DNA from: a virus
IMG/VR virus record: IMGVR_UViG_3300021424_000117
Coordinates: 1-36,612 of that record
Length of the DNA stretch: 36,612 nt
Direction: 5' to 3' (one strand)
The position numbers and the translations under genes are program-made. Positions within the stretch are counted from its first letter, which is position 1. The number at the start of each line of letters is the position of its first letter. Positions 1 to 36,612 of this stretch are shown in pieces. The notes beneath the pieces are model-generated. The model was not told where the DNA came from and ran no database searches. It saw nothing but the letters and a program-made list of their open reading frames with translations.

Positions 1-578
1 CACCAGGTGCAAACCTAGGGCAGATGGAAGATGTATTATACTTCCAAAAGAGACTATATCAAGCATTACATGTTCCAGTAACTAGACTAAACTCAGAACA
101 AGGATTCAGTCTAGGCAGATCATCAGAAATTACTAGAGAAGAACTGAGATTCTCTAAGTTTATTGATCGTTTAAGAATGAAGTTCTCAGTATTATTCAAA
201 GATGCTCTTGGTAAGCAGTTGGTTTTGAAAGGTATTGTTGCTCAAGAAGAACTTATTGATATTATGAATAAGGTTAAGTTTGACTATGTCCAGGATGGTT
301 ACTTTACAGAATTGAAGGAATCTGAGATTGTTACAAACAGAGTGAATACTGTCAAGAATATGGAAGAAATGATTGGTGTCTACTATTCCCGCAACTTTGT
401 CCGTAAGAAAATTCTGCGTTTATCAGATGATGATATTGAACAAATGGAAGAAGAGAATAAAGAAGATCCAATCCTTCAACAGCAAGCTCAGCAGCAAGCA
501 CAACAACCTTCTGAGCAGGAAATACAGCAGCAGCAAGCTGAATTACAGCAACGTCAAGCTGATATGAAACAGGTTTAA
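1..578 (+). CDS. 20: Portal vertex protein gp20, C-terminal part (5' end outside window)
   Basis: The reading frame is open from base 3 and enters from the left edge; about 191 residues are visible. The stretch reading NLGQMEDVLYFQKRLYQAL, followed by VPVTRL, matches the conserved C-terminal half of T4-like portal proteins. The portal forms the dodecameric DNA entry ring at one head vertex, starts prohead assembly and docks the terminase. The last 40 or so residues are rich in Q (CAG/CAA runs at about 478-560) and look disordered. An internal ATG at 24 is not the true start. It is followed by core, protease, scaffold and capsid genes, the usual T4-like head order. Identity is firm; the exact left boundary cannot be seen. 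Confidence 0.9.
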   Translation, partial: PGANLGQMEDVLYFQKRLYQALHVPVTRLNSEQGFSLGRSSEITREELRFSKFIDRLRMKFSVLFKDALGKQLVLKGIVAQEELIDIMNKVKFDYVQDGYFTELKESEIVTNRVNTVKNMEEMIGVYYSRNFVRKKILRLSDDDIEQMEEENKEDPILQQQAQQQAQQPSEQEIQQQQAELQQRQADMKQV

Positions 579-589
579 TTGAACGAATT

Positions 590-599
590 GATAAATAAT
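590..599 (+). promoter_or_regulatory. T4-type late promoter element before the gp67-like gene
   Basis: GATAAATAAT lies 20 bases before the start codon at 619. It differs by one base from the T4 late -10 consensus TATAAATA, which is read by gp55 sigma with the gp45 clamp. No -35 is needed for this class. Confidence 0.5.
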
Positions 600-618
600 T
601 AAATATTGGAGTTATTAT

Positions 619-837
619 ATGTCAGAAACAGTAAAAGATATGATTGGTGCAGCTATTAACCAAGATGCCGCAACATTTTTGGATAAGTTTGAAACTGCAA
701 TCAACACAAAAGTAGCAGCTAGGTTGGATGCATTATATCCAGAAGTTGCTCATTCAGTAATGAATCCACAAGCTGAAGCTCCTGAAGTAGAAGCTTCTAC
801 TGTAGAAGCTCCAGCTGAAGTACCGGCAGAAGAATAA
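619..837 (+). CDS. 67: Small prohead core protein, gp67-like
   Basis: A 72-residue acidic protein sits directly between portal and protease genes, the place of T4 gene 67 (prohead inner-core protein). The N-terminal 45 residues look helical; the tail is a run of A, E, P and V. Sequence similarity to T4 gp67 is too weak to prove from reading; the call rests on size, acidity and synteny. A GGAG site at 608-611 precedes the ATG at 619. Core proteins of this type are packed in the prohead and degraded by gp21. It could instead be an unrelated small structural protein. Confidence 0.55.
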   Translation: MSETVKDMIGAAINQDAATFLDKFETAINTKVAARLDALYPEVAHSVMNPQAEAPEVEASTVEAPAEVPAEE

Positions 838-847
838 GGGGATAACA

Positions 848-1981
848 ATGGCCACAATGCGCGAATCATTAACGAAGCTAGCAGAGGTTGCAAAGCCTGT
901 TCCTGGTGATGAGCAGGAATTTGTGGCTAAGCATGTTGTCAAAACATTGGATTTTCAAGGTAAAGATTCTATTTCAACAGAATCACCATATGATCTAATT
1001 AAGAAAAATGTTGATTATATTAAAGCTCCCGGTGAAGGTAAAAGAGCAGAAGATGATCATGGCCATGATGCACAAGGTGAGTCGGAAGCTGCCTATAGTA
1101 TTCCAGAATCAAGGGAAGCAAAAATTGCCAAGTTATCAGAAATGATGGGTAACAATCACAAAGACGAAGATGATGAAGACGATGAAGATGACGATGAAGA
1201 AGATGACGAAGATGACGATGAAGATGACGAAGATGACGAAGATGACGAAGATGACGATGAAGATGACGAAGACGAAAATAAAAAAAAAGAAGTAAATGAG
1301 GCTAAACAAGTCACTGGCGTTAAGATGCATTATCATAACCCAAAGACTGGTGAAAAGTTTCATGAAATTCATTTTACAGTGGGAGCTGCAGAAAAGATTA
1401 GAAAGCAACACGAAAAGTCAGGCTTCAAATTAGTAAAGAAAGAAGCTCAGTTTAGTGAAGATATTGAACAGGTCAATGAGCTTTCCCCAAAAACTCTACA
1501 AAGTTATCTTGACAAACGTCCGCATCCAAAAATTAGAGATATTGCTCGTCCTGGTGGTATGACAAGAGACAAAGCTGTAAATATAATACTTAGTCGTGCA
1601 CGCGCAAAACAAGGAATTAAGGCTGCAAACCCAAAACCAATGACTGTGCCAAAACAAGATTCAAATCCATATTACCCAAGAGATCCAAAGGACCCTCATG
1701 GAATAAGACCATTGTATTCTTACGATGAAGAAATGAAACCTCTTCTACCAGGTCAAAAAGAAGTTGCTAAGAAAGTTTTAGACAATGAAATGCAGAAGCG
1801 TAAAGAAGATCGTGCTGCTAAAAAACAAGCTGGCACCATGAAGGAAGAAGATAGAAGAGAAATTAACGATAAGGCTCGTGAAGAGAGAGTAGCTATTCCA
1901 AGACCAACTGGACCAAAAACTATTGAAGGTATGAGGCATAAACTGCAAAATATCACAAAGTCACAAGAAACAAGTTGTTGA
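848..1981 (+). CDS. Putative prohead core/structural protein with a long pure Asp/Glu tract
   Basis: This 377-residue protein lies between the gp67-like and protease genes. Residues 106-143 are made only of D and E, encoded by a GAAGATGAC-type nonamer repeat, then three lysines on a run of nine A (1280-1288). The C-terminal half is basic and includes ELSPKTLQSYLDK, a motif type seen in phage structural proteins. T4 gp67 and gp68, at the same locus, are charged core proteins, and T4 gp67 has a similar acidic tail, so a scaffold-core role is inferred. The N-terminus contains L-A-E at residues 11-13, which fits the gp21 cleavage rule (L/I-x-E). A strong AAGGGG ribosome site (835-840) supports the start. 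No enzymatic domain was recognised. Confidence 0.6.
   Translation: MATMRESLTKLAEVAKPVPGDEQEFVAKHVVKTLDFQGKDSISTESPYDLIKKNVDYIKAPGEGKRAEDDHGHDAQGESEAAYSIPESREAKIAKLSEMMGNNHKDEDDEDDEDDDEEDDEDDDEDDEDDEDDEDDDEDDEDENKKKEVNEAKQVTGVKMHYHNPKTGEKFHEIHFTVGAAEKIRKQHEKSGFKLVKKEAQFSEDIEQVNELSPKTLQSYLDKRPHPKIRDIARPGGMTRDKAVNIILSRARAKQGIKAANPKPMTVPKQDSNPYYPRDPKDPHGIRPLYSYDEEMKPLLPGQKEVAKKVLDNEMQKRKEDRAAKKQAGTMKEEDRREINDKAREERVAIPRPTGPKTIEGMRHKLQNITKSQETSC
1163..1276 (+). repeat. Nonamer-type repeat encoding an uninterrupted acidic tract
   Basis: Imperfect tandem copies of GAAGATGAC/GATGAAGAC-type units encode 38 consecutive D/E residues. Such tracts expand or shrink by slippage, so the length may vary between relatives. 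Confidence 0.8.
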
Positions 1982-1987
1982 TAAGGC

Positions 1988-2269
1988 ATGAAAAAGTTTT
2001 TAGATTATCTTAATGAAGAAGGTGAACTACAAGGAGGCTTGCATAGCAAGAATCCCACTAAGGTAAGAAAGGCTGCTGGAGAGCTTAGAGCAGAAATGCG
2101 TAATAAGATTCCAGCTAGCCATGCAGAGAGATTAATTGGCAAGTATAGTAACCACCCTAAACTTGTTAAAGAGTTACTTAACGCAAAAGAAAAGTATCCA
2201 GAGGCTGATGTGAGACCAATATTAAAGACTCACATTAGACAAATGAAGATACCACATATGGGTGTATAA
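1988..2269 (+). CDS. Small basic protein, possible prohead-targeted internal protein
   Basis: A 93-residue basic protein. Its N-terminus, MKKFLDYLNEEGELQGG, resembles the capsid-targeting sequence of T4 internal proteins (for example MKTYQEFIAEA in IPIII), which gp21 cleaves after L/I-x-E. Here L8-N9-E10 would be the cleavage site. The rest (SKNPTKVRKAAGELRAEMR and onwards) is helical and could bind DNA. It sits two genes before gp21, in the core-protein block. No homologue was recognised; an injected or core protein is an inference. The ATG follows the previous stop by six bases, with a poorly spaced AAGG. Confidence 0.5.
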   Translation: MKKFLDYLNEEGELQGGLHSKNPTKVRKAAGELRAEMRNKIPASHAERLIGKYSNHPKLVKELLNAKEKYPEADVRPILKTHIRQMKIPHMGV

Positions 2270-2271
2270 AA

Positions 2272-2538
2272 ATGGTAGACGTAGTAAAATTTAAAGCATC
2301 AGAAATAGCCCTAACAACAGCCAACACTGTAAGCTTGGCTAGTGTTGTTAGATTATTAAACACTAACACATCAACTGTTTCAACTATTACCGTTGCTAAT
2401 TCAGGTGGTACAATTGCTACATTCACATTAGGTATTGTTGGGTCAGATGAAAGCGTTCTATATCTAAAAAAAGAACCATCAGATACTGTAGCTGCATCAG
2501 GTGGTACTGTTAAAGCTGCATCAGTTGCATTTTACTAA
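2272..2538 (+). CDS. Small beta-rich probable virion protein
   Basis: This 88-residue protein is rich in T, V, S and A with alternating hydrophobic pattern (TVSLASVVRLL, TSTVSTITVANSGGT), typical of small beta-sandwich head decoration or structural proteins. It starts two bases after the previous stop and is followed by the protease gene. No signal peptide or catalytic motif is visible. Similar-looking small proteins sit in the head block of marine T4-like phages, but no family name can be given with confidence. Confidence 0.55.
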   Translation: MVDVVKFKASEIALTTANTVSLASVVRLLNTNTSTVSTITVANSGGTIATFTLGIVGSDESVLYLKKEPSDTVAASGGTVKAASVAFY

Positions 2539-2553
2539 GAAGAGAAAACAACA

Positions 2554-3213
2554 ATGAAACTAATCTGCGAAGTATTAGAAGAAGTAAAATTAATTACAGA
2601 AGAAAAGGAAGATGGCAAGAAGGACTTCTATATTGAAGGTACCTTTATGCAGGCTGATCTAAAGAATAAAAACGGTCGTATCTATCCTATGCCTGTAATG
2701 GAAAAGGAAGTTAACCGCTACGTTAAAGAATACGTAGATACAAAAAGAGCTTTTGGTGAGCTAGGTCACCCAGAAGGTCCAACTATTAATCTTGATCGTG
2801 TTTCTCATATGATTACAGAATTGAAAAGAGATGGATCAAATATAGTTGGCCGAGCCAAGATTTTAGAAACGCCAATGGGCAACATTGCCAAGAATATTAT
2901 TCAGGGTGGTGGTGCTCTAGGTGTTTCTTCTCGTGGTATGGGTTCATTAAAAGATAAAAATGGTATTATGGAAGTCCAAGATGACTTCACCCTTGCCACA
3001 GCTGCTGATATTGTAGCTGATCCATCAGCCCCAGGTGCATTTGTTAACGGTATTATGGAAGGTGTTGAGTGGATATGGGATAATGGTTTGCTAAAAGCAC
3101 AGCAAATTGAACTGTATAAAGAAGAGATTGAGAAGGCAGCAGCCAAGCCAAATAAGCGTGCTTTGGAAGAAGCAATGCTTAAAACCTGGACTAACTTCCT
3201 GTCAAAACTCTAA
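2554..3213 (+). CDS. 21: Prohead core protease gp21
   Basis: This 219-residue serine protease matches the T4 gp21 (S77) family. FGELGHPEGP carries the putative catalytic H72, LGVSSRGMGS carries the serine (S125/S126), and ATAADIVADPSAPGAFV is the conserved segment after it. The protease matures the prohead by cutting core, scaffold and capsid proteins after L/I-x-E. Length matches the family. It is preceded by small core proteins and followed by scaffold gp22, the classical order. Confidence 0.95.
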   Translation: MKLICEVLEEVKLITEEKEDGKKDFYIEGTFMQADLKNKNGRIYPMPVMEKEVNRYVKEYVDTKRAFGELGHPEGPTINLDRVSHMITELKRDGSNIVGRAKILETPMGNIAKNIIQGGGALGVSSRGMGSLKDKNGIMEVQDDFTLATAADIVADPSAPGAFVNGIMEGVEWIWDNGLLKAQQIELYKEEIEKAAAKPNKRALEEAMLKTWTNFLSKL

Positions 3214-3216
3214 TTT

Positions 3217-3224
3217 TATAAATA
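3217..3224 (+). promoter_or_regulatory. T4-type late promoter for scaffold gp22
   Basis: TATAAATA, an exact late -10 element, followed by ATATTA, 40 bases before the gp22 start at 3265. Expected to be used by gp55-programmed RNA polymerase. Confidence 0.75.
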
Positions 3225-3264
3225 ATATTAACCAATTTACGTAAAATTTTTGGGAGAAATTACA

Positions 3265-4134
3265 ATGTCAGAAGTACTTCAAGAAGAAGATTTCAAGGTA
3301 CCAGGTGTTAATGCATCTGTCGCCGGTCCTGTAACACCAGAAGGTGGTGATGATAGTTCTAAGGCTTCCAAAAAGGGTAAGCCAGAAATGCCAATGGAAA
3401 AGCTAAAGGCCGTTCAAGAGGATTTAGCTGCTCTATTTGATGGTTCAGAGCTATCAGAAGATTTCAGAGAAAAAGCAACAGTCATTTTCGAAGCTGCTAT
3501 TAATGAGAAAGTTTCTGGCGTTGTAGCATCTCTAGAAGAGCAATATGAAGCAGCCCTAGTTGAAGAGGTTGCTGCTATTGAAGAAGCTCTAGTAGAGAAA
3601 ATTGACAGCTACCTAGACTACGTAGTAGAGCAATGGGTAGAAGAGAACAAGCTAGCAATTGAAAGCGGTATTAAGGCCGAAGTAGTTGAGAGCTTTATGG
3701 AAGGCCTAAAGGGTCTTTTCGCACAACATTATGTTGATGCGCCACAAGAGAAGCTAGACATTCTAGCTCAGGCCCAGTCAGAGGTTGAAGAACTAAAGAC
3801 AAAGCTATCAGCATCAATTAATGAAAATATTGAACTATCTAAGAAGCTAGATGCTGCAGAAGCAGAAAAGGCATTTGCTGAGGTATCAGAAGGCCTAGCT
3901 GCAACTCAAGTTGAAAAGCTTCGTGTATTAGCAGAAGGCATGGAAAGTGCTGATGTTTCTTCATATAAGAAGAAACTAGGCATGATCAAAGAATCATACT
4001 TCGCCGCTAAGAAGGTAGAAGCTAATGCTCAGCAACAGCTAAATGAGGAAGTCGCTCCTGCTCCAGCAGAGAAGGTAGTTGATCCAGTCATGAATAAGTA
4101 CGCTGCAGCGATTTCTCGTTCGGTCCAAAAGTAA
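3265..4134 (+). CDS. 22: Prohead scaffolding core protein gp22
   Basis: This 289-residue, highly helical, acidic protein lies between the protease and capsid genes, like T4 gp22. It is almost entirely coiled coil (EEQYEAALVEEVAAIEEALVE and onward; SEVEELKTKLSASINENIELSKKLDAAEAEK). It would build the prohead core around which gp23 assembles, and is then cleaved by gp21; an early L-Q-E (residues 5-7) is a potential cut site. The ATG at 3265 is preferred over a TTG at 3250 because GGGAG (3252-3256) is correctly spaced from it. A consensus late promoter precedes it. Confidence 0.9.
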   Translation: MSEVLQEEDFKVPGVNASVAGPVTPEGGDDSSKASKKGKPEMPMEKLKAVQEDLAALFDGSELSEDFREKATVIFEAAINEKVSGVVASLEEQYEAALVEEVAAIEEALVEKIDSYLDYVVEQWVEENKLAIESGIKAEVVESFMEGLKGLFAQHYVDAPQEKLDILAQAQSEVEELKTKLSASINENIELSKKLDAAEAEKAFAEVSEGLAATQVEKLRVLAEGMESADVSSYKKKLGMIKESYFAAKKVEANAQQQLNEEVAPAPAEKVVDPVMNKYAAAISRSVQK

Positions 4135-4139
4135 CGTTT

Positions 4140-4147
4140 TATAAATA
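4140..4147 (+). promoter_or_regulatory. T4-type late promoter for major capsid gene
   Basis: TATAAATA followed by TTAG, between gp22 and gp23. A strong ribosome site AGGAG (4162-4166) lies before the ATG at 4174. This fits very high late expression of capsid protein. Confidence 0.8.
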
Positions 4148-4173
4148 TTAGATAAATCAAAGGAGATAAAAAG

Positions 4174-5496
4174 ATGTTTTCTAACGAACAACTTTTAAAG
4201 AAGTGGCAGCCAGTTCTTGAGCACGCAGACCTTCCAGCAATTAAGGATACTCTACGTAAGTCAGTAACAGCTCAGCTACTAGAAAATACAGAGCGTTCAA
4301 TGAAGGAAGCTGGCGGTGTGCCACGTGCTCTTCTTGAAGCTTATTCAGTAACTAACGACACTGGCACAGCTGGTTTCGGTGATGGTGTTGCAAACTACGA
4401 TCCAGTTTTAATCAGCTTGGTTCGCCGTTCAATGCCAAACCTAGTTGCTTATGACGTTTGCGGCGTTCAGCCAATGACAGGTCCAACAGGCTTGATCTTT
4501 GCAATGAGAAGCAAGTATGTTGACCAATCAAACTCAGCAACTGAAGCATTCTATAACGAAGCAAACACAGCCTTCTCATCAGTAGCCCTAGGTAACTCAA
4601 CAGTTAACCTACCAGGTGGAAGACACGTTGGTACAGTACCTGGTACAGCAAACAATGCTGAGTCAAACACTTACAACTTCGTTGGTGGTATGACAACAGC
4701 AACAGCTGAATCCAATAATACATTTGCCAACATGGCGTTCTCAATTGAAAAAGTTTCAGTTGAAGCAAAGAGCCGTGCATTGAAGGCAGAGTACACAATG
4801 GAACTAGCACAGGATCTAAAGGCTATTCATGGTCTAGATGCTGAAGCTGAGCTATCAAACATTCTACAATCAGAAATTCTTGTAGAAATCAACCGTGAAG
4901 TCATCCGCACAATTAACGTAACAGCTAAGCGCGGTGCCAACACAACAACATCAGCCGGTACATTCGACCTAGACGTCGATGCAAACGGTCGTTGGTCAGT
5001 TGAGAAGTTCAAGGGTCTATTGTTCCAGATTGAGCGCGAAGCTAACCAAATTGCCAAAGACACACGTCGCGGCAAGGGTAACATCATCCTTTGCTCTTCA
5101 GATGTTGCATCTGCATTGCAAATGGCCGGTGTTCTAGATTACGCTCCTGCTCTAAACAGCAATGCTCTAAACGTTGATGATACAGGCAACACATTTGCTG
5201 GTGTTCTAAACGGTCGTATCAAGGTCTACATTGACCCATACGTAACAGACAACTATATGACAGTTGGCTATAAGGGTGCAAGCGCATTCGATGCTGGTAT
5301 CTTCTACTGCCCATACGTTCCACTACAGATGGTTCGTGCAGTTGGTGAAGATAACTTCCAGCCAAAGATTGGCTTCAAGACTCGCTACGGCATGGTAGCA
5401 AATCCATTCGCAGAAGGTGCTGCATATGGTGCTGGTGCTATGACAAAGGACGCAAACGTATACTACAGACGCGTCGTAGTAAGCAACCTACTATAA
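4174..5496 (+). CDS. 23: Major capsid protein gp23
   Basis: This 440-residue protein is clearly T4 gp23-like. MVRRAIPNLIAFDICGVQPM of T4 is matched by LVRRSMPNLVAYDVCGVQPM, with further matches in VEAKSRALKAEYTMELAQDLKAIHGLDAE, LVEINREVIRTIN, FAGVLNGRIKVYIDPY and GFKTRYGMVANPFAE. An A-L-L-E|A site at residues 52-56 fits gp21 processing of the N-terminal targeting segment. It is about 80 residues shorter than T4 gp23, as in marine T4-like phages. Codons are C-rich and biased compared with most of the window, consistent with high expression. It has its own late promoter and a strong terminator. Confidence 0.98.
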   Translation: MFSNEQLLKKWQPVLEHADLPAIKDTLRKSVTAQLLENTERSMKEAGGVPRALLEAYSVTNDTGTAGFGDGVANYDPVLISLVRRSMPNLVAYDVCGVQPMTGPTGLIFAMRSKYVDQSNSATEAFYNEANTAFSSVALGNSTVNLPGGRHVGTVPGTANNAESNTYNFVGGMTTATAESNNTFANMAFSIEKVSVEAKSRALKAEYTMELAQDLKAIHGLDAEAELSNILQSEILVEINREVIRTINVTAKRGANTTTSAGTFDLDVDANGRWSVEKFKGLLFQIEREANQIAKDTRRGKGNIILCSSDVASALQMAGVLDYAPALNSNALNVDDTGNTFAGVLNGRIKVYIDPYVTDNYMTVGYKGASAFDAGIFYCPYVPLQMVRAVGEDNFQPKIGFKTRYGMVANPFAEGAAYGAGAMTKDANVYYRRVVVSNLL

Positions 5497-5520
5497 TCCT
5501 TAACCGGAAAATAGAAAGAG

Positions 5521-5548
5521 AGGGCCGCGAAAGCGGCCCTTTTTTTTT
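5521..5548 (+). terminator. Rho-independent terminator after gp23
   Basis: Perfect 8-bp stem AGGGCCGC / GCGGCCCT with a GAAA tetraloop, followed by eight T. It ends the capsid transcript. Confidence 0.95.
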
Positions 5549-5552
5549 GCTT

Positions 5553-5570
5553 GATAAATATTGATATAAT
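5553..5570 (+). promoter_or_regulatory. Promoter region for the radical-SAM operon (late-like and/or extended -10)
   Basis: GATAAATA (5553-5560) is one mismatch from the T4 late element. It overlaps TGATATAAT (5562-5570), a perfect TATAAT with an extended-10 TG. Either could drive the genes starting at 5589; no good -35 is seen. Confidence 0.45.
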
Positions 5571-5588
5571 TAACTGTGAGGTGTCGTC

Positions 5589-5798
5589 ATGATTGAAAAT
5601 GCTCGTTTTATGACAAAGTATGTTAGAGATAAAAGAACTGCAGAATTGTTTGAACTTGATGATAGATCAGGCTACATTGTTAGGTTAATTGACAATAAAG
5701 TAATTAAAGAAGATAGAGTCATTAAAGGTAAGTCTGTCTATTATGTTGTTGATACCTGTGAAAATTGGTGTGAGGGAATTATTGATCCATGGATCTAA
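5589..5798 (+). CDS. Small protein of unknown function, translationally coupled to radical-SAM gene
   Basis: A 69-residue protein, not recognised. The middle (LFELDDRSGYIVRLIDNKVIKEDRVIKGKSVYYVV, read as beta strands) could be a small barrel; the C-terminus has two cysteines in TCENWCEGIIDPWI. Its last ten bases overlap the start of the radical-SAM gene, so the two are probably translated together. A peptide substrate or an accessory binding domain for the radical-SAM enzyme is possible but unproven. GAGGTG at 5578-5583 is the likely ribosome site. Confidence 0.6.
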   Translation: MIENARFMTKYVRDKRTAELFELDDRSGYIVRLIDNKVIKEDRVIKGKSVYYVVDTCENWCEGIIDPWI

Positions 5799-6811
5799 TA
5801 CCAGTTGTAATTGATGAAAATGGATTCAAGAGGCATCCTTTTTTTCAACATTTAGTTAGACTTGATTTTGATTTAACAGGTCTTTGCAATAGACAATGTT
5901 CTTTTTGTCCAAGAGCTTTAGATGCAGATCCTGTGTATCCAAATATCAACAAACAGATGTCCCTTGAAACCGTTGATATAGTAATAAAAGAACTATTATC
6001 AATTGATTTTAGGGGCTGGGTAGAACTTGCTGGAAGAGGGGAAAGTACTCTCCATAAAAAATTTGATGATATTGTGGATATGTTAACTGCTGCTCCAAGA
6101 AAATGGAAAGTTAGATTAACAACTAATGGTTACAAACTTGATGAGTGGTGGAATTCTTCCGTTGGTATGAAGCTTGATGAGCTTATATTGAATAGCTATG
6201 AGTCAAAGCAAGAGTATGATGAAAGAGTTCAAAAATATGTAACTCTACCAAGTGGAGGTAGGGTTTACCATTACTACAAGCAAGATGGTTATAGTATTGA
6301 CCAGATTAACAACATGCCGTCCTACAAAGAAGACGGTAAGAGTTGGAAACACGCTTTTAATAACAGAGCTGGGTATTTTAAAAATCAAGATAGAAGAAAT
6401 GATAATCTTGATTATACAAATGTTGTTAAGTTACCCAATGGCAAAAGTGTAAAAATAAGTGAGTCTCCATGTTGGCATCCAATGAGACAAATTTTTATTG
6501 ATTTTGACGGCAACTATCAAATGTGTTGTAATGATTGGTTGAGTCAAATTAAAATTGGCAATGTACATGAAAGACCATTAATGGACATGTATGTGAATGA
6601 TCCAAAAATTAATAGAATAAGATGGAAATTGATTAATAAGGATAGAACACAAATTCTACCATGTGCAAGATGTGATGATATTCAAGGAGCAACAACTCAA
6701 ACAAAAAATGTAATTGATAAGTTTAAGCAATCAAGGGTGTATAAAGAACATCTTATACCTTTAGCCAGGCTAGGTAGATCATTTGATGAAGGTTTAAAAC
6801 GAGGAATATAG
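5789..6811 (+). CDS. Radical SAM protein with SPASM-like C-terminal domain
   Basis: This 340-residue protein has the radical-SAM cluster motif LTGLCNRQCSFC (C33-x3-C37-x2-C40), which holds a 4Fe-4S cluster and cleaves S-adenosylmethionine. VELAGRGEST and LTTNGY are further fold signatures. The C-terminal region has cysteines in SPCWHPMRQIFIDFDGNYQMCCNDW and LPCARCDDIQG, typical of SPASM/twitch auxiliary-cluster domains used by peptide- and protein-modifying enzymes. Substrate unknown. It overlaps the small ORF upstream (10 bases) and the 2OG oxygenase downstream (TAGTG), forming a three-gene unit inserted between capsid and tail genes. The DNA is visibly more AT-rich than gp23, suggesting acquisition. 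Confidence 0.85.
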   Translation: MDLIPVVIDENGFKRHPFFQHLVRLDFDLTGLCNRQCSFCPRALDADPVYPNINKQMSLETVDIVIKELLSIDFRGWVELAGRGESTLHKKFDDIVDMLTAAPRKWKVRLTTNGYKLDEWWNSSVGMKLDELILNSYESKQEYDERVQKYVTLPSGGRVYHYYKQDGYSIDQINNMPSYKEDGKSWKHAFNNRAGYFKNQDRRNDNLDYTNVVKLPNGKSVKISESPCWHPMRQIFIDFDGNYQMCCNDWLSQIKIGNVHERPLMDMYVNDPKINRIRWKLINKDRTQILPCARCDDIQGATTQTKNVIDKFKQSRVYKEHLIPLARLGRSFDEGLKRGI

Positions 6812-7383
6812 TGTTAGTCAAACATACGTATCCGTGGCCACATTATACGGTTGATAACTTTTTACCAAAAGAAACATTTGATCTATTAGTAGAGCTACGC
6901 GATCACCCAAGTTTTAATTTTGTTGATTGTAATGAAAATGGAAGGGTGATAGTTAAGCCAACTAAAAACCTTCCATCAAAAAAAAATTTGTTAATTTCGT
7001 TAAGTAATCCTGAGATATCAAAAACAATTGAACAGAGTGTTAAAGATCATTTACAAGGTATACTTCCCGACAAATATTGTTGCATTCCTGATTTAATTAG
7101 ATGTGACCCTAATTATTATTATCATCCTCATGTGGACCATAAGGATAAATTATTTTCTATTGTAATATTTTTATACCCTCCTAAATCTGATGCTACTATA
7201 TTAATGGATAAGGGAGTGGATTATAAAGTTGAATGGAAACCAAATAGAGCTTTAATTATTAAAAATGAACCACATACAATGCATTATTACCATAACAAAA
7301 CCATTTATCCAAGACTTACAATGAATGTTTACATAACGTCTAAGCCTGGAGGGTTCAATGTTGCATTAAACCCTAGGGTTTAA
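6811..7383 (+). CDS. 2-oxoglutarate/Fe(II)-dependent oxygenase-like protein
   Basis: A 190-residue single-domain protein with double-stranded beta-helix features. H107-V-D109 in YYYHPHVDHKDKLFSIVIFLY forms the HxD motif; a distal H155 or H158 (EPHTMHYYH) and R168 (PRLTMNVYI) complete the 2OG/Fe site. Such enzymes hydroxylate protein side chains or bases; the substrate is unknown here. GTG start at 6811 overlaps the radical-SAM stop. It ends just before a late promoter and the tail-tube gene. Probably acts with the preceding two genes on the same substrate, by inference. Confidence 0.8.
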   Translation: MLVKHTYPWPHYTVDNFLPKETFDLLVELRDHPSFNFVDCNENGRVIVKPTKNLPSKKNLLISLSNPEISKTIEQSVKDHLQGILPDKYCCIPDLIRCDPNYYYHPHVDHKDKLFSIVIFLYPPKSDATILMDKGVDYKVEWKPNRALIIKNEPHTMHYYHNKTIYPRLTMNVYITSKPGGFNVALNPRV

Positions 7384-7403
7384 TCTTGCTACTTCTGATA
7401 CTT

Positions 7404-7415
7404 AATAAATAAATA
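7404..7415 (+). promoter_or_regulatory. Late-type promoter elements before tail-tube-fold gene
   Basis: Two overlapping AATAAATA octamers (7404-7411 and 7408-7415), one mismatch from TATAAATA, 20-30 bases before the ATG at 7435. Confidence 0.45.
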
Positions 7416-7434
7416 ATATAACGAGGATAATGCT

Positions 7435-7935
7435 ATGGCAATCCAAAAAAGTTTTTTATCACCACTAGGCTATCAACTGGCCATTAAGAAAATACCTAAC
7501 ACAATATTTAATTGTGTGTCAGTTAATATACCTGGTATCACTGTAGAGGATGCTGAACTTCAAACACCATTCAAGGTTGTCCGTTATCCAGATAAGGTAG
7601 TTTACAATGATTTTGTTGTTAGATTTAAGGTTGATGAAGATTTAACAAACTACATAGAAATTTTTGATTGGATGCATGAGATTGGTAGACCAGAACAATT
7701 CAGCTCTGGTAGTGCAAACCCTTTATTTCCTAATGACCTCTATAGTACCTATGCATCAGATGGTACACTCCTAATTCTTAACTCTGCTAACAAACCAAAT
7801 GTTGAAATTAGATTTAGAGATCTATTCCCGGTAGTACTTAGTGATATTGAATTTACATCACAAGAAACTGATGTTGCATATATTGATGCAACAGTAAGTT
7901 TCAGATGTTTGCTGTTTACTGTTCATGTCACATAG
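7435..7935 (+). CDS. Tail tube-fold protein (gp19/gp3-like)
   Basis: This 166-residue protein has the segment order of T4-like tail-tube-fold proteins: an N-terminal PLGYQLAIKKIPN strand, VNIPGITVEDAE, KVVYNDFVVRFKVDEDLTNYIEIFDWMHEIGRPE, then a C-terminal DIEFTSQETDVAYIDATVSFRC strand pair. In marine T4-like phages a gene at this site is often called gp3 (tail completion/sheath stabiliser); the fold is also that of the tube gp19. Which role it has cannot be settled by reading. A late-type promoter precedes it and the uvsY promoter lies in its 3' end. Confidence 0.7.
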   Translation: MAIQKSFLSPLGYQLAIKKIPNTIFNCVSVNIPGITVEDAELQTPFKVVRYPDKVVYNDFVVRFKVDEDLTNYIEIFDWMHEIGRPEQFSSGSANPLFPNDLYSTYASDGTLLILNSANKPNVEIRFRDLFPVVLSDIEFTSQETDVAYIDATVSFRCLLFTVHVT

Positions 7936-7943
7936 TGTATAAT
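7915..7943 (+). promoter_or_regulatory. Sigma70-type promoter for uvsY
   Basis: TTTACT (7915-7920), 17-bp spacer, perfect TATAAT (7938-7943). It lies across the stop codon of the tail gene, 30 bases before the uvsY start. Confidence 0.7.
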
Positions 7944-7972
7944 ATACCTACTGGTATGGTAGGAACTTTATT

Positions 7973-8407
7973 ATGAAGCTTGAAGAGATATTTGGTGAAT
8001 GGGAAAAAGATAGCAAAGTTGACCGGACGGAGCTCGGTGACGTTGCATTGAACATTCCTAAACTCCATCACAAGTACTTTAAACTATTTTCTCACGAACG
8101 TCTACTGCTTCGAAAACTTGAACAAGATATGAAGAAGCTAAAGAGGCTAAAGTGGGAATACTATACAGGTGTCCTCGATCAAGAGACGCTTGAAGAAATG
8201 AAGTGGGAACCGTTCCTACAAAAAATTCTAAAACAAGACGTTCCCACATATATTGACAGTGATTCAGATATCATTACACTGAATCTTAGAATTGCTGTCC
8301 AGCAAGAGAAGATTGATGCTCTTGAATCAATTATTAAATCTATTATGAATCTAGGCTTCCAGGTCAAAAGTGCAATTGACTGGGAGAAGTTTAAAATAGG
8401 TGTGTAG
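7973..8407 (+). CDS. uvsY: UvsY recombination mediator
   Basis: A 144-residue protein of the UvsY family: MKLEEIFGEWEKDSKVDRTELGDVALNIPKLHHKY parallels T4 MRLEDLQEELKKDVFIDSTKLQYEAANNVMLYSKW, and LKWEYYTG matches T4 ARLDYYSG. UvsY loads UvsX recombinase on single-stranded DNA covered by gp32. It is followed at once by uvsW, as in other T4-like marine phages. The AGGA ribosome site (7961-7964) lies in the 3' arm of a small hairpin, CCTAC/GTAGG (7947-7963), which could temper translation. Confidence 0.93.
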   Translation: MKLEEIFGEWEKDSKVDRTELGDVALNIPKLHHKYFKLFSHERLLLRKLEQDMKKLKRLKWEYYTGVLDQETLEEMKWEPFLQKILKQDVPTYIDSDSDIITLNLRIAVQQEKIDALESIIKSIMNLGFQVKSAIDWEKFKIGV

Positions 8408-8622
8408 TGAGCAAAAGAAAACTGCAAACTGGTGAAGAGGTGGATGAACTACCTAATCCTATCTTTTTAAAAGTATATACAAAATGCCCAGAGAAATGGA
8501 TGCTAGTGGATCTCGAGACTGGAGAGCGCTATATTGGTCATAAGACAGAAGGCAAGAACTCTTGGAATAAATTAAATCAAGATCAAGAGTATGGATTCTG
8601 GAGTGTATTGAATAATGACTGA
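8407..8622 (+). CDS. Small conserved-type protein between uvsY and uvsW
   Basis: A 71-residue protein not recognised by family. It has IFLKVYTKCPEKWMLVDLETGERYIGHKTEGKNSWNKL, a compact beta-type domain that reads like the small proteins found next to uvsW in marine T4-like phages. It starts with GTG in a TAGTG overlap with uvsY and ends overlapping the uvsW start (ATGACTGA), so the three are one translational unit. Function unknown; a partner of UvsW is possible from context only. Confidence 0.7.
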   Translation: MSKRKLQTGEEVDELPNPIFLKVYTKCPEKWMLVDLETGERYIGHKTEGKNSWNKLNQDQEYGFWSVLNND

Positions 8623-10072
8623 ATCTGTACTTATTTCAAAATTTAATGATGTGTATGTGACAATTGATTGTGATGCTAGTGTTGCAATGGAGCTAAAGGA
8701 TTACTTTACCTTCAAGGTTCCTGGTTACCGCTTCATGCCTGCCTATCGCAACAAAGTATGGTCAGGCGATATACATCTATTCAATCCAATGAGTAGAAGA
8801 ATCTATACTGGATTGATTCCCTATATAAACAAGTTTTGCGAAACGCGAAACTACCAAGTTGTTTTTGATAAGAATGTTGATGGTTTTGCTGATATTGACG
8901 AAGAGTCAGTAGTCAGCTTTATTAAGGGTCTCAATCTACCATTCAGGCCAAGAGGATATCAGCTAGAAGCATTCCTTCATGCCATTAGAACAAAAAGATC
9001 ACTATTAGTATCACCAACTGCCTCTGGTAAGTCGCTTATCATCTATATGATAACTAAGTGGTTCCTAGAGCACTATAAGGTATTGATTATTGTACCAACT
9101 ATATCCCTAGTTGAGCAGATGAAAGGAGACTTTGTATCCTATGGTGGTGATGAAAATGAAATTCATACCATCATGTCTGGTAGAGAAAAACATTCAGATC
9201 TACCAATTGTAATATCAACCTGGCAATCAATCTATAAGATGCCAAGACAGTGGTATGAGCAGTTTGATGTTATCATTGGCGATGAAGCTCACCAGTATAA
9301 AGCTAAGTCACTAACATCTATCCTTGAGAAGATGACCAAGTGTCCTATCAGACTAGGATTCACTGGCACTCTTGATGGAACACAAACCCATAAGCTAGTT
9401 CTTGAAGGATTGTTTGGTGTAGTTAAGAAAATAACAACTACTGCTGAACTTATTGAGCAAAAGTATCTTGCTGACTTTAAAATTCAATCAATTGTGTTGA
9501 AGCATACGGATGCCAACAAGAAACAATATAGTAGATGTGAATACCATGATGAGATTGACTTTCTTGTCCAAAACGAGACTCGGAACAATTTTATATCTCA
9601 ACTGTCTTTACATCTGAAGGGTAACACCCTCATTCTCTATCAGTTTGTAGAGAAGCATGGTAAACCACTCCACGCAATGCTTACAAAACAAAATAAAGAG
9701 GACAGACATATCTTCTTTGTATCTGGAGAAGTAGAAGTAGAGGATAGAGAGCTTGTAAGAAAGATTACAGAGAAAGAGGACAATGCAATTATCGTGGCCT
9801 CATATGGTACGTTTTCAACTGGTATAAATATTAGAAACCTACACAATGTTGTGTTTGCTTCACCTACTAAGTCTAGAATCAGATCTCTCCAGTCTATTGG
9901 TAGAGCACTAAGAAGAGGTGATAATAAGCAACAAGCAACATTGTATGATATAGCTGACGACCTTTCCTGGAAGAAAGCTAAGAATCATACCCTAAAGCAT
10001 TTTATTGAGCGAGTGGGAATTTATACTAGTGAGAAGTTCGATTACAAAATCACGAGCTATCAGCTGAGGTAA
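8615..10072 (+). CDS. uvsW: UvsW DNA/RNA helicase (SF2)
   Basis: A 485-residue superfamily 2 helicase. An N-terminal UvsW-type domain (about 1-100) is followed by a Q-like motif RPRGYQLEA, Walker A SPTASGKSL (133-141), motif Ia VPTISLVEQM, the DEAH box (223-226), motif III FTGTLDG, and motif VI QSIGRALRRG near the C-terminus. UvsW of T4 unwinds branched DNA and R-loops, shutting off origin-dependent replication and aiding recombination repair. Length is close to T4 UvsW. It sits between uvsY and gp55 as in related phages. Confidence 0.95.
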   Translation: MTESVLISKFNDVYVTIDCDASVAMELKDYFTFKVPGYRFMPAYRNKVWSGDIHLFNPMSRRIYTGLIPYINKFCETRNYQVVFDKNVDGFADIDEESVVSFIKGLNLPFRPRGYQLEAFLHAIRTKRSLLVSPTASGKSLIIYMITKWFLEHYKVLIIVPTISLVEQMKGDFVSYGGDENEIHTIMSGREKHSDLPIVISTWQSIYKMPRQWYEQFDVIIGDEAHQYKAKSLTSILEKMTKCPIRLGFTGTLDGTQTHKLVLEGLFGVVKKITTTAELIEQKYLADFKIQSIVLKHTDANKKQYSRCEYHDEIDFLVQNETRNNFISQLSLHLKGNTLILYQFVEKHGKPLHAMLTKQNKEDRHIFFVSGEVEVEDRELVRKITEKEDNAIIVASYGTFSTGINIRNLHNVVFASPTKSRIRSLQSIGRALRRGDNKQQATLYDIADDLSWKKAKNHTLKHFIERVGIYTSEKFDYKITSYQLR

Positions 10073-10075
10073 GTT

Positions 10076-10492
10076 ATGGCAGCATTTATTCTTATCAAAC
10101 TGGGCGATGAAGACTCATTTGTTATTGGGGAAATGCACAACGAAACAGAAGACGATGTCGTGTTAAAGTACCCTGTTGTAATTAGGCTGAAGACTACAAT
10201 CAACCAGACAACAAATGTTACAACTTCTAAGCTAATGCCTTTCTCTGAGAATAACATTGTAGCATTGAAGAAATCTGCTATTGTTGGATTCTCTAAACCT
10301 AATGAACGAATCATTAAATACTATCTAAGATTCTTAGAACGATTCCAAAAGTTACTTGATGAGAACTTAGAAAGAGACATTTGTGGTCTACAAGAGGATT
10401 ATAATGATAGTCCTCTAGATTACGAACTTGATGATGAAGATGATTCAGATAGTGTAACAATTTCTGCTCAGCCTACACCTCTATTACACTAA
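10076..10492 (+). CDS. Sm-like fold candidate protein, acidic tail
   Basis: A 138-residue protein unknown by name. The N-terminus (FILIKLGDEDSFVIGEMHNETEDDVVLKYPVVIRL) has the strand pattern of an Sm/LSm domain's first half; SKLMPFSENNIVALKKSAIVGFSKP follows, then ERIIKYYLRFLERFQ and a D/E-rich tail. The same order of segments occurs in the protein at 20826-21131 of this window, suggesting paralogues. Sm-like proteins usually bind RNA in rings, but function here is inference. It follows uvsW by three bases. Confidence 0.6.
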   Translation: MAAFILIKLGDEDSFVIGEMHNETEDDVVLKYPVVIRLKTTINQTTNVTTSKLMPFSENNIVALKKSAIVGFSKPNERIIKYYLRFLERFQKLLDENLERDICGLQEDYNDSPLDYELDDEDDSDSVTISAQPTPLLH

Positions 10493-10550
10493 TAATATAT
10501 CTGACCCCCACAAGGGTGATTATACATCTAAAAATTTAAAAGTCAACAGG

Positions 10551-10579
10551 TTGAACTAACTATCTGAATAATATATGAT
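10551..10579 (+). promoter_or_regulatory. Sigma70-type promoter for gp55
   Basis: TTGAAC (10551-10556), 17-bp spacer, TATGAT (10574-10579), 27 bases before the gp55 start. Host-type recognition fits the need to make the late sigma factor before late transcription. Confidence 0.7.
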
Positions 10580-10605
10580 ATCTAAATTAATTGAAAGGAT
10601 TTGTA

Positions 10606-11175
10606 ATGACTGAAGTAAAAGAAAAGCTGAACCATTACGTTAGTAATGATGAGTTCTATAAGGCTATAGTAGAGTTTAAGAAAAAAGTTCTAGTTGCAGA
10701 GGCTCAGGGTCTATCAAAACCTGTGATCCCACATTACATTGGCGATTGTTTGATCAAGATCGCTAACAAACTTTCCTATAGCCCTAACTTTATTAACTAT
10801 ACATTCCGCGATGAAATGATTGCGGATGGTTTGGAAAACTGTATTAACTACTTCCATAACTTTGACCCCGATAAGTCTACAAACCCTTTCTCTTACTTTA
10901 CCCAAATTATTTACTTTGCCTTCCTTCGCCGTATTCAGAAAGAAAAGAAGTATATGTATGTTAAACATAAGGTCACCCAGCAGAAGATGGTCAGCCATGA
11001 ATTGATGAATCTTCAGGAGTTAGATGAACTTGGTGAGTTTGATATTGAGATTACAGACTACACTTCAAACGACTATATGGATAACTTCATTGAACAGTTT
11101 GAGGCTAGTGCTTTGAAAAAGAAAAGTGAGAGGCAGGCTAAGAAGGGTCTCGAGAAGTTGATTAAGGAAGACTAA
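10606..11175 (+). CDS. 55: Late sigma factor gp55
   Basis: A 189-residue protein matching T4 gp55 in the sigma region 2-like part: FRDEMIADGLENCINYFHNFDPDKSTNPFSYFTQIIYFAFLRRIQKEKKY parallels T4 [21 protein letters not shown]...[23 protein letters not shown]. gp55 directs host RNA polymerase to TATAAATA late promoters when tethered to the gp45 clamp. The ATG at 10606 is preferred over TTG at 10591: AAAGGA (10594-10599) lies just before it. The late elements seen ahead of head genes in this window are its expected targets. Confidence 0.94.
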   Translation: MTEVKEKLNHYVSNDEFYKAIVEFKKKVLVAEAQGLSKPVIPHYIGDCLIKIANKLSYSPNFINYTFRDEMIADGLENCINYFHNFDPDKSTNPFSYFTQIIYFAFLRRIQKEKKYMYVKHKVTQQKMVSHELMNLQELDELGEFDIEITDYTSNDYMDNFIEQFEASALKKKSERQAKKGLEKLIKED

Positions 11176-11178
11176 ATT

Positions 11179-12258
11179 ATGAAGATTGCTTTGATTACTG
11201 ACACGCACTTTGGTGGGCGTGGTGACAGTCCTATATTCTCTGACTTCATTGGAAGATTCTATAGTGAGGTATTCTTTCCATACCTCCATAAAAATTATAT
11301 TACCAACATTATCCATCTTGGTGATATTGTAGATCGTCGTAAGTATATTAGTTACCTTTCCTTGAGAAAGTTTAAGAAACAGTTCATTAAGCCTGTTGTT
11401 GAGAAGAACCTTAACCTTCATGTCATTATTGGTAACCACGATACGTTCTATAAGAACACTAACAATGTCAATTGCATGACAGAGTTGTTTGATACCAATA
11501 AACCAAAAAACATTAATTGGTACACAGAAGCAACTGAACTGGAGTTTGGTAGTACTAAGATTCTATTTGTACCTTGGATGTGTGCCGAGAATTTTGAACC
11601 CACAATTGAAAAGATTGCTGACACAGATGCACAAGTATGCTTTGGTCATCTTGAGCTCGCTGGCTTTGAGATGCAGAAGGGTACGGTTATTGATCATGGA
11701 TACGATGCCAAGATCTTTAAGAAATTTGATATAGTCCTTTCTGGTCACTACCACCATAGATCTACAAAAGGTAACGTAACATACCTTGGTTGTCCATACG
11801 AGATTGTTTGGTCTGATTATGATGACCCTAAGGGCTTTCATGTTTTCGATACAGAGACAAGAGAGATTGAATTTGTTAAGCACGACCTAACATTATTTGA
11901 AAAGTATTACTACGATGACCTTGATAAGGAACGGGATGATGTAGTACTTGATGACTACTCTTTCCTCAAAGGTAAGTTTGTAAAGATTATTGTCAAGAAT
12001 AAAAATAATCCATACTGGTTTGATAGTGTTATCGATAGAGTCGAGAGAGCAGGGGTTGCAGATCTACAGGTAGTAGAAGACCATTTACATCTTGACTTAG
12101 AAGAAGATTCAAGTATAATATCTGAGGCCGAGGACACTCTAACAATCATTAGAAAGTTCTCAGATCAATACATTAGTAATAAAGGTAATGTACCAAAGCT
12201 GAACAAGCTACTTGGCGACCTTTATGTTGAAGCAATGGAAATACAGACTAAGCAATGA
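11179..12258 (+). CDS. 47: Recombination endonuclease subunit gp47 (Mre11/SbcD-like)
   Basis: A 359-residue metallophosphoesterase with all motifs: ITDTHFGG (D8, H10), HLGDIVDRR (D49), IIGNHDTF (N86-H87-D88), and GHLEL / SGHYHHRS further on. With gp46 it forms the Mre11-Rad50-type complex that resects DNA ends for recombination-dependent replication. Length is near that of T4 gp47 (339). Its stop overlaps the gp46 start (ATGA), so the two are coupled. Confidence 0.96.
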   Translation: MKIALITDTHFGGRGDSPIFSDFIGRFYSEVFFPYLHKNYITNIIHLGDIVDRRKYISYLSLRKFKKQFIKPVVEKNLNLHVIIGNHDTFYKNTNNVNCMTELFDTNKPKNINWYTEATELEFGSTKILFVPWMCAENFEPTIEKIADTDAQVCFGHLELAGFEMQKGTVIDHGYDAKIFKKFDIVLSGHYHHRSTKGNVTYLGCPYEIVWSDYDDPKGFHVFDTETREIEFVKHDLTLFEKYYYDDLDKERDDVVLDDYSFLKGKFVKIIVKNKNNPYWFDSVIDRVERAGVADLQVVEDHLHLDLEEDSSIISEAEDTLTIIRKFSDQYISNKGNVPKLNKLLGDLYVEAMEIQTKQ

Positions 12259-13967
12259 TTCTATTTAAGAAAGTACGTTGGAAGAACTTTCTATCTACAG
12301 GTAATAACTTTACAGAGATAGATCTTACCAAGCATAAGTCAACACTAATTGTGGGTACGAATGGTTCTGGTAAGTCAACCATTCTTGATGCTATTTCTTT
12401 TGCACTCTACAATAAGCCATTCAGAAAGATTAATAAGCCTCAACTTGTTAACTCTATCAACGGTAAAGATCTTTGCGTTGAGTTTGAATTTATTGTAGGT
12501 AATGCTACCTATAAGATTGTTAGAGGCATCAAACCAAACAAGTTTGAGATCTATAAGAATGACCAGCTACTAAACCAAGATGCTGATAGTAAAGATTATC
12601 AAGAGGTAATTGAAAAGCAGATCGTTAAGATGAACCATAGAACATTCTCCCAAGTAGTTGTTCTTGGTTCTTCTACCTATGTTCCTTTCATGCAACTCTC
12701 TGCTGCTGCCAGAAGAGAAGTTATTGAGGACTTGCTCGACATTCAAGTATTTACTACAATGAATACATTGTTGAAAGGTAAGGTAACATCTAACCAAGAT
12801 GACCTAAAGCAAGCAAAGTATGATAGTGATCTCATTGACGAGAAGATTAATATTCAAACTGCCTACATTAACTCTCTAAAGAAAGATGTTAGTGATAAGG
12901 TTGAAGTAAATAAACTCAAGATTCAAACAACAAATGTTGAGATTGAAGGTATCGAGTATACTATTGATACAAATAGTACATCTATTGATGAAAAGATGAA
13001 AGACACAGCTAACCTTGATAAGCTAACAAAGAGAATGGAGAAGTCTGTCATCCTAAAAGAAAAGACTATCGACAGACTCTCTAAGTTAGACAAAGAGATT
13101 AAGTTCTTCCATGACAATGATGATTGTCCAACTTGTAAGCAGGGCATTCCCCATGAGTTCAAGGCTGAATCTATTACAACCAAGGAAGGCCAGGTAACTG
13201 AGATAAAGAACAATCTTGTCCTCCTAGAAGAGGATTACAATAATACTGTAACAGAAGTAACAAGGATCAACAAGATTCAGAAAGAGATTCAGGCAATCCA
13301 ACTAGAGATCAATAAATTACAAACTGAGATAATCTCTAAGAAGAAGTTTATTGATTACTTGCAAGCTGAGATTGATGGATTAGAAACAAACACAGCCAAC
13401 GTTGATGCAGAAAAACTAAAACTAAAAGAACTACAAAAGCAAAAGGCAGAAGCTGAGGACAAGAAGCAGAAGCTGCTTGAGGACTATGAAATTCTACAGG
13501 CAGCTTCTGCTCTCTTAAAGGATGGTGGTATCAAGACTAGAATCCTTCGTCAGTATATGCCAATCATTAATAAGCTGATCAACAAGTACTTGGCTGCCAT
13601 GGACTTCTTTGTTCAGTTTGAAATTGACGAACAGTTTAATGAGACTATCAAGTCTAGATTCAGAGATGAGTTTAGTTACAATTCATTCTCGGAAGGTGAG
13701 AAGATGAGAATTAACTTAGCTGTTCTCTTCACATGGAGAGCAATTGCCAAGATGAGAAATAGCGCTGCAACCAATCTACTAATTATGGATGAGGTATTTG
13801 ATAGTTCTCTAGATAGTAATGGTACAGATGAGTTCTTAAAGATTATCCAGACACTTACTGCTGACACTAACACATTTATTATTAGCCATAAGACGGACCA
13901 GTTATTCGATAAGTTCCATAATGTTATTAAGTTTGAAAAGACTAAAAACTTTTCGAGGATTGTATAA
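12255..13967 (+). CDS. 46: Recombination endonuclease subunit gp46 (Rad50/SbcC-like)
   Basis: A 570-residue SMC-type ATPase: Walker A GTNGSGKST (34-42), long coiled coils with a zinc-hook C-P-T-C (C291, C294) in the middle, ABC signature SFSEGEKMR, and Walker B LLIMDEVFDSSLD (D512, E513) with a following ISHK. Partner of gp47 in end resection. Size matches T4 gp46 (560). It overlaps gp47 upstream by four bases and the 2OG oxygenase downstream by one base (TAATG). Confidence 0.96.
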   Translation: MILFKKVRWKNFLSTGNNFTEIDLTKHKSTLIVGTNGSGKSTILDAISFALYNKPFRKINKPQLVNSINGKDLCVEFEFIVGNATYKIVRGIKPNKFEIYKNDQLLNQDADSKDYQEVIEKQIVKMNHRTFSQVVVLGSSTYVPFMQLSAAARREVIEDLLDIQVFTTMNTLLKGKVTSNQDDLKQAKYDSDLIDEKINIQTAYINSLKKDVSDKVEVNKLKIQTTNVEIEGIEYTIDTNSTSIDEKMKDTANLDKLTKRMEKSVILKEKTIDRLSKLDKEIKFFHDNDDCPTCKQGIPHEFKAESITTKEGQVTEIKNNLVLLEEDYNNTVTEVTRINKIQKEIQAIQLEINKLQTEIISKKKFIDYLQAEIDGLETNTANVDAEKLKLKELQKQKAEAEDKKQKLLEDYEILQAASALLKDGGIKTRILRQYMPIINKLINKYLAAMDFFVQFEIDEQFNETIKSRFRDEFSYNSFSEGEKMRINLAVLFTWRAIAKMRNSAATNLLIMDEVFDSSLDSNGTDEFLKIIQTLTADTNTFIISHKTDQLFDKFHNVIKFEKTKNFSRIV

Positions 13968-14536
13968 TGTACCCAAAAATTATTATACAGCCTAATTATT
14001 TTCCAGCTCAGTGGTGTGATAATATTAATTACTGGATGATCAATAATGTGGATGTAGACCCAAGGTTTGGAACCAAAGGTGTCCGACGTTGCAAGGTAAG
14101 ACTGTTAACTAAACAAATGAAACCATATGATGGTGTGTTTAGATCAATGATGGAGTTTGTTAAGCCTAAGCTTGAAAAGCTTTGCGTTGATATTGATGGT
14201 GAAATAGATGGAGCCATACAACATATTACCTATACTGCTGGTGATAGTGTTGGTTGGCACAATGATCTAATGGACGTACGAGCCGCCACTCAAAATCCAA
14301 AGTATAAGGACCTAAAAACAAATAGAAAATTATCAATGACAGTTATGCTTTCCAATCCGTCTGAGTATACGGGCGGCGATTTTGTATTTGATAGTAGCGT
14401 TAAATTGTCTACCAAAGTGGAGGGTAAGGGAACGGTTGCTCTCTTTACATCACACTCACAACATAAAGTAGAAGATATAACTTCTGGTACTAGGAATATA
14501 TTGTTTGTCTTTATAACAGGACCAGAGTGGAGATAG
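13967..14536 (+). CDS. 2-oxoglutarate/Fe(II)-dependent oxygenase (prolyl-4-hydroxylase type)
   Basis: A 189-residue protein with a complete 2OG/Fe site: H98 and D100 in VGWHNDLMDV, distal H166 in SQHKVEDI, and R176 in GTRNILFVF, with the typical EYTGGDFVF strand between. This class hydroxylates proteins, or bases in other families; the substrate is not deducible. Its position between gp46 and the 7-deazaguanine genes, plus the sister oxygenase at 15511, makes a role in nucleic-acid modification possible. It starts in a one-base overlap with gp46 and is followed by a promoter for queE, so it is probably transcribed with the gp47/gp46 unit. Confidence 0.88.
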   Translation: MYPKIIIQPNYFPAQWCDNINYWMINNVDVDPRFGTKGVRRCKVRLLTKQMKPYDGVFRSMMEFVKPKLEKLCVDIDGEIDGAIQHITYTAGDSVGWHNDLMDVRAATQNPKYKDLKTNRKLSMTVMLSNPSEYTGGDFVFDSSVKLSTKVEGKGTVALFTSHSQHKVEDITSGTRNILFVFITGPEWR

Positions 14537-14578
14537 TTGAAAAAAACCACTATTTGTTGTATACTTACTTTATAAATA
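14537..14578 (+). promoter_or_regulatory. Composite promoter for the 7-deazaguanine operon (sigma70 plus late element)
   Basis: TTGAAA (14537-14542), 17-bp spacer, TATACT (14560-14565) is a good sigma70-type promoter. TATAAATA (14571-14578), an exact T4 late element, follows directly. The operon could thus be read both early and late. The start codon is at 14601. Confidence 0.75.
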
Positions 14579-14600
14579 TGTTTAATTTGAGGCTTTTGTA

Positions 14601-15521
14601 ATGCAAAAAGAATATCACTATTCTGAGATCTTCTATTCTGTTCAAGGTGAAGGTCGATACACTGGTATACCAACTGCTTGGTTAAGGTACTTTCTCTGTA
14701 ACCTTCAGTGTGATGGCTTTGGTCAGAAAGACCCAACCGACCCTAGGACATACAAGCTTCCTTATAAAGAAATGAATGTCGACTTCATTAAGCGAGTCGA
14801 GGATCTTCCTGTATGGAAGTATGGTTGTGACTCATCCTACTCTTGGGCAAAGAAGTTCAAGCATCTGATGCATAAAGGCACTCCTGAGTATATTGCTAAT
14901 CAGATTCTAGGTTCAATTAGAACTGAACATAATACAGAAGCAAGGTTTGATCATCCAGCAGGACAACCAATCCATATGTGTTTTACTGGTGGTGAGCCTC
15001 TAATGAAACATGCTCAGGATTGTACTGTTGGTATACTTGATTACTTTGATAAGATTAACAATAGTCCTAAGTTTGTTACATTTGAGACTAATGCCACTCA
15101 AGCATTGAAGCCAGAGTTTAGTAACTTCATGGCTAACTGGAGAGAGATGGGTAAAGAAATCTTTATTTCATCTTCTCCTAAGCTCTGGACAACATCAGGT
15201 GAAACCAACAAGGATGCAATTGTCCCAGAAGTGTTAGCCCAGTATCACTCTTTATCTAGAGGCAAAGGGCAGATTAAGTATGTCGTCAATGGTAAAAAAG
15301 AAACTTGGGAAGAGGTTGAGCACGTAACAAATGAATTTAGAAAAGTTGGTGTGACATTTCCTGTTTGGATTATGCCAGTTGGTGCTACAGAAGAGGGTCA
15401 AACTGGTGAGCTTGATGGGTATGTGAGTGCTGGTACAATTGCAGAAGAAGCCTTTAAGAGAGGCTATAATGTTTCAGCAAGAGTCCATGTATATTTGTGG
15501 GGTAATACAATTGGAGTCTAA
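14601..15521 (+). CDS. queE: 7-carboxy-7-deazaguanine synthase (QueE), with cluster-loop insertion
   Basis: A 306-residue radical-SAM enzyme. EIFYSVQGEGRYTGIPTAWLRYFLCNLQC is the QueE N-terminus, and FTGGEPLMKH is the GGE motif. QueE turns 6-carboxytetrahydropterin into 7-carboxy-7-deazaguanine (CDG), the first 7-deazapurine of the pathway. Unusually, the CxxxCxxC motif is split: C33-x3-C37, then about 38 extra residues, then C76 in YGCDSSYSW, which corresponds to the usual CDTxYAW. The protein is therefore longer than typical bacterial QueE. It heads an operon with QueD, FolE2 and a DpdA-like protein, so the product is probably destined for phage DNA. No queC is visible. Confidence 0.92.
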   Translation: MQKEYHYSEIFYSVQGEGRYTGIPTAWLRYFLCNLQCDGFGQKDPTDPRTYKLPYKEMNVDFIKRVEDLPVWKYGCDSSYSWAKKFKHLMHKGTPEYIANQILGSIRTEHNTEARFDHPAGQPIHMCFTGGEPLMKHAQDCTVGILDYFDKINNSPKFVTFETNATQALKPEFSNFMANWREMGKEIFISSSPKLWTTSGETNKDAIVPEVLAQYHSLSRGKGQIKYVVNGKKETWEEVEHVTNEFRKVGVTFPVWIMPVGATEEGQTGELDGYVSAGTIAEEAFKRGYNVSARVHVYLWGNTIGV

Positions 15522-16056
15522 CTTTAAACAAATTAACATATTAGATCTTGATGAGGTTGAATATCTTAAACAAATGTTTGATAAATATCCTAAAAACTTT
15601 TGGACAAGAGACTACAACTTGTTTAATCTTTATAAATGTAATATTCCTCGTCGTGTATATTCCAACGATGTTGATTCTATGAGAAGCATAACACAAAAAA
15701 TAAAATCCCATCTAGATTGCAAGGAAGATACAAATTATTATTTTTTAAAATACATCCCAAACTCCTTTACACAAATCCATGTCGATAACCCAAATAGGAT
15801 ACAAAAAACGGCTGTAACGCTAATTGATATATCTGAAGATTTAGTTGGAGGGGAGGTTGTATTAATTAGTGGCATATCTCAATCAGATTTGATGCCAGGA
15901 GAATTTCGTCCTAATAACAATTTTAAAGATATAAAAGTGCCAGTTGTTGTTCGACAAAAGGTTGGTTCAACACTGATTTATAACCATAATGTAAAACATG
16001 GTGTTACAAAAGTTGAGCAGGGTCATCGTTTAGTTTTTATTTCATGGTATAATTAA
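15511..16056 (+). CDS. 2-oxoglutarate/Fe(II)-dependent oxygenase-like protein in the 7-deazaguanine locus
   Basis: About 181 residues. H90 and D92 in FTQIHVDNPNR, GGEVVLISG, distal H163 in NHNVKHGVTKVEQ, and R173 in GHRLVFISWYN give the 2OG/Fe motif set. The start is uncertain: no ATG lies at a good site, and the TTG at 15511 with GTGGGG (15497-15502) upstream is chosen; in-frame GTG 15427 and ATGs 15469 and 15487 would deepen the overlap with queE. It looks more AT-rich than queE. Substrate unknown; acting on a modified base or on a protein are both possible. Confidence 0.75.
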   Translation: MESNFKQINILDLDEVEYLKQMFDKYPKNFWTRDYNLFNLYKCNIPRRVYSNDVDSMRSITQKIKSHLDCKEDTNYYFLKYIPNSFTQIHVDNPNRIQKTAVTLIDISEDLVGGEVVLISGISQSDLMPGEFRPNNNFKDIKVPVVVRQKVGSTLIYNHNVKHGVTKVEQGHRLVFISWYN

Positions 16057-16057
16057 T

Positions 16058-16528
16058 ATGAAAATAATTAAGTATAAAAAGAAACAGTTTAATCAGGACA
16101 TTGAAACACTAGTAGGAAAAATCAAGAAATCCAAAGTCGAGTTTAGTTATATTGTTGCTTTATCAAGAGGGGGTCTTATTCCTGGTGTTGTTCTCTCCCA
16201 TAAGCTAAAACTTAATCTTTGGCCAGTCTCTTGGTCTACAAGAGATAGTCAACAAAGAGAAACAAATACTTGGATTCCGGAAGATGTTAACGATGGTCAT
16301 AAGATTCTGGTTGTTGATGATATTGTTGATAGTGGTGCTTGTTTAACGTCGCTGTTTGAAGAATGGGATTCGTGTGTAGTAAATAAGATGAACCGCGAAA
16401 ATATTTACATTGCCACCTTGATTTATAACAAGGATCAGTGTATAGTGCCACAGTTTTATGCAAACAAGATTTCAAGAAAAAAAACTCCAGAATGGTTTGA
16501 GTTCTGGTGGGAGGATTCGAATGGCTAG
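16058..16528 (+). CDS. Phosphoribosyltransferase-like protein
   Basis: A 156-residue protein of type I phosphoribosyltransferase fold: VALSRGGLIPGVVLSHKL (residues 33-50) and the PRPP-binding loop ILVVDDIVDSGACL (about 83-96). Such enzymes join a base to PRPP or cleave nucleotides; XGPRT-like and ComF-like members have this look. The substrate base is unknown. Its placing between queE and queD suggests handling of a purine or deazapurine, but this is context only. It starts two bases after the oxygenase stop, and its end overlaps the queD start by eight bases. Confidence 0.83.
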   Translation: MKIIKYKKKQFNQDIETLVGKIKKSKVEFSYIVALSRGGLIPGVVLSHKLKLNLWPVSWSTRDSQQRETNTWIPEDVNDGHKILVVDDIVDSGACLTSLFEEWDSCVVNKMNRENIYIATLIYNKDQCIVPQFYANKISRKKTPEWFEFWWEDSNG

Positions 16529-16985
16529 TAATTTTTATTCTACAAAAAGGATTGGTCCCATATCTACTGGCCACCGTCAGTGGAGAGACAAAGGTCACTG
16601 TAGGTGGGCTCATGGGTATGGTCGCTATGTTAAGTTTACCTTTGCATGTACTACCCTAGATGATAAGATGTGGTGCATGGACTTTGGTGACCTGAAGTGG
16701 GTTAAGGGGTGGTTAGAGGAACAGTGGGACCATAGAATGCTCATCGCTTCTGATGACCCTTTGCTCCCTGAGTGGGAGAGACTCCACGCAATTGATGGTA
16801 TTAACCTTAATGTGATGGATGTATCAAAAGGACATGGTCCTGGTATTGAAGGGTCATGTAAATTTGTATTTGATAACATTAATCCAAAGATAAAAGAGTT
16901 GACTAACAACCGCGTTTGGATTGATACTATAGAGATCTACGAGCATGAGTTTAACTCTGCTCTTTATATTAACCCGGAGGTGTAA
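16521..16985 (+). CDS. queD: 6-carboxytetrahydropterin synthase (QueD)-like
   Basis: A 154-residue T-fold protein. STGHRQWRDKGHCRWAHGYGRYVKFTF holds H18, the catalytic-type C27 and H31; MDFGDLKWVKGWLEEQWDHRMLI matches the DFxxLK and LDHxxLN motifs; IEIYEHEFNSALY matches the C-terminal VxExxxxxAxY. QueD converts dihydroneopterin triphosphate to 6-carboxytetrahydropterin, substrate of QueE. Odd point: the standard zinc motif HGH reads H31-G-Y33 here, so one usual zinc ligand is replaced. Start at the ATG 16521 (GGGAGGA just upstream, 16509-16515). Confidence 0.88.
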   Translation: MASNFYSTKRIGPISTGHRQWRDKGHCRWAHGYGRYVKFTFACTTLDDKMWCMDFGDLKWVKGWLEEQWDHRMLIASDDPLLPEWERLHAIDGINLNVMDVSKGHGPGIEGSCKFVFDNINPKIKELTNNRVWIDTIEIYEHEFNSALYINPEV

Positions 16986-16987
16986 AG

Positions 16988-17935
16988 ATGGGTATTGATT
17001 ATTCCAGCAAGATGCCAGATCTTGTATTTAAATACGATGATAAATTTTATTGTGATGAATTGCCTGACCCTCAGGTAAATCCTGTTCTACCTGGTGCTAG
17101 AGTACCTCTTCGTAAGGTTGGTATTGCTCCAGTGGATCTTCCTATTATGGTCAAGCGTCGAGATGGCCATACTCAGCAGTTGCAGGCAGAAGCCAGTCTT
17201 TATTGCTCTTTAGATGACCCTAATTCTAAGGGACTGAATCTTTCAAGACTCTATCTCCTTATGCATAATAAAATCAAAGACCATCTTTCGATTGATGGTA
17301 TCCAAGGAGCACTGAAGGAGCTTGCGGAGCAGCAGAATAGTAAGAATGCTTACTGTAAGCTTCGCTTTAAGTATCCTTGGACCCAGGATGCTCTTCGCTC
17401 TCGTAGAGATGATAATCCTGAAGAGAAGCTCAGAGGCCATATTGCCTATAAGATCGAATTAGAAGGTCAATATAGAAGTGGTCAGTGTAAGTTCTTCTTG
17501 ACTGTTGATTATGTCTATAGCTCAACCTGCCCCTGTTCGTTTGAGCTAGCGTATGATGCTCGCACTCATAGACAAGCTGCTGCTAATGCTCATAGTCAGA
17601 GATCTATTCTAAAAGTTAAGGTTGAGTTTGATCCCGAGAGGATTATTTGGTTTGAAGATGTTATTGAACTTTGTAGAAAGCATATTCCAACTGAAGTTCA
17701 GATTGTTGTTAAAAGACGAGATGAACAAGCATTTGCTGAATTGAATGGTGCCAACCTGTTGTTCTCTGAAGACGTTTGCCGTATTATGTACGCTGCGTTA
17801 GACGAATGGTATAACAAGGGTCGTATTAAAGACTTCTCTCTAGCCGTATCGCACGAAGAGAGTCTACATCCTTGGAATGCTATTGCCGTTACTTCTAAGT
17901 TCAATCCTAGTGAGGTTCCTGGGTGTCTGGTTTAA
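16988..17935 (+). CDS. folE2: GTP cyclohydrolase I type 2 (FolE2)
   Basis: A 315-residue protein of the FolE2 (GTP cyclohydrolase IB) family. DPQVNPVLPGARVPLRKVGI and LPIMVKRRDGHTQQLQAEASLYCSL are N-terminal hallmarks, GLNLSRLYLLM fits the GxxMSR segment, and YSSTCPCSFELAYDARTHRQAAANAHSQRS (read C181-P-C183 through AHSQRS) is the metal-site region. It makes dihydroneopterin triphosphate from GTP, feeding QueD then QueE. It follows queD by two bases and its end overlaps a GIY-YIG gene. Carriage by the phage means flux into the pathway need not depend on host FolE. Confidence 0.9.
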   Translation: MGIDYSSKMPDLVFKYDDKFYCDELPDPQVNPVLPGARVPLRKVGIAPVDLPIMVKRRDGHTQQLQAEASLYCSLDDPNSKGLNLSRLYLLMHNKIKDHLSIDGIQGALKELAEQQNSKNAYCKLRFKYPWTQDALRSRRDDNPEEKLRGHIAYKIELEGQYRSGQCKFFLTVDYVYSSTCPCSFELAYDARTHRQAAANAHSQRSILKVKVEFDPERIIWFEDVIELCRKHIPTEVQIVVKRRDEQAFAELNGANLLFSEDVCRIMYAALDEWYNKGRIKDFSLAVSHEESLHPWNAIAVTSKFNPSEVPGCLV

Positions 17936-18309
17936 AAGATGCATATAGTTATCGGTATAGAGGCGTTTATGGTGTCTATAACGATGCGTGTGAATTGATG
18001 TATGTTGGTTCCACTTCTTTAGGTCTAAAGAACCTTGAAGAGAACCATAGAAAGGCAAGAGAGAAAGGTTACGACATGACTAACTTTAGGACATTGCTTG
18101 AAGAGCATCAGTCTTGGAAGTTTGTATGGCTAATCAAGCCACGAAACTGCCAGCAGCCTCACATTGAGTTTGCTGAACAGACTCTCATCCAAGCGATGAA
18201 ACCTAAGCATAATATTGACAAGACTCCATATAAGTCGTCAATTTATTATGACCGATATGCTGATGTCCTGCAGCTATATGGTGAAGAGTTGGAGTATTTG
18301 AATGATTAA
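17923..18309 (+). CDS. GIY-YIG domain protein
   Basis: A 128-residue protein with the GIY-YIG nuclease signature YRGVYGVYNDACELMYVGST (GVY near 17-19, YVG 27-29), followed by a basic stretch ENHRKAREKG with the expected arginine and a later glutamate in HIEFAEQTLIQAMKPKHNI. It has no separate DNA-recognition domain, so it could be a small stand-alone nuclease, a degenerate homing enzyme, or have another role. GTG start at 17923 overlaps the end of folE2 by 13 bases and its stop overlaps the next ATG, so it is embedded in the operon rather than inserted as a free-standing intron enzyme. Confidence 0.78.
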   Translation: MSGLKDAYSYRYRGVYGVYNDACELMYVGSTSLGLKNLEENHRKAREKGYDMTNFRTLLEEHQSWKFVWLIKPRNCQQPHIEFAEQTLIQAMKPKHNIDKTPYKSSIYYDRYADVLQLYGEELEYLND

Positions 18310-18691
18310 GAAAAAGATTTGGGTGACGTTCCAAAAGGAAGGCATCCATTGCTATCCAGCTGCAGCAACAGACGAAAAGCTAAAAGATGTTGCATTCCTA
18401 GCTAACCCACATAGACATATGTTCCACTTTAAGGTTTACCTTGAAGTGTTTCACGATGATAGAGATGTGGAGTTCATTCTCTTGAAGAGAGAACTTGAGG
18501 CCCTATATGGTAATGGAACATTAAAGCTTGACTTCATGTCTTGTGAAATGATTGCAGAAGAACTTCTTACATACCTGAAAAATCAGTATCCAGGAAGAGA
18601 TGTTACAATTATTGTTAGCGAAGATAATGAGAATGGGTGTGAGCTTGTATATGAGCGATACATTCCTGTTCAATCTATGAAGGATGAATAA
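18302..18691 (+). CDS. Divergent PTPS/T-fold-like protein next to the DpdA-like gene
   Basis: A 129-residue protein. Its motif order resembles 6-pyruvoyltetrahydropterin synthase/QueD: IHCYPAA (H15), HRHMFHFKV (H37, H39, H42) in place of the HGH strand, RDVEFILLKRELE in place of DFxxLK, SCEMIAEELLTYL in place of PTxExxA, and VTIIVSEDNENGCELVYE in place of VxExxxxxAxY. This is a reading of spacing, not a database result. A second T-fold protein beside a transglycosylase could be a late-step enzyme or a partner subunit. It overlaps the GIY-YIG stop by eight bases. Confidence 0.55.
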   Translation: MIKKKIWVTFQKEGIHCYPAAATDEKLKDVAFLANPHRHMFHFKVYLEVFHDDRDVEFILLKRELEALYGNGTLKLDFMSCEMIAEELLTYLKNQYPGRDVTIIVSEDNENGCELVYERYIPVQSMKDE

Positions 18692-18692
18692 T

Positions 18693-19544
18693 ATGACAGA
18701 GTTTTGCCACATTGCTCCTATTGACTTTCTTGACCTTGTTAAGGGTAGAAGTCATCACTTAACCCTAGCGCATCTTGTTGACACGAGCAATGAGTATACT
18801 GAGTTCTATAGGAACCAGACTTGCGTTAACATCATGGACAATAGTGCCTTTGAGATGTATAAGCAAAGCAAGCCAATGCTAACACCTGCCAAAGTTTTAG
18901 AGATGGCAAGTATTATTAGAGCCAATTATGTTGTCATGTCAGACTATCCAGGTGAGCATTCATCAAAGACTATCCAGGCAGCAATTGACCTAGCACCTCT
19001 CTTTAGAGCGCAAGGGTTTGGTACATTCTTTGTACCTCAGTCGAAGGTTGGAGATAAGGAAGATTTAATTAGTGCTTTTGATTGGGCTTCAACATCCAAG
19101 CATGTAGACTATATTGGTGTGTCTATCCTTGGTGTTCCTAATGCATATGGTGTAGAGAAAGGTAACAAACTTCAACGATTTGTTGCTCGTTTCATGTTCA
19201 TGCAAGAGTTATATGACCGTGGCATCCTTCAACGTATCCGAAACAACAAAAAGAAGATCCACTTCTTAGGTATGGTCGATGGTCCAAATGAAATTAAGTT
19301 GATGGAGCCATATAGAGATTATATTGACACTTGGGATAGTAGTGCTGCTATTTGGTTAGGGTTGAATGGTGGAACATTTGATGGAAGTCCAACTGGTATC
19401 TTTGATGGTAAGTTTGAGAAGGAAGTGGACTTTGATCTCAAGCAAGCTGATACACCAATTGACTTTTACCGTATGGCAAAGTATAATATGGATTACATTG
19501 ATACAATTGTAACCAAATATTTAAATGATGATCCGGGGTATTGA
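18693..19544 (+). CDS. dpdA: DpdA/TGT-like transglycosylase, putative 7-deazaguanine DNA insertase
   Basis: About 283 residues with tRNA-guanine-transglycosylase barrel motifs: IMDNSAFE (D49), VVMSDYPG (D84), TFFVPQ, DYIGVSILGVP, IHFLGMVDGPNEI (190-201) and DTWDSSAAIWLGL (D212, D215). It is shorter than tRNA TGTs and lacks an obvious C-terminal zinc C-x-C site, as in the phage/bacterial DpdA branch that swaps guanine for a deazaguanine in DNA. With FolE2, QueD and QueE just upstream it would complete a DNA-modification pathway. The ATG at 18693 is chosen over 18684 because AAGGA (18680-18684) is better spaced. Substrate (CDG or a later derivative) is unknown. Confidence 0.8.
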   Translation: MTEFCHIAPIDFLDLVKGRSHHLTLAHLVDTSNEYTEFYRNQTCVNIMDNSAFEMYKQSKPMLTPAKVLEMASIIRANYVVMSDYPGEHSSKTIQAAIDLAPLFRAQGFGTFFVPQSKVGDKEDLISAFDWASTSKHVDYIGVSILGVPNAYGVEKGNKLQRFVARFMFMQELYDRGILQRIRNNKKKIHFLGMVDGPNEIKLMEPYRDYIDTWDSSAAIWLGLNGGTFDGSPTGIFDGKFEKEVDFDLKQADTPIDFYRMAKYNMDYIDTIVTKYLNDDPGY

Positions 19545-19545
19545 T

Positions 19546-19830
19546 ATGGCAGAAGTGAAATATAGATTTAGAGAAGATAAGGTCTTGATTGAGGCCTTAA
19601 AGTATGTTAATGGAACTTATCAACAGCATTATGTTGGTAAGGAAGAAGTCCAGACAATTGATGTTTGGAATTCATTAGGTAGTGTTGATACTACAGCAAG
19701 GGATACTGCTATTAAGTATCTAATGAGATATGGTAAGAAGGATGGATACAATAAAAAGGATTTGCTCAAGGCAATTCACTATATTGTTCTACTCTATCAC
19801 TTCACACAACCTCAGGAAGACAAGGTATGA
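19546..19830 (+). CDS. DUF3310-family protein (predicted nucleotide-related)
   Basis: A 94-residue protein with the DUF3310 pattern: VQTIDVWNSLGSV, then DTAIKYLMRYGKKDGYNKKDLLKAIHYIVLL. This small helical domain is common in phages and sometimes annotated as a nucleotide kinase without firm proof. It starts at the ATG 19546, with GGGG just upstream, immediately after the DpdA-like stop; its stop overlaps the next start. It may be co-transcribed with the modification locus. Confidence 0.8.
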   Translation: MAEVKYRFREDKVLIEALKYVNGTYQQHYVGKEEVQTIDVWNSLGSVDTTARDTAIKYLMRYGKKDGYNKKDLLKAIHYIVLLYHFTQPQEDKV

Positions 19831-20321
19831 TGATCCATATTATGGGTGAGCATGGATCTAAGCTCACAAATGTACAACCAGGCGATGTCCAGCCTAATGC
19901 TGTTGATCTAAGACTTGGTAAGGTATTTAAGATTAGTAGCAATGTGTGTACTCTTTCTGAGACACAAAAAGGTCATAGAGGTTCTGTTGAACTTCAGCCA
20001 GATGAAAATGGTTTTTGGAACCTAGATCAAGGTACATATGAAGTTGTAATGGAAAATATTATTGAAGTAGGTGAAGGAGAAGCTGGATGGGTTATCACTC
20101 GTTCTACTCTTAACCGTAATGGTGTCTTCTTAACTTCGGGTCTCTATGATTCTGGCTACCATGGAGTGATGGCTGGTGCAATGCATGTTCATTGTGGACC
20201 ATTTAGCATTCAGAAGGGTACGCGAGTAGGCCAATTTCTTTTATTCAAGGCTGAGAGTCTACATAAATATGATGGTAGTTATGGCTTAAATAAAGAGCAT
20301 GATAAAAAGTATGGCGTATAA
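19827..20321 (+). CDS. dUTPase / dCTP deaminase superfamily protein
   Basis: A 164-residue protein of this trimeric beta fold: VQPNAVDLRLGKVFKI, GWVITRSTLNRNGVFLTSGLYDSGYHG, and KGTRVGQFLLFKAESLHKYDGSYG correspond to the conserved motifs. The catalytic glutamate of dCTP deaminase is not evident (the strand reads MAGAMHVHC), while the D of LYDSGY, shared with dUTPases, is kept. A role in lowering dUTP is thus more likely than deamination, but a modified-nucleotide substrate cannot be excluded given the neighbours. Overlaps DUF3310 upstream and the deformylase downstream. Confidence 0.8.
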   Translation: MMIHIMGEHGSKLTNVQPGDVQPNAVDLRLGKVFKISSNVCTLSETQKGHRGSVELQPDENGFWNLDQGTYEVVMENIIEVGEGEAGWVITRSTLNRNGVFLTSGLYDSGYHGVMAGAMHVHCGPFSIQKGTRVGQFLLFKAESLHKYDGSYGLNKEHDKKYGV

Positions 20322-20820
20322 GTTGATTGAACATAGTAGTGCAATCTTAGAACAAGAATTGCCATTATTTGATTTTCAAAACCCACCCACTGATCCAGAA
20401 GAACTTGCAAGGAATCTTTTGGATACTATGCGAGAGCATAAGGGTATTGGGTTATCTGCAAACCAGGTAGGTCTTCCATATAGATTGTTTGTTATGGAAG
20501 GAGATCCTGTCTTTGCTTGCTTCAATCCTAAGATAGTAGACGTCTCAGAAGAGATAGTTTCTCTTATTGAGGGCTGCTTATCTTACCCTGGTGTTGCTGT
20601 GCCTGTTAAAAGGCCAGCCCACGTTCGTGTTCGATTTACAGCACCTAACGGTAATACAATGACAAGAAAGTTTACTGGTATGACTGCCAGAATCTTTTTG
20701 CATGAGTATGACCACCTACAAGGAATCAACTTCTTTAGAAAGATGCACCCAGTGCATAAAGAAAAAGCTCTAAGACAGTTGAAGAAATATACACGTTATT
20801 TGAAAAACCAACAGAGGTAA
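20311..20820 (+). CDS. def: Peptide deformylase
   Basis: A 169-residue protein with all three deformylase motifs: GIGLSANQVG (45-54), EGCLSYPG (C89) and HEYDHLQG (H131, E132, H135), giving the metal ligands and catalytic Glu. It removes the formyl group from nascent proteins. Phage deformylases are known in marine T4-like phages. Start at ATG 20311 overlaps the previous stop; the typical short N-terminal helix of bacterial Def is partly trimmed, as in other phage versions. Confidence 0.95.
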   Translation: MAYKLIEHSSAILEQELPLFDFQNPPTDPEELARNLLDTMREHKGIGLSANQVGLPYRLFVMEGDPVFACFNPKIVDVSEEIVSLIEGCLSYPGVAVPVKRPAHVRVRFTAPNGNTMTRKFTGMTARIFLHEYDHLQGINFFRKMHPVHKEKALRQLKKYTRYLKNQQR

Positions 20821-20825
20821 TTATA

Positions 20826-21131
20826 ATGAATATTAAGATTGTTAAGTTAGTAAATGGTGACGAGATCATTTGCGATCTACAAGAAACCAAAACAAAGTTA
20901 AAGCTCAATAAGCCATTGCTTCTTGCTTTCCAGGAAAACCGTTTGGTGTTTGTTCCATTTATGCAGTACACAACAGCAATGGAAGGTTTTGAACTCCTTC
21001 CAGCAGGTGTTCTATTTGTTACGAATCCAGTTGATTCGTTGATTAATGATTATCAGATGGCTACCAGCCAGATCGTAACTCCTCCACAGGCTGTAGGTGG
21101 TAAGAAGAGTCTCCTTCGCGCCGTGGAGTAA
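20826..21131 (+). CDS. Sm-like fold candidate protein, second copy
   Basis: A 101-residue protein. MNIKIVKLVNGDEIICDLQETKTKLKLNKPLLLAFQEN then LVFVPFMQYTTAMEGFELLPAGVLFVTNPVDSLINDYQMAT has the Sm-type pattern (KLxNGDEI, strand, kP, PFM) and parallels the product at 10076-10492 segment by segment. Function is unknown; RNA or nucleoprotein binding is inferred from the fold only. It lies five bases after the deformylase and seven before the glycosyltransferase-like gene. Confidence 0.65.
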   Translation: MNIKIVKLVNGDEIICDLQETKTKLKLNKPLLLAFQENRLVFVPFMQYTTAMEGFELLPAGVLFVTNPVDSLINDYQMATSQIVTPPQAVGGKKSLLRAVE

Positions 21132-21137
21132 TAAACA

Positions 21138-22100
21138 ATGGAAATTAAAATTGAAGTAGAAGAGTTGCGGAAGAGGTCACTCTTTATAGCAACCCCAATG
21201 TATGGCGGCCAGTGTCACGGTAACTATACTCGCTCAATGTGTGACTTAACTGCACTTTGCGTGAAGTATGGTATCAACATGAAGGTCTATTATCTTTTTA
21301 ACGAATCACTAATCACAAGAGCTCGTAACTATTGTTCTGATGAGTTTATGAGAAGTGACTTCACCCACATGATGTTTATTGACTCTGATATTGGATTTGA
21401 TCCTAACGATGTTATTACATTGTTGGCTCTTCAGTCTGATGAGTCACAATTTGACATTATCGGTGGTCCATATCCTAAGAAGTGCATTTCATGGGAAAAG
21501 GTTAAGCAGGCTGTTGATAAGGGTGTTGCAGATGAGAATCCAAATGCTCTTGATCAGTTTGTTGGTGATTATGTATTCAACCCAGTTATTGCTAAGGAAG
21601 GCCCAACTCAGATCAAGCTAAGTGAGCCAGCTGAGGTATTAGAGATTGGTACTGGCTTTATGATGATTCGAAAGAATACATTCAAGAAGTTCCAAGAAAC
21701 ATTCCCATATCAGTCTTATAAGCCAGACCATGTTCGTACGGCTCATTTTGATGGATCAAGAGAGATCTTCGCATTCTTTGATACACCAATTGATGGTAAG
21801 AGAATGTATATGGGCGCTGAACTTCGTGCATACTTGGAAGCCAATCCAGGTGCCACACCCGATGATATTGTTAAGTTTGTTGATGATCCTAACAATACTA
21901 TCCTTAGACAGTATTCTAAGAGATATCTCTCTGAAGATTATATGTTCTGTCAGTGGGTTCGTAATATGGGCTTGAAGGTTTGGTTGTGTCCTTGGATGCA
22001 ACTAAACCATACTGGATCTTATACATTTGGTGGTAGTCTTGCTGCCCTAGCATCTGTTGGTGCTGCTGCTACAGCTGATGTTTCTAAGATTAAAAAATAA
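21138..22100 (+). CDS. Glycosyltransferase-like protein (GT-A type)
   Basis: A 320-residue protein. SLFIATPMYGGQCHGNYTRSM at the N-terminus, MKVYYLFNESLITRARN and MMFIDSDIGFDPNDVITLLA with a D82-S-D84 (DxD) motif, plus a later EDYMFCQWVRNMGLKVWLCPWMQLNHTGSYTFGG segment, fit a GT-A fold glycosyltransferase using a metal-bound nucleotide sugar. Acceptor unknown: host surface glycans, virion proteins or modified DNA are all possible. The C-terminus (AALASVGAAATADVSKIKK) is low complexity. Confidence 0.72.
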   Translation: MEIKIEVEELRKRSLFIATPMYGGQCHGNYTRSMCDLTALCVKYGINMKVYYLFNESLITRARNYCSDEFMRSDFTHMMFIDSDIGFDPNDVITLLALQSDESQFDIIGGPYPKKCISWEKVKQAVDKGVADENPNALDQFVGDYVFNPVIAKEGPTQIKLSEPAEVLEIGTGFMMIRKNTFKKFQETFPYQSYKPDHVRTAHFDGSREIFAFFDTPIDGKRMYMGAELRAYLEANPGATPDDIVKFVDDPNNTILRQYSKRYLSEDYMFCQWVRNMGLKVWLCPWMQLNHTGSYTFGGSLAALASVGAAATADVSKIKK

Positions 22101-22117
22101 CTTGAGGTAATTATATT

Positions 22118-22366
22118 ATGGCATTTGATAAACAAAAAGTGAAAGCAGTCCTTGTTGAAGTTTCAAATTCATTGACCCGCATTGATGCAGAGAAGGAATT
22201 CGTTAAGGATGCAATTGATGCTGCATCTAAGATTCATGAGATTCCTAAGAAGACATTAAACAAAATGGCAAAGGTATTCCATAAAAATAACTACGCCCAA
22301 GAGTTGTCTTCCATTGAAGAATTTACTACAATGTATGAGAATATTGTTGGTAATACTGAAAAGTGA
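22118..22366 (+). CDS. dsbA: DsbA-like double-strand DNA-binding late transcription protein
   Basis: An 82-residue helical protein. The C-terminal part KTLNKMAKVFHKNNYAQELSSIEEFTTMYENIVG parallels T4 DsbA (FNRLLALYHKDNRDVFEAETEEVVELYDTVF), a small DNA-binding protein tied to late promoters. Length matches (T4: 89). It sits directly before gp45, the clamp that activates late transcription. The similarity is read by eye over about 35 residues, so the call is moderate. Confidence 0.65.
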   Translation: MAFDKQKVKAVLVEVSNSLTRIDAEKEFVKDAIDAASKIHEIPKKTLNKMAKVFHKNNYAQELSSIEEFTTMYENIVGNTEK

Positions 22367-22384
22367 TAAGGGACTTATTATATT

Positions 22385-23059
22385 ATGAAAATTTCTACAC
22401 AGACCCTACAGGTCTTAAAAAACTTTGCGTCGATTAATCCTAATCTGTTGGTGAAACCGGGAAACGTACTCAGTACAATTAGCACTAATAAAAATATTCT
22501 TGCGAAGGCTACGGTTACAGAGTCGTTCCCGGTCTCATTTGCTATCTATGATATGCAACAGTTCTTGGGTGTGATCAGTATCTTTGAAGATCCTGATTTT
22601 ACGTTTAATGATAACTCTGTAACTGTTTCTTCTGAAGGAAGATCGGTAGAGTATGTTTATGCTAGCCAGGAGATGGTTGTTCACCCTTCTGAGAGTGTAA
22701 TTCAAAAGATCGCTGTAGCCAATCCTGAGATTACATTTGATCTTACCGCCCAGGGCCTTAACGAAGTAATTAAGGCTACAGCTATCCTACAGCTTGATAA
22801 ATTGAATGTCATTAGTAATGATGGCAAGGTTAATGTTGTTGTTGCTGACCCTAAGAACCCATCCTCCAATAAGTTCTCTCTTACAGTCAACGGCACCGCT
22901 AATGCAGACCTAGCAATGGCATTTGCCGCTGAGAACTTGAAGTTGATTGCTGGAGACTATAAGGTTAATATTTCATCCAATGGTGTGAGTTCATTCAAGA
23001 ACGATAAGCTAAACCTAGAATACTTTATTGCTGCAGACGTTAAGTCGAAGAAGGCTTAA
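22385..23059 (+). CDS. 45: Sliding clamp gp45
   Basis: A 224-residue protein matching T4 gp45: MKISTQTLQVLKNFASINPNLLVKPG, FPVSFAIYDMQQFLGVISIFEDP, LNEVIKATAILQLDKLNVI, and LKLIAGDYKVNISSNGVSSF all align with T4 counterparts. The trimeric clamp gives gp43 polymerase its processivity and acts as mobile activator of gp55-dependent late transcription. Followed by its loader genes in canonical order. Confidence 0.96.
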   Translation: MKISTQTLQVLKNFASINPNLLVKPGNVLSTISTNKNILAKATVTESFPVSFAIYDMQQFLGVISIFEDPDFTFNDNSVTVSSEGRSVEYVYASQEMVVHPSESVIQKIAVANPEITFDLTAQGLNEVIKATAILQLDKLNVISNDGKVNVVVADPKNPSSNKFSLTVNGTANADLAMAFAAENLKLIAGDYKVNISSNGVSSFKNDKLNLEYFIAADVKSKKA

Positions 23060-23062
23060 TTT

Positions 23063-24001
23063 ATGCTAGAAGAAGTATTATGGGTTGAAAAATACCGTCC
23101 TCGAACTATATCTGATTGTGTCCTACCTAAGGACATCAAGAAGACATTCCAAGCATTTATTGATAGTGGCACTATCCCAAACTTGCTACTAACTGGTACC
23201 CAGGGTACTGGTAAGACGACTGCTGCCAGAGCAATGTGTGAGCAGCTCAAGTGTGACTATATCATCATTAACGGTTCCATGAATGGTGGTATCGATACAT
23301 TAAGAAATGAGATCCAACAGTTCGCTAGTACTGTATCGTTTGGGGGTGGAAGAAAGATGGTCATCCTAGATGAGGCTGATTATCTCAACGCTCAATCCAC
23401 CCAGCCAGCTTTGAGAAACTTCATGGAAGAGTTCTCAAAGAACTGTGGATTCATTCTAACTTGTAACTTCAAGTCCAGAATCATTGAACCATTACATTCT
23501 AGATGCTCTATTGTTGAGTTTAAGATCCCTCCTAAAGAGAAGCCATTGCTTGCCGGTGAGTTCTATAAGAGAACCATCAAGATTCTCGAAACTGAGAATA
23601 TCAAGTTTAATAAGAATGTTGTTGGTGAGCTGATTGCTCGCCACTTCCCTGACTGGCGAAGAGTACTCAATGAGCTTCAGCGGTATAGCGTTGGTGGTGA
23701 GATTGATTCTGGTATACTTGTTAACCTATCTGATGAACACTTCACCAAGCTTGTTACTATCCTAAAGGATAGAAGGTTCAATGATATGAGGAAGTGGGTG
23801 GCTGAGTCTAATGACATTGAACCATCTGTCCTTTTTAGAAAGATCTATGATTCGCTATCTACAATTCTTAAAGGGACATCTATCCCACAGGCTATCCTCA
23901 TTCTAGCTGACTATCAATACAAGGCTGCATTTGTTGCAGACCAGGAAATCAACCTTGTAGCCTGCCTTAGTCAGTTGATGGCAGAGTGCGAATACGTATG
24001 A
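23063..24001 (+). CDS. 44: Clamp loader large subunit gp44
   Basis: A 312-residue AAA+ ATPase of the RFC/DnaX family: WVEKYRPRTISDCVLP N-terminus, Walker A GTQGTGKTT (45-53), DEAD-type Walker B (103-106), and the SRC arginine-finger motif (146-148). With gp62 it opens and loads gp45 on primer-template junctions. Length matches T4 gp44 (319). Its stop overlaps the gp62 ATG. Confidence 0.96.
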   Translation: MLEEVLWVEKYRPRTISDCVLPKDIKKTFQAFIDSGTIPNLLLTGTQGTGKTTAARAMCEQLKCDYIIINGSMNGGIDTLRNEIQQFASTVSFGGGRKMVILDEADYLNAQSTQPALRNFMEEFSKNCGFILTCNFKSRIIEPLHSRCSIVEFKIPPKEKPLLAGEFYKRTIKILETENIKFNKNVVGELIARHFPDWRRVLNELQRYSVGGEIDSGILVNLSDEHFTKLVTILKDRRFNDMRKWVAESNDIEPSVLFRKIYDSLSTILKGTSIPQAILILADYQYKAAFVADQEINLVACLSQLMAECEYV

Positions 24002-24390
24002 ATCCGTTCGACTTTGTAAACGCCATCAATTATACCAAGATTGATGTGGTATCTACCTCGGAAAACCCGGAAAAAGCCGAGAAACTATACAATCCATATT
24101 TGGTAAACCGTAGTTTGTCGTATTTTGCGGATACTGTGCTCTATTGCAATGAAATGAACCGATTCCACGAATTAGACAAAAAGCTTCAGTTTGATTTTCT
24201 TCTAAATAGTATAAGGAAGAACAAAAGGTTCTCCAAATGGCATAAAGCTGAAGTGGATGAAGATATACAATTGATTTGTGATTACTACAAATGCAGCATT
24301 AGAAAAGCAAAAGATATTGTACAAATACTTTCTACTGACCAGCTTAGACAATTAAAAGAAAAAATGAGCGTAGGTGGAGCGAATAGATGA
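23998..24390 (+). CDS. 62: Clamp loader small subunit gp62
   Basis: A 130-residue protein located between gp44 and RegA, as in T4. Weak motif: NSIRKNKRFSKWHKAEVDEDIQLICDYYKCSIRKAKDIVQIL resembles T4 PRGKRYGKWAKL...IKLLAKRYQVNTNDAINYKSIL. It is shorter than T4 gp62 (187), as usual in distant T4-like phages. ATG at 23998 in an ATGA overlap with gp44 is chosen over a site at 23986. Its end overlaps the regA start by four bases. Confidence 0.85.
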   Translation: MNPFDFVNAINYTKIDVVSTSENPEKAEKLYNPYLVNRSLSYFADTVLYCNEMNRFHELDKKLQFDFLLNSIRKNKRFSKWHKAEVDEDIQLICDYYKCSIRKAKDIVQILSTDQLRQLKEKMSVGGANR

Positions 24391-24818
24391 TCACAGTAGA
24401 CAACTTTATTGAAGTCACTCTAAAGCAGAATGATGACTTCCTAAAGGTTAAAGAAACCTTAACAAGAATTGGTATTGCATCAGAGAAGAATAAGACTCTC
24501 TACCAATCTTGCCATATTCTCCATAAGAAGGGTAAGTACTATATAGTACACTTCAAGGAGCTGTTTGCTCTTGATGGCCGCCCTTCATCTCTAACAGATG
24601 ACGACGTTGCAAGAAGAAACACAATTGTTAACCTACTTTCCGACTGGGGTTTAGTTGGCTTGGTAGATGTAGAAAAGACAAAAGAGCCAGTTGCTCCAAT
24701 GAGATTAATTAAGGTCATTCCATTCAAGCAGAAGAGTGAATGGCAATTAGTAACCAAATACAATATCGGAAGAACAAAGAAAGGTGACGAAAGTGGTCAA
24801 AGCGATCAAAGCGAATAA
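24387..24818 (+). CDS. regA: RegA translational repressor
   Basis: A 143-residue protein in the RegA position with its signatures: MITVDNFIEVTLKQNDDFLKVKETLTRIGIASEKNKTLYQSCHILHKKGKYYIVHFKELFALDGR and MRLIKVIPFKQKSEWQLVTKYNIG. RegA binds ribosome sites of several phage early mRNAs, including clamp and loader, to switch off their translation. T4 RegA is 122 residues; the additional C-terminus here is a polar tail (KKGDESGQSDQSE). Confidence 0.94.
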   Translation: MITVDNFIEVTLKQNDDFLKVKETLTRIGIASEKNKTLYQSCHILHKKGKYYIVHFKELFALDGRPSSLTDDDVARRNTIVNLLSDWGLVGLVDVEKTKEPVAPMRLIKVIPFKQKSEWQLVTKYNIGRTKKGDESGQSDQSE

Positions 24819-25071
24819 AAGAAAGAAAGCTAAGGCAATTGTAAAGAAGAAAAGAGCAAAGAAGGTTCAAGCTGAGCTTGTAGAGGCTACTGCTCCTTTG
24901 GCTGCTGCTTCTGCTGACCCTGATGCTTGGGATTTTGGTGGTGCACCAATTCATTTTGATAAACCATGGGTCCCCGATAGTGTTGACATTGATGGAAAGA
25001 AGAGTGATAATGATACTCCAATAACTTTTTGGCAAGCCGTCAAAGAGATGTTTGGATTTAAATTTAAATAG
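24793..25071 (+). CDS. Small protein with basic N-terminus, unknown
   Basis: A protein of about 92 residues with a strongly basic start (KANKRKKAKAIVKKKRAKK), an A-rich linker, and an acidic/aromatic C-terminus (DAWDFGGAPIHFDKPWVPDSVDIDGK, TPITFWQAVKEMFGF). No family recognised. Start is GTG: 24793 has AAAGG eight bases upstream, while an in-frame GTG at 24784 has a weaker site. It overlaps the end of regA, so is probably coupled to it. Confidence 0.6.
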   Translation: MVKAIKANKRKKAKAIVKKKRAKKVQAELVEATAPLAAASADPDAWDFGGAPIHFDKPWVPDSVDIDGKKSDNDTPITFWQAVKEMFGFKFK

Positions 25072-25080
25072 GAGAATACA

Positions 25081-25299
25081 ATGGGTACGTTACTAGTAAT
25101 CGTTCTACTAGCTGTTGCTGGGTATGTTGTTTGGAAGCTTTTGAAGACTCCAGACCTTAACCAAGATGGTAAGGTAGATGCTCAAGATGTTGTCACTGCT
25201 GCTAAGGAAGTCGCTACCGAAGTGAAGGCCGAAGCTGATAAGGTAGTTGAGAAGGTCAAAAAGGTTCGTAAGCCAAGAGCACCGAAAGCAGGCAACTAA
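25081..25299 (+). CDS. Small membrane protein with EF-hand-like calcium loop
   Basis: A 72-residue protein: one N-terminal transmembrane helix (about residues 3-20, LLVIVLLAVAGYVVWKLL), then D25-L-N-Q-D-G-K-V-D-A-Q-D36, which has the DxNxDGxVxxxD spacing of a single EF-hand/dockerin loop, then a charged helix and a basic tail (KKVRKPRAPKAG). Likely anchored in the inner membrane with the loop and tail on one side. AGGAG at 25070-25074 supports the start. Function unknown. Followed by a structured 3' region and terminator. Confidence 0.65.
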   Translation: MGTLLVIVLLAVAGYVVWKLLKTPDLNQDGKVDAQDVVTAAKEVATEVKAEADKVVEKVKKVRKPRAPKAGN

Positions 25300-25435
25300 A
25301 CGAATCTCGTTTGGATGCATGCTGTTACCTTGTGAGAACAAGGTATATTTGTAATATGGCATCATTCTTATTACGGCAAAACCACGCGGATGTTGTAACT
25401 CCTTGATTCTACAGGAGTTGTAACTCCGCGTTTTT
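25298..25435 (+). ncRNA. Structured 3' region or candidate small RNA
   Basis: Three successive hairpins: AAACGA/TCGTTT (25298-25312), TACCTTGT-GAGA-ACAAGGTA (25326-25345; perfect 8-bp stem with GNRA-type loop), and the long terminator stem at 25385-25430. Could be a 3' UTR-derived RNA or only a stabilising tail; no promoter of its own was seen. Confidence 0.35.
25385..25435 (+). terminator. Long rho-independent terminator
   Basis: CGCGGA (25385-25390) and GTTGTAACTCCT (25392-25403) pair with AGGAGTTGTAAC (25413-25424) and TCCGCG (25425-25430), with one bulged T and two G-U pairs: an 18-bp stem with a 9-base loop, followed by TTTTT. It closes the clamp/regA transcription unit. Confidence 0.9.
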
Positions 25436-25487
25436 ATTAGGATTTTTAAACTATATGTAACCTGTTGATTTTTAAGGGTACTGTATG

Positions 25488-25516
25488 TTGACCCTAGACG
25501 ACCGGTACCGTATAGT
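25488..25516 (+). promoter_or_regulatory. Sigma70-type promoter for the gene at 25594
   Basis: TTGACC (25488-25493), 17-bp spacer, TATAGT (25511-25516). The predicted 5' leader is about 70 bases and contains a hairpin, TACCGAAC/GTTCGGGTA with one bulged G (25545-25566). Confidence 0.75.
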
Positions 25517-25593
25517 GCCCACATTGGTTAGGTAGTCTAACTGATACCGAACGACGAGTTCGGGTATTGTTATGTTATGTGAGGATTTATATT

Positions 25594-26013
25594 ATGGCTT
25601 CTATTACTATTCCGGGAAATGATGGCCCGTTGTCCATCGAGAATCTGCCGCTCAATAAGGTTGAGCGTGCTACTGTCGCCGCTGAGACGCTTGTCGCTGG
25701 TGGTCTTTCGAATACTGCTGTCCTTGGCAAGATGTCGAAGTACCAGACCGAGGCTCAGGTCGACATTCCTGCGTCTGTGACCAAGACGGTCAAGACTCCG
25801 AAGGCTGCTAAGGTTGTGGCTCAGGCTGCTCCAAAGGCAAAGCGTGCTAAGGGTGCTAATAACGCCAAGCGTGCTCGTGCTCTCGAGATGTTCAAGGACA
25901 TGACCGCTCAGGGTCTCTCGCAAGAGAAGATGCTGAAGGCTGTTCAGGACGAACTCAAGATCACTTATGCGAACACGTACTACTACTACTCGCGAGTGTT
26001 CAAGAAGGCCTAA
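25594..26013 (+). CDS. Lysine/alanine-rich, putative nucleoid-type DNA-binding protein
   Basis: A 139-residue protein of three parts: an N-terminal region (MASITIPGNDGPLSIENLPLN...), an A/K/V/P-rich linker (about 65-95, SVTKTVKTPKAAKVVAQAAPK) like histone H1 tails, and a C-terminal helical domain (ARALEMFKDMTAQGLSQEKMLKAVQDELKITYANTYYYYSRVFKK) that could be helix-turn-helix. DNA binding is inferred. Codons are strongly C/G-ending compared with neighbours, implying high expression or recent transfer. It is a monocistronic unit with its own promoter, leader hairpin, GAGG site and perfect terminator. Confidence 0.65.
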   Translation: MASITIPGNDGPLSIENLPLNKVERATVAAETLVAGGLSNTAVLGKMSKYQTEAQVDIPASVTKTVKTPKAAKVVAQAAPKAKRAKGANNAKRARALEMFKDMTAQGLSQEKMLKAVQDELKITYANTYYYYSRVFKKA

Positions 26014-26021
26014 GGCAAACC

Positions 26022-26053
26022 GGAGGCCGGCTTCGGCCGGCCTCCCTCTTTTT
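26022..26053 (+). terminator. Rho-independent terminator after the K/A-rich protein
   Basis: Perfect 10-bp stem GGAGGCCGGC / GCCGGCCTCC with a TTCG tetraloop, then CTCTTTTT. One of the strongest terminators in the window. Confidence 0.96.
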
Positions 26054-26062
26054 GAGGTGGTT

Positions 26063-26278
26063 ATGTTTCAGAAGTTTGATCCAGTGCAGACTAAGAAGTT
26101 CTTGGAAGAGGCTAATAACATTGTCGCTACCGTTAGTTCGGTAATGGCGAATGAGGGTAACGACCTCACGTCCAAGGACCTCTACGATCTTGTTGAACGA
26201 ATTGAGCGGGCAAGGAATCTTCTCTTGACCGTTGGTGACCGAAAGTACTTTATTGAACGCAGCCAGGAGGTTGCATAA
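26063..26278 (+). CDS. Small helical protein, unknown
   Basis: A 71-residue protein (MFQKFDPVQTKKFLEEANNIVATV and onward) made of helices with a DLYDLVERIERARNLLL segment. No family recognised. The ATG at 26063 has GAGG just upstream (26054-26057); the longer open frame beginning at 25967 would lie inside the previous gene and its terminator. Ends in a TAATG overlap with the next gene. Confidence 0.65.
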   Translation: MFQKFDPVQTKKFLEEANNIVATVSSVMANEGNDLTSKDLYDLVERIERARNLLLTVGDRKYFIERSQEVA

Positions 26279-26526
26279 TGAGTAAGTTGAAGAACGACCT
26301 GATTGGCGAAGACTTTAAAAAGCTTCTTGGTGAGATGGTCGCAAGCCCTAATGTTTCGTTGGAAGAGGTTAAGACCTTTTGCATTGAGCTGATCAATAAG
26401 GGCGTGAGTAGCAGAGCGAAGAAGGATACATTCATTCGTGAAGTTCAATCTGCCAAACGAAAGGACATGGCCGCTTGGCCTGTGTATAGTTACATCCTGG
26501 CTGGTGAAGGCAAGAAGGTAGGTTAA
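26278..26526 (+). CDS. Small helical protein, unknown
   Basis: An 82-residue protein, mainly helical (LIGEDFKKLLGEMVASPNVSLEEVKTFCIELINKG), with basic patches. Coupled to the gene before (one-base overlap) and followed two bases later by the next. No family recognised. Confidence 0.65.
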   Translation: MSKLKNDLIGEDFKKLLGEMVASPNVSLEEVKTFCIELINKGVSSRAKKDTFIREVQSAKRKDMAAWPVYSYILAGEGKKVG

Positions 26527-26528
26527 TT

Positions 26529-26846
26529 ATGGTCCACTATGAGTACGAGGCAAAGCATATGTCGTTCTACGAGATCAAAGAAGCAAATGGTTTTGTGAGT
26601 ATATGGTCAATGTATGATGGCGTCAATGATGTCGAAGAGCCATCTCCATATAAGGCAAGAACGATGTCTTATAAAAATAACTGGGGTGAGCCTGTTGATG
26701 TAACATTGCCAGAGGGTAATATTACTTGGCTCGATCTTTGGAAGGCTGCCGAGAAGTGTATAAAGCGTTCAGGAGACGACCACCACATTTTTATTGAAGG
26801 CTTCAGGCAGAATGGTGGTATTTTGGAGTTGATTACAGGTAGCTAG
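26529..26846 (+). CDS. Small protein, unknown
   Basis: A 105-residue protein with MSFYEIKEANGFVSIWSMYDGVNDVEEPSPY and ITWLDLWKAAEKCIKRSGDDHHIFIEGFRQNGGILELITGS, an alpha/beta domain typical of small phage early proteins. Third gene of a three-gene unit. No function can be assigned. Confidence 0.65.
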   Translation: MVHYEYEAKHMSFYEIKEANGFVSIWSMYDGVNDVEEPSPYKARTMSYKNNWGEPVDVTLPEGNITWLDLWKAAEKCIKRSGDDHHIFIEGFRQNGGILELITGS

Positions 26847-26877
26847 TTGACTTTCTAACTTAAATCTGTTATAAATA
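26847..26877 (+). promoter_or_regulatory. Promoter before hsp20, sigma70 and late elements superposed
   Basis: TTGACT (26847-26852), 17-bp spacer, TATAAA (26870-26875); the same -10 reads TATAAATA (26870-26877), an exact T4 late element. A terminator-type hairpin begins only four bases downstream. Confidence 0.6.
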
Positions 26878-26880
26878 TAG

Positions 26881-26912
26881 ACGCAGGTGCCATAACGGGC
26901 CTGCGTTTTTTA
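26881..26912 (+). terminator. Terminator-type hairpin at the start of the hsp20 leader
   Basis: ACGCAGG (26881-26887) pairs with CCTGCGT (26900-26906), followed by a T-rich run. It ends transcription from upstream genes and could also act on RNA started at the promoter next to it. Confidence 0.8.
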
Positions 26913-26940
26913 TTTAACTCGCTTATTAAGGAGATAAACT

Positions 26941-27426
26941 ATGACTAGACAAACATTAAGTCTATTCGATCATATCGATCGTCAGTGGCATAACCACACA
27001 GTCGGCTTTGACAGAGCATTTGAAATTTTACAGCATGCTGCTAATGTAGCAAAGACGAATGATAACTTCCCACCATACTCATTAGTCAAGAAAGATGACT
27101 TCAACTATGAACTGGAAATGGCAGTAGCCGGATTCAGCGATAGTGATTTGGAGATTGTATCTTCAAAGAACCGTCTATCTGTGGTTGGTATGAAGCCGGA
27201 AAAAGATAATAAGGAATATATTGTGAAAGGAATTGCAGGACGCAGTTTCGCTCGTGAGTTTGTTCTTGCTGATACTATTGTTGTTCGGAATGTTAATCTT
27301 GTTGATGGTATTTTGACAATTGCTTTAGAGAATGTAGTACCTGAGGAGCAAAAGCCAAGGAAGATTACAATTGGAAAGAAGCCAATTGAGTCCAAGGCAG
27401 AACTACTTGTTGAAGAAGACAAGTAA
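26941..27426 (+). CDS. hsp20: Small heat-shock protein Hsp20
   Basis: A 161-residue protein with an alpha-crystallin domain (about 50-140): NYELEMAVAGFSDSDLEIVSSKNRLSVVGMK, SFAREFVLADTIVVRNVNLVDGILTIALENVVPEE, then the C-terminal KITI motif that docks neighbouring subunits. It prevents aggregation of unfolded proteins. Hsp20 between the clamp-loader and polymerase genes is a known mark of marine T4-like phages. AAGGAG precedes the ATG; a strong terminator follows, so it is a single-gene unit. Confidence 0.95.
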   Translation: MTRQTLSLFDHIDRQWHNHTVGFDRAFEILQHAANVAKTNDNFPPYSLVKKDDFNYELEMAVAGFSDSDLEIVSSKNRLSVVGMKPEKDNKEYIVKGIAGRSFAREFVLADTIVVRNVNLVDGILTIALENVVPEEQKPRKITIGKKPIESKAELLVEEDK

Positions 27427-27432
27427 CTAACA

Positions 27433-27465
27433 GAAAGGGGGCTGTTCTGGCCCCCTTTCTTTTTT
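27433..27465 (+). terminator. Rho-independent terminator after hsp20
   Basis: Perfect 10-bp stem GAAAGGGGGC / GCCCCCTTTC, 7-base loop, six T. Nearly the same stem recurs at 29569 after the porin gene. Confidence 0.96.
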
Positions 27466-27477
27466 AAATATTAAGAT

Positions 27478-27506
27478 TTGATTAAAGTTTGGCGTCTCCG
27501 TATTAA
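27478..27506 (+). promoter_or_regulatory. Sigma70-type promoter for pstS-porin unit
   Basis: TTGATT (27478-27483), 17-bp spacer, TATTAA (27501-27506). No convincing Pho box (CTGTCAT-type repeats) was found next to it. Confidence 0.55.
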
Positions 27507-27539
27507 ATATTAATGGCAATTCTGCCACTATCGGAGACG
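27493..27539 (+). promoter_or_regulatory. Nested inverted repeats in the pstS leader
   Basis: CGTCTCCG (27493-27500) and CGGAGACG (27532-27539) form an 8-bp outer stem. Inside it TGGCA-ATTC-TGCCA (27514-27527) forms a second hairpin. The outer repeat straddles the -10, so it may be a protein-binding operator, or the inner one an RNA leader structure. Confidence 0.45.
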
Positions 27540-27546
27540 TACTAAA

Positions 27547-28545
27547 ATGAAATCCAAGTTAGCTGTATTATTTGCTTTAGCCCTCATCACAATGTCTCAC
27601 CTTGCTAATGCCCAAGGTAGAGACCAGATTGCTGTCGTTGGCTCATCAACAGTTTACCCCTTCACAACTATTGTAGCTGAACAGCTAGGTAGAAGCGGAA
27701 AGTTCAAGACACCTAAGGTTGAATCAACTGGCACTGGCGGTGGTATTAAAATGTTTTGTAATGGTGTTGGTCCTCAGCACCCAGACGCTGTTAATGCATC
27801 GCGCGCAATGAAGAAGAGTGAGTTTGATATATGTGTAAAGAATGGTGTGAGTGAAATTGTAGAAATTAAAATTGGTTATGATGGTCTAACGATTGCTAAT
27901 TCTAAACAAGCCAAGCAAGCATCCCTAACAAAACAACAAGTTTGGCTTGCCCTTGCTAAGCAAGTGCCTGATAGTTCTGGTAACCTTATAGCCAACCCAT
28001 ATAAGATGTGGAATCAAATTGATTCATCGTTGCCAGCAACTAAGATTGAAGTTCTTGGTCCACCACCAACTTCAGGTACGAGAGATTCATTCCATGAATT
28101 GTTTATGGAGCCAGGCTGCCCATTTGAAGAAAAGAAGAAGTGTCATGCAATTAGAGAAGATGGTGCTTATGTCGAAGCTGGTGAGAATGATAATTTGATT
28201 GTACAAAAACTAAATGCAAATAAGAATGCATTCGGTATATTTGGTTATTCATTCCTCGAAGAGAACACAGATAAGGTTAGAGCTGTGGCTATCAATGGCG
28301 TTCTACCAACGTTTGAAACCATCGCTTCAGATAAATATACAGCTGCTCGACCATTGTTCGTTTATGTTAAGAAAGCACATATTAATGTGATTCCTGGCCT
28401 AAGAGAGTTTATGGAAGAGTATGTGAGCAATAAAGCCATCGGTGAGGAAGGCTATCTTGCTGATCGTGGATTAGTTGCTCTTGAGAAGTCTGAGCTTGCT
28501 AAGTCAAGAACAGACGTTAAATTATTAAAAAACTATAAGCCGTAA
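27547..28545 (+). CDS. pstS: Periplasmic phosphate-binding protein PstS
   Basis: A 332-residue protein with a Sec signal peptide (about 1-22, cut after ANA) and PstS fold signatures: VVGSSTVYPFTTIVAEQL, VESTGTGGGIKMFC, AVNASRAMKKSEFDIC, EIKIGYDGLTIANS, GPPPTSGTRDSFHELFM and a late NAFGIFGYSFLEEN segment. It would bind phosphate in the host periplasm and feed the host PstCAB transporter during infection. Phage pstS is a known auxiliary metabolic gene in cyanophages. It is followed after 26 bases by a porin gene, forming a phosphate-related pair. A host origin is likely. Confidence 0.95.
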   Translation: MKSKLAVLFALALITMSHLANAQGRDQIAVVGSSTVYPFTTIVAEQLGRSGKFKTPKVESTGTGGGIKMFCNGVGPQHPDAVNASRAMKKSEFDICVKNGVSEIVEIKIGYDGLTIANSKQAKQASLTKQQVWLALAKQVPDSSGNLIANPYKMWNQIDSSLPATKIEVLGPPPTSGTRDSFHELFMEPGCPFEEKKKCHAIREDGAYVEAGENDNLIVQKLNANKNAFGIFGYSFLEENTDKVRAVAINGVLPTFETIASDKYTAARPLFVYVKKAHINVIPGLREFMEEYVSNKAIGEEGYLADRGLVALEKSELAKSRTDVKLLKNYKP

Positions 28546-28571
28546 TTTCGCGGCGCCACAAGGAGAATGAA

Positions 28572-29543
28572 ATGCGTAAAGCAATTCTAGCATCTGTTAT
28601 TTTAGGTACAATGTTCTCAGTAGCGCAAGCTGCTGATGTTGAGCTCGGCGGTGACTTCGCTTATCGTAATGATAGTCTTGAAGTAGGTCCTGCTGACTCA
28701 ACGCGTGATCGTTTCCGTGCTATTCTAAAAGCCGAAGCCAAGGTCGATGAGAAGGCAAAGGTTGTGTTTGGTCTTCGCACCGGCACAGTCAAGTCATCTT
28801 GGAACGACATGGGTGGTGGAAACTCATTGAAAGATATTGACCTCAATTTAGCATATGTTGAATATGCAGCTGCACCATTTGCAAAGGTAACACTTGGCAA
28901 ACAAAACCGTCCATGGGCATCCAATGCATTGTTCTTTGACAATGACATTACCCCAGAAGGTCTAGCAGTTGCTCTTAAACATGATAGTGGTCTTTCAGCA
29001 AATGTCTTTAAGCTAAAACTAGCTGAAGGCGGTGTTGCTAAGGACAGTGATCTAGCTGGTCTACAACTTTCTTATAAGAAGAATGTTCTTGGTTTTGATG
29101 TTGGTGCATCAGCAGCAATGTTAAATCAAGAGGTAGTTCTTCCTACAAGAACAGAAAAGTTCGACCAACTATTACTAGGTGTATCTACAAAGAAGGAAGT
29201 AGCTGGTATTCCAGTTACATTATTTGTTGAACAGCTAACTAATGACGAAGCTAAAACCCTAGACAAAGCAACTGCTTATGGTGTTACTTTTGGAAATGCT
29301 AAGAAGGCAGGTGATTGGGAAGTTAGCGTATTGAAGCAAAAGGCCGAGGCCAACGCTCTATCAGCCGTTTGGACTGATAGCGACTTCGGTGGTGAAGCTT
29401 TAATTCATGACGGTACAGCCATTCGTGCAGCTTATGCACTTACAGATGGTTGGAAGGTTCGCGGTAGCCTCTACGATGTAGAAGTTGGCGCTCGCCCAGT
29501 TGACTACAAGAGACTAATGGTCGATCTTGTATTTGCATTCTAA
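28572..29543 (+). CDS. Outer-membrane porin
   Basis: A 323-residue protein with a signal peptide (MRKAILASVILGTMFSVAQA, mature at ADVEL) and a beta-barrel pattern of amphipathic strands: RFRAILKAEAKVDEKAKVVFGLRTG, LAYVEYAAAPFAKVTLGKQN, and the C-terminal LMVDLVFAF ending in Phe, the signal for outer-membrane insertion. It resembles Gram-negative general or anion porins. Paired with pstS it may raise phosphate entry to the periplasm. Phage-borne porins can also alter adsorption of rival phages. A strong AAGGAG site and a terminator frame it. Confidence 0.88.
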   Translation: MRKAILASVILGTMFSVAQAADVELGGDFAYRNDSLEVGPADSTRDRFRAILKAEAKVDEKAKVVFGLRTGTVKSSWNDMGGGNSLKDIDLNLAYVEYAAAPFAKVTLGKQNRPWASNALFFDNDITPEGLAVALKHDSGLSANVFKLKLAEGGVAKDSDLAGLQLSYKKNVLGFDVGASAAMLNQEVVLPTRTEKFDQLLLGVSTKKEVAGIPVTLFVEQLTNDEAKTLDKATAYGVTFGNAKKAGDWEVSVLKQKAEANALSAVWTDSDFGGEALIHDGTAIRAAYALTDGWKVRGSLYDVEVGARPVDYKRLMVDLVFAF

Positions 29544-29568
29544 TTGAACAATTAGATTGTGTTGATCT

Positions 29569-29601
29569 GAAAGGGGGAGCGTTGACTCCCCCTTTCTTTT
29601 T
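29569..29601 (+). terminator. Rho-independent terminator after porin
   Basis: Perfect 11-bp stem GAAAGGGGGAG / CTCCCCCTTTC, 6-base loop CGTTGA, then TTTTT. The following promoter's -35 begins in the loop. Confidence 0.96.
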
Positions 29602-29610
29602 GTATATACT
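29582..29610 (+). promoter_or_regulatory. Sigma70-type promoter for the DNA polymerase unit, overlapping the terminator
   Basis: TTGACT (29582-29587), 17-bp spacer, TATACT (29605-29610). The -35 uses the loop and 3' arm of the porin terminator; the spacer includes its T run. Confidence 0.75.
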
Positions 29611-29632
29611 ATCTTTATTTGAGAGTTTCATT

Positions 29633-29788
29633 ATGAAACAGTACAAAGCAATGTGCAGATATAAAGACGAACCCGGATCTGGGTTTGGTTGGGTATATGT
29701 TTATGCCAACAATCCATTTGAAGCATACCAGTTCCTCAAAGCTCAGTATGGTAAACTATTAATGACTGAATACGCAATACCAGCCTAA
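29633..29788 (+). CDS. Small protein before DNA polymerase, unknown
   Basis: A 51-residue protein (MKQYKAMCRYKDEPGSGFGW then VYVYANNPFEAYQFLKAQYGKLL) that looks like a single compact beta-alpha domain of the kind common in phage early regions. Its stop overlaps the polymerase start (TAATG), so it probably couples polymerase translation. The start ATG is at 29633. No function known. Confidence 0.65.
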   Translation: MKQYKAMCRYKDEPGSGFGWVYVYANNPFEAYQFLKAQYGKLLMTEYAIPA

Positions 29789-32343
29789 TGAAATTTTACA
29801 CAAATGTTAACATAGTGGGGAATAATATTCTTCTTCGCGGTTATGAAAATGGCCGACGAATACAGAGTAAAGTTCCCTATCAGCCTTTCTGCTTTGTTTC
29901 AACAGCAAAGCAGAATACAGGTTTTAAAACTCTTGATGGTAAGTGGGTTGAGAAGAAAGACTTTGAAACTATTAGAGAACTGAAAGAATTTATTGACACC
30001 TATTCAGGTGTAGAGGGAATATCTCTTTATGGAATGACAAATAGAAATTCTCTCATCTATCCATTCATCCACGAATACTATCCTGGTGACATTCAGTATG
30101 ATGTTACCCAGATGAATGTTGTATACCTCGATATTGAGGTTGCAGCTGATGATGGATTTCCAAATATCCTTGAAGCTGATAAAGCGCTTACTGCAATCAC
30201 TATTAAAGTAAAGGATAACTACTATACGTTTGGTTGTGGTGACTACACTCCAACTACAGACAACATTCATTACGCTAAGTGCAAGAACGAAAAAGAACTT
30301 CTTATTAAGTTCCTGACACTTTGGGATTCGCCACTAGTTGATCCAGATATCATAACTGGGTGGAATGTGGAAGCGTTTGATATTCCATACCTCGTCAATA
30401 GAATCAATAGAGTATTTGATGACGAAGGTAAGATGTCAAGAAAGCTTTCACCATGGAAGTTTGTTGACGCCAGGGTGTTTGAATTGTCTGGTGGTTTAAA
30501 GCAGCATGTCTATGAACTGAAGGGTTCAACCATCCTTGACTATCTTCAACTTTATAGAAAGTTTACATACTCTGATACTGAAAGCTATTCCCTCAACCAC
30601 ATTGCTCACATCGAGCTTGGTGAGAAGAAAATTGACTATTCAGAATTTGAAAGTTTGTTTGATCTTTATAAGCACGACTTTCAAAAGTTTGTAGAGTATA
30701 ATATCCACGACGTTACTCTTGTATCGAAGATTGATGATAAGATGAAACTTATCGATCAAGTTCTTGCTATTGCGTACGATGCTAAAGTGGATTATGTTGA
30801 TACACTAAGAACTGTCCGTATGTGGGACATGATTATCCACAACTATCTTCTAGATAGAGGCATTGTCGTTCCTCTTTCGAAGACCGATATCCAAGAGAAG
30901 GACGAACCAATCCAAGGTGCGTTTGTTAAGTCGCCTAAACCTGGAATGTATAATTATGTTGTGTCGTTTGACCTAACATCTCTATACCCCTCTCTCATCA
31001 TGCAGTATAATATCTCACCCGACACCAAGGTGAATAAGGTTAACCTTGCACCCGAGGATTGTCTTGACAATACTGGTACATTCCAGATGGCAAGAGATGA
31101 TGCTAAGTTTGGAGAGTATACACTTTGTGCTAATGGTACAATGTATAGAAAGGACAAGGTTGGCTTCCTACCAGCACTAATGGAAAAGGTATTTGCCGAT
31201 AGAAAGAAGTATAAGAAGCTAATGCTTGAAGCAAAACAAAAGTATGAGCTATCGAAAGATCCAGAAGATGAGAAGAAGTACGTTCAGTATAATAACATGC
31301 AGCTAGCAAAAAAGATTCAGCTGAATAGCTGTTATGGTGCTCTCTCTAACGTATACTTTAGATTTTTTGATACTGATCTAGCAGAAGCAATCACTCTCTC
31401 TGGCCAAGTATCGATTCGATGGATGCATAATAAGATGAATGAGTTCTTGAATAAGATGCTCAAGACAAATAATGTTGATTATGTGATCGCTGTTGATACT
31501 GACTCACTCTATATCACTCTTGATAAATTTGTTGAGAGAGTGTATGGAGATAAGTTGCCTGAGAAAGATAAAGTTATTCGTATGGTTGATAAGGCTTGTG
31601 AAGAAGTCTTTCAGCCATTCATTGAAAAGAGTTATGATCAGCTAGGTGAACATATGTTGATCCATAGTCAGCGTATGCAAATGAAAAGAGAATCGATTGC
31701 CGATAAGGGTATCTGGGTTGCCAAGAAAAGATACATCCTCAATGTTTATAATGAGGAAGGCGTTCAGTATGAAAAGCCTAAGCTCAAGATGAAAGGCATT
31801 GAAGCTGTTAAATCTTCTACCCCAGCTGTTGTAAAGGAAGGGATTAAAAAGGCTTTGTATATCATTATGAATGGTACGAAGCAAGAATTTGAAAATTATG
31901 TAGAATGTTTTAGAGCTGACTTTGAAGCAATGCCATTTGATAATGTTGCATTTCCTAGAAGCTGTGCAATGCCTATTGTTAAAGAATATGACAGCGACCC
32001 CGGTAAGCCAAAGTGGGAATTGCATACAAAGGGTGTCCCCATCCACGTAAGAGGCGCTCTTGTCTACAACTCTATGATAAATAAACATGGTCTTGAAAAG
32101 AAATACAATCTCGTTAAGAATGGTGACAAGATCAAGTTCTCATACTTGAAGATGCCTAATCCAATTGGTAGTAATGTGATATCATCACCTGGTGGTCTAC
32201 CAAAACAATTCAACATTGATGTCTATGTTGATCACGAAAAACAATTTGAAAAGACATTCATTGAACCAATGAAATCTATTACTGATAATATTGGTTGGCA
32301 CGTTGGTAAGAAACAATTAACTCTAGAAGACATGTTTGGGTAA
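29788..32343 (+). CDS. 43: DNA polymerase gp43 (family B)
   Basis: An 851-residue family B polymerase. Exonuclease motif I VYLDIEV (D115, E117), exonuclease motif II GWNVEAFDIPYL, palm motif A FDLTSLYPSL (D395), motif B AKKIQLNSCYG (N513), motif C AVDTDSLY (D570, D572), and KKRYIL of the thumb/palm. Both proofreading and polymerase sites look intact. It replicates the phage genome with gp45/44/62. Length is near T4 gp43 (898) with no room for an intein or intron. It lies in a unit with uvsX and gp41 downstream. Confidence 0.98.
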   Translation: MKFYTNVNIVGNNILLRGYENGRRIQSKVPYQPFCFVSTAKQNTGFKTLDGKWVEKKDFETIRELKEFIDTYSGVEGISLYGMTNRNSLIYPFIHEYYPGDIQYDVTQMNVVYLDIEVAADDGFPNILEADKALTAITIKVKDNYYTFGCGDYTPTTDNIHYAKCKNEKELLIKFLTLWDSPLVDPDIITGWNVEAFDIPYLVNRINRVFDDEGKMSRKLSPWKFVDARVFELSGGLKQHVYELKGSTILDYLQLYRKFTYSDTESYSLNHIAHIELGEKKIDYSEFESLFDLYKHDFQKFVEYNIHDVTLVSKIDDKMKLIDQVLAIAYDAKVDYVDTLRTVRMWDMIIHNYLLDRGIVVPLSKTDIQEKDEPIQGAFVKSPKPGMYNYVVSFDLTSLYPSLIMQYNISPDTKVNKVNLAPEDCLDNTGTFQMARDDAKFGEYTLCANGTMYRKDKVGFLPALMEKVFADRKKYKKLMLEAKQKYELSKDPEDEKKYVQYNNMQLAKKIQLNSCYGALSNVYFRFFDTDLAEAITLSGQVSIRWMHNKMNEFLNKMLKTNNVDYVIAVDTDSLYITLDKFVERVYGDKLPEKDKVIRMVDKACEEVFQPFIEKSYDQLGEHMLIHSQRMQMKRESIADKGIWVAKKRYILNVYNEEGVQYEKPKLKMKGIEAVKSSTPAVVKEGIKKALYIIMNGTKQEFENYVECFRADFEAMPFDNVAFPRSCAMPIVKEYDSDPGKPKWELHTKGVPIHVRGALVYNSMINKHGLEKKYNLVKNGDKIKFSYLKMPNPIGSNVISSPGGLPKQFNIDVYVDHEKQFEKTFIEPMKSITDNIGWHVGKKQLTLEDMFG

Positions 32344-32347
32344 CTAT

Positions 32348-32650
32348 ATGGAAAAAGGTTATAACTTCGATTTTGGTTTTAGTGCAGTCGATGAAGATGA
32401 GCTAAAGAGATTAACTGGAGCGGATCAAGAAACTGAAGAACTATCTAAGTTGCTTGATGAGCAAGCCTCTAATGCCGAACTTTATAAGGATACAGTTGTC
32501 CAGATTCAAGCAATGATTACACCACTAATTAATAACTTAATGTTGAACGCAAGCAAGAATTATATCTACTGGCCTAATAGAGTAGAGAAGATGAAGGCGT
32601 TTAAGTCTGAATTGGATAAGTTGTTCACAATAGCTAAAGATGCTTCTTGA
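32348..32650 (+). CDS. Conserved-type phage protein, unknown
   Basis: A 100-residue protein whose C-terminal half (ITPLINNLMLNASKNYIYWPNRVEKMKAFKSELDKL) resembles a small domain often found near replication genes in T4-like phages; the function is not known. N-terminal part is acidic. The ATG at 32348 follows the polymerase stop by four bases. Its end overlaps the next gene by 11 bases. Confidence 0.7.
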   Translation: MEKGYNFDFGFSAVDEDELKRLTGADQETEELSKLLDEQASNAELYKDTVVQIQAMITPLINNLMLNASKNYIYWPNRVEKMKAFKSELDKLFTIAKDAS

Positions 32651-33473
32651 TTATCTAGTACTAGCAGTTGCACTAATTCTTTCTGGTGTTGCAGCTTACT
32701 ATTCAATAGTAGGCTTAGCAGCTATCTTTAGTGGTGCCTTTCTTTCTGTAGTACTAATGGGTTCTGCTCTTGAGCTTGGTAAACTTGTAGCAGCTAGCTG
32801 GTTGTATAGAAACTGGCAAGAAGCACCTAAGATAATTAAATACTATTTGTCGGTTGCAGTAATTGTACTAATGTTTATTACTTCGATGGGTATCTTTGGA
32901 TACCTATCAAAAGCTCACTTGGAAACTCAAGCACTAATGACATCTGATGTTAGTGCTGAATTACAAACGCTAAACGACACAATTGAATCTAAAACAAACA
33001 CAAAAGTTCTTGTTGAAAAACAAATAGAAAACATTGATAATACTTTAGTTAAGTATATTGAACTTGGTTCTGTAACAAAGGGTCTACAAGAGAAAAGAAA
33101 ATTAGATGGTGAACGTAAAGAACTCGAACAAGAACGAAAGACTGTTGAGCAAGAACTTGTAGAGTTAAAATCAAAGAAGAACAAGTTACAATCAGAAGTC
33201 AATAAGATTGAAGTTGAAGTTGGACCGTTAAAATATATTGCGGAGTTAGTTTATGGATCTGATGCCGAAAGCCATTTTGATAACGCTGTGCGCATGGTTA
33301 TTATACTTCTTATACTGGTCTTTGACCCATTTGCTGTCATTCTTCTAATAGCAGCTAATTTTAACTTTGTTAACAGAGACAAAAAAGTTCAGCAAGAAAA
33401 ACGTATTCAAGAGTTGAGAAAACTTGGGAAACGTGGTATAGTAGTCAATAAGAAAGAGATACTAAAGTTATAA
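32640..33473 (+). CDS. Multi-pass membrane protein with long coiled coil
   Basis: A 277-residue protein. Two hydrophobic segments lie in residues 4-50 (LVLAVALILSGVAAYYSIVGL, FLSVVLMGSALELGKLVAAS), a third at about 70-90, then a coiled coil about 95-195 (TLNDTIESKTNTKVLVEKQIEN ... KSKKNKLQSEVNKIEVEV), and a fourth membrane span near 220-245 (VIILLILVFDPFAVILLIAAN). This layout is seen in T4-like marine phages as an unnamed coil-containing membrane protein. A role at the host membrane, for example as a replication or lysis-control anchor, is only a guess. Confidence 0.72.
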   Translation: MLLDYLVLAVALILSGVAAYYSIVGLAAIFSGAFLSVVLMGSALELGKLVAASWLYRNWQEAPKIIKYYLSVAVIVLMFITSMGIFGYLSKAHLETQALMTSDVSAELQTLNDTIESKTNTKVLVEKQIENIDNTLVKYIELGSVTKGLQEKRKLDGERKELEQERKTVEQELVELKSKKNKLQSEVNKIEVEVGPLKYIAELVYGSDAESHFDNAVRMVIILLILVFDPFAVILLIAANFNFVNRDKKVQQEKRIQELRKLGKRGIVVNKKEILKL

Positions 33474-33497
33474 TATTTTTATATATGGAGTTATACT

Positions 33498-33830
33498 ATG
33501 TCTGATCTTACACAAGTTGATGTTCTTGCTAATTTGGTTGTCAATAAAGGTATCATATCATATGATGATGTAATGGCTGCCTTTAGGAAAAATGACCCAA
33601 GTTGTGTTGTAGACGAGAGTCTTGTTCATGCTAGAGTGGTTGCTGCAAATGAAAAAATGAGAAAGCTCAACCAGGTTGGTTCTCCATTAGGTTCATTTGA
33701 GTATAGAACTGAATTTGGTATCAAGCGATTTGTGTCAACTGTTGACGTCTGCAAGTCCTTTAGAGTTCTTCCTGTTACAAGAACACGAAGAACAAAAGGT
33801 CGTAAAATTCGAAAGAAGGTAAGGGGATAA
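33498..33830 (+). CDS. Small basic protein before uvsX, unknown
   Basis: A 110-residue protein: a helical N-terminal half (TQVDVLANLVVNKGIISYDDVMAAFRKNDP) that could be a winged-helix-like domain, and a very basic C-terminus (RVLPVTRTRRTKGRKIRKKVRG) suggesting nucleic-acid binding. GGAG at 33487-33490 supports the start. It ends one base before uvsX. No family recognised. Confidence 0.65.
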   Translation: MSDLTQVDVLANLVVNKGIISYDDVMAAFRKNDPSCVVDESLVHARVVAANEKMRKLNQVGSPLGSFEYRTEFGIKRFVSTVDVCKSFRVLPVTRTRRTKGRKIRKKVRG

Positions 33831-33831
33831 T

Positions 33832-34890
33832 ATGTCAAAGTTTCTTCGTAATCTAGTTGAGGAGTTTAAAGATGAGGATACATCAATCGCTGAGGACGGT
33901 GCTGGTAGTGCTGAGTTCACAGGGAGCATTGATAGTGGTTCTTACTCTCTCAATGCTGCTCTTAGTGGGTCAATTTTTGGCGGCGTTCCTAATAACAAGA
34001 TAACTGCTTTTGCTGGTGAGAGTGCTACTGGTAAGACATTCTTTGTTCTTGGTATTGTAAAGAGCTTTCTGGATAGTAATCCTGATGCTGGTGTCATCTA
34101 TTATGACACTGAGGCTGCTGTTACTCGTGATATGATGAAGTCTCGTGGTATTGATACAAAGCGAGTAATCATAGCCGAGCCTGATACTATTCAGAAGTTT
34201 AGAGAGCATGGTCTAAAGTTCTTGGAAGCATATGGTAAGACAGATGAAGCTGACCGTCCTCCAATGATGATGGTTCTAGATTCTTTGGGTATGCTATCTA
34301 CTTCTAAGGAAATGGCTGATTCACTTGAAGGTAAGGACACTAGAGACATGACTAAGAGTCAGGTCATCAAGGCTGCATTCAGAGTCTTGACATTGAAGTG
34401 TGCAAAGTATAAGGTACCAATGTTAGTTACTAACCATGTCTATGCTATGGTTGGATCTTATGTTCCAATGAACGAGATCTCTGGTGGTACTGGTTTGAAG
34501 TATGCTGCTTCTACTATTGCTATGCTGTCAAAAAGAAAGGAAAAGGTTGACAACGAAGTAATTGGTAATATCATTAAGGTCAAGATGTATAAGTCTAGAC
34601 TCTCTAAAGAGAATGCCCAGGTCGAATGCCTACTGACCTATGATAAGGGCCTCGATCGTTATTATGGTTTGCTAGACCTGGCTGAGAAATATGGTATCTT
34701 CAAGAAAGTATCTACTCGCTACGAGATGCCAGATGGGTCAAAGGTCTTTGGTAAGAACATTCTTGAAGACCCTGAAAAGTACTATACAGAAGAAGTACTA
34801 AAGGCTATTGATGAGGCTGCAAAGAAGGAGTTTAGTTATGGAGCATCCGGACCCGAAGAGTCACTTGAAGTGGAGTCTACTGAAGAGTAG
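33832..34890 (+). CDS. uvsX: UvsX recombinase (RecA-like)
   Basis: A 352-residue RecA-family protein. Walker A GESATGKTF (62-70), VIYYDTEAAVTRDMMKSRGID, PPMMMVLDSLGMLSTSKEM (Walker B), and VTNHVYAMVGSYVPMNEISGGTGLKYAAST, which includes the DNA-binding-loop region, match T4 UvsX. It forms filaments on single-stranded DNA with help of UvsY and drives strand exchange. Slightly shorter than T4 UvsX (391). A small membrane-protein gene overlaps its 3' end. Confidence 0.96.
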   Translation: MSKFLRNLVEEFKDEDTSIAEDGAGSAEFTGSIDSGSYSLNAALSGSIFGGVPNNKITAFAGESATGKTFFVLGIVKSFLDSNPDAGVIYYDTEAAVTRDMMKSRGIDTKRVIIAEPDTIQKFREHGLKFLEAYGKTDEADRPPMMMVLDSLGMLSTSKEMADSLEGKDTRDMTKSQVIKAAFRVLTLKCAKYKVPMLVTNHVYAMVGSYVPMNEISGGTGLKYAASTIAMLSKRKEKVDNEVIGNIIKVKMYKSRLSKENAQVECLLTYDKGLDRYYGLLDLAEKYGIFKKVSTRYEMPDGSKVFGKNILEDPEKYYTEEVLKAIDEAAKKEFSYGASGPEESLEVESTEE

Positions 34891-34996
34891 TCTTCGTATC
34901 CTAGCTGGTGCTGTTCTTATTGGGCAGTATGTTATTGTAGCTGGGGTCTTGTTGATTGTTGCTGAAATTTTAGGTATTGTAGAAGAAGTCGTATGA
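34838..34996 (+). CDS. Small single-span membrane protein overlapping uvsX
   Basis: A 52-residue protein in another frame across the uvsX stop: MEHPDPKSHLKWSLLKSSLR, then a transmembrane helix (about 21-46, ILAGAVLIGQYVIVAGVLLIVAEI), then an acidic end. It is too short for usual size cut-offs. GGAG (34827-34830) lies seven bases before the ATG inside uvsX, and its stop overlaps the gp41 ATG (ATGA), filling the gap between the two. A possible link of replication/recombination proteins to the membrane is speculation. Confidence 0.62.
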   Translation: MEHPDPKSHLKWSLLKSSLRILAGAVLIGQYVIVAGVLLIVAEILGIVEEVV

Positions 34997-36372
34997 TAGA
35001 AAATTATATTATCTCTACATTGGTTCAGGAAAGTGAGTTTGCAAGAAAGACTCTACCATTCCTAAAAAAGGATTACTTCTCTGATGATGGTCAGAAAGTT
35101 ATCTTTGAACTTATAAAACAGTTTGTAGAGAAATATAATAAGGTTCCTAATAAGGCCGTCCTTAGTGTCGATCTTGATGAGTTGAAGGGCTTGAACCAGA
35201 CCACCTATGATCAAGCTAAAGAGTGTATCAAACAAATAGGAACGAATCCAGTAGTCGATGAACAATGGCTACTAGACAACACGGAAAGGTTTTGTCAAGA
35301 TAAGGCAATCTATAATGCCATCATGGATTCGATTAAGATCATGGATAACCAAAAGGAGCAGCAAAGTAGAGGTGCAATACCAAAACTACTTTCGGATGCT
35401 CTAGCTGTCTCGTTTGACCAACATATTGGCCATGACTTCCTAGAGGACTCTGCAACTCGTTTTGAGAACTACCATAAGAAGGAGAAAAGGATTCCCTTCG
35501 ATTTGGAGTATCTTAACAAGATTACTAAGGGCGGCCTTCCTCGTAAGACTCTAAACATTATCCTAGCTGGTACTGGTGTTGGTAAGTCATTAGCAATGTG
35601 CCATATGGCTGCACACAACTTATCGTCTGGCCAGAATGTTCTATACATTACAATGGAAATGGCTGAAGAGAAGATTGCTGAAAGAATTGATGCCAACCTT
35701 CTAGATGTTACATTAGATGAGCTTGCTGTCCTCACTAAAGATGCCTATAATAAAAAGATTGAAAGGTTTAAGAATAAGACAACTGGTAAGCTAATCATTA
35801 AAGAGTATCCTACTGCATCTGCTGGTAGTGCTAATTTTAGACATTTGATTAATGAACTAAGGTTGAAGAGAAACTTCAAGCCTGATATCATCTATATCGA
35901 CTATTTGAATATTTGTAGTTCTTCTAGATTGAAGGCTAGTGCCAACGTTAACTCTTATACCTATGTTAAGGCTATTGCTGAAGAGTTAAGAGGCCTTGGA
36001 GTGGAGTTTGATGTTCCTATTGTCTCTGCTACTCAGACAAATAGAACTGGCTTCACTAATACTGATGTTGGACTAGAAGATACTTCTGAATCCTTTGGCC
36101 TTCCTGCTACAGCTGATATTATGATTGCTCTCATTACAACTGAGGAGTTGGATAAGCTCAATCAGATTATGATTAAGCAGTTGAAGAATCGTTATAGTGA
36201 TCCAACTAAGTTTAAGAGATTTGTTGTTGGAGTTGATAAGGGTAAGATGAAACTTTATGATGTTGAAATGGGTGCTCAGAGCAACATCATGGATGCTCCT
36301 GGTTCTAGTTATAGTACGGAATTCGAGCCATCTGCTTCCGCAAAGTTTGGTAAGTTCGACTTTAGCCACTAA
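34993..36372 (+). CDS. 41: Replicative DNA helicase gp41 (DnaB-like)
   Basis: A 459-residue protein: N-terminal helical domain (IISTLVQESEFARKTLPFLKKDYF) and RecA-like ATPase with Walker A GTGVGKS (193-199), LYITMEMAEEKIAERIDANLL (H1a), KPDIIYIDYLNIC (Walker B), and VPIVSATQTNRTGF (H3/DNA loop). It is the hexameric 5'-3' helicase at the fork, working with gp61 primase. Length is close to T4 gp41 (475). It ends the replication block in the window. Confidence 0.96.
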   Translation: MIENYIISTLVQESEFARKTLPFLKKDYFSDDGQKVIFELIKQFVEKYNKVPNKAVLSVDLDELKGLNQTTYDQAKECIKQIGTNPVVDEQWLLDNTERFCQDKAIYNAIMDSIKIMDNQKEQQSRGAIPKLLSDALAVSFDQHIGHDFLEDSATRFENYHKKEKRIPFDLEYLNKITKGGLPRKTLNIILAGTGVGKSLAMCHMAAHNLSSGQNVLYITMEMAEEKIAERIDANLLDVTLDELAVLTKDAYNKKIERFKNKTTGKLIIKEYPTASAGSANFRHLINELRLKRNFKPDIIYIDYLNICSSSRLKASANVNSYTYVKAIAEELRGLGVEFDVPIVSATQTNRTGFTNTDVGLEDTSESFGLPATADIMIALITTEELDKLNQIMIKQLKNRYSDPTKFKRFVVGVDKGKMKLYDVEMGAQSNIMDAPGSSYSTEFEPSASAKFGKFDFSH

Positions 36373-36430
36373 AATCAACAAGTTAGATGTCCTTATAAAT
36401 CAAGGGGTTATAACTCATTGATTCTATGTG

Positions 36431-36458
36431 TTGTCTTTCCTACGGATTCATGTATAGT
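36431..36458 (+). promoter_or_regulatory. Possible sigma70-type promoter before the last gene
   Basis: TTGTCT (36431-36436), 16-bp spacer, TATAGT (36453-36458). The start of transcription would fall almost on the ATG at 36467, giving a leaderless message if both are right. Confidence 0.4.
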
Positions 36459-36466
36459 GGACGTAT

Positions 36467-36612
36467 ATGTTGAACACTAAGCTTAACGAGAAGTCTGCCC
36501 TTGCAAGGCTTCTAGCAACCGAGAATCTTTCGGTCCAGTACTCAACAAAGTACCCTACGGCATCCTTCGATCTGAAGAGCCGAACGATTCACATCCCACT
36601 AATTCACAAAAA
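36467..36612 (+). CDS. N-terminus of CobT/VWA-like 'peptidase' of marine T4-like phages (3' end outside window)
   Basis: 48 residues before the window ends: N-terminal MLNTKLNEKSALARLLATEN then LSVQYSTKYPTASFDLKSR and TIHIPLIHKK. The KSALARLLATEN...TASFDLKxRxxxxP pattern is what I recall for the N-terminus of the large VWA/metallopeptidase-like (CobT-like) protein near gp41 in marine T4-like phages. It is recognised from memory, so moderate. Only a weak GGA ribosome site is seen. Confidence 0.55.
   Translation, partial: MLNTKLNEKSALARLLATENLSVQYSTKYPTASFDLKSRTIHIPLIHK

Follow-up and report, generated by a model that had tools for sequence, protein, structure and literature searches.

What base can a phage put into its DNA when its operon for 7-deazaguanine modification holds no gene for QueC? 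The question is raised by IMGVR_UViG_3300021424_000117, a virus record of 36.6 kb that may be a fragment, from an uncultivated T4-like phage; the whole record is the window analysed here. One strand carries, in tight packing, genes for QueE, a phosphoribosyltransferase (PRTase), QueD and FolE2, together with those for a QueD-like T-fold protein and a TGT-fold protein of 286 aa. A first-pass annotation had described a compact FolE2/QueD/QueE/TGT-like operon, and the open reading frames were indeed found at those positions, with domain matches in agreement, as follows:

14601–15521, + strand: QueE-like radical SAM enzyme (CDG synthase); phrog_2076, 2e-49
15427–16056, start perhaps 15487, + strand: 2OG-Fe(II) oxygenase-like protein; phrog_61, 2e-7
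16058–16528, + strand: PRTase; PF00156, 2.2e-9
16521–16985, + strand: QueD (CPH4 synthase); PF01242, 5.2e-18
16988–17935, + strand: FolE2 (type IB GTP cyclohydrolase); PF02649, 2.5e-59
17923–18309, + strand: GIY-YIG-like protein (weak); PF01541, 0.0044, under the cut-off
18302–18691, + strand: predicted T-fold protein, putative QueD paralogue; AF2 model, Foldseek
18684–19544, + strand: short TGT-fold protein, 286 aa; AF2 model, structural matches
19525–19830, start perhaps 19546, + strand: DUF3310 protein; PF11753, 5.5e-8

The gene order was repeated in other contigs, thus indicating that the arrangement is not due to chance, and the gene set very probably represents a 7-deazaguanine DNA-modification operon. 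A PADLOC run on five of the proteins returned no match.

The GTP cyclohydrolase, QueD and QueE were recognized as co-encoded from Pfam, PHROG and NCBIfam matches. FolE2 scored above the NCBIfam equivalog cut-off (NF010200, 227.2 versus 215 bits) and, as judged from gene orders, occupies the slot taken by FolE in many relatives. A survey of 125 non-redundant groups of loci (among them 120 T-fold groups and 66 short-TGT groups, with many loci ending at contig ends) returned either FolE or FolE2 in 93 groups and both together in none, and the substitution of FolE2 for FolE is apparently a new feature. QueD retains the C-x3-HG motif (CRWAHG) and probably starts at 16521, where an ATG is preceded by GGGAGG, rather than at 16458 as previously assigned. 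QueE matches at 1e-5 occurred in 107 of 50,697 phage records. The QueE encoded here reached at best 27.7 bits, for a cut-off of 300, against the curated NCBIfam QueE models, which describe the bacterial enzyme. Its cluster cysteines are C33, C37 and, past an insertion, C76 (GCDSSYS), a kind of spacing common to the QueE proteins of Ahp1, BUCT-ZZ01, PA5oct and X1 and not found in those of ACP17, Phosso or phiST. By homology, FolE2 would open GTP, QueD would produce CPH4 and QueE would convert it to CDG.

The search for QueC with PF06508 gave no match in the window. Since the record may be a fragment, this result proves little alone and relatives had to be considered; the 188-kb sequence of a close relative (G005) also showed no match, and the earlier claim that QueC is missing was thus upheld. 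Standard QueC, with its SGGxDS motif and zinc cysteines, was absent from all 20 T-fold records examined, 12 of which are named phages. Four QueC matches occurred among these records, two of them over the cut-off; inspection by eye assigned two to proteins resembling NAD synthetases, one to another PP-loop protein and one, over the cut-off, to a divergent QueC-like ORF of phage D479 carrying SGIDS instead of SGGxDS. The T-fold carriers include phiST (YP_007673448.1), ACP17 (ASD50405.1), RHph_I1_18 and PA5oct.

Conversely, a QueC-family match over the PF06508 cut-off was present in 16 of 17 chosen QueE phages devoid of the T-fold protein, while standard QueC was lacking in 15 of the 15 QueE-bearing T-fold records (15 versus 17 records, Fisher p 5.7e-8, with no correction for relatedness or for how the records were chosen). 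As far as sequence matches can tell, the T-fold protein and QueC exclude each other in the records examined. The gene orders of Moby (FolE-QueC-TGT-QueE-helicase) and ACP17 (FolE-TGT-GT-T-fold-QueE-helicase) point the same way, ACP17 being the only clear, though distant, relative of Moby's genus in PMC9025141. A small QueD-like protein here probably takes the place that QueC holds in other such phages. A stricter rule, by which every QueC-less phage would have the T-fold protein, was refuted by the seventeenth phage, Bipper, which has neither, so that the T-fold protein is not needed in every phage lacking QueC.

That the T-fold protein is found where QueC is lacking suggests a further step on CDG, the simplest being its decarboxylation to 7-deazaguanine (DG). 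We consider it likely that the T-fold protein acts on CDG in QueC's place, and DG is, on balance, the product we favour. The whole explanation, from CDG through DG to the exchange of DG for guanine in the DNA, with no part for QueC, is given a probability of about 0.6. The first-pass annotation had proposed as product either CDG itself or preQ0 made with a host QueC. The second proposal is not favoured, as none of the 20 T-fold carriers has a standard QueC against the 16 of 17 other phages with a match, although supply of QueC by the host is possible. The first is retained as the main rival, with perhaps one chance in five or slightly better: CDG itself would be inserted, and the T-fold protein would bind or deliver CDG or act on something else. 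Insertion of CDG agrees with the absence of QueC, and both dDG and dCDG have reportedly been found in phages by Cui et al. in 2023. CDG was also raised for the QueC-less phage Bipper by Hutinet 2019 (PMC6884629), a phage that fits CDG but has no T-fold protein. The manner in which the T-fold protein tracks the lack of QueC speaks instead for a step after CDG.

The product of 18302–18691, a protein of 129 aa, showed no domain match in Pfam or NCBIfam and its best PDB match by sequence profile was a PTPS at only E 0.24. Its AF2 model (pLDDT 89.9) gave E. coli QueD (4ntk) as the top Foldseek match, and a second structural comparison returned PTPS (Z 12.2), QueD (11.6), dihydroneopterin aldolases (11.3) and urate oxidase (10.6). 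On the basis of the model, membership of the T-fold superfamily is firm, and kinship with QueD is suggested by the Foldseek rank and the motifs, with dihydroneopterin aldolases in a tie. The two T-fold proteins mentioned in the first-pass annotation are therefore QueD and this protein, the fold of the latter being set by the present model. The zinc histidines (H16, H37 and H39) and also E107 were invariant (50/50 and 12/12 rows), while the position of the QueD catalytic cysteine, four residues before HxH, is occupied by Leu33 in the same 50/50 and 12/12 rows. The protein belongs to phrog_17812, with at least 595 relatives in IMG/VR, and the way in which it excludes QueC links this previously unannotated family to a single metabolic step.

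The T-fold protein would most simply work as a metal-dependent decarboxylase converting CDG to DG; our literature search found no demonstrated T-fold decarboxylase of CDG. Cui et al. (2023) are said to have predicted a CDG decarboxylase, DpdL, giving dDG. DpdL resembles 18302–18691 in its predicted chemistry. DpdA3 and DpdA4 are DpdA subfamilies, and no other paper describing DpdL or DpdA3 in this sense was found among those listed. The T-fold protein might instead replace QueC without being its homologue, yielding ADG or preQ0, or might tailor the base after insertion, an idea that gains from the action of the T-fold enzymes QueF and QueF-like on preQ0 and from the occurrence of QueF-like 5jyx and 5k0p among the structural matches. 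We regard this as improbable, as QueD was the top Foldseek match and the QueC reaction needs ATP (PMC13329287), a site for which would not be expected in a QueD-like fold of 129 aa.

Decarboxylation to DG would be followed by exchange of the base for guanine in the phage DNA, a step for which the short TGT-fold protein is the candidate. The 18684–19544 product had no match in Pfam or NCBIfam, and a sequence-profile search of its alignment against the PDB gave noise, mostly kelch proteins; the fold was solved by the AF2 model (pLDDT 92.3). All 50 PDB matches listed were transglycosylases (TGT), the best being 1iq8 with a Z of 19.8 across 249 residues. D52, D87, Q119, G145, G196 and D218 were invariant in 39/39 rows; from the motif order and the Z. 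mobilis numbering, we take D52 and D218 to be the two TGT catalytic aspartates. The protein thus shares fold and catalytic positions with TGTs such as 1iq8 and the Z. mobilis enzyme, unlike which it has only 286 aa, with 11–17% identity in the matches listed. A TGT-like inserter had been claimed for this gene, there called the 18693 product, with loss of the catalytic aspartates as the point to check; the model and the alignment showed that they are kept, and the fold together with the invariant residues supports the inserter role. We propose that the protein is a DpdA-like DNA guanine transglycosylase, DNA being the presumed substrate.

A profile built from DpdA-type proteins, one each from KVP40, CAjan, ACP17 and X1, left the short TGT unmatched even at E 10, and an hhalign comparison of the short with the long TGT returned a formally insignificant probability of 0.5%, with the motifs in register. 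Among 80 T-fold loci from IMG/VR, 57 carried a 523-aa DSGGFQ TGT, 20 the short TGT, 3 neither and none both, and the lack of co-occurrence argues that the short TGT, where it occurs, serves as the inserter. DUF3310 was present in 62 of the 66 short-TGT groups, and in Rhizobium phage RHph_I1_18 it forms one fusion protein with the TGT-like protein (L003 11077-12345). This minimal TGT linked with DUF3310 is apparently new, and its description adds a previously unannotated TGT subfamily.

The operon resembles the DpdA systems of CAjan, 9g and Rosebush (PMC6884629) in its GTP cyclohydrolase, QueD, QueE and TGT-family inserter, and differs in the lack of QueC, in FolE2 replacing FolE and in the added T-fold protein, apparently a QueD paralogue, and PRTase. 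Once modified, the DNA would withstand host restriction, as was shown for phage CAjan (PMC6884629). Two named T-fold carriers, Cellulophaga phage phiST and Acidovorax phage ACP17, have QueD, QueE and the same T-fold family with no PF06508 match but carry FolE, not FolE2. In phiST a protein related to the short TGT (23% identity) is present, with a PRTase encoded elsewhere; the TGT of ACP17 is of the long kind and is accompanied by a glycosyltransferase-like gene. The tubercidin cluster tubA-I (PMC6112128) also combines QueD, QueE, a GTP cyclohydrolase, a PRTase and loss of the CDG carboxyl group, with QueC not among the listed genes. Its product is, however, a nucleoside antibiotic, and its proposed CDG-nucleotide decarboxylase is the UbiD-type TubF, not a T-fold protein.

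The PRTase, with the PRPP loop VVDDIVDSG, was closest in NCBIfam to xanthine PRTase (51.5 bits, cut-off 138) and occurred in 43 of the 125 groups and, among QueE phages, in four lineages; its recurrence in the operon is an apparently new trait. It does not mark QueC-less phages, being also present in the QueC-bearing immuto and Brevundimonas phages. We propose that it is either a guanine recycler or a CDG-PRTase. In the latter role it would make the CDG ribonucleotide in the manner of TubE, a proven CDG-PRTase (PMC6112128), the T-fold protein would decarboxylate this nucleotide and the base would enter DNA as a dNTP, leaving another role to the TGT-like protein. The recurrence of the PRTase fits such a route, but a TGT-family protein accompanies the T-fold protein in 117 of 120 groups compared with 43 of 125 for the PRTase, in loci often cut by contig ends, and the TGT catalytic residues are fixed, which makes the route through nucleotides rather unlikely. 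That the genes work for host tRNA queuosine or for folate instead of phage DNA, a boost of tRNA Q having been suggested for phages without DpdA (Hutinet 2019, PMC6884629), is very improbable, as the operon includes a TGT-family protein and Q requires QueC, which in standard form is lacking from 20 of 20 T-fold records and would have to come from the host.

Returning to base exchange with DG, the PRTase may recycle the displaced guanine, which would explain how a phage affords wholesale exchange of a genomic base. More speculatively, the operon could belong to a widespread QueC-less branch with three new parts, in which a cofactor-free QueD paralogue decarboxylates CDG to plain DG, a minimal TGT works with or fused to DUF3310, and the PRTase re-captures expelled guanine (G to GMP to GTP) for FolE2, in a closed loop allowing near-complete replacement of G; taken as a whole, this scheme is tentative. 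At position 7, DG has no substituent. Its occurrence in DNA, if true, would show whether a bulky group is required for escape from restriction or whether losing N7 is enough, and the operon may offer the phage a less studied way round the DNA-cutting defences of bacteria.

Finally, the GIY-YIG and 2OG genes had been listed with the T-fold protein and PRTase as parts of a variant pathway. The latter two are taken here as parts, while the former are probably not core, since they occur in only 17 and 8 of the 125 groups, respectively, and were set aside as lineage-specific. The GIY-YIG match was found as claimed, although under the Pfam cut-off (17.7 versus 22.6), and the protein is probably either accessory or a nuclease of the homing type; the 2OG-Fe(II) oxygenase-like protein is, by its distribution, specific to its lineage.

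The window, a T4-like phage record, carries genes for a scaffold and major head protein, a DNA helicase, a late sigma factor, an SbcC/SbcD-like (gp46/gp47) nuclease, a clamp, a clamp loader, a DNA polymerase and UvsX-like proteins. The polymerase showed at most 49% identity to those of the phages listed, which are T4-like Synechococcus phages. The 7-deazaguanine genes form an operon, all on one strand and most of them overlapping or a few bases apart:

14601-19830, plus strand: operon in the order QueE, 2OG-like oxygenase, PRTase, QueD, FolE2, weak GIY-YIG, 129-aa protein, 286-aa protein, DUF3310; flanked by gp46 and a dCTP deaminase/dUTPase-like gene
18302-18691, plus strand: T-fold protein, 129 aa; phrog_17812 (function unknown)
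18684-19544, plus strand: short TGT, 286 aa; sole profile match phrog_20335 (function unknown)

Another 2OG oxygenase gene precedes the operon on the gp46 side, and a radical SAM protein gene (5789-6808; phrog_21308, 8.5e-8) adjoins the major head protein gene.

The lack of QueC that the first-pass annotation reported for the window was found to extend to the records encoding the T-fold protein. Standard QueC occurred in 0/20 such records (12 named phages and 8 long IMG/VR contigs), as assessed by a search with the Pfam QueC family PF06508 and inspection by eye of its four matches, two of them over the cut-off. One of these 20 is G005, a 188-kb close relative with the operon gene order of the window, whose FolE2 and TGT are 94% and 87% identical to the window's. 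None of the four was taken as standard QueC: two ORFs look like NAD synthetases, one encodes another PP-loop protein, and one, in Vibrio phage D479 (L187, 408-1214), is QueC-like but divergent, with SGIDS in place of SGGxDS. KVP40 has a second PF06508 match next to its true QueC. PTPS/QueD was present in 19/20 T-fold records (18 over cut-off). Of the 16 T-fold records searched for QueE, 15 had it.

A control set of 16 hand-picked QueE phages without the T-fold protein returned PF06508 over cut-off in every case, the NCTB match being partial, and the T-fold protein in none, save a 13.8-bit partial match in Moby, whose QueC carries SGGLDS and CxxCxxC. The resulting exclusion (Fisher p 5.7e-8, 15 T-fold against 17 other QueE records) is descriptive, given the kinship of the records and the choice of controls. 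Mycobacterium phage Bipper has been reported without QueC (Hutinet 2019, PMC6884629), and our search of it found neither QueC nor the T-fold protein. Its gp4 (L214, 2047-2472), 141 aa long and without a known function, is encoded between TGT and QueD and might likewise stand in for QueC.

A natural swap is seen between two phages. Stenotrophomonas phage Moby has the order FolE, two other genes, QueC, TGT, QueE, small gene, helicase, whereas ACP17 has FolE, small gene, TGT, glycosyltransferase-like gene, T-fold, QueE, helicase. PMC9025141 names ACP17 as the one clear close relative that Moby's genus has, though a noticeably distant one.

The T-fold protein was modelled with a pLDDT of 89.9 and the order strand-strand-helix-helix-strand-strand. 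Foldseek returned E. coli QueD first (5.7e-5), with QueD/PTPS throughout the top matches. In a second structural comparison PTPS (Z 12.2) and QueD (Z 11.6) led, dihydroneopterin aldolases tied at 11.3 and urate oxidase reached 10.6; the best PDB match of the sequence profile was a PTPS, at only E 0.24. Since the aldolases tie and urate oxidase is close, the T-fold superfamily is firm, and it is Foldseek and the motifs that argue for kinship with QueD. H16, H37, H39 and E107 are invariant in two family alignments (50/50 and 12/12 rows), and the position of the QueD catalytic Cys, four residues before HxH, is Leu in every row. The protein therefore resembles a QueD paralogue that retains the metal site but lacks the catalytic Cys, and by analogy it would keep the base-binding Glu.

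The short TGT matched nothing in Pfam or NCBIfam. Its AlphaFold2 model, built on a 39-sequence alignment, reached pLDDT 92.3 and pTM 0.90, and all 50 listed PDB matches were tRNA-guanine transglycosylases (best Foldseek E 1.5e-8; VIA Z 19.8 over 249 residues to archaeosine TGT). D52, D87, Q119, G145, G196 and D218 are invariant in 39/39 rows and in 7/7 of a wider set. In a formally insignificant profile alignment with the long TGT, the 523-aa transglycosylase of other T-fold loci with a DSGGFQ motif, MDNSAFE falls in register with GDSGGFQ and WDSS with FDCA; by this register and the numbering of known TGTs, D52 and D218 are probably the two catalytic aspartates. Neither the short TGT family nor the 523-aa TGT was matched, even at E 10, by a DpdA-type profile built from the four proteins of KVP40, CAjan, ACP17 and X1. 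DUF3310 lies beside the short TGT in the window (18684-19830) and is present in 62/66 short-TGT groups of IMG/VR, and the two are one fused protein in Rhizobium phage RHph_I1_18 (L003, 11077-12345); the DUF3310 protein may help the short TGT.

We infer the operon reactions as follows. FolE2, QueD and QueE would convert GTP to 7-carboxy-7-deazaguanine (CDG); in the simplest account the T-fold protein would decarboxylate CDG to 7-deazaguanine, which the short TGT would exchange into DNA. The chief rival, already raised in the first-pass annotation, is that CDG itself is the final DNA base. Cui et al. (2023) are reported to describe both nucleosides, dDG and dCDG, with a predicted decarboxylase DpdL and DpdA3/4. 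The T-fold family of the window might be DpdL. Phage 7-deazaguanine DNA and its protection from restriction were already known (PMC6884629), and a 2015 study had pointed out Que genes, together with a GTP cyclohydrolase and a PRT, on far-T4 contigs, interpreting them as queuosine genes (PMC4360716).

Among the pathway genes, the window QueE has an insertion shifting the third cluster Cys (C33, C37, C76), a spacing shared with Ahp1, BUCT-ZZ01, PA5oct and X1, while the usual spacing, C-x3-C-x2-C, is seen in ACP17 and Phosso. FolE2 returned one match at 1e-3 among 50,697 phage records (a 6.7-kb faecal fragment, 23% identity) and 24 loci in IMG/VR, where the search reaches close relatives only. 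The PRTase matched 15 phage records, 12 of them also QueE matches from four lineages (Synechococcus BUCT-ZZ01, the Cellulophaga phiST group, Flavobacterium immuto and Brevundimonas); the others were one unannotated faecal record and two short fragments. PF00156 was found in 9/20 T-fold records (one below cut-off) against 1 of the first 8 controls. Because QueC-bearing immuto and Brevundimonas phages also have the PRTase, it tracks the 7-deazaguanine pathway and not the lack of QueC. The G005 match runs across one TAA, so that copy may be shorter. Each TGT exchange releases one guanine, and a guanine PRTase would bring it back to GTP, the pathway substrate. Alternatively, the enzyme might be a CDG-PRTase by analogy with TubE of tubercidin, a good precedent, as TubE is described as a proven CDG-PRTase (PMC6112128). 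Among the papers listed for PRTase with transglycosylase and for FolE2 in phages (15 of 81 for the latter), none was seen to address this combination.

A T-fold motif scan of IMG/VR gave at least 595 relatives. The best 80 loci, many of them truncated at contig ends, contained FolE (47), FolE2 (9), QueD (31), QueE (30), PRTase (25), short TGT (20) and 523-aa TGT (57), with both TGTs in none and neither in 3. A pooled set of 172 loci, reduced to 125 non-redundant groups, held the T-fold in 120, T-fold with a TGT in 117, PRTase in 43, and FolE (67) or FolE2 (26) in 93, never together; QueC was found in 0/125 with a profile from two phage QueC seeds, less sensitive than PF06508.

A glycosyltransferase-like gene occurs in 54 of the 57 523-aa TGT loci (L034, L050, L053 and others) and in no short-TGT locus of the best 80; NAD-dependent epimerase is found in 23 of the 57 and DegT aminotransferase in 24. 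The glycosyltransferase-like gene adjoins the T-fold gene in BUCT-ZZ01, Phosso, PA5oct and ACP17 and lies near it in X1. Sugar hypermodification of 7-deazaguanine is possible in long-TGT loci.

A GTDB scan returned 20 loci with the T-fold, several of which look viral from the genes they carry. An Amycolatopsis locus has it ahead of QueD, QueE and FolE and near a portal gene, so this locus is probably a prophage. In bacterial contigs of Magnetospirillum and a relative (L222-L226) it is directly followed by a distant long-TGT relative and a QueD-like gene. In Streptomyces sp. NEAU-Y11 (L230/L231, ~5974-7639) T-fold, QueD and FolE lie near FAD-binding and glyoxalase genes, and this locus perhaps makes a 7-deazapurine natural product.

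Follow-up and report, generated by a model that had tools for sequence, protein, structure and literature searches.

We hold with modest confidence that TF2, our working name for the family of the 18302-18691 product, is a QueD-derived, zinc-dependent decarboxylase that takes the place of QueC and converts 7-carboxy-7-deazaguanine (CDG) into 7-deazaguanine (DG) for the transglycosylase DpdA. The gene lies in the window, the whole 36,612-nucleotide stretch of viral DNA analysed here, and the argument draws on results computed in this work: the fold predicted for the protein, its pattern of kept and lost residues, the surrounding operon, the company of DpdA and the near mutual exclusion of TF2 and QueC.

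TF2 belongs to a same-strand gene run that extends from QueE through a dCTP deaminase/dUTPase-like gene (Table 1). It overlaps the preceding and the following gene by 8 nt each, and the preceding one, encoding a weakly GIY-YIG-like protein, also overlaps FolE2. An earlier note on this DNA had described TF2 as the third T-fold protein of the operon; FolE2 and QueD, which carry out the first two pathway steps, are indeed both identified upstream by their Pfam models. The QueD ORF opens at 16458 and probably starts at the ATG at 16521 (MASNFYSTK). Its zinc motif is an HGY variant. Phage QueDs of this clade have HGY in place of HGH, and some have AAY/AAF-like motifs in place of AAH; they miss one or two zinc histidines but keep the Cys and the Asp-His, and they occur both with TF2 and with QueC. 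A promoter scan returned sites no more numerous than in shuffles.

Table 1. Features of the window, followed by features of related loci (L numbers denote loci of the survey).
Feature	Position	Strand	Remarks
2OG-Fe(II) oxygenase-like genes	13967-14536; 15427-16056		both sides of QueE
QueE-like radical SAM protein	14601-15521	+	makes CDG; phrog_2076, E 2.1e-49
Purine phosphoribosyltransferase, XGPRT-like	16058-16528	+	PF00156, E 2.2e-9
QueD	16521-16985	+	second pathway step; PF01242, E 5.2e-18; phrog_2389
FolE2 GTP cyclohydrolase	16988-17935	+	first pathway step; PF02649, E 2.5e-59; NF010200 above cut-off
Weak GIY-YIG-like protein	17923-18309	+	phrog_16880, E 0.0015; PF01541, E 0.0044, below cut-off
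TF2	18302-18691	+	129 aa; predicted QueD-like T-fold protein of PHROG_17812
Small DpdA, predicted TGT fold	18684-19544	+	286 aa; alternative start 18693
DUF3310 protein	19525-19830	+	after DpdA; PF11753
dCTP deaminase/dUTPase-like	19827	+	end of the listed gene run
GT4-like glycosyltransferase	L086 5849-6910; L002 6969-7997; L085 7363-8454; L114 6856-7998		near TF2
Small DpdA-DUF3310 fusion, Rhizobium phage RHph_I1_18	L001 10077-11345
Longer ORFs ending in TF2, Vibrio phage Bakedbeans and Chryseobacterium phage MA9V-3	L088 6221-7372; L093 6431-7312
Gene 4, Mycobacterium phage Bipper	L103 2047-2472		between DpdA and QueD
Magnetospirillum region	L114 1105-14346

A PHROG search matched TF2 to PHROG_17812 ("unknown function") at 5.8e-37. 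Searches of Pfam (up to E = 10) and NCBIfam gave no match, PF01242 included, in line with the remark in the earlier note that the overall sequence is unlike QueD. The four QueD-like motifs that it listed were all found at the positions claimed, as HRHMFH (residues 37-42), EFILLKRELE (57-66), SCEMIAEEL (80-88) and VSEDNENGCELVY (105-117). A chance ORF was ruled out by the existence of 91 homologues and by a dN/dS of 0.02-0.06 against close relatives, which indicates strong purifying selection.

AlphaFold2, run with an alignment of 24 family members, gave a TF2 model (pLDDT 89.9, pTM 0.79) with the element order beta-beta-alpha-alpha-beta-beta shared by QueD, DHNA, QueF and GTP cyclohydrolase. 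A Foldseek search of the PDB with this model revealed that all 19 matches below E 1e-3 were QueD/PTPS chains, headed by Escherichia coli QueD (4ntk; TM 0.70/0.75). Alignment with VIA-align also placed QueD/PTPS first (Z 12.4), followed by dihydroneopterin aldolase, QueF-like proteins and GTP cyclohydrolase, all of them T-folds. The model thus predicts that TF2 is a member of the T-fold (tunnelling-fold) superfamily with QueD as its closest relative, as had been proposed for the 129-residue product. Profile-profile comparison by hhalign of 91 TF2 sequences with a broad QueD alignment gave a probability of 92% (P 5.7e-7), whereas ten unrelated cassette families used as controls reached 0.5% or less. 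The link with QueD rests on the fold and on this comparison, because a PDB sequence search with the TF2 profile returned chance matches only (a hypothetical protein and bacterioferritin, E 0.2-0.9).

In QueD, Cys27, Asp70 and His71 form the catalytic triad, a set of histidines binds zinc and a glutamate anchors the base. In the hhalign alignment, H37 and H39 of TF2 coincide with H31 and H33, which bind zinc in QueD, and E107 coincides with E110, which anchors the base. E57-F58 corresponds to D54-F55 and S80-C81-E82 to T84-S85-E86. The match for H16 comes from the fold, where it closes the first strand as QueD H16 does. Nine residues are identical in all 91 homologues: H16, H37, H39, R54, E57, S80, C81, E82 and E107. 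TF2 therefore resembles QueD (6-carboxytetrahydropterin synthase, PF01242; PDB 4ntk, 2dj6) in fold, in length, in three predicted zinc histidines and the Glu anchor, and in an EF and an SCE motif where QueD has DF and TSE. However, the catalytic Cys27 is replaced by Leu33 (Leu in 91/91 homologues) and Asp70-His71 by Tyr-Gly, and 10 of 12 complete TF2 genomes also encode a true QueD; TF2 is found with DpdA and without QueC. We rejected a true QueD and a split QueD enzyme on the basis of these residues and of the QueD motifs across phages considered below. TF2 is a paralogue of QueD rather than QueD itself, and the alignment suggests that it retains residues predicted to bind the metal and a 2-amino-4-oxo bicycle, without those for QueD chemistry.

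We considered whether TF2 acts as a second QueD, or as a complementary subunit restoring the zinc ligands absent from the phage QueD. The loss of one or two zinc histidines by QueDs of the clade (HGH to HGY), with three kept in TF2, would fit such a role, but HGY QueDs also occur in phages without TF2 (phi38:2, pf16 and immuto), a canonical HGH QueD stands alongside TF2 in PA5oct and Bakedbeans, and PF01242 detects no QueD in Vibrio phage D479, although TF2, FolE and QueE are present there. We regard this role as highly improbable.

The protein encoded directly downstream had been called DpdA-like, and its AlphaFold2 model (pLDDT 89.9) agrees with that assignment. No Pfam model matched its sequence; the best PDB matches of the model were TGTs, with a VIA Z of 19.5 to archaeosine TGT, and the model also matched the DNA preQ0 insertase DpdA (7ui4, E 7.8e-6). 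We propose that the regions around D52 and D218, within the invariant D52-N-S-A-F and D218-S-S, provide the catalytic Asp pair of TGT. As modelled, the product is a small, divergent type of DpdA. Homologues are present in D479, RHph_I1_18, Bakedbeans and Ahp1, all of which have TF2. In RHph_I1_18, small DpdA and the DUF3310 protein form a single polypeptide, which suggests that DUF3310 helps DpdA.

The TF2 family is widespread. Searches by tblastn recovered it from 27 phage records whose hosts differ widely, from 258 viral-contig stretches and from 15 bacterial or archaeal assembly contigs. Many of these 15 resemble phage-type cassettes that were binned into MAGs; a search of the viral contigs with the phiST homologue gave no match. 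An unannotated family thus occurs in hundreds of phage contigs, those of the Pseudomonas aeruginosa jumbo phages PA5oct and Paride included. When all ORFs from 93 TF2 loci were clustered, two cassettes recurred: cassette A, the window type (QueE-oxygenase-phosphoribosyltransferase-QueD-FolE2-GIY-TF2-small DpdA), and cassette B (DNA polymerase-clamp-large DpdA-TF2-glycosyltransferase-epimerase-phosphoribosyltransferase-FolE-QueE). Dereplication at 90% identity left 54 lineages, 38 of them flanked by 5 kb or more on each side, neighbour counts being bounded by contig ends. Co-occurrence with DpdA and 7-deazaguanine genes had been suggested as a check on the role of TF2, and a 7-deazaguanine gene was found near TF2 in 53/54 lineages and in 38/38 with full flanks. 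DpdA itself lay in the fetched flank in 51/54, on the same strand as TF2 in all 51 and separated from it by a median of 790 bp; the sole full-flank locus without a nearby DpdA, that of Phosso, has DpdA elsewhere in its genome. TF2 partners at least four dissimilar DpdA types, among them window-like, phiST-like (phrog_20335), DpdA2-like (phrog_10773), large DpdA and phrog_887 (Roos).

We then compared TF2 with QueC. QueC was not found in the window record, which may be a fragment; absence from fragments is weak evidence, and complete genomes bear the argument. Among 12 complete TF2 phages, DpdA was present in 12, QueE and FolE in 11 each and QueD in 10, while full-length QueC was present in none, so that the window and most of these phages possess the CDG genes (FolE, QueD and QueE) and DpdA without QueC; of these genes, Faecalibacterium phage Roos carries just DpdA and TF2. 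The sole QueC match above cut-off in the 12, at 33 bits, was a partial, 69-position one in D479, to a singleton adjoining a nicotinamide phosphoribosyltransferase. We rejected it as a counter-example, since it also scores 25.9 bits where the QueC cut-off is 150 bits, and it is probably another ATP-pyrophosphatase. By contrast, full QueC was found in 9 of 10 DpdA phages without TF2 (phi38:2, immuto, BSP7, 9g, CAjan, Dp-1, nt-1, pf16 and Vibrio 2.275.O), the tenth, Mycobacterium phage Bipper, having neither. With D479 counted against the association, Fisher's test gave p of about 3e-4, a value obtained from related phages and from a chosen rather than random sample of QueC-positive ones. Better evidence comes from repeated swaps within three DpdA lineages: between phiST (TF2) and immuto (QueC and QueF), whose QueEs are 76% identical; within DpdA2, between ACP17, X1 and BUCT-ZZ01 (TF2) and nt-1 and pf16 (QueC); and within large DpdA, between PA5oct (TF2) and Vibrio 2.275.O (QueC and QueF). 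This recurrence makes CDG, which QueE produces, the most likely substrate of TF2. As QueC acts on CDG, a protein that replaces it should do so too, unless CDG is inserted directly and TF2 helps in some other way. QueC (PF06508) acts at the step after CDG, as TF2 would, and is almost mutually exclusive with TF2 in the phages tested, but its Rossmann/ATP-pyrophosphatase fold is unrelated to that of TF2 and it makes ADG/preQ0 with ATP and ammonia.

The same comparison bears on a non-catalytic role, in which TF2 would bind CDG or another deazaguanine and deliver it to DpdA or form a heteromer with it. TF2 is small and single-domain, adjoins DpdA with a stop/start overlap in the window and shares its strand in 51/51 lineages, all as expected of such a partner. 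Nevertheless, we consider this role quite unlikely, as TF2 pairs with DpdAs of four or more dissimilar types, related DpdAs lack it where QueC is present, its nine invariant polar residues, with the three-His set and a Cys, look catalytic, and no TF2-DpdA fusion was found, the TF2 fusions seen involving other proteins. The earlier note had left open a late-step enzyme or an accessory subunit of base insertion; the variety of DpdA partners and the QueC swap within lineages fit an enzyme acting on the free base, so the first option is favoured over the second, which keeps a low probability.

We infer that TF2 binds zinc, takes CDG as its substrate and decarboxylates it, with dDG as the product in DNA. 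FolE2, QueD and QueE would make CDG, whose 2-amino/N1 edge would be held by E107 of TF2, and a zinc ion on H16, H37 and H39 would sit near the CDG carboxylate. Removal of the carboxyl group, probably through protonation of C7 by a nearby conserved acid (candidates are C81, H51, R54 and E57), would yield DG, which the adjoining DpdA would exchange for guanine in phage DNA to give dDG. Such a protonation with loss of CO2 is chemically plausible because the ring is an electron-rich pyrrole, and decarboxylation to DG is the simplest reaction for a cofactor-free zinc T-fold enzyme. Against it stands Bipper, which has neither QueC nor TF2 and thus hints that CDG itself may be insertable even when TF2 is missing. 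In 2023, Cui et al. reportedly described phages with dDG and dCDG and put forward DpdL, on prediction, as a decarboxylase of CDG. Its predicted step, from CDG to DG before DpdA in QueC-less phages, fits TF2, which is probably that DpdL. If TF2 does decarboxylate CDG, the missing step to unsubstituted 7-deazaguanine DNA would be supplied, the QueD fold would have gained a new reaction through loss of its catalytic triad, and the gene would serve as a marker of the phage base, with TF2 denoting the QueC-less branch and QueC the preQ0 branch. Isolated phages and their hosts exist, so a direct test is possible.

The main surprise was a tie to a GT4-like glycosyltransferase, encoded near TF2 in 28 of the 38 full-flank lineages, including all those with large DpdA (and DpdA2-like), and absent from small-DpdA phages and from 10/10 DpdA phages without TF2. 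Plain decarboxylation leaves it unexplained, because C7 of DG carries neither a hydroxyl nor an amino group as a handle. Unless the glycosyltransferase modifies a different base, those phages would have a new final base. TF2 might instead carry out some other chemistry on CDG, such as activation or replacement of its carboxylate, to prepare it for a later enzyme like this glycosyltransferase. The restriction of the glycosyltransferase to phages with TF2 and large DpdA (5/5 complete phages, against 0/10 DpdA phages without TF2) and its position within 1.9 kb of TF2 in every lineage having it would agree with such chemistry, whereas TF2 has neither a ligase nucleotide-binding motif nor the QueD catalytic Cys, small-DpdA phages, the window among them, lack the glycosyltransferase, and that enzyme may act on another base. 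We rate a different reaction on CDG as unlikely. That TF2 prepares a base which is later glycosylated, so that large-DpdA phages and the Magnetospirillum island described below may carry glycosylated 7-deazaguanine, is similarly a tentative idea of low probability; we know of no glycosylated 7-deazaguanine among DNA hypermodifications.

For the preferred decarboxylation there is a chemical parallel in tubercidin biosynthesis, where decarboxylation of a CDG-derived intermediate by an unrelated UbiD enzyme has been proposed (PMC6112128). That enzyme, TubF, would likewise remove the 7-carboxyl group from a CDG-derived 7-deazapurine but differs from TF2 in its 422-aa length, its unrelated UbiD family, its likely dependence on prenyl-FMN and its proposed action after phosphoribosyl transfer (PMC6112128).

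Several further features of the cassettes were observed. The phosphoribosyltransferase is present in 51/93 TF2 loci before dereplication, and an XGPRT-like one also occurs in the QueC phage immuto; it could salvage the guanine released by DpdA or, by analogy with TubE, convert a deazaguanine base to a nucleotide. The iron-sulphur cysteines of the window QueE are split by an insert (Cys33, Cys37 and Cys76, the last in CDSSYSW) rather than arranged as CX3CX2C, and the arrangement is similar in several relatives. The 2OG-Fe(II) oxygenase-like genes, of which relatives have up to four per cassette, could encode enzymes that oxidise a base or could be unrelated phage genes. Gene 4 of Bipper has HFH, TNEDVAWRL and C-terminal motifs that are faintly T-fold-like. 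TF2 forms the C-terminal part of longer ORFs in Bakedbeans and MA9V-3, where the N-terminal partners had no Pfam match and gave no functional clue. In Magnetospirillum aberrantis SpK, TF2 lies on a 424-kb contig, in a region encoding a HEPN_LA2681 protein, a CoiA-type nuclease, the glycosyltransferase, TF2, a large DpdA and QueD, followed by a phage-type integrase, and this region may be a bacterial genomic island for DNA modification and restriction.
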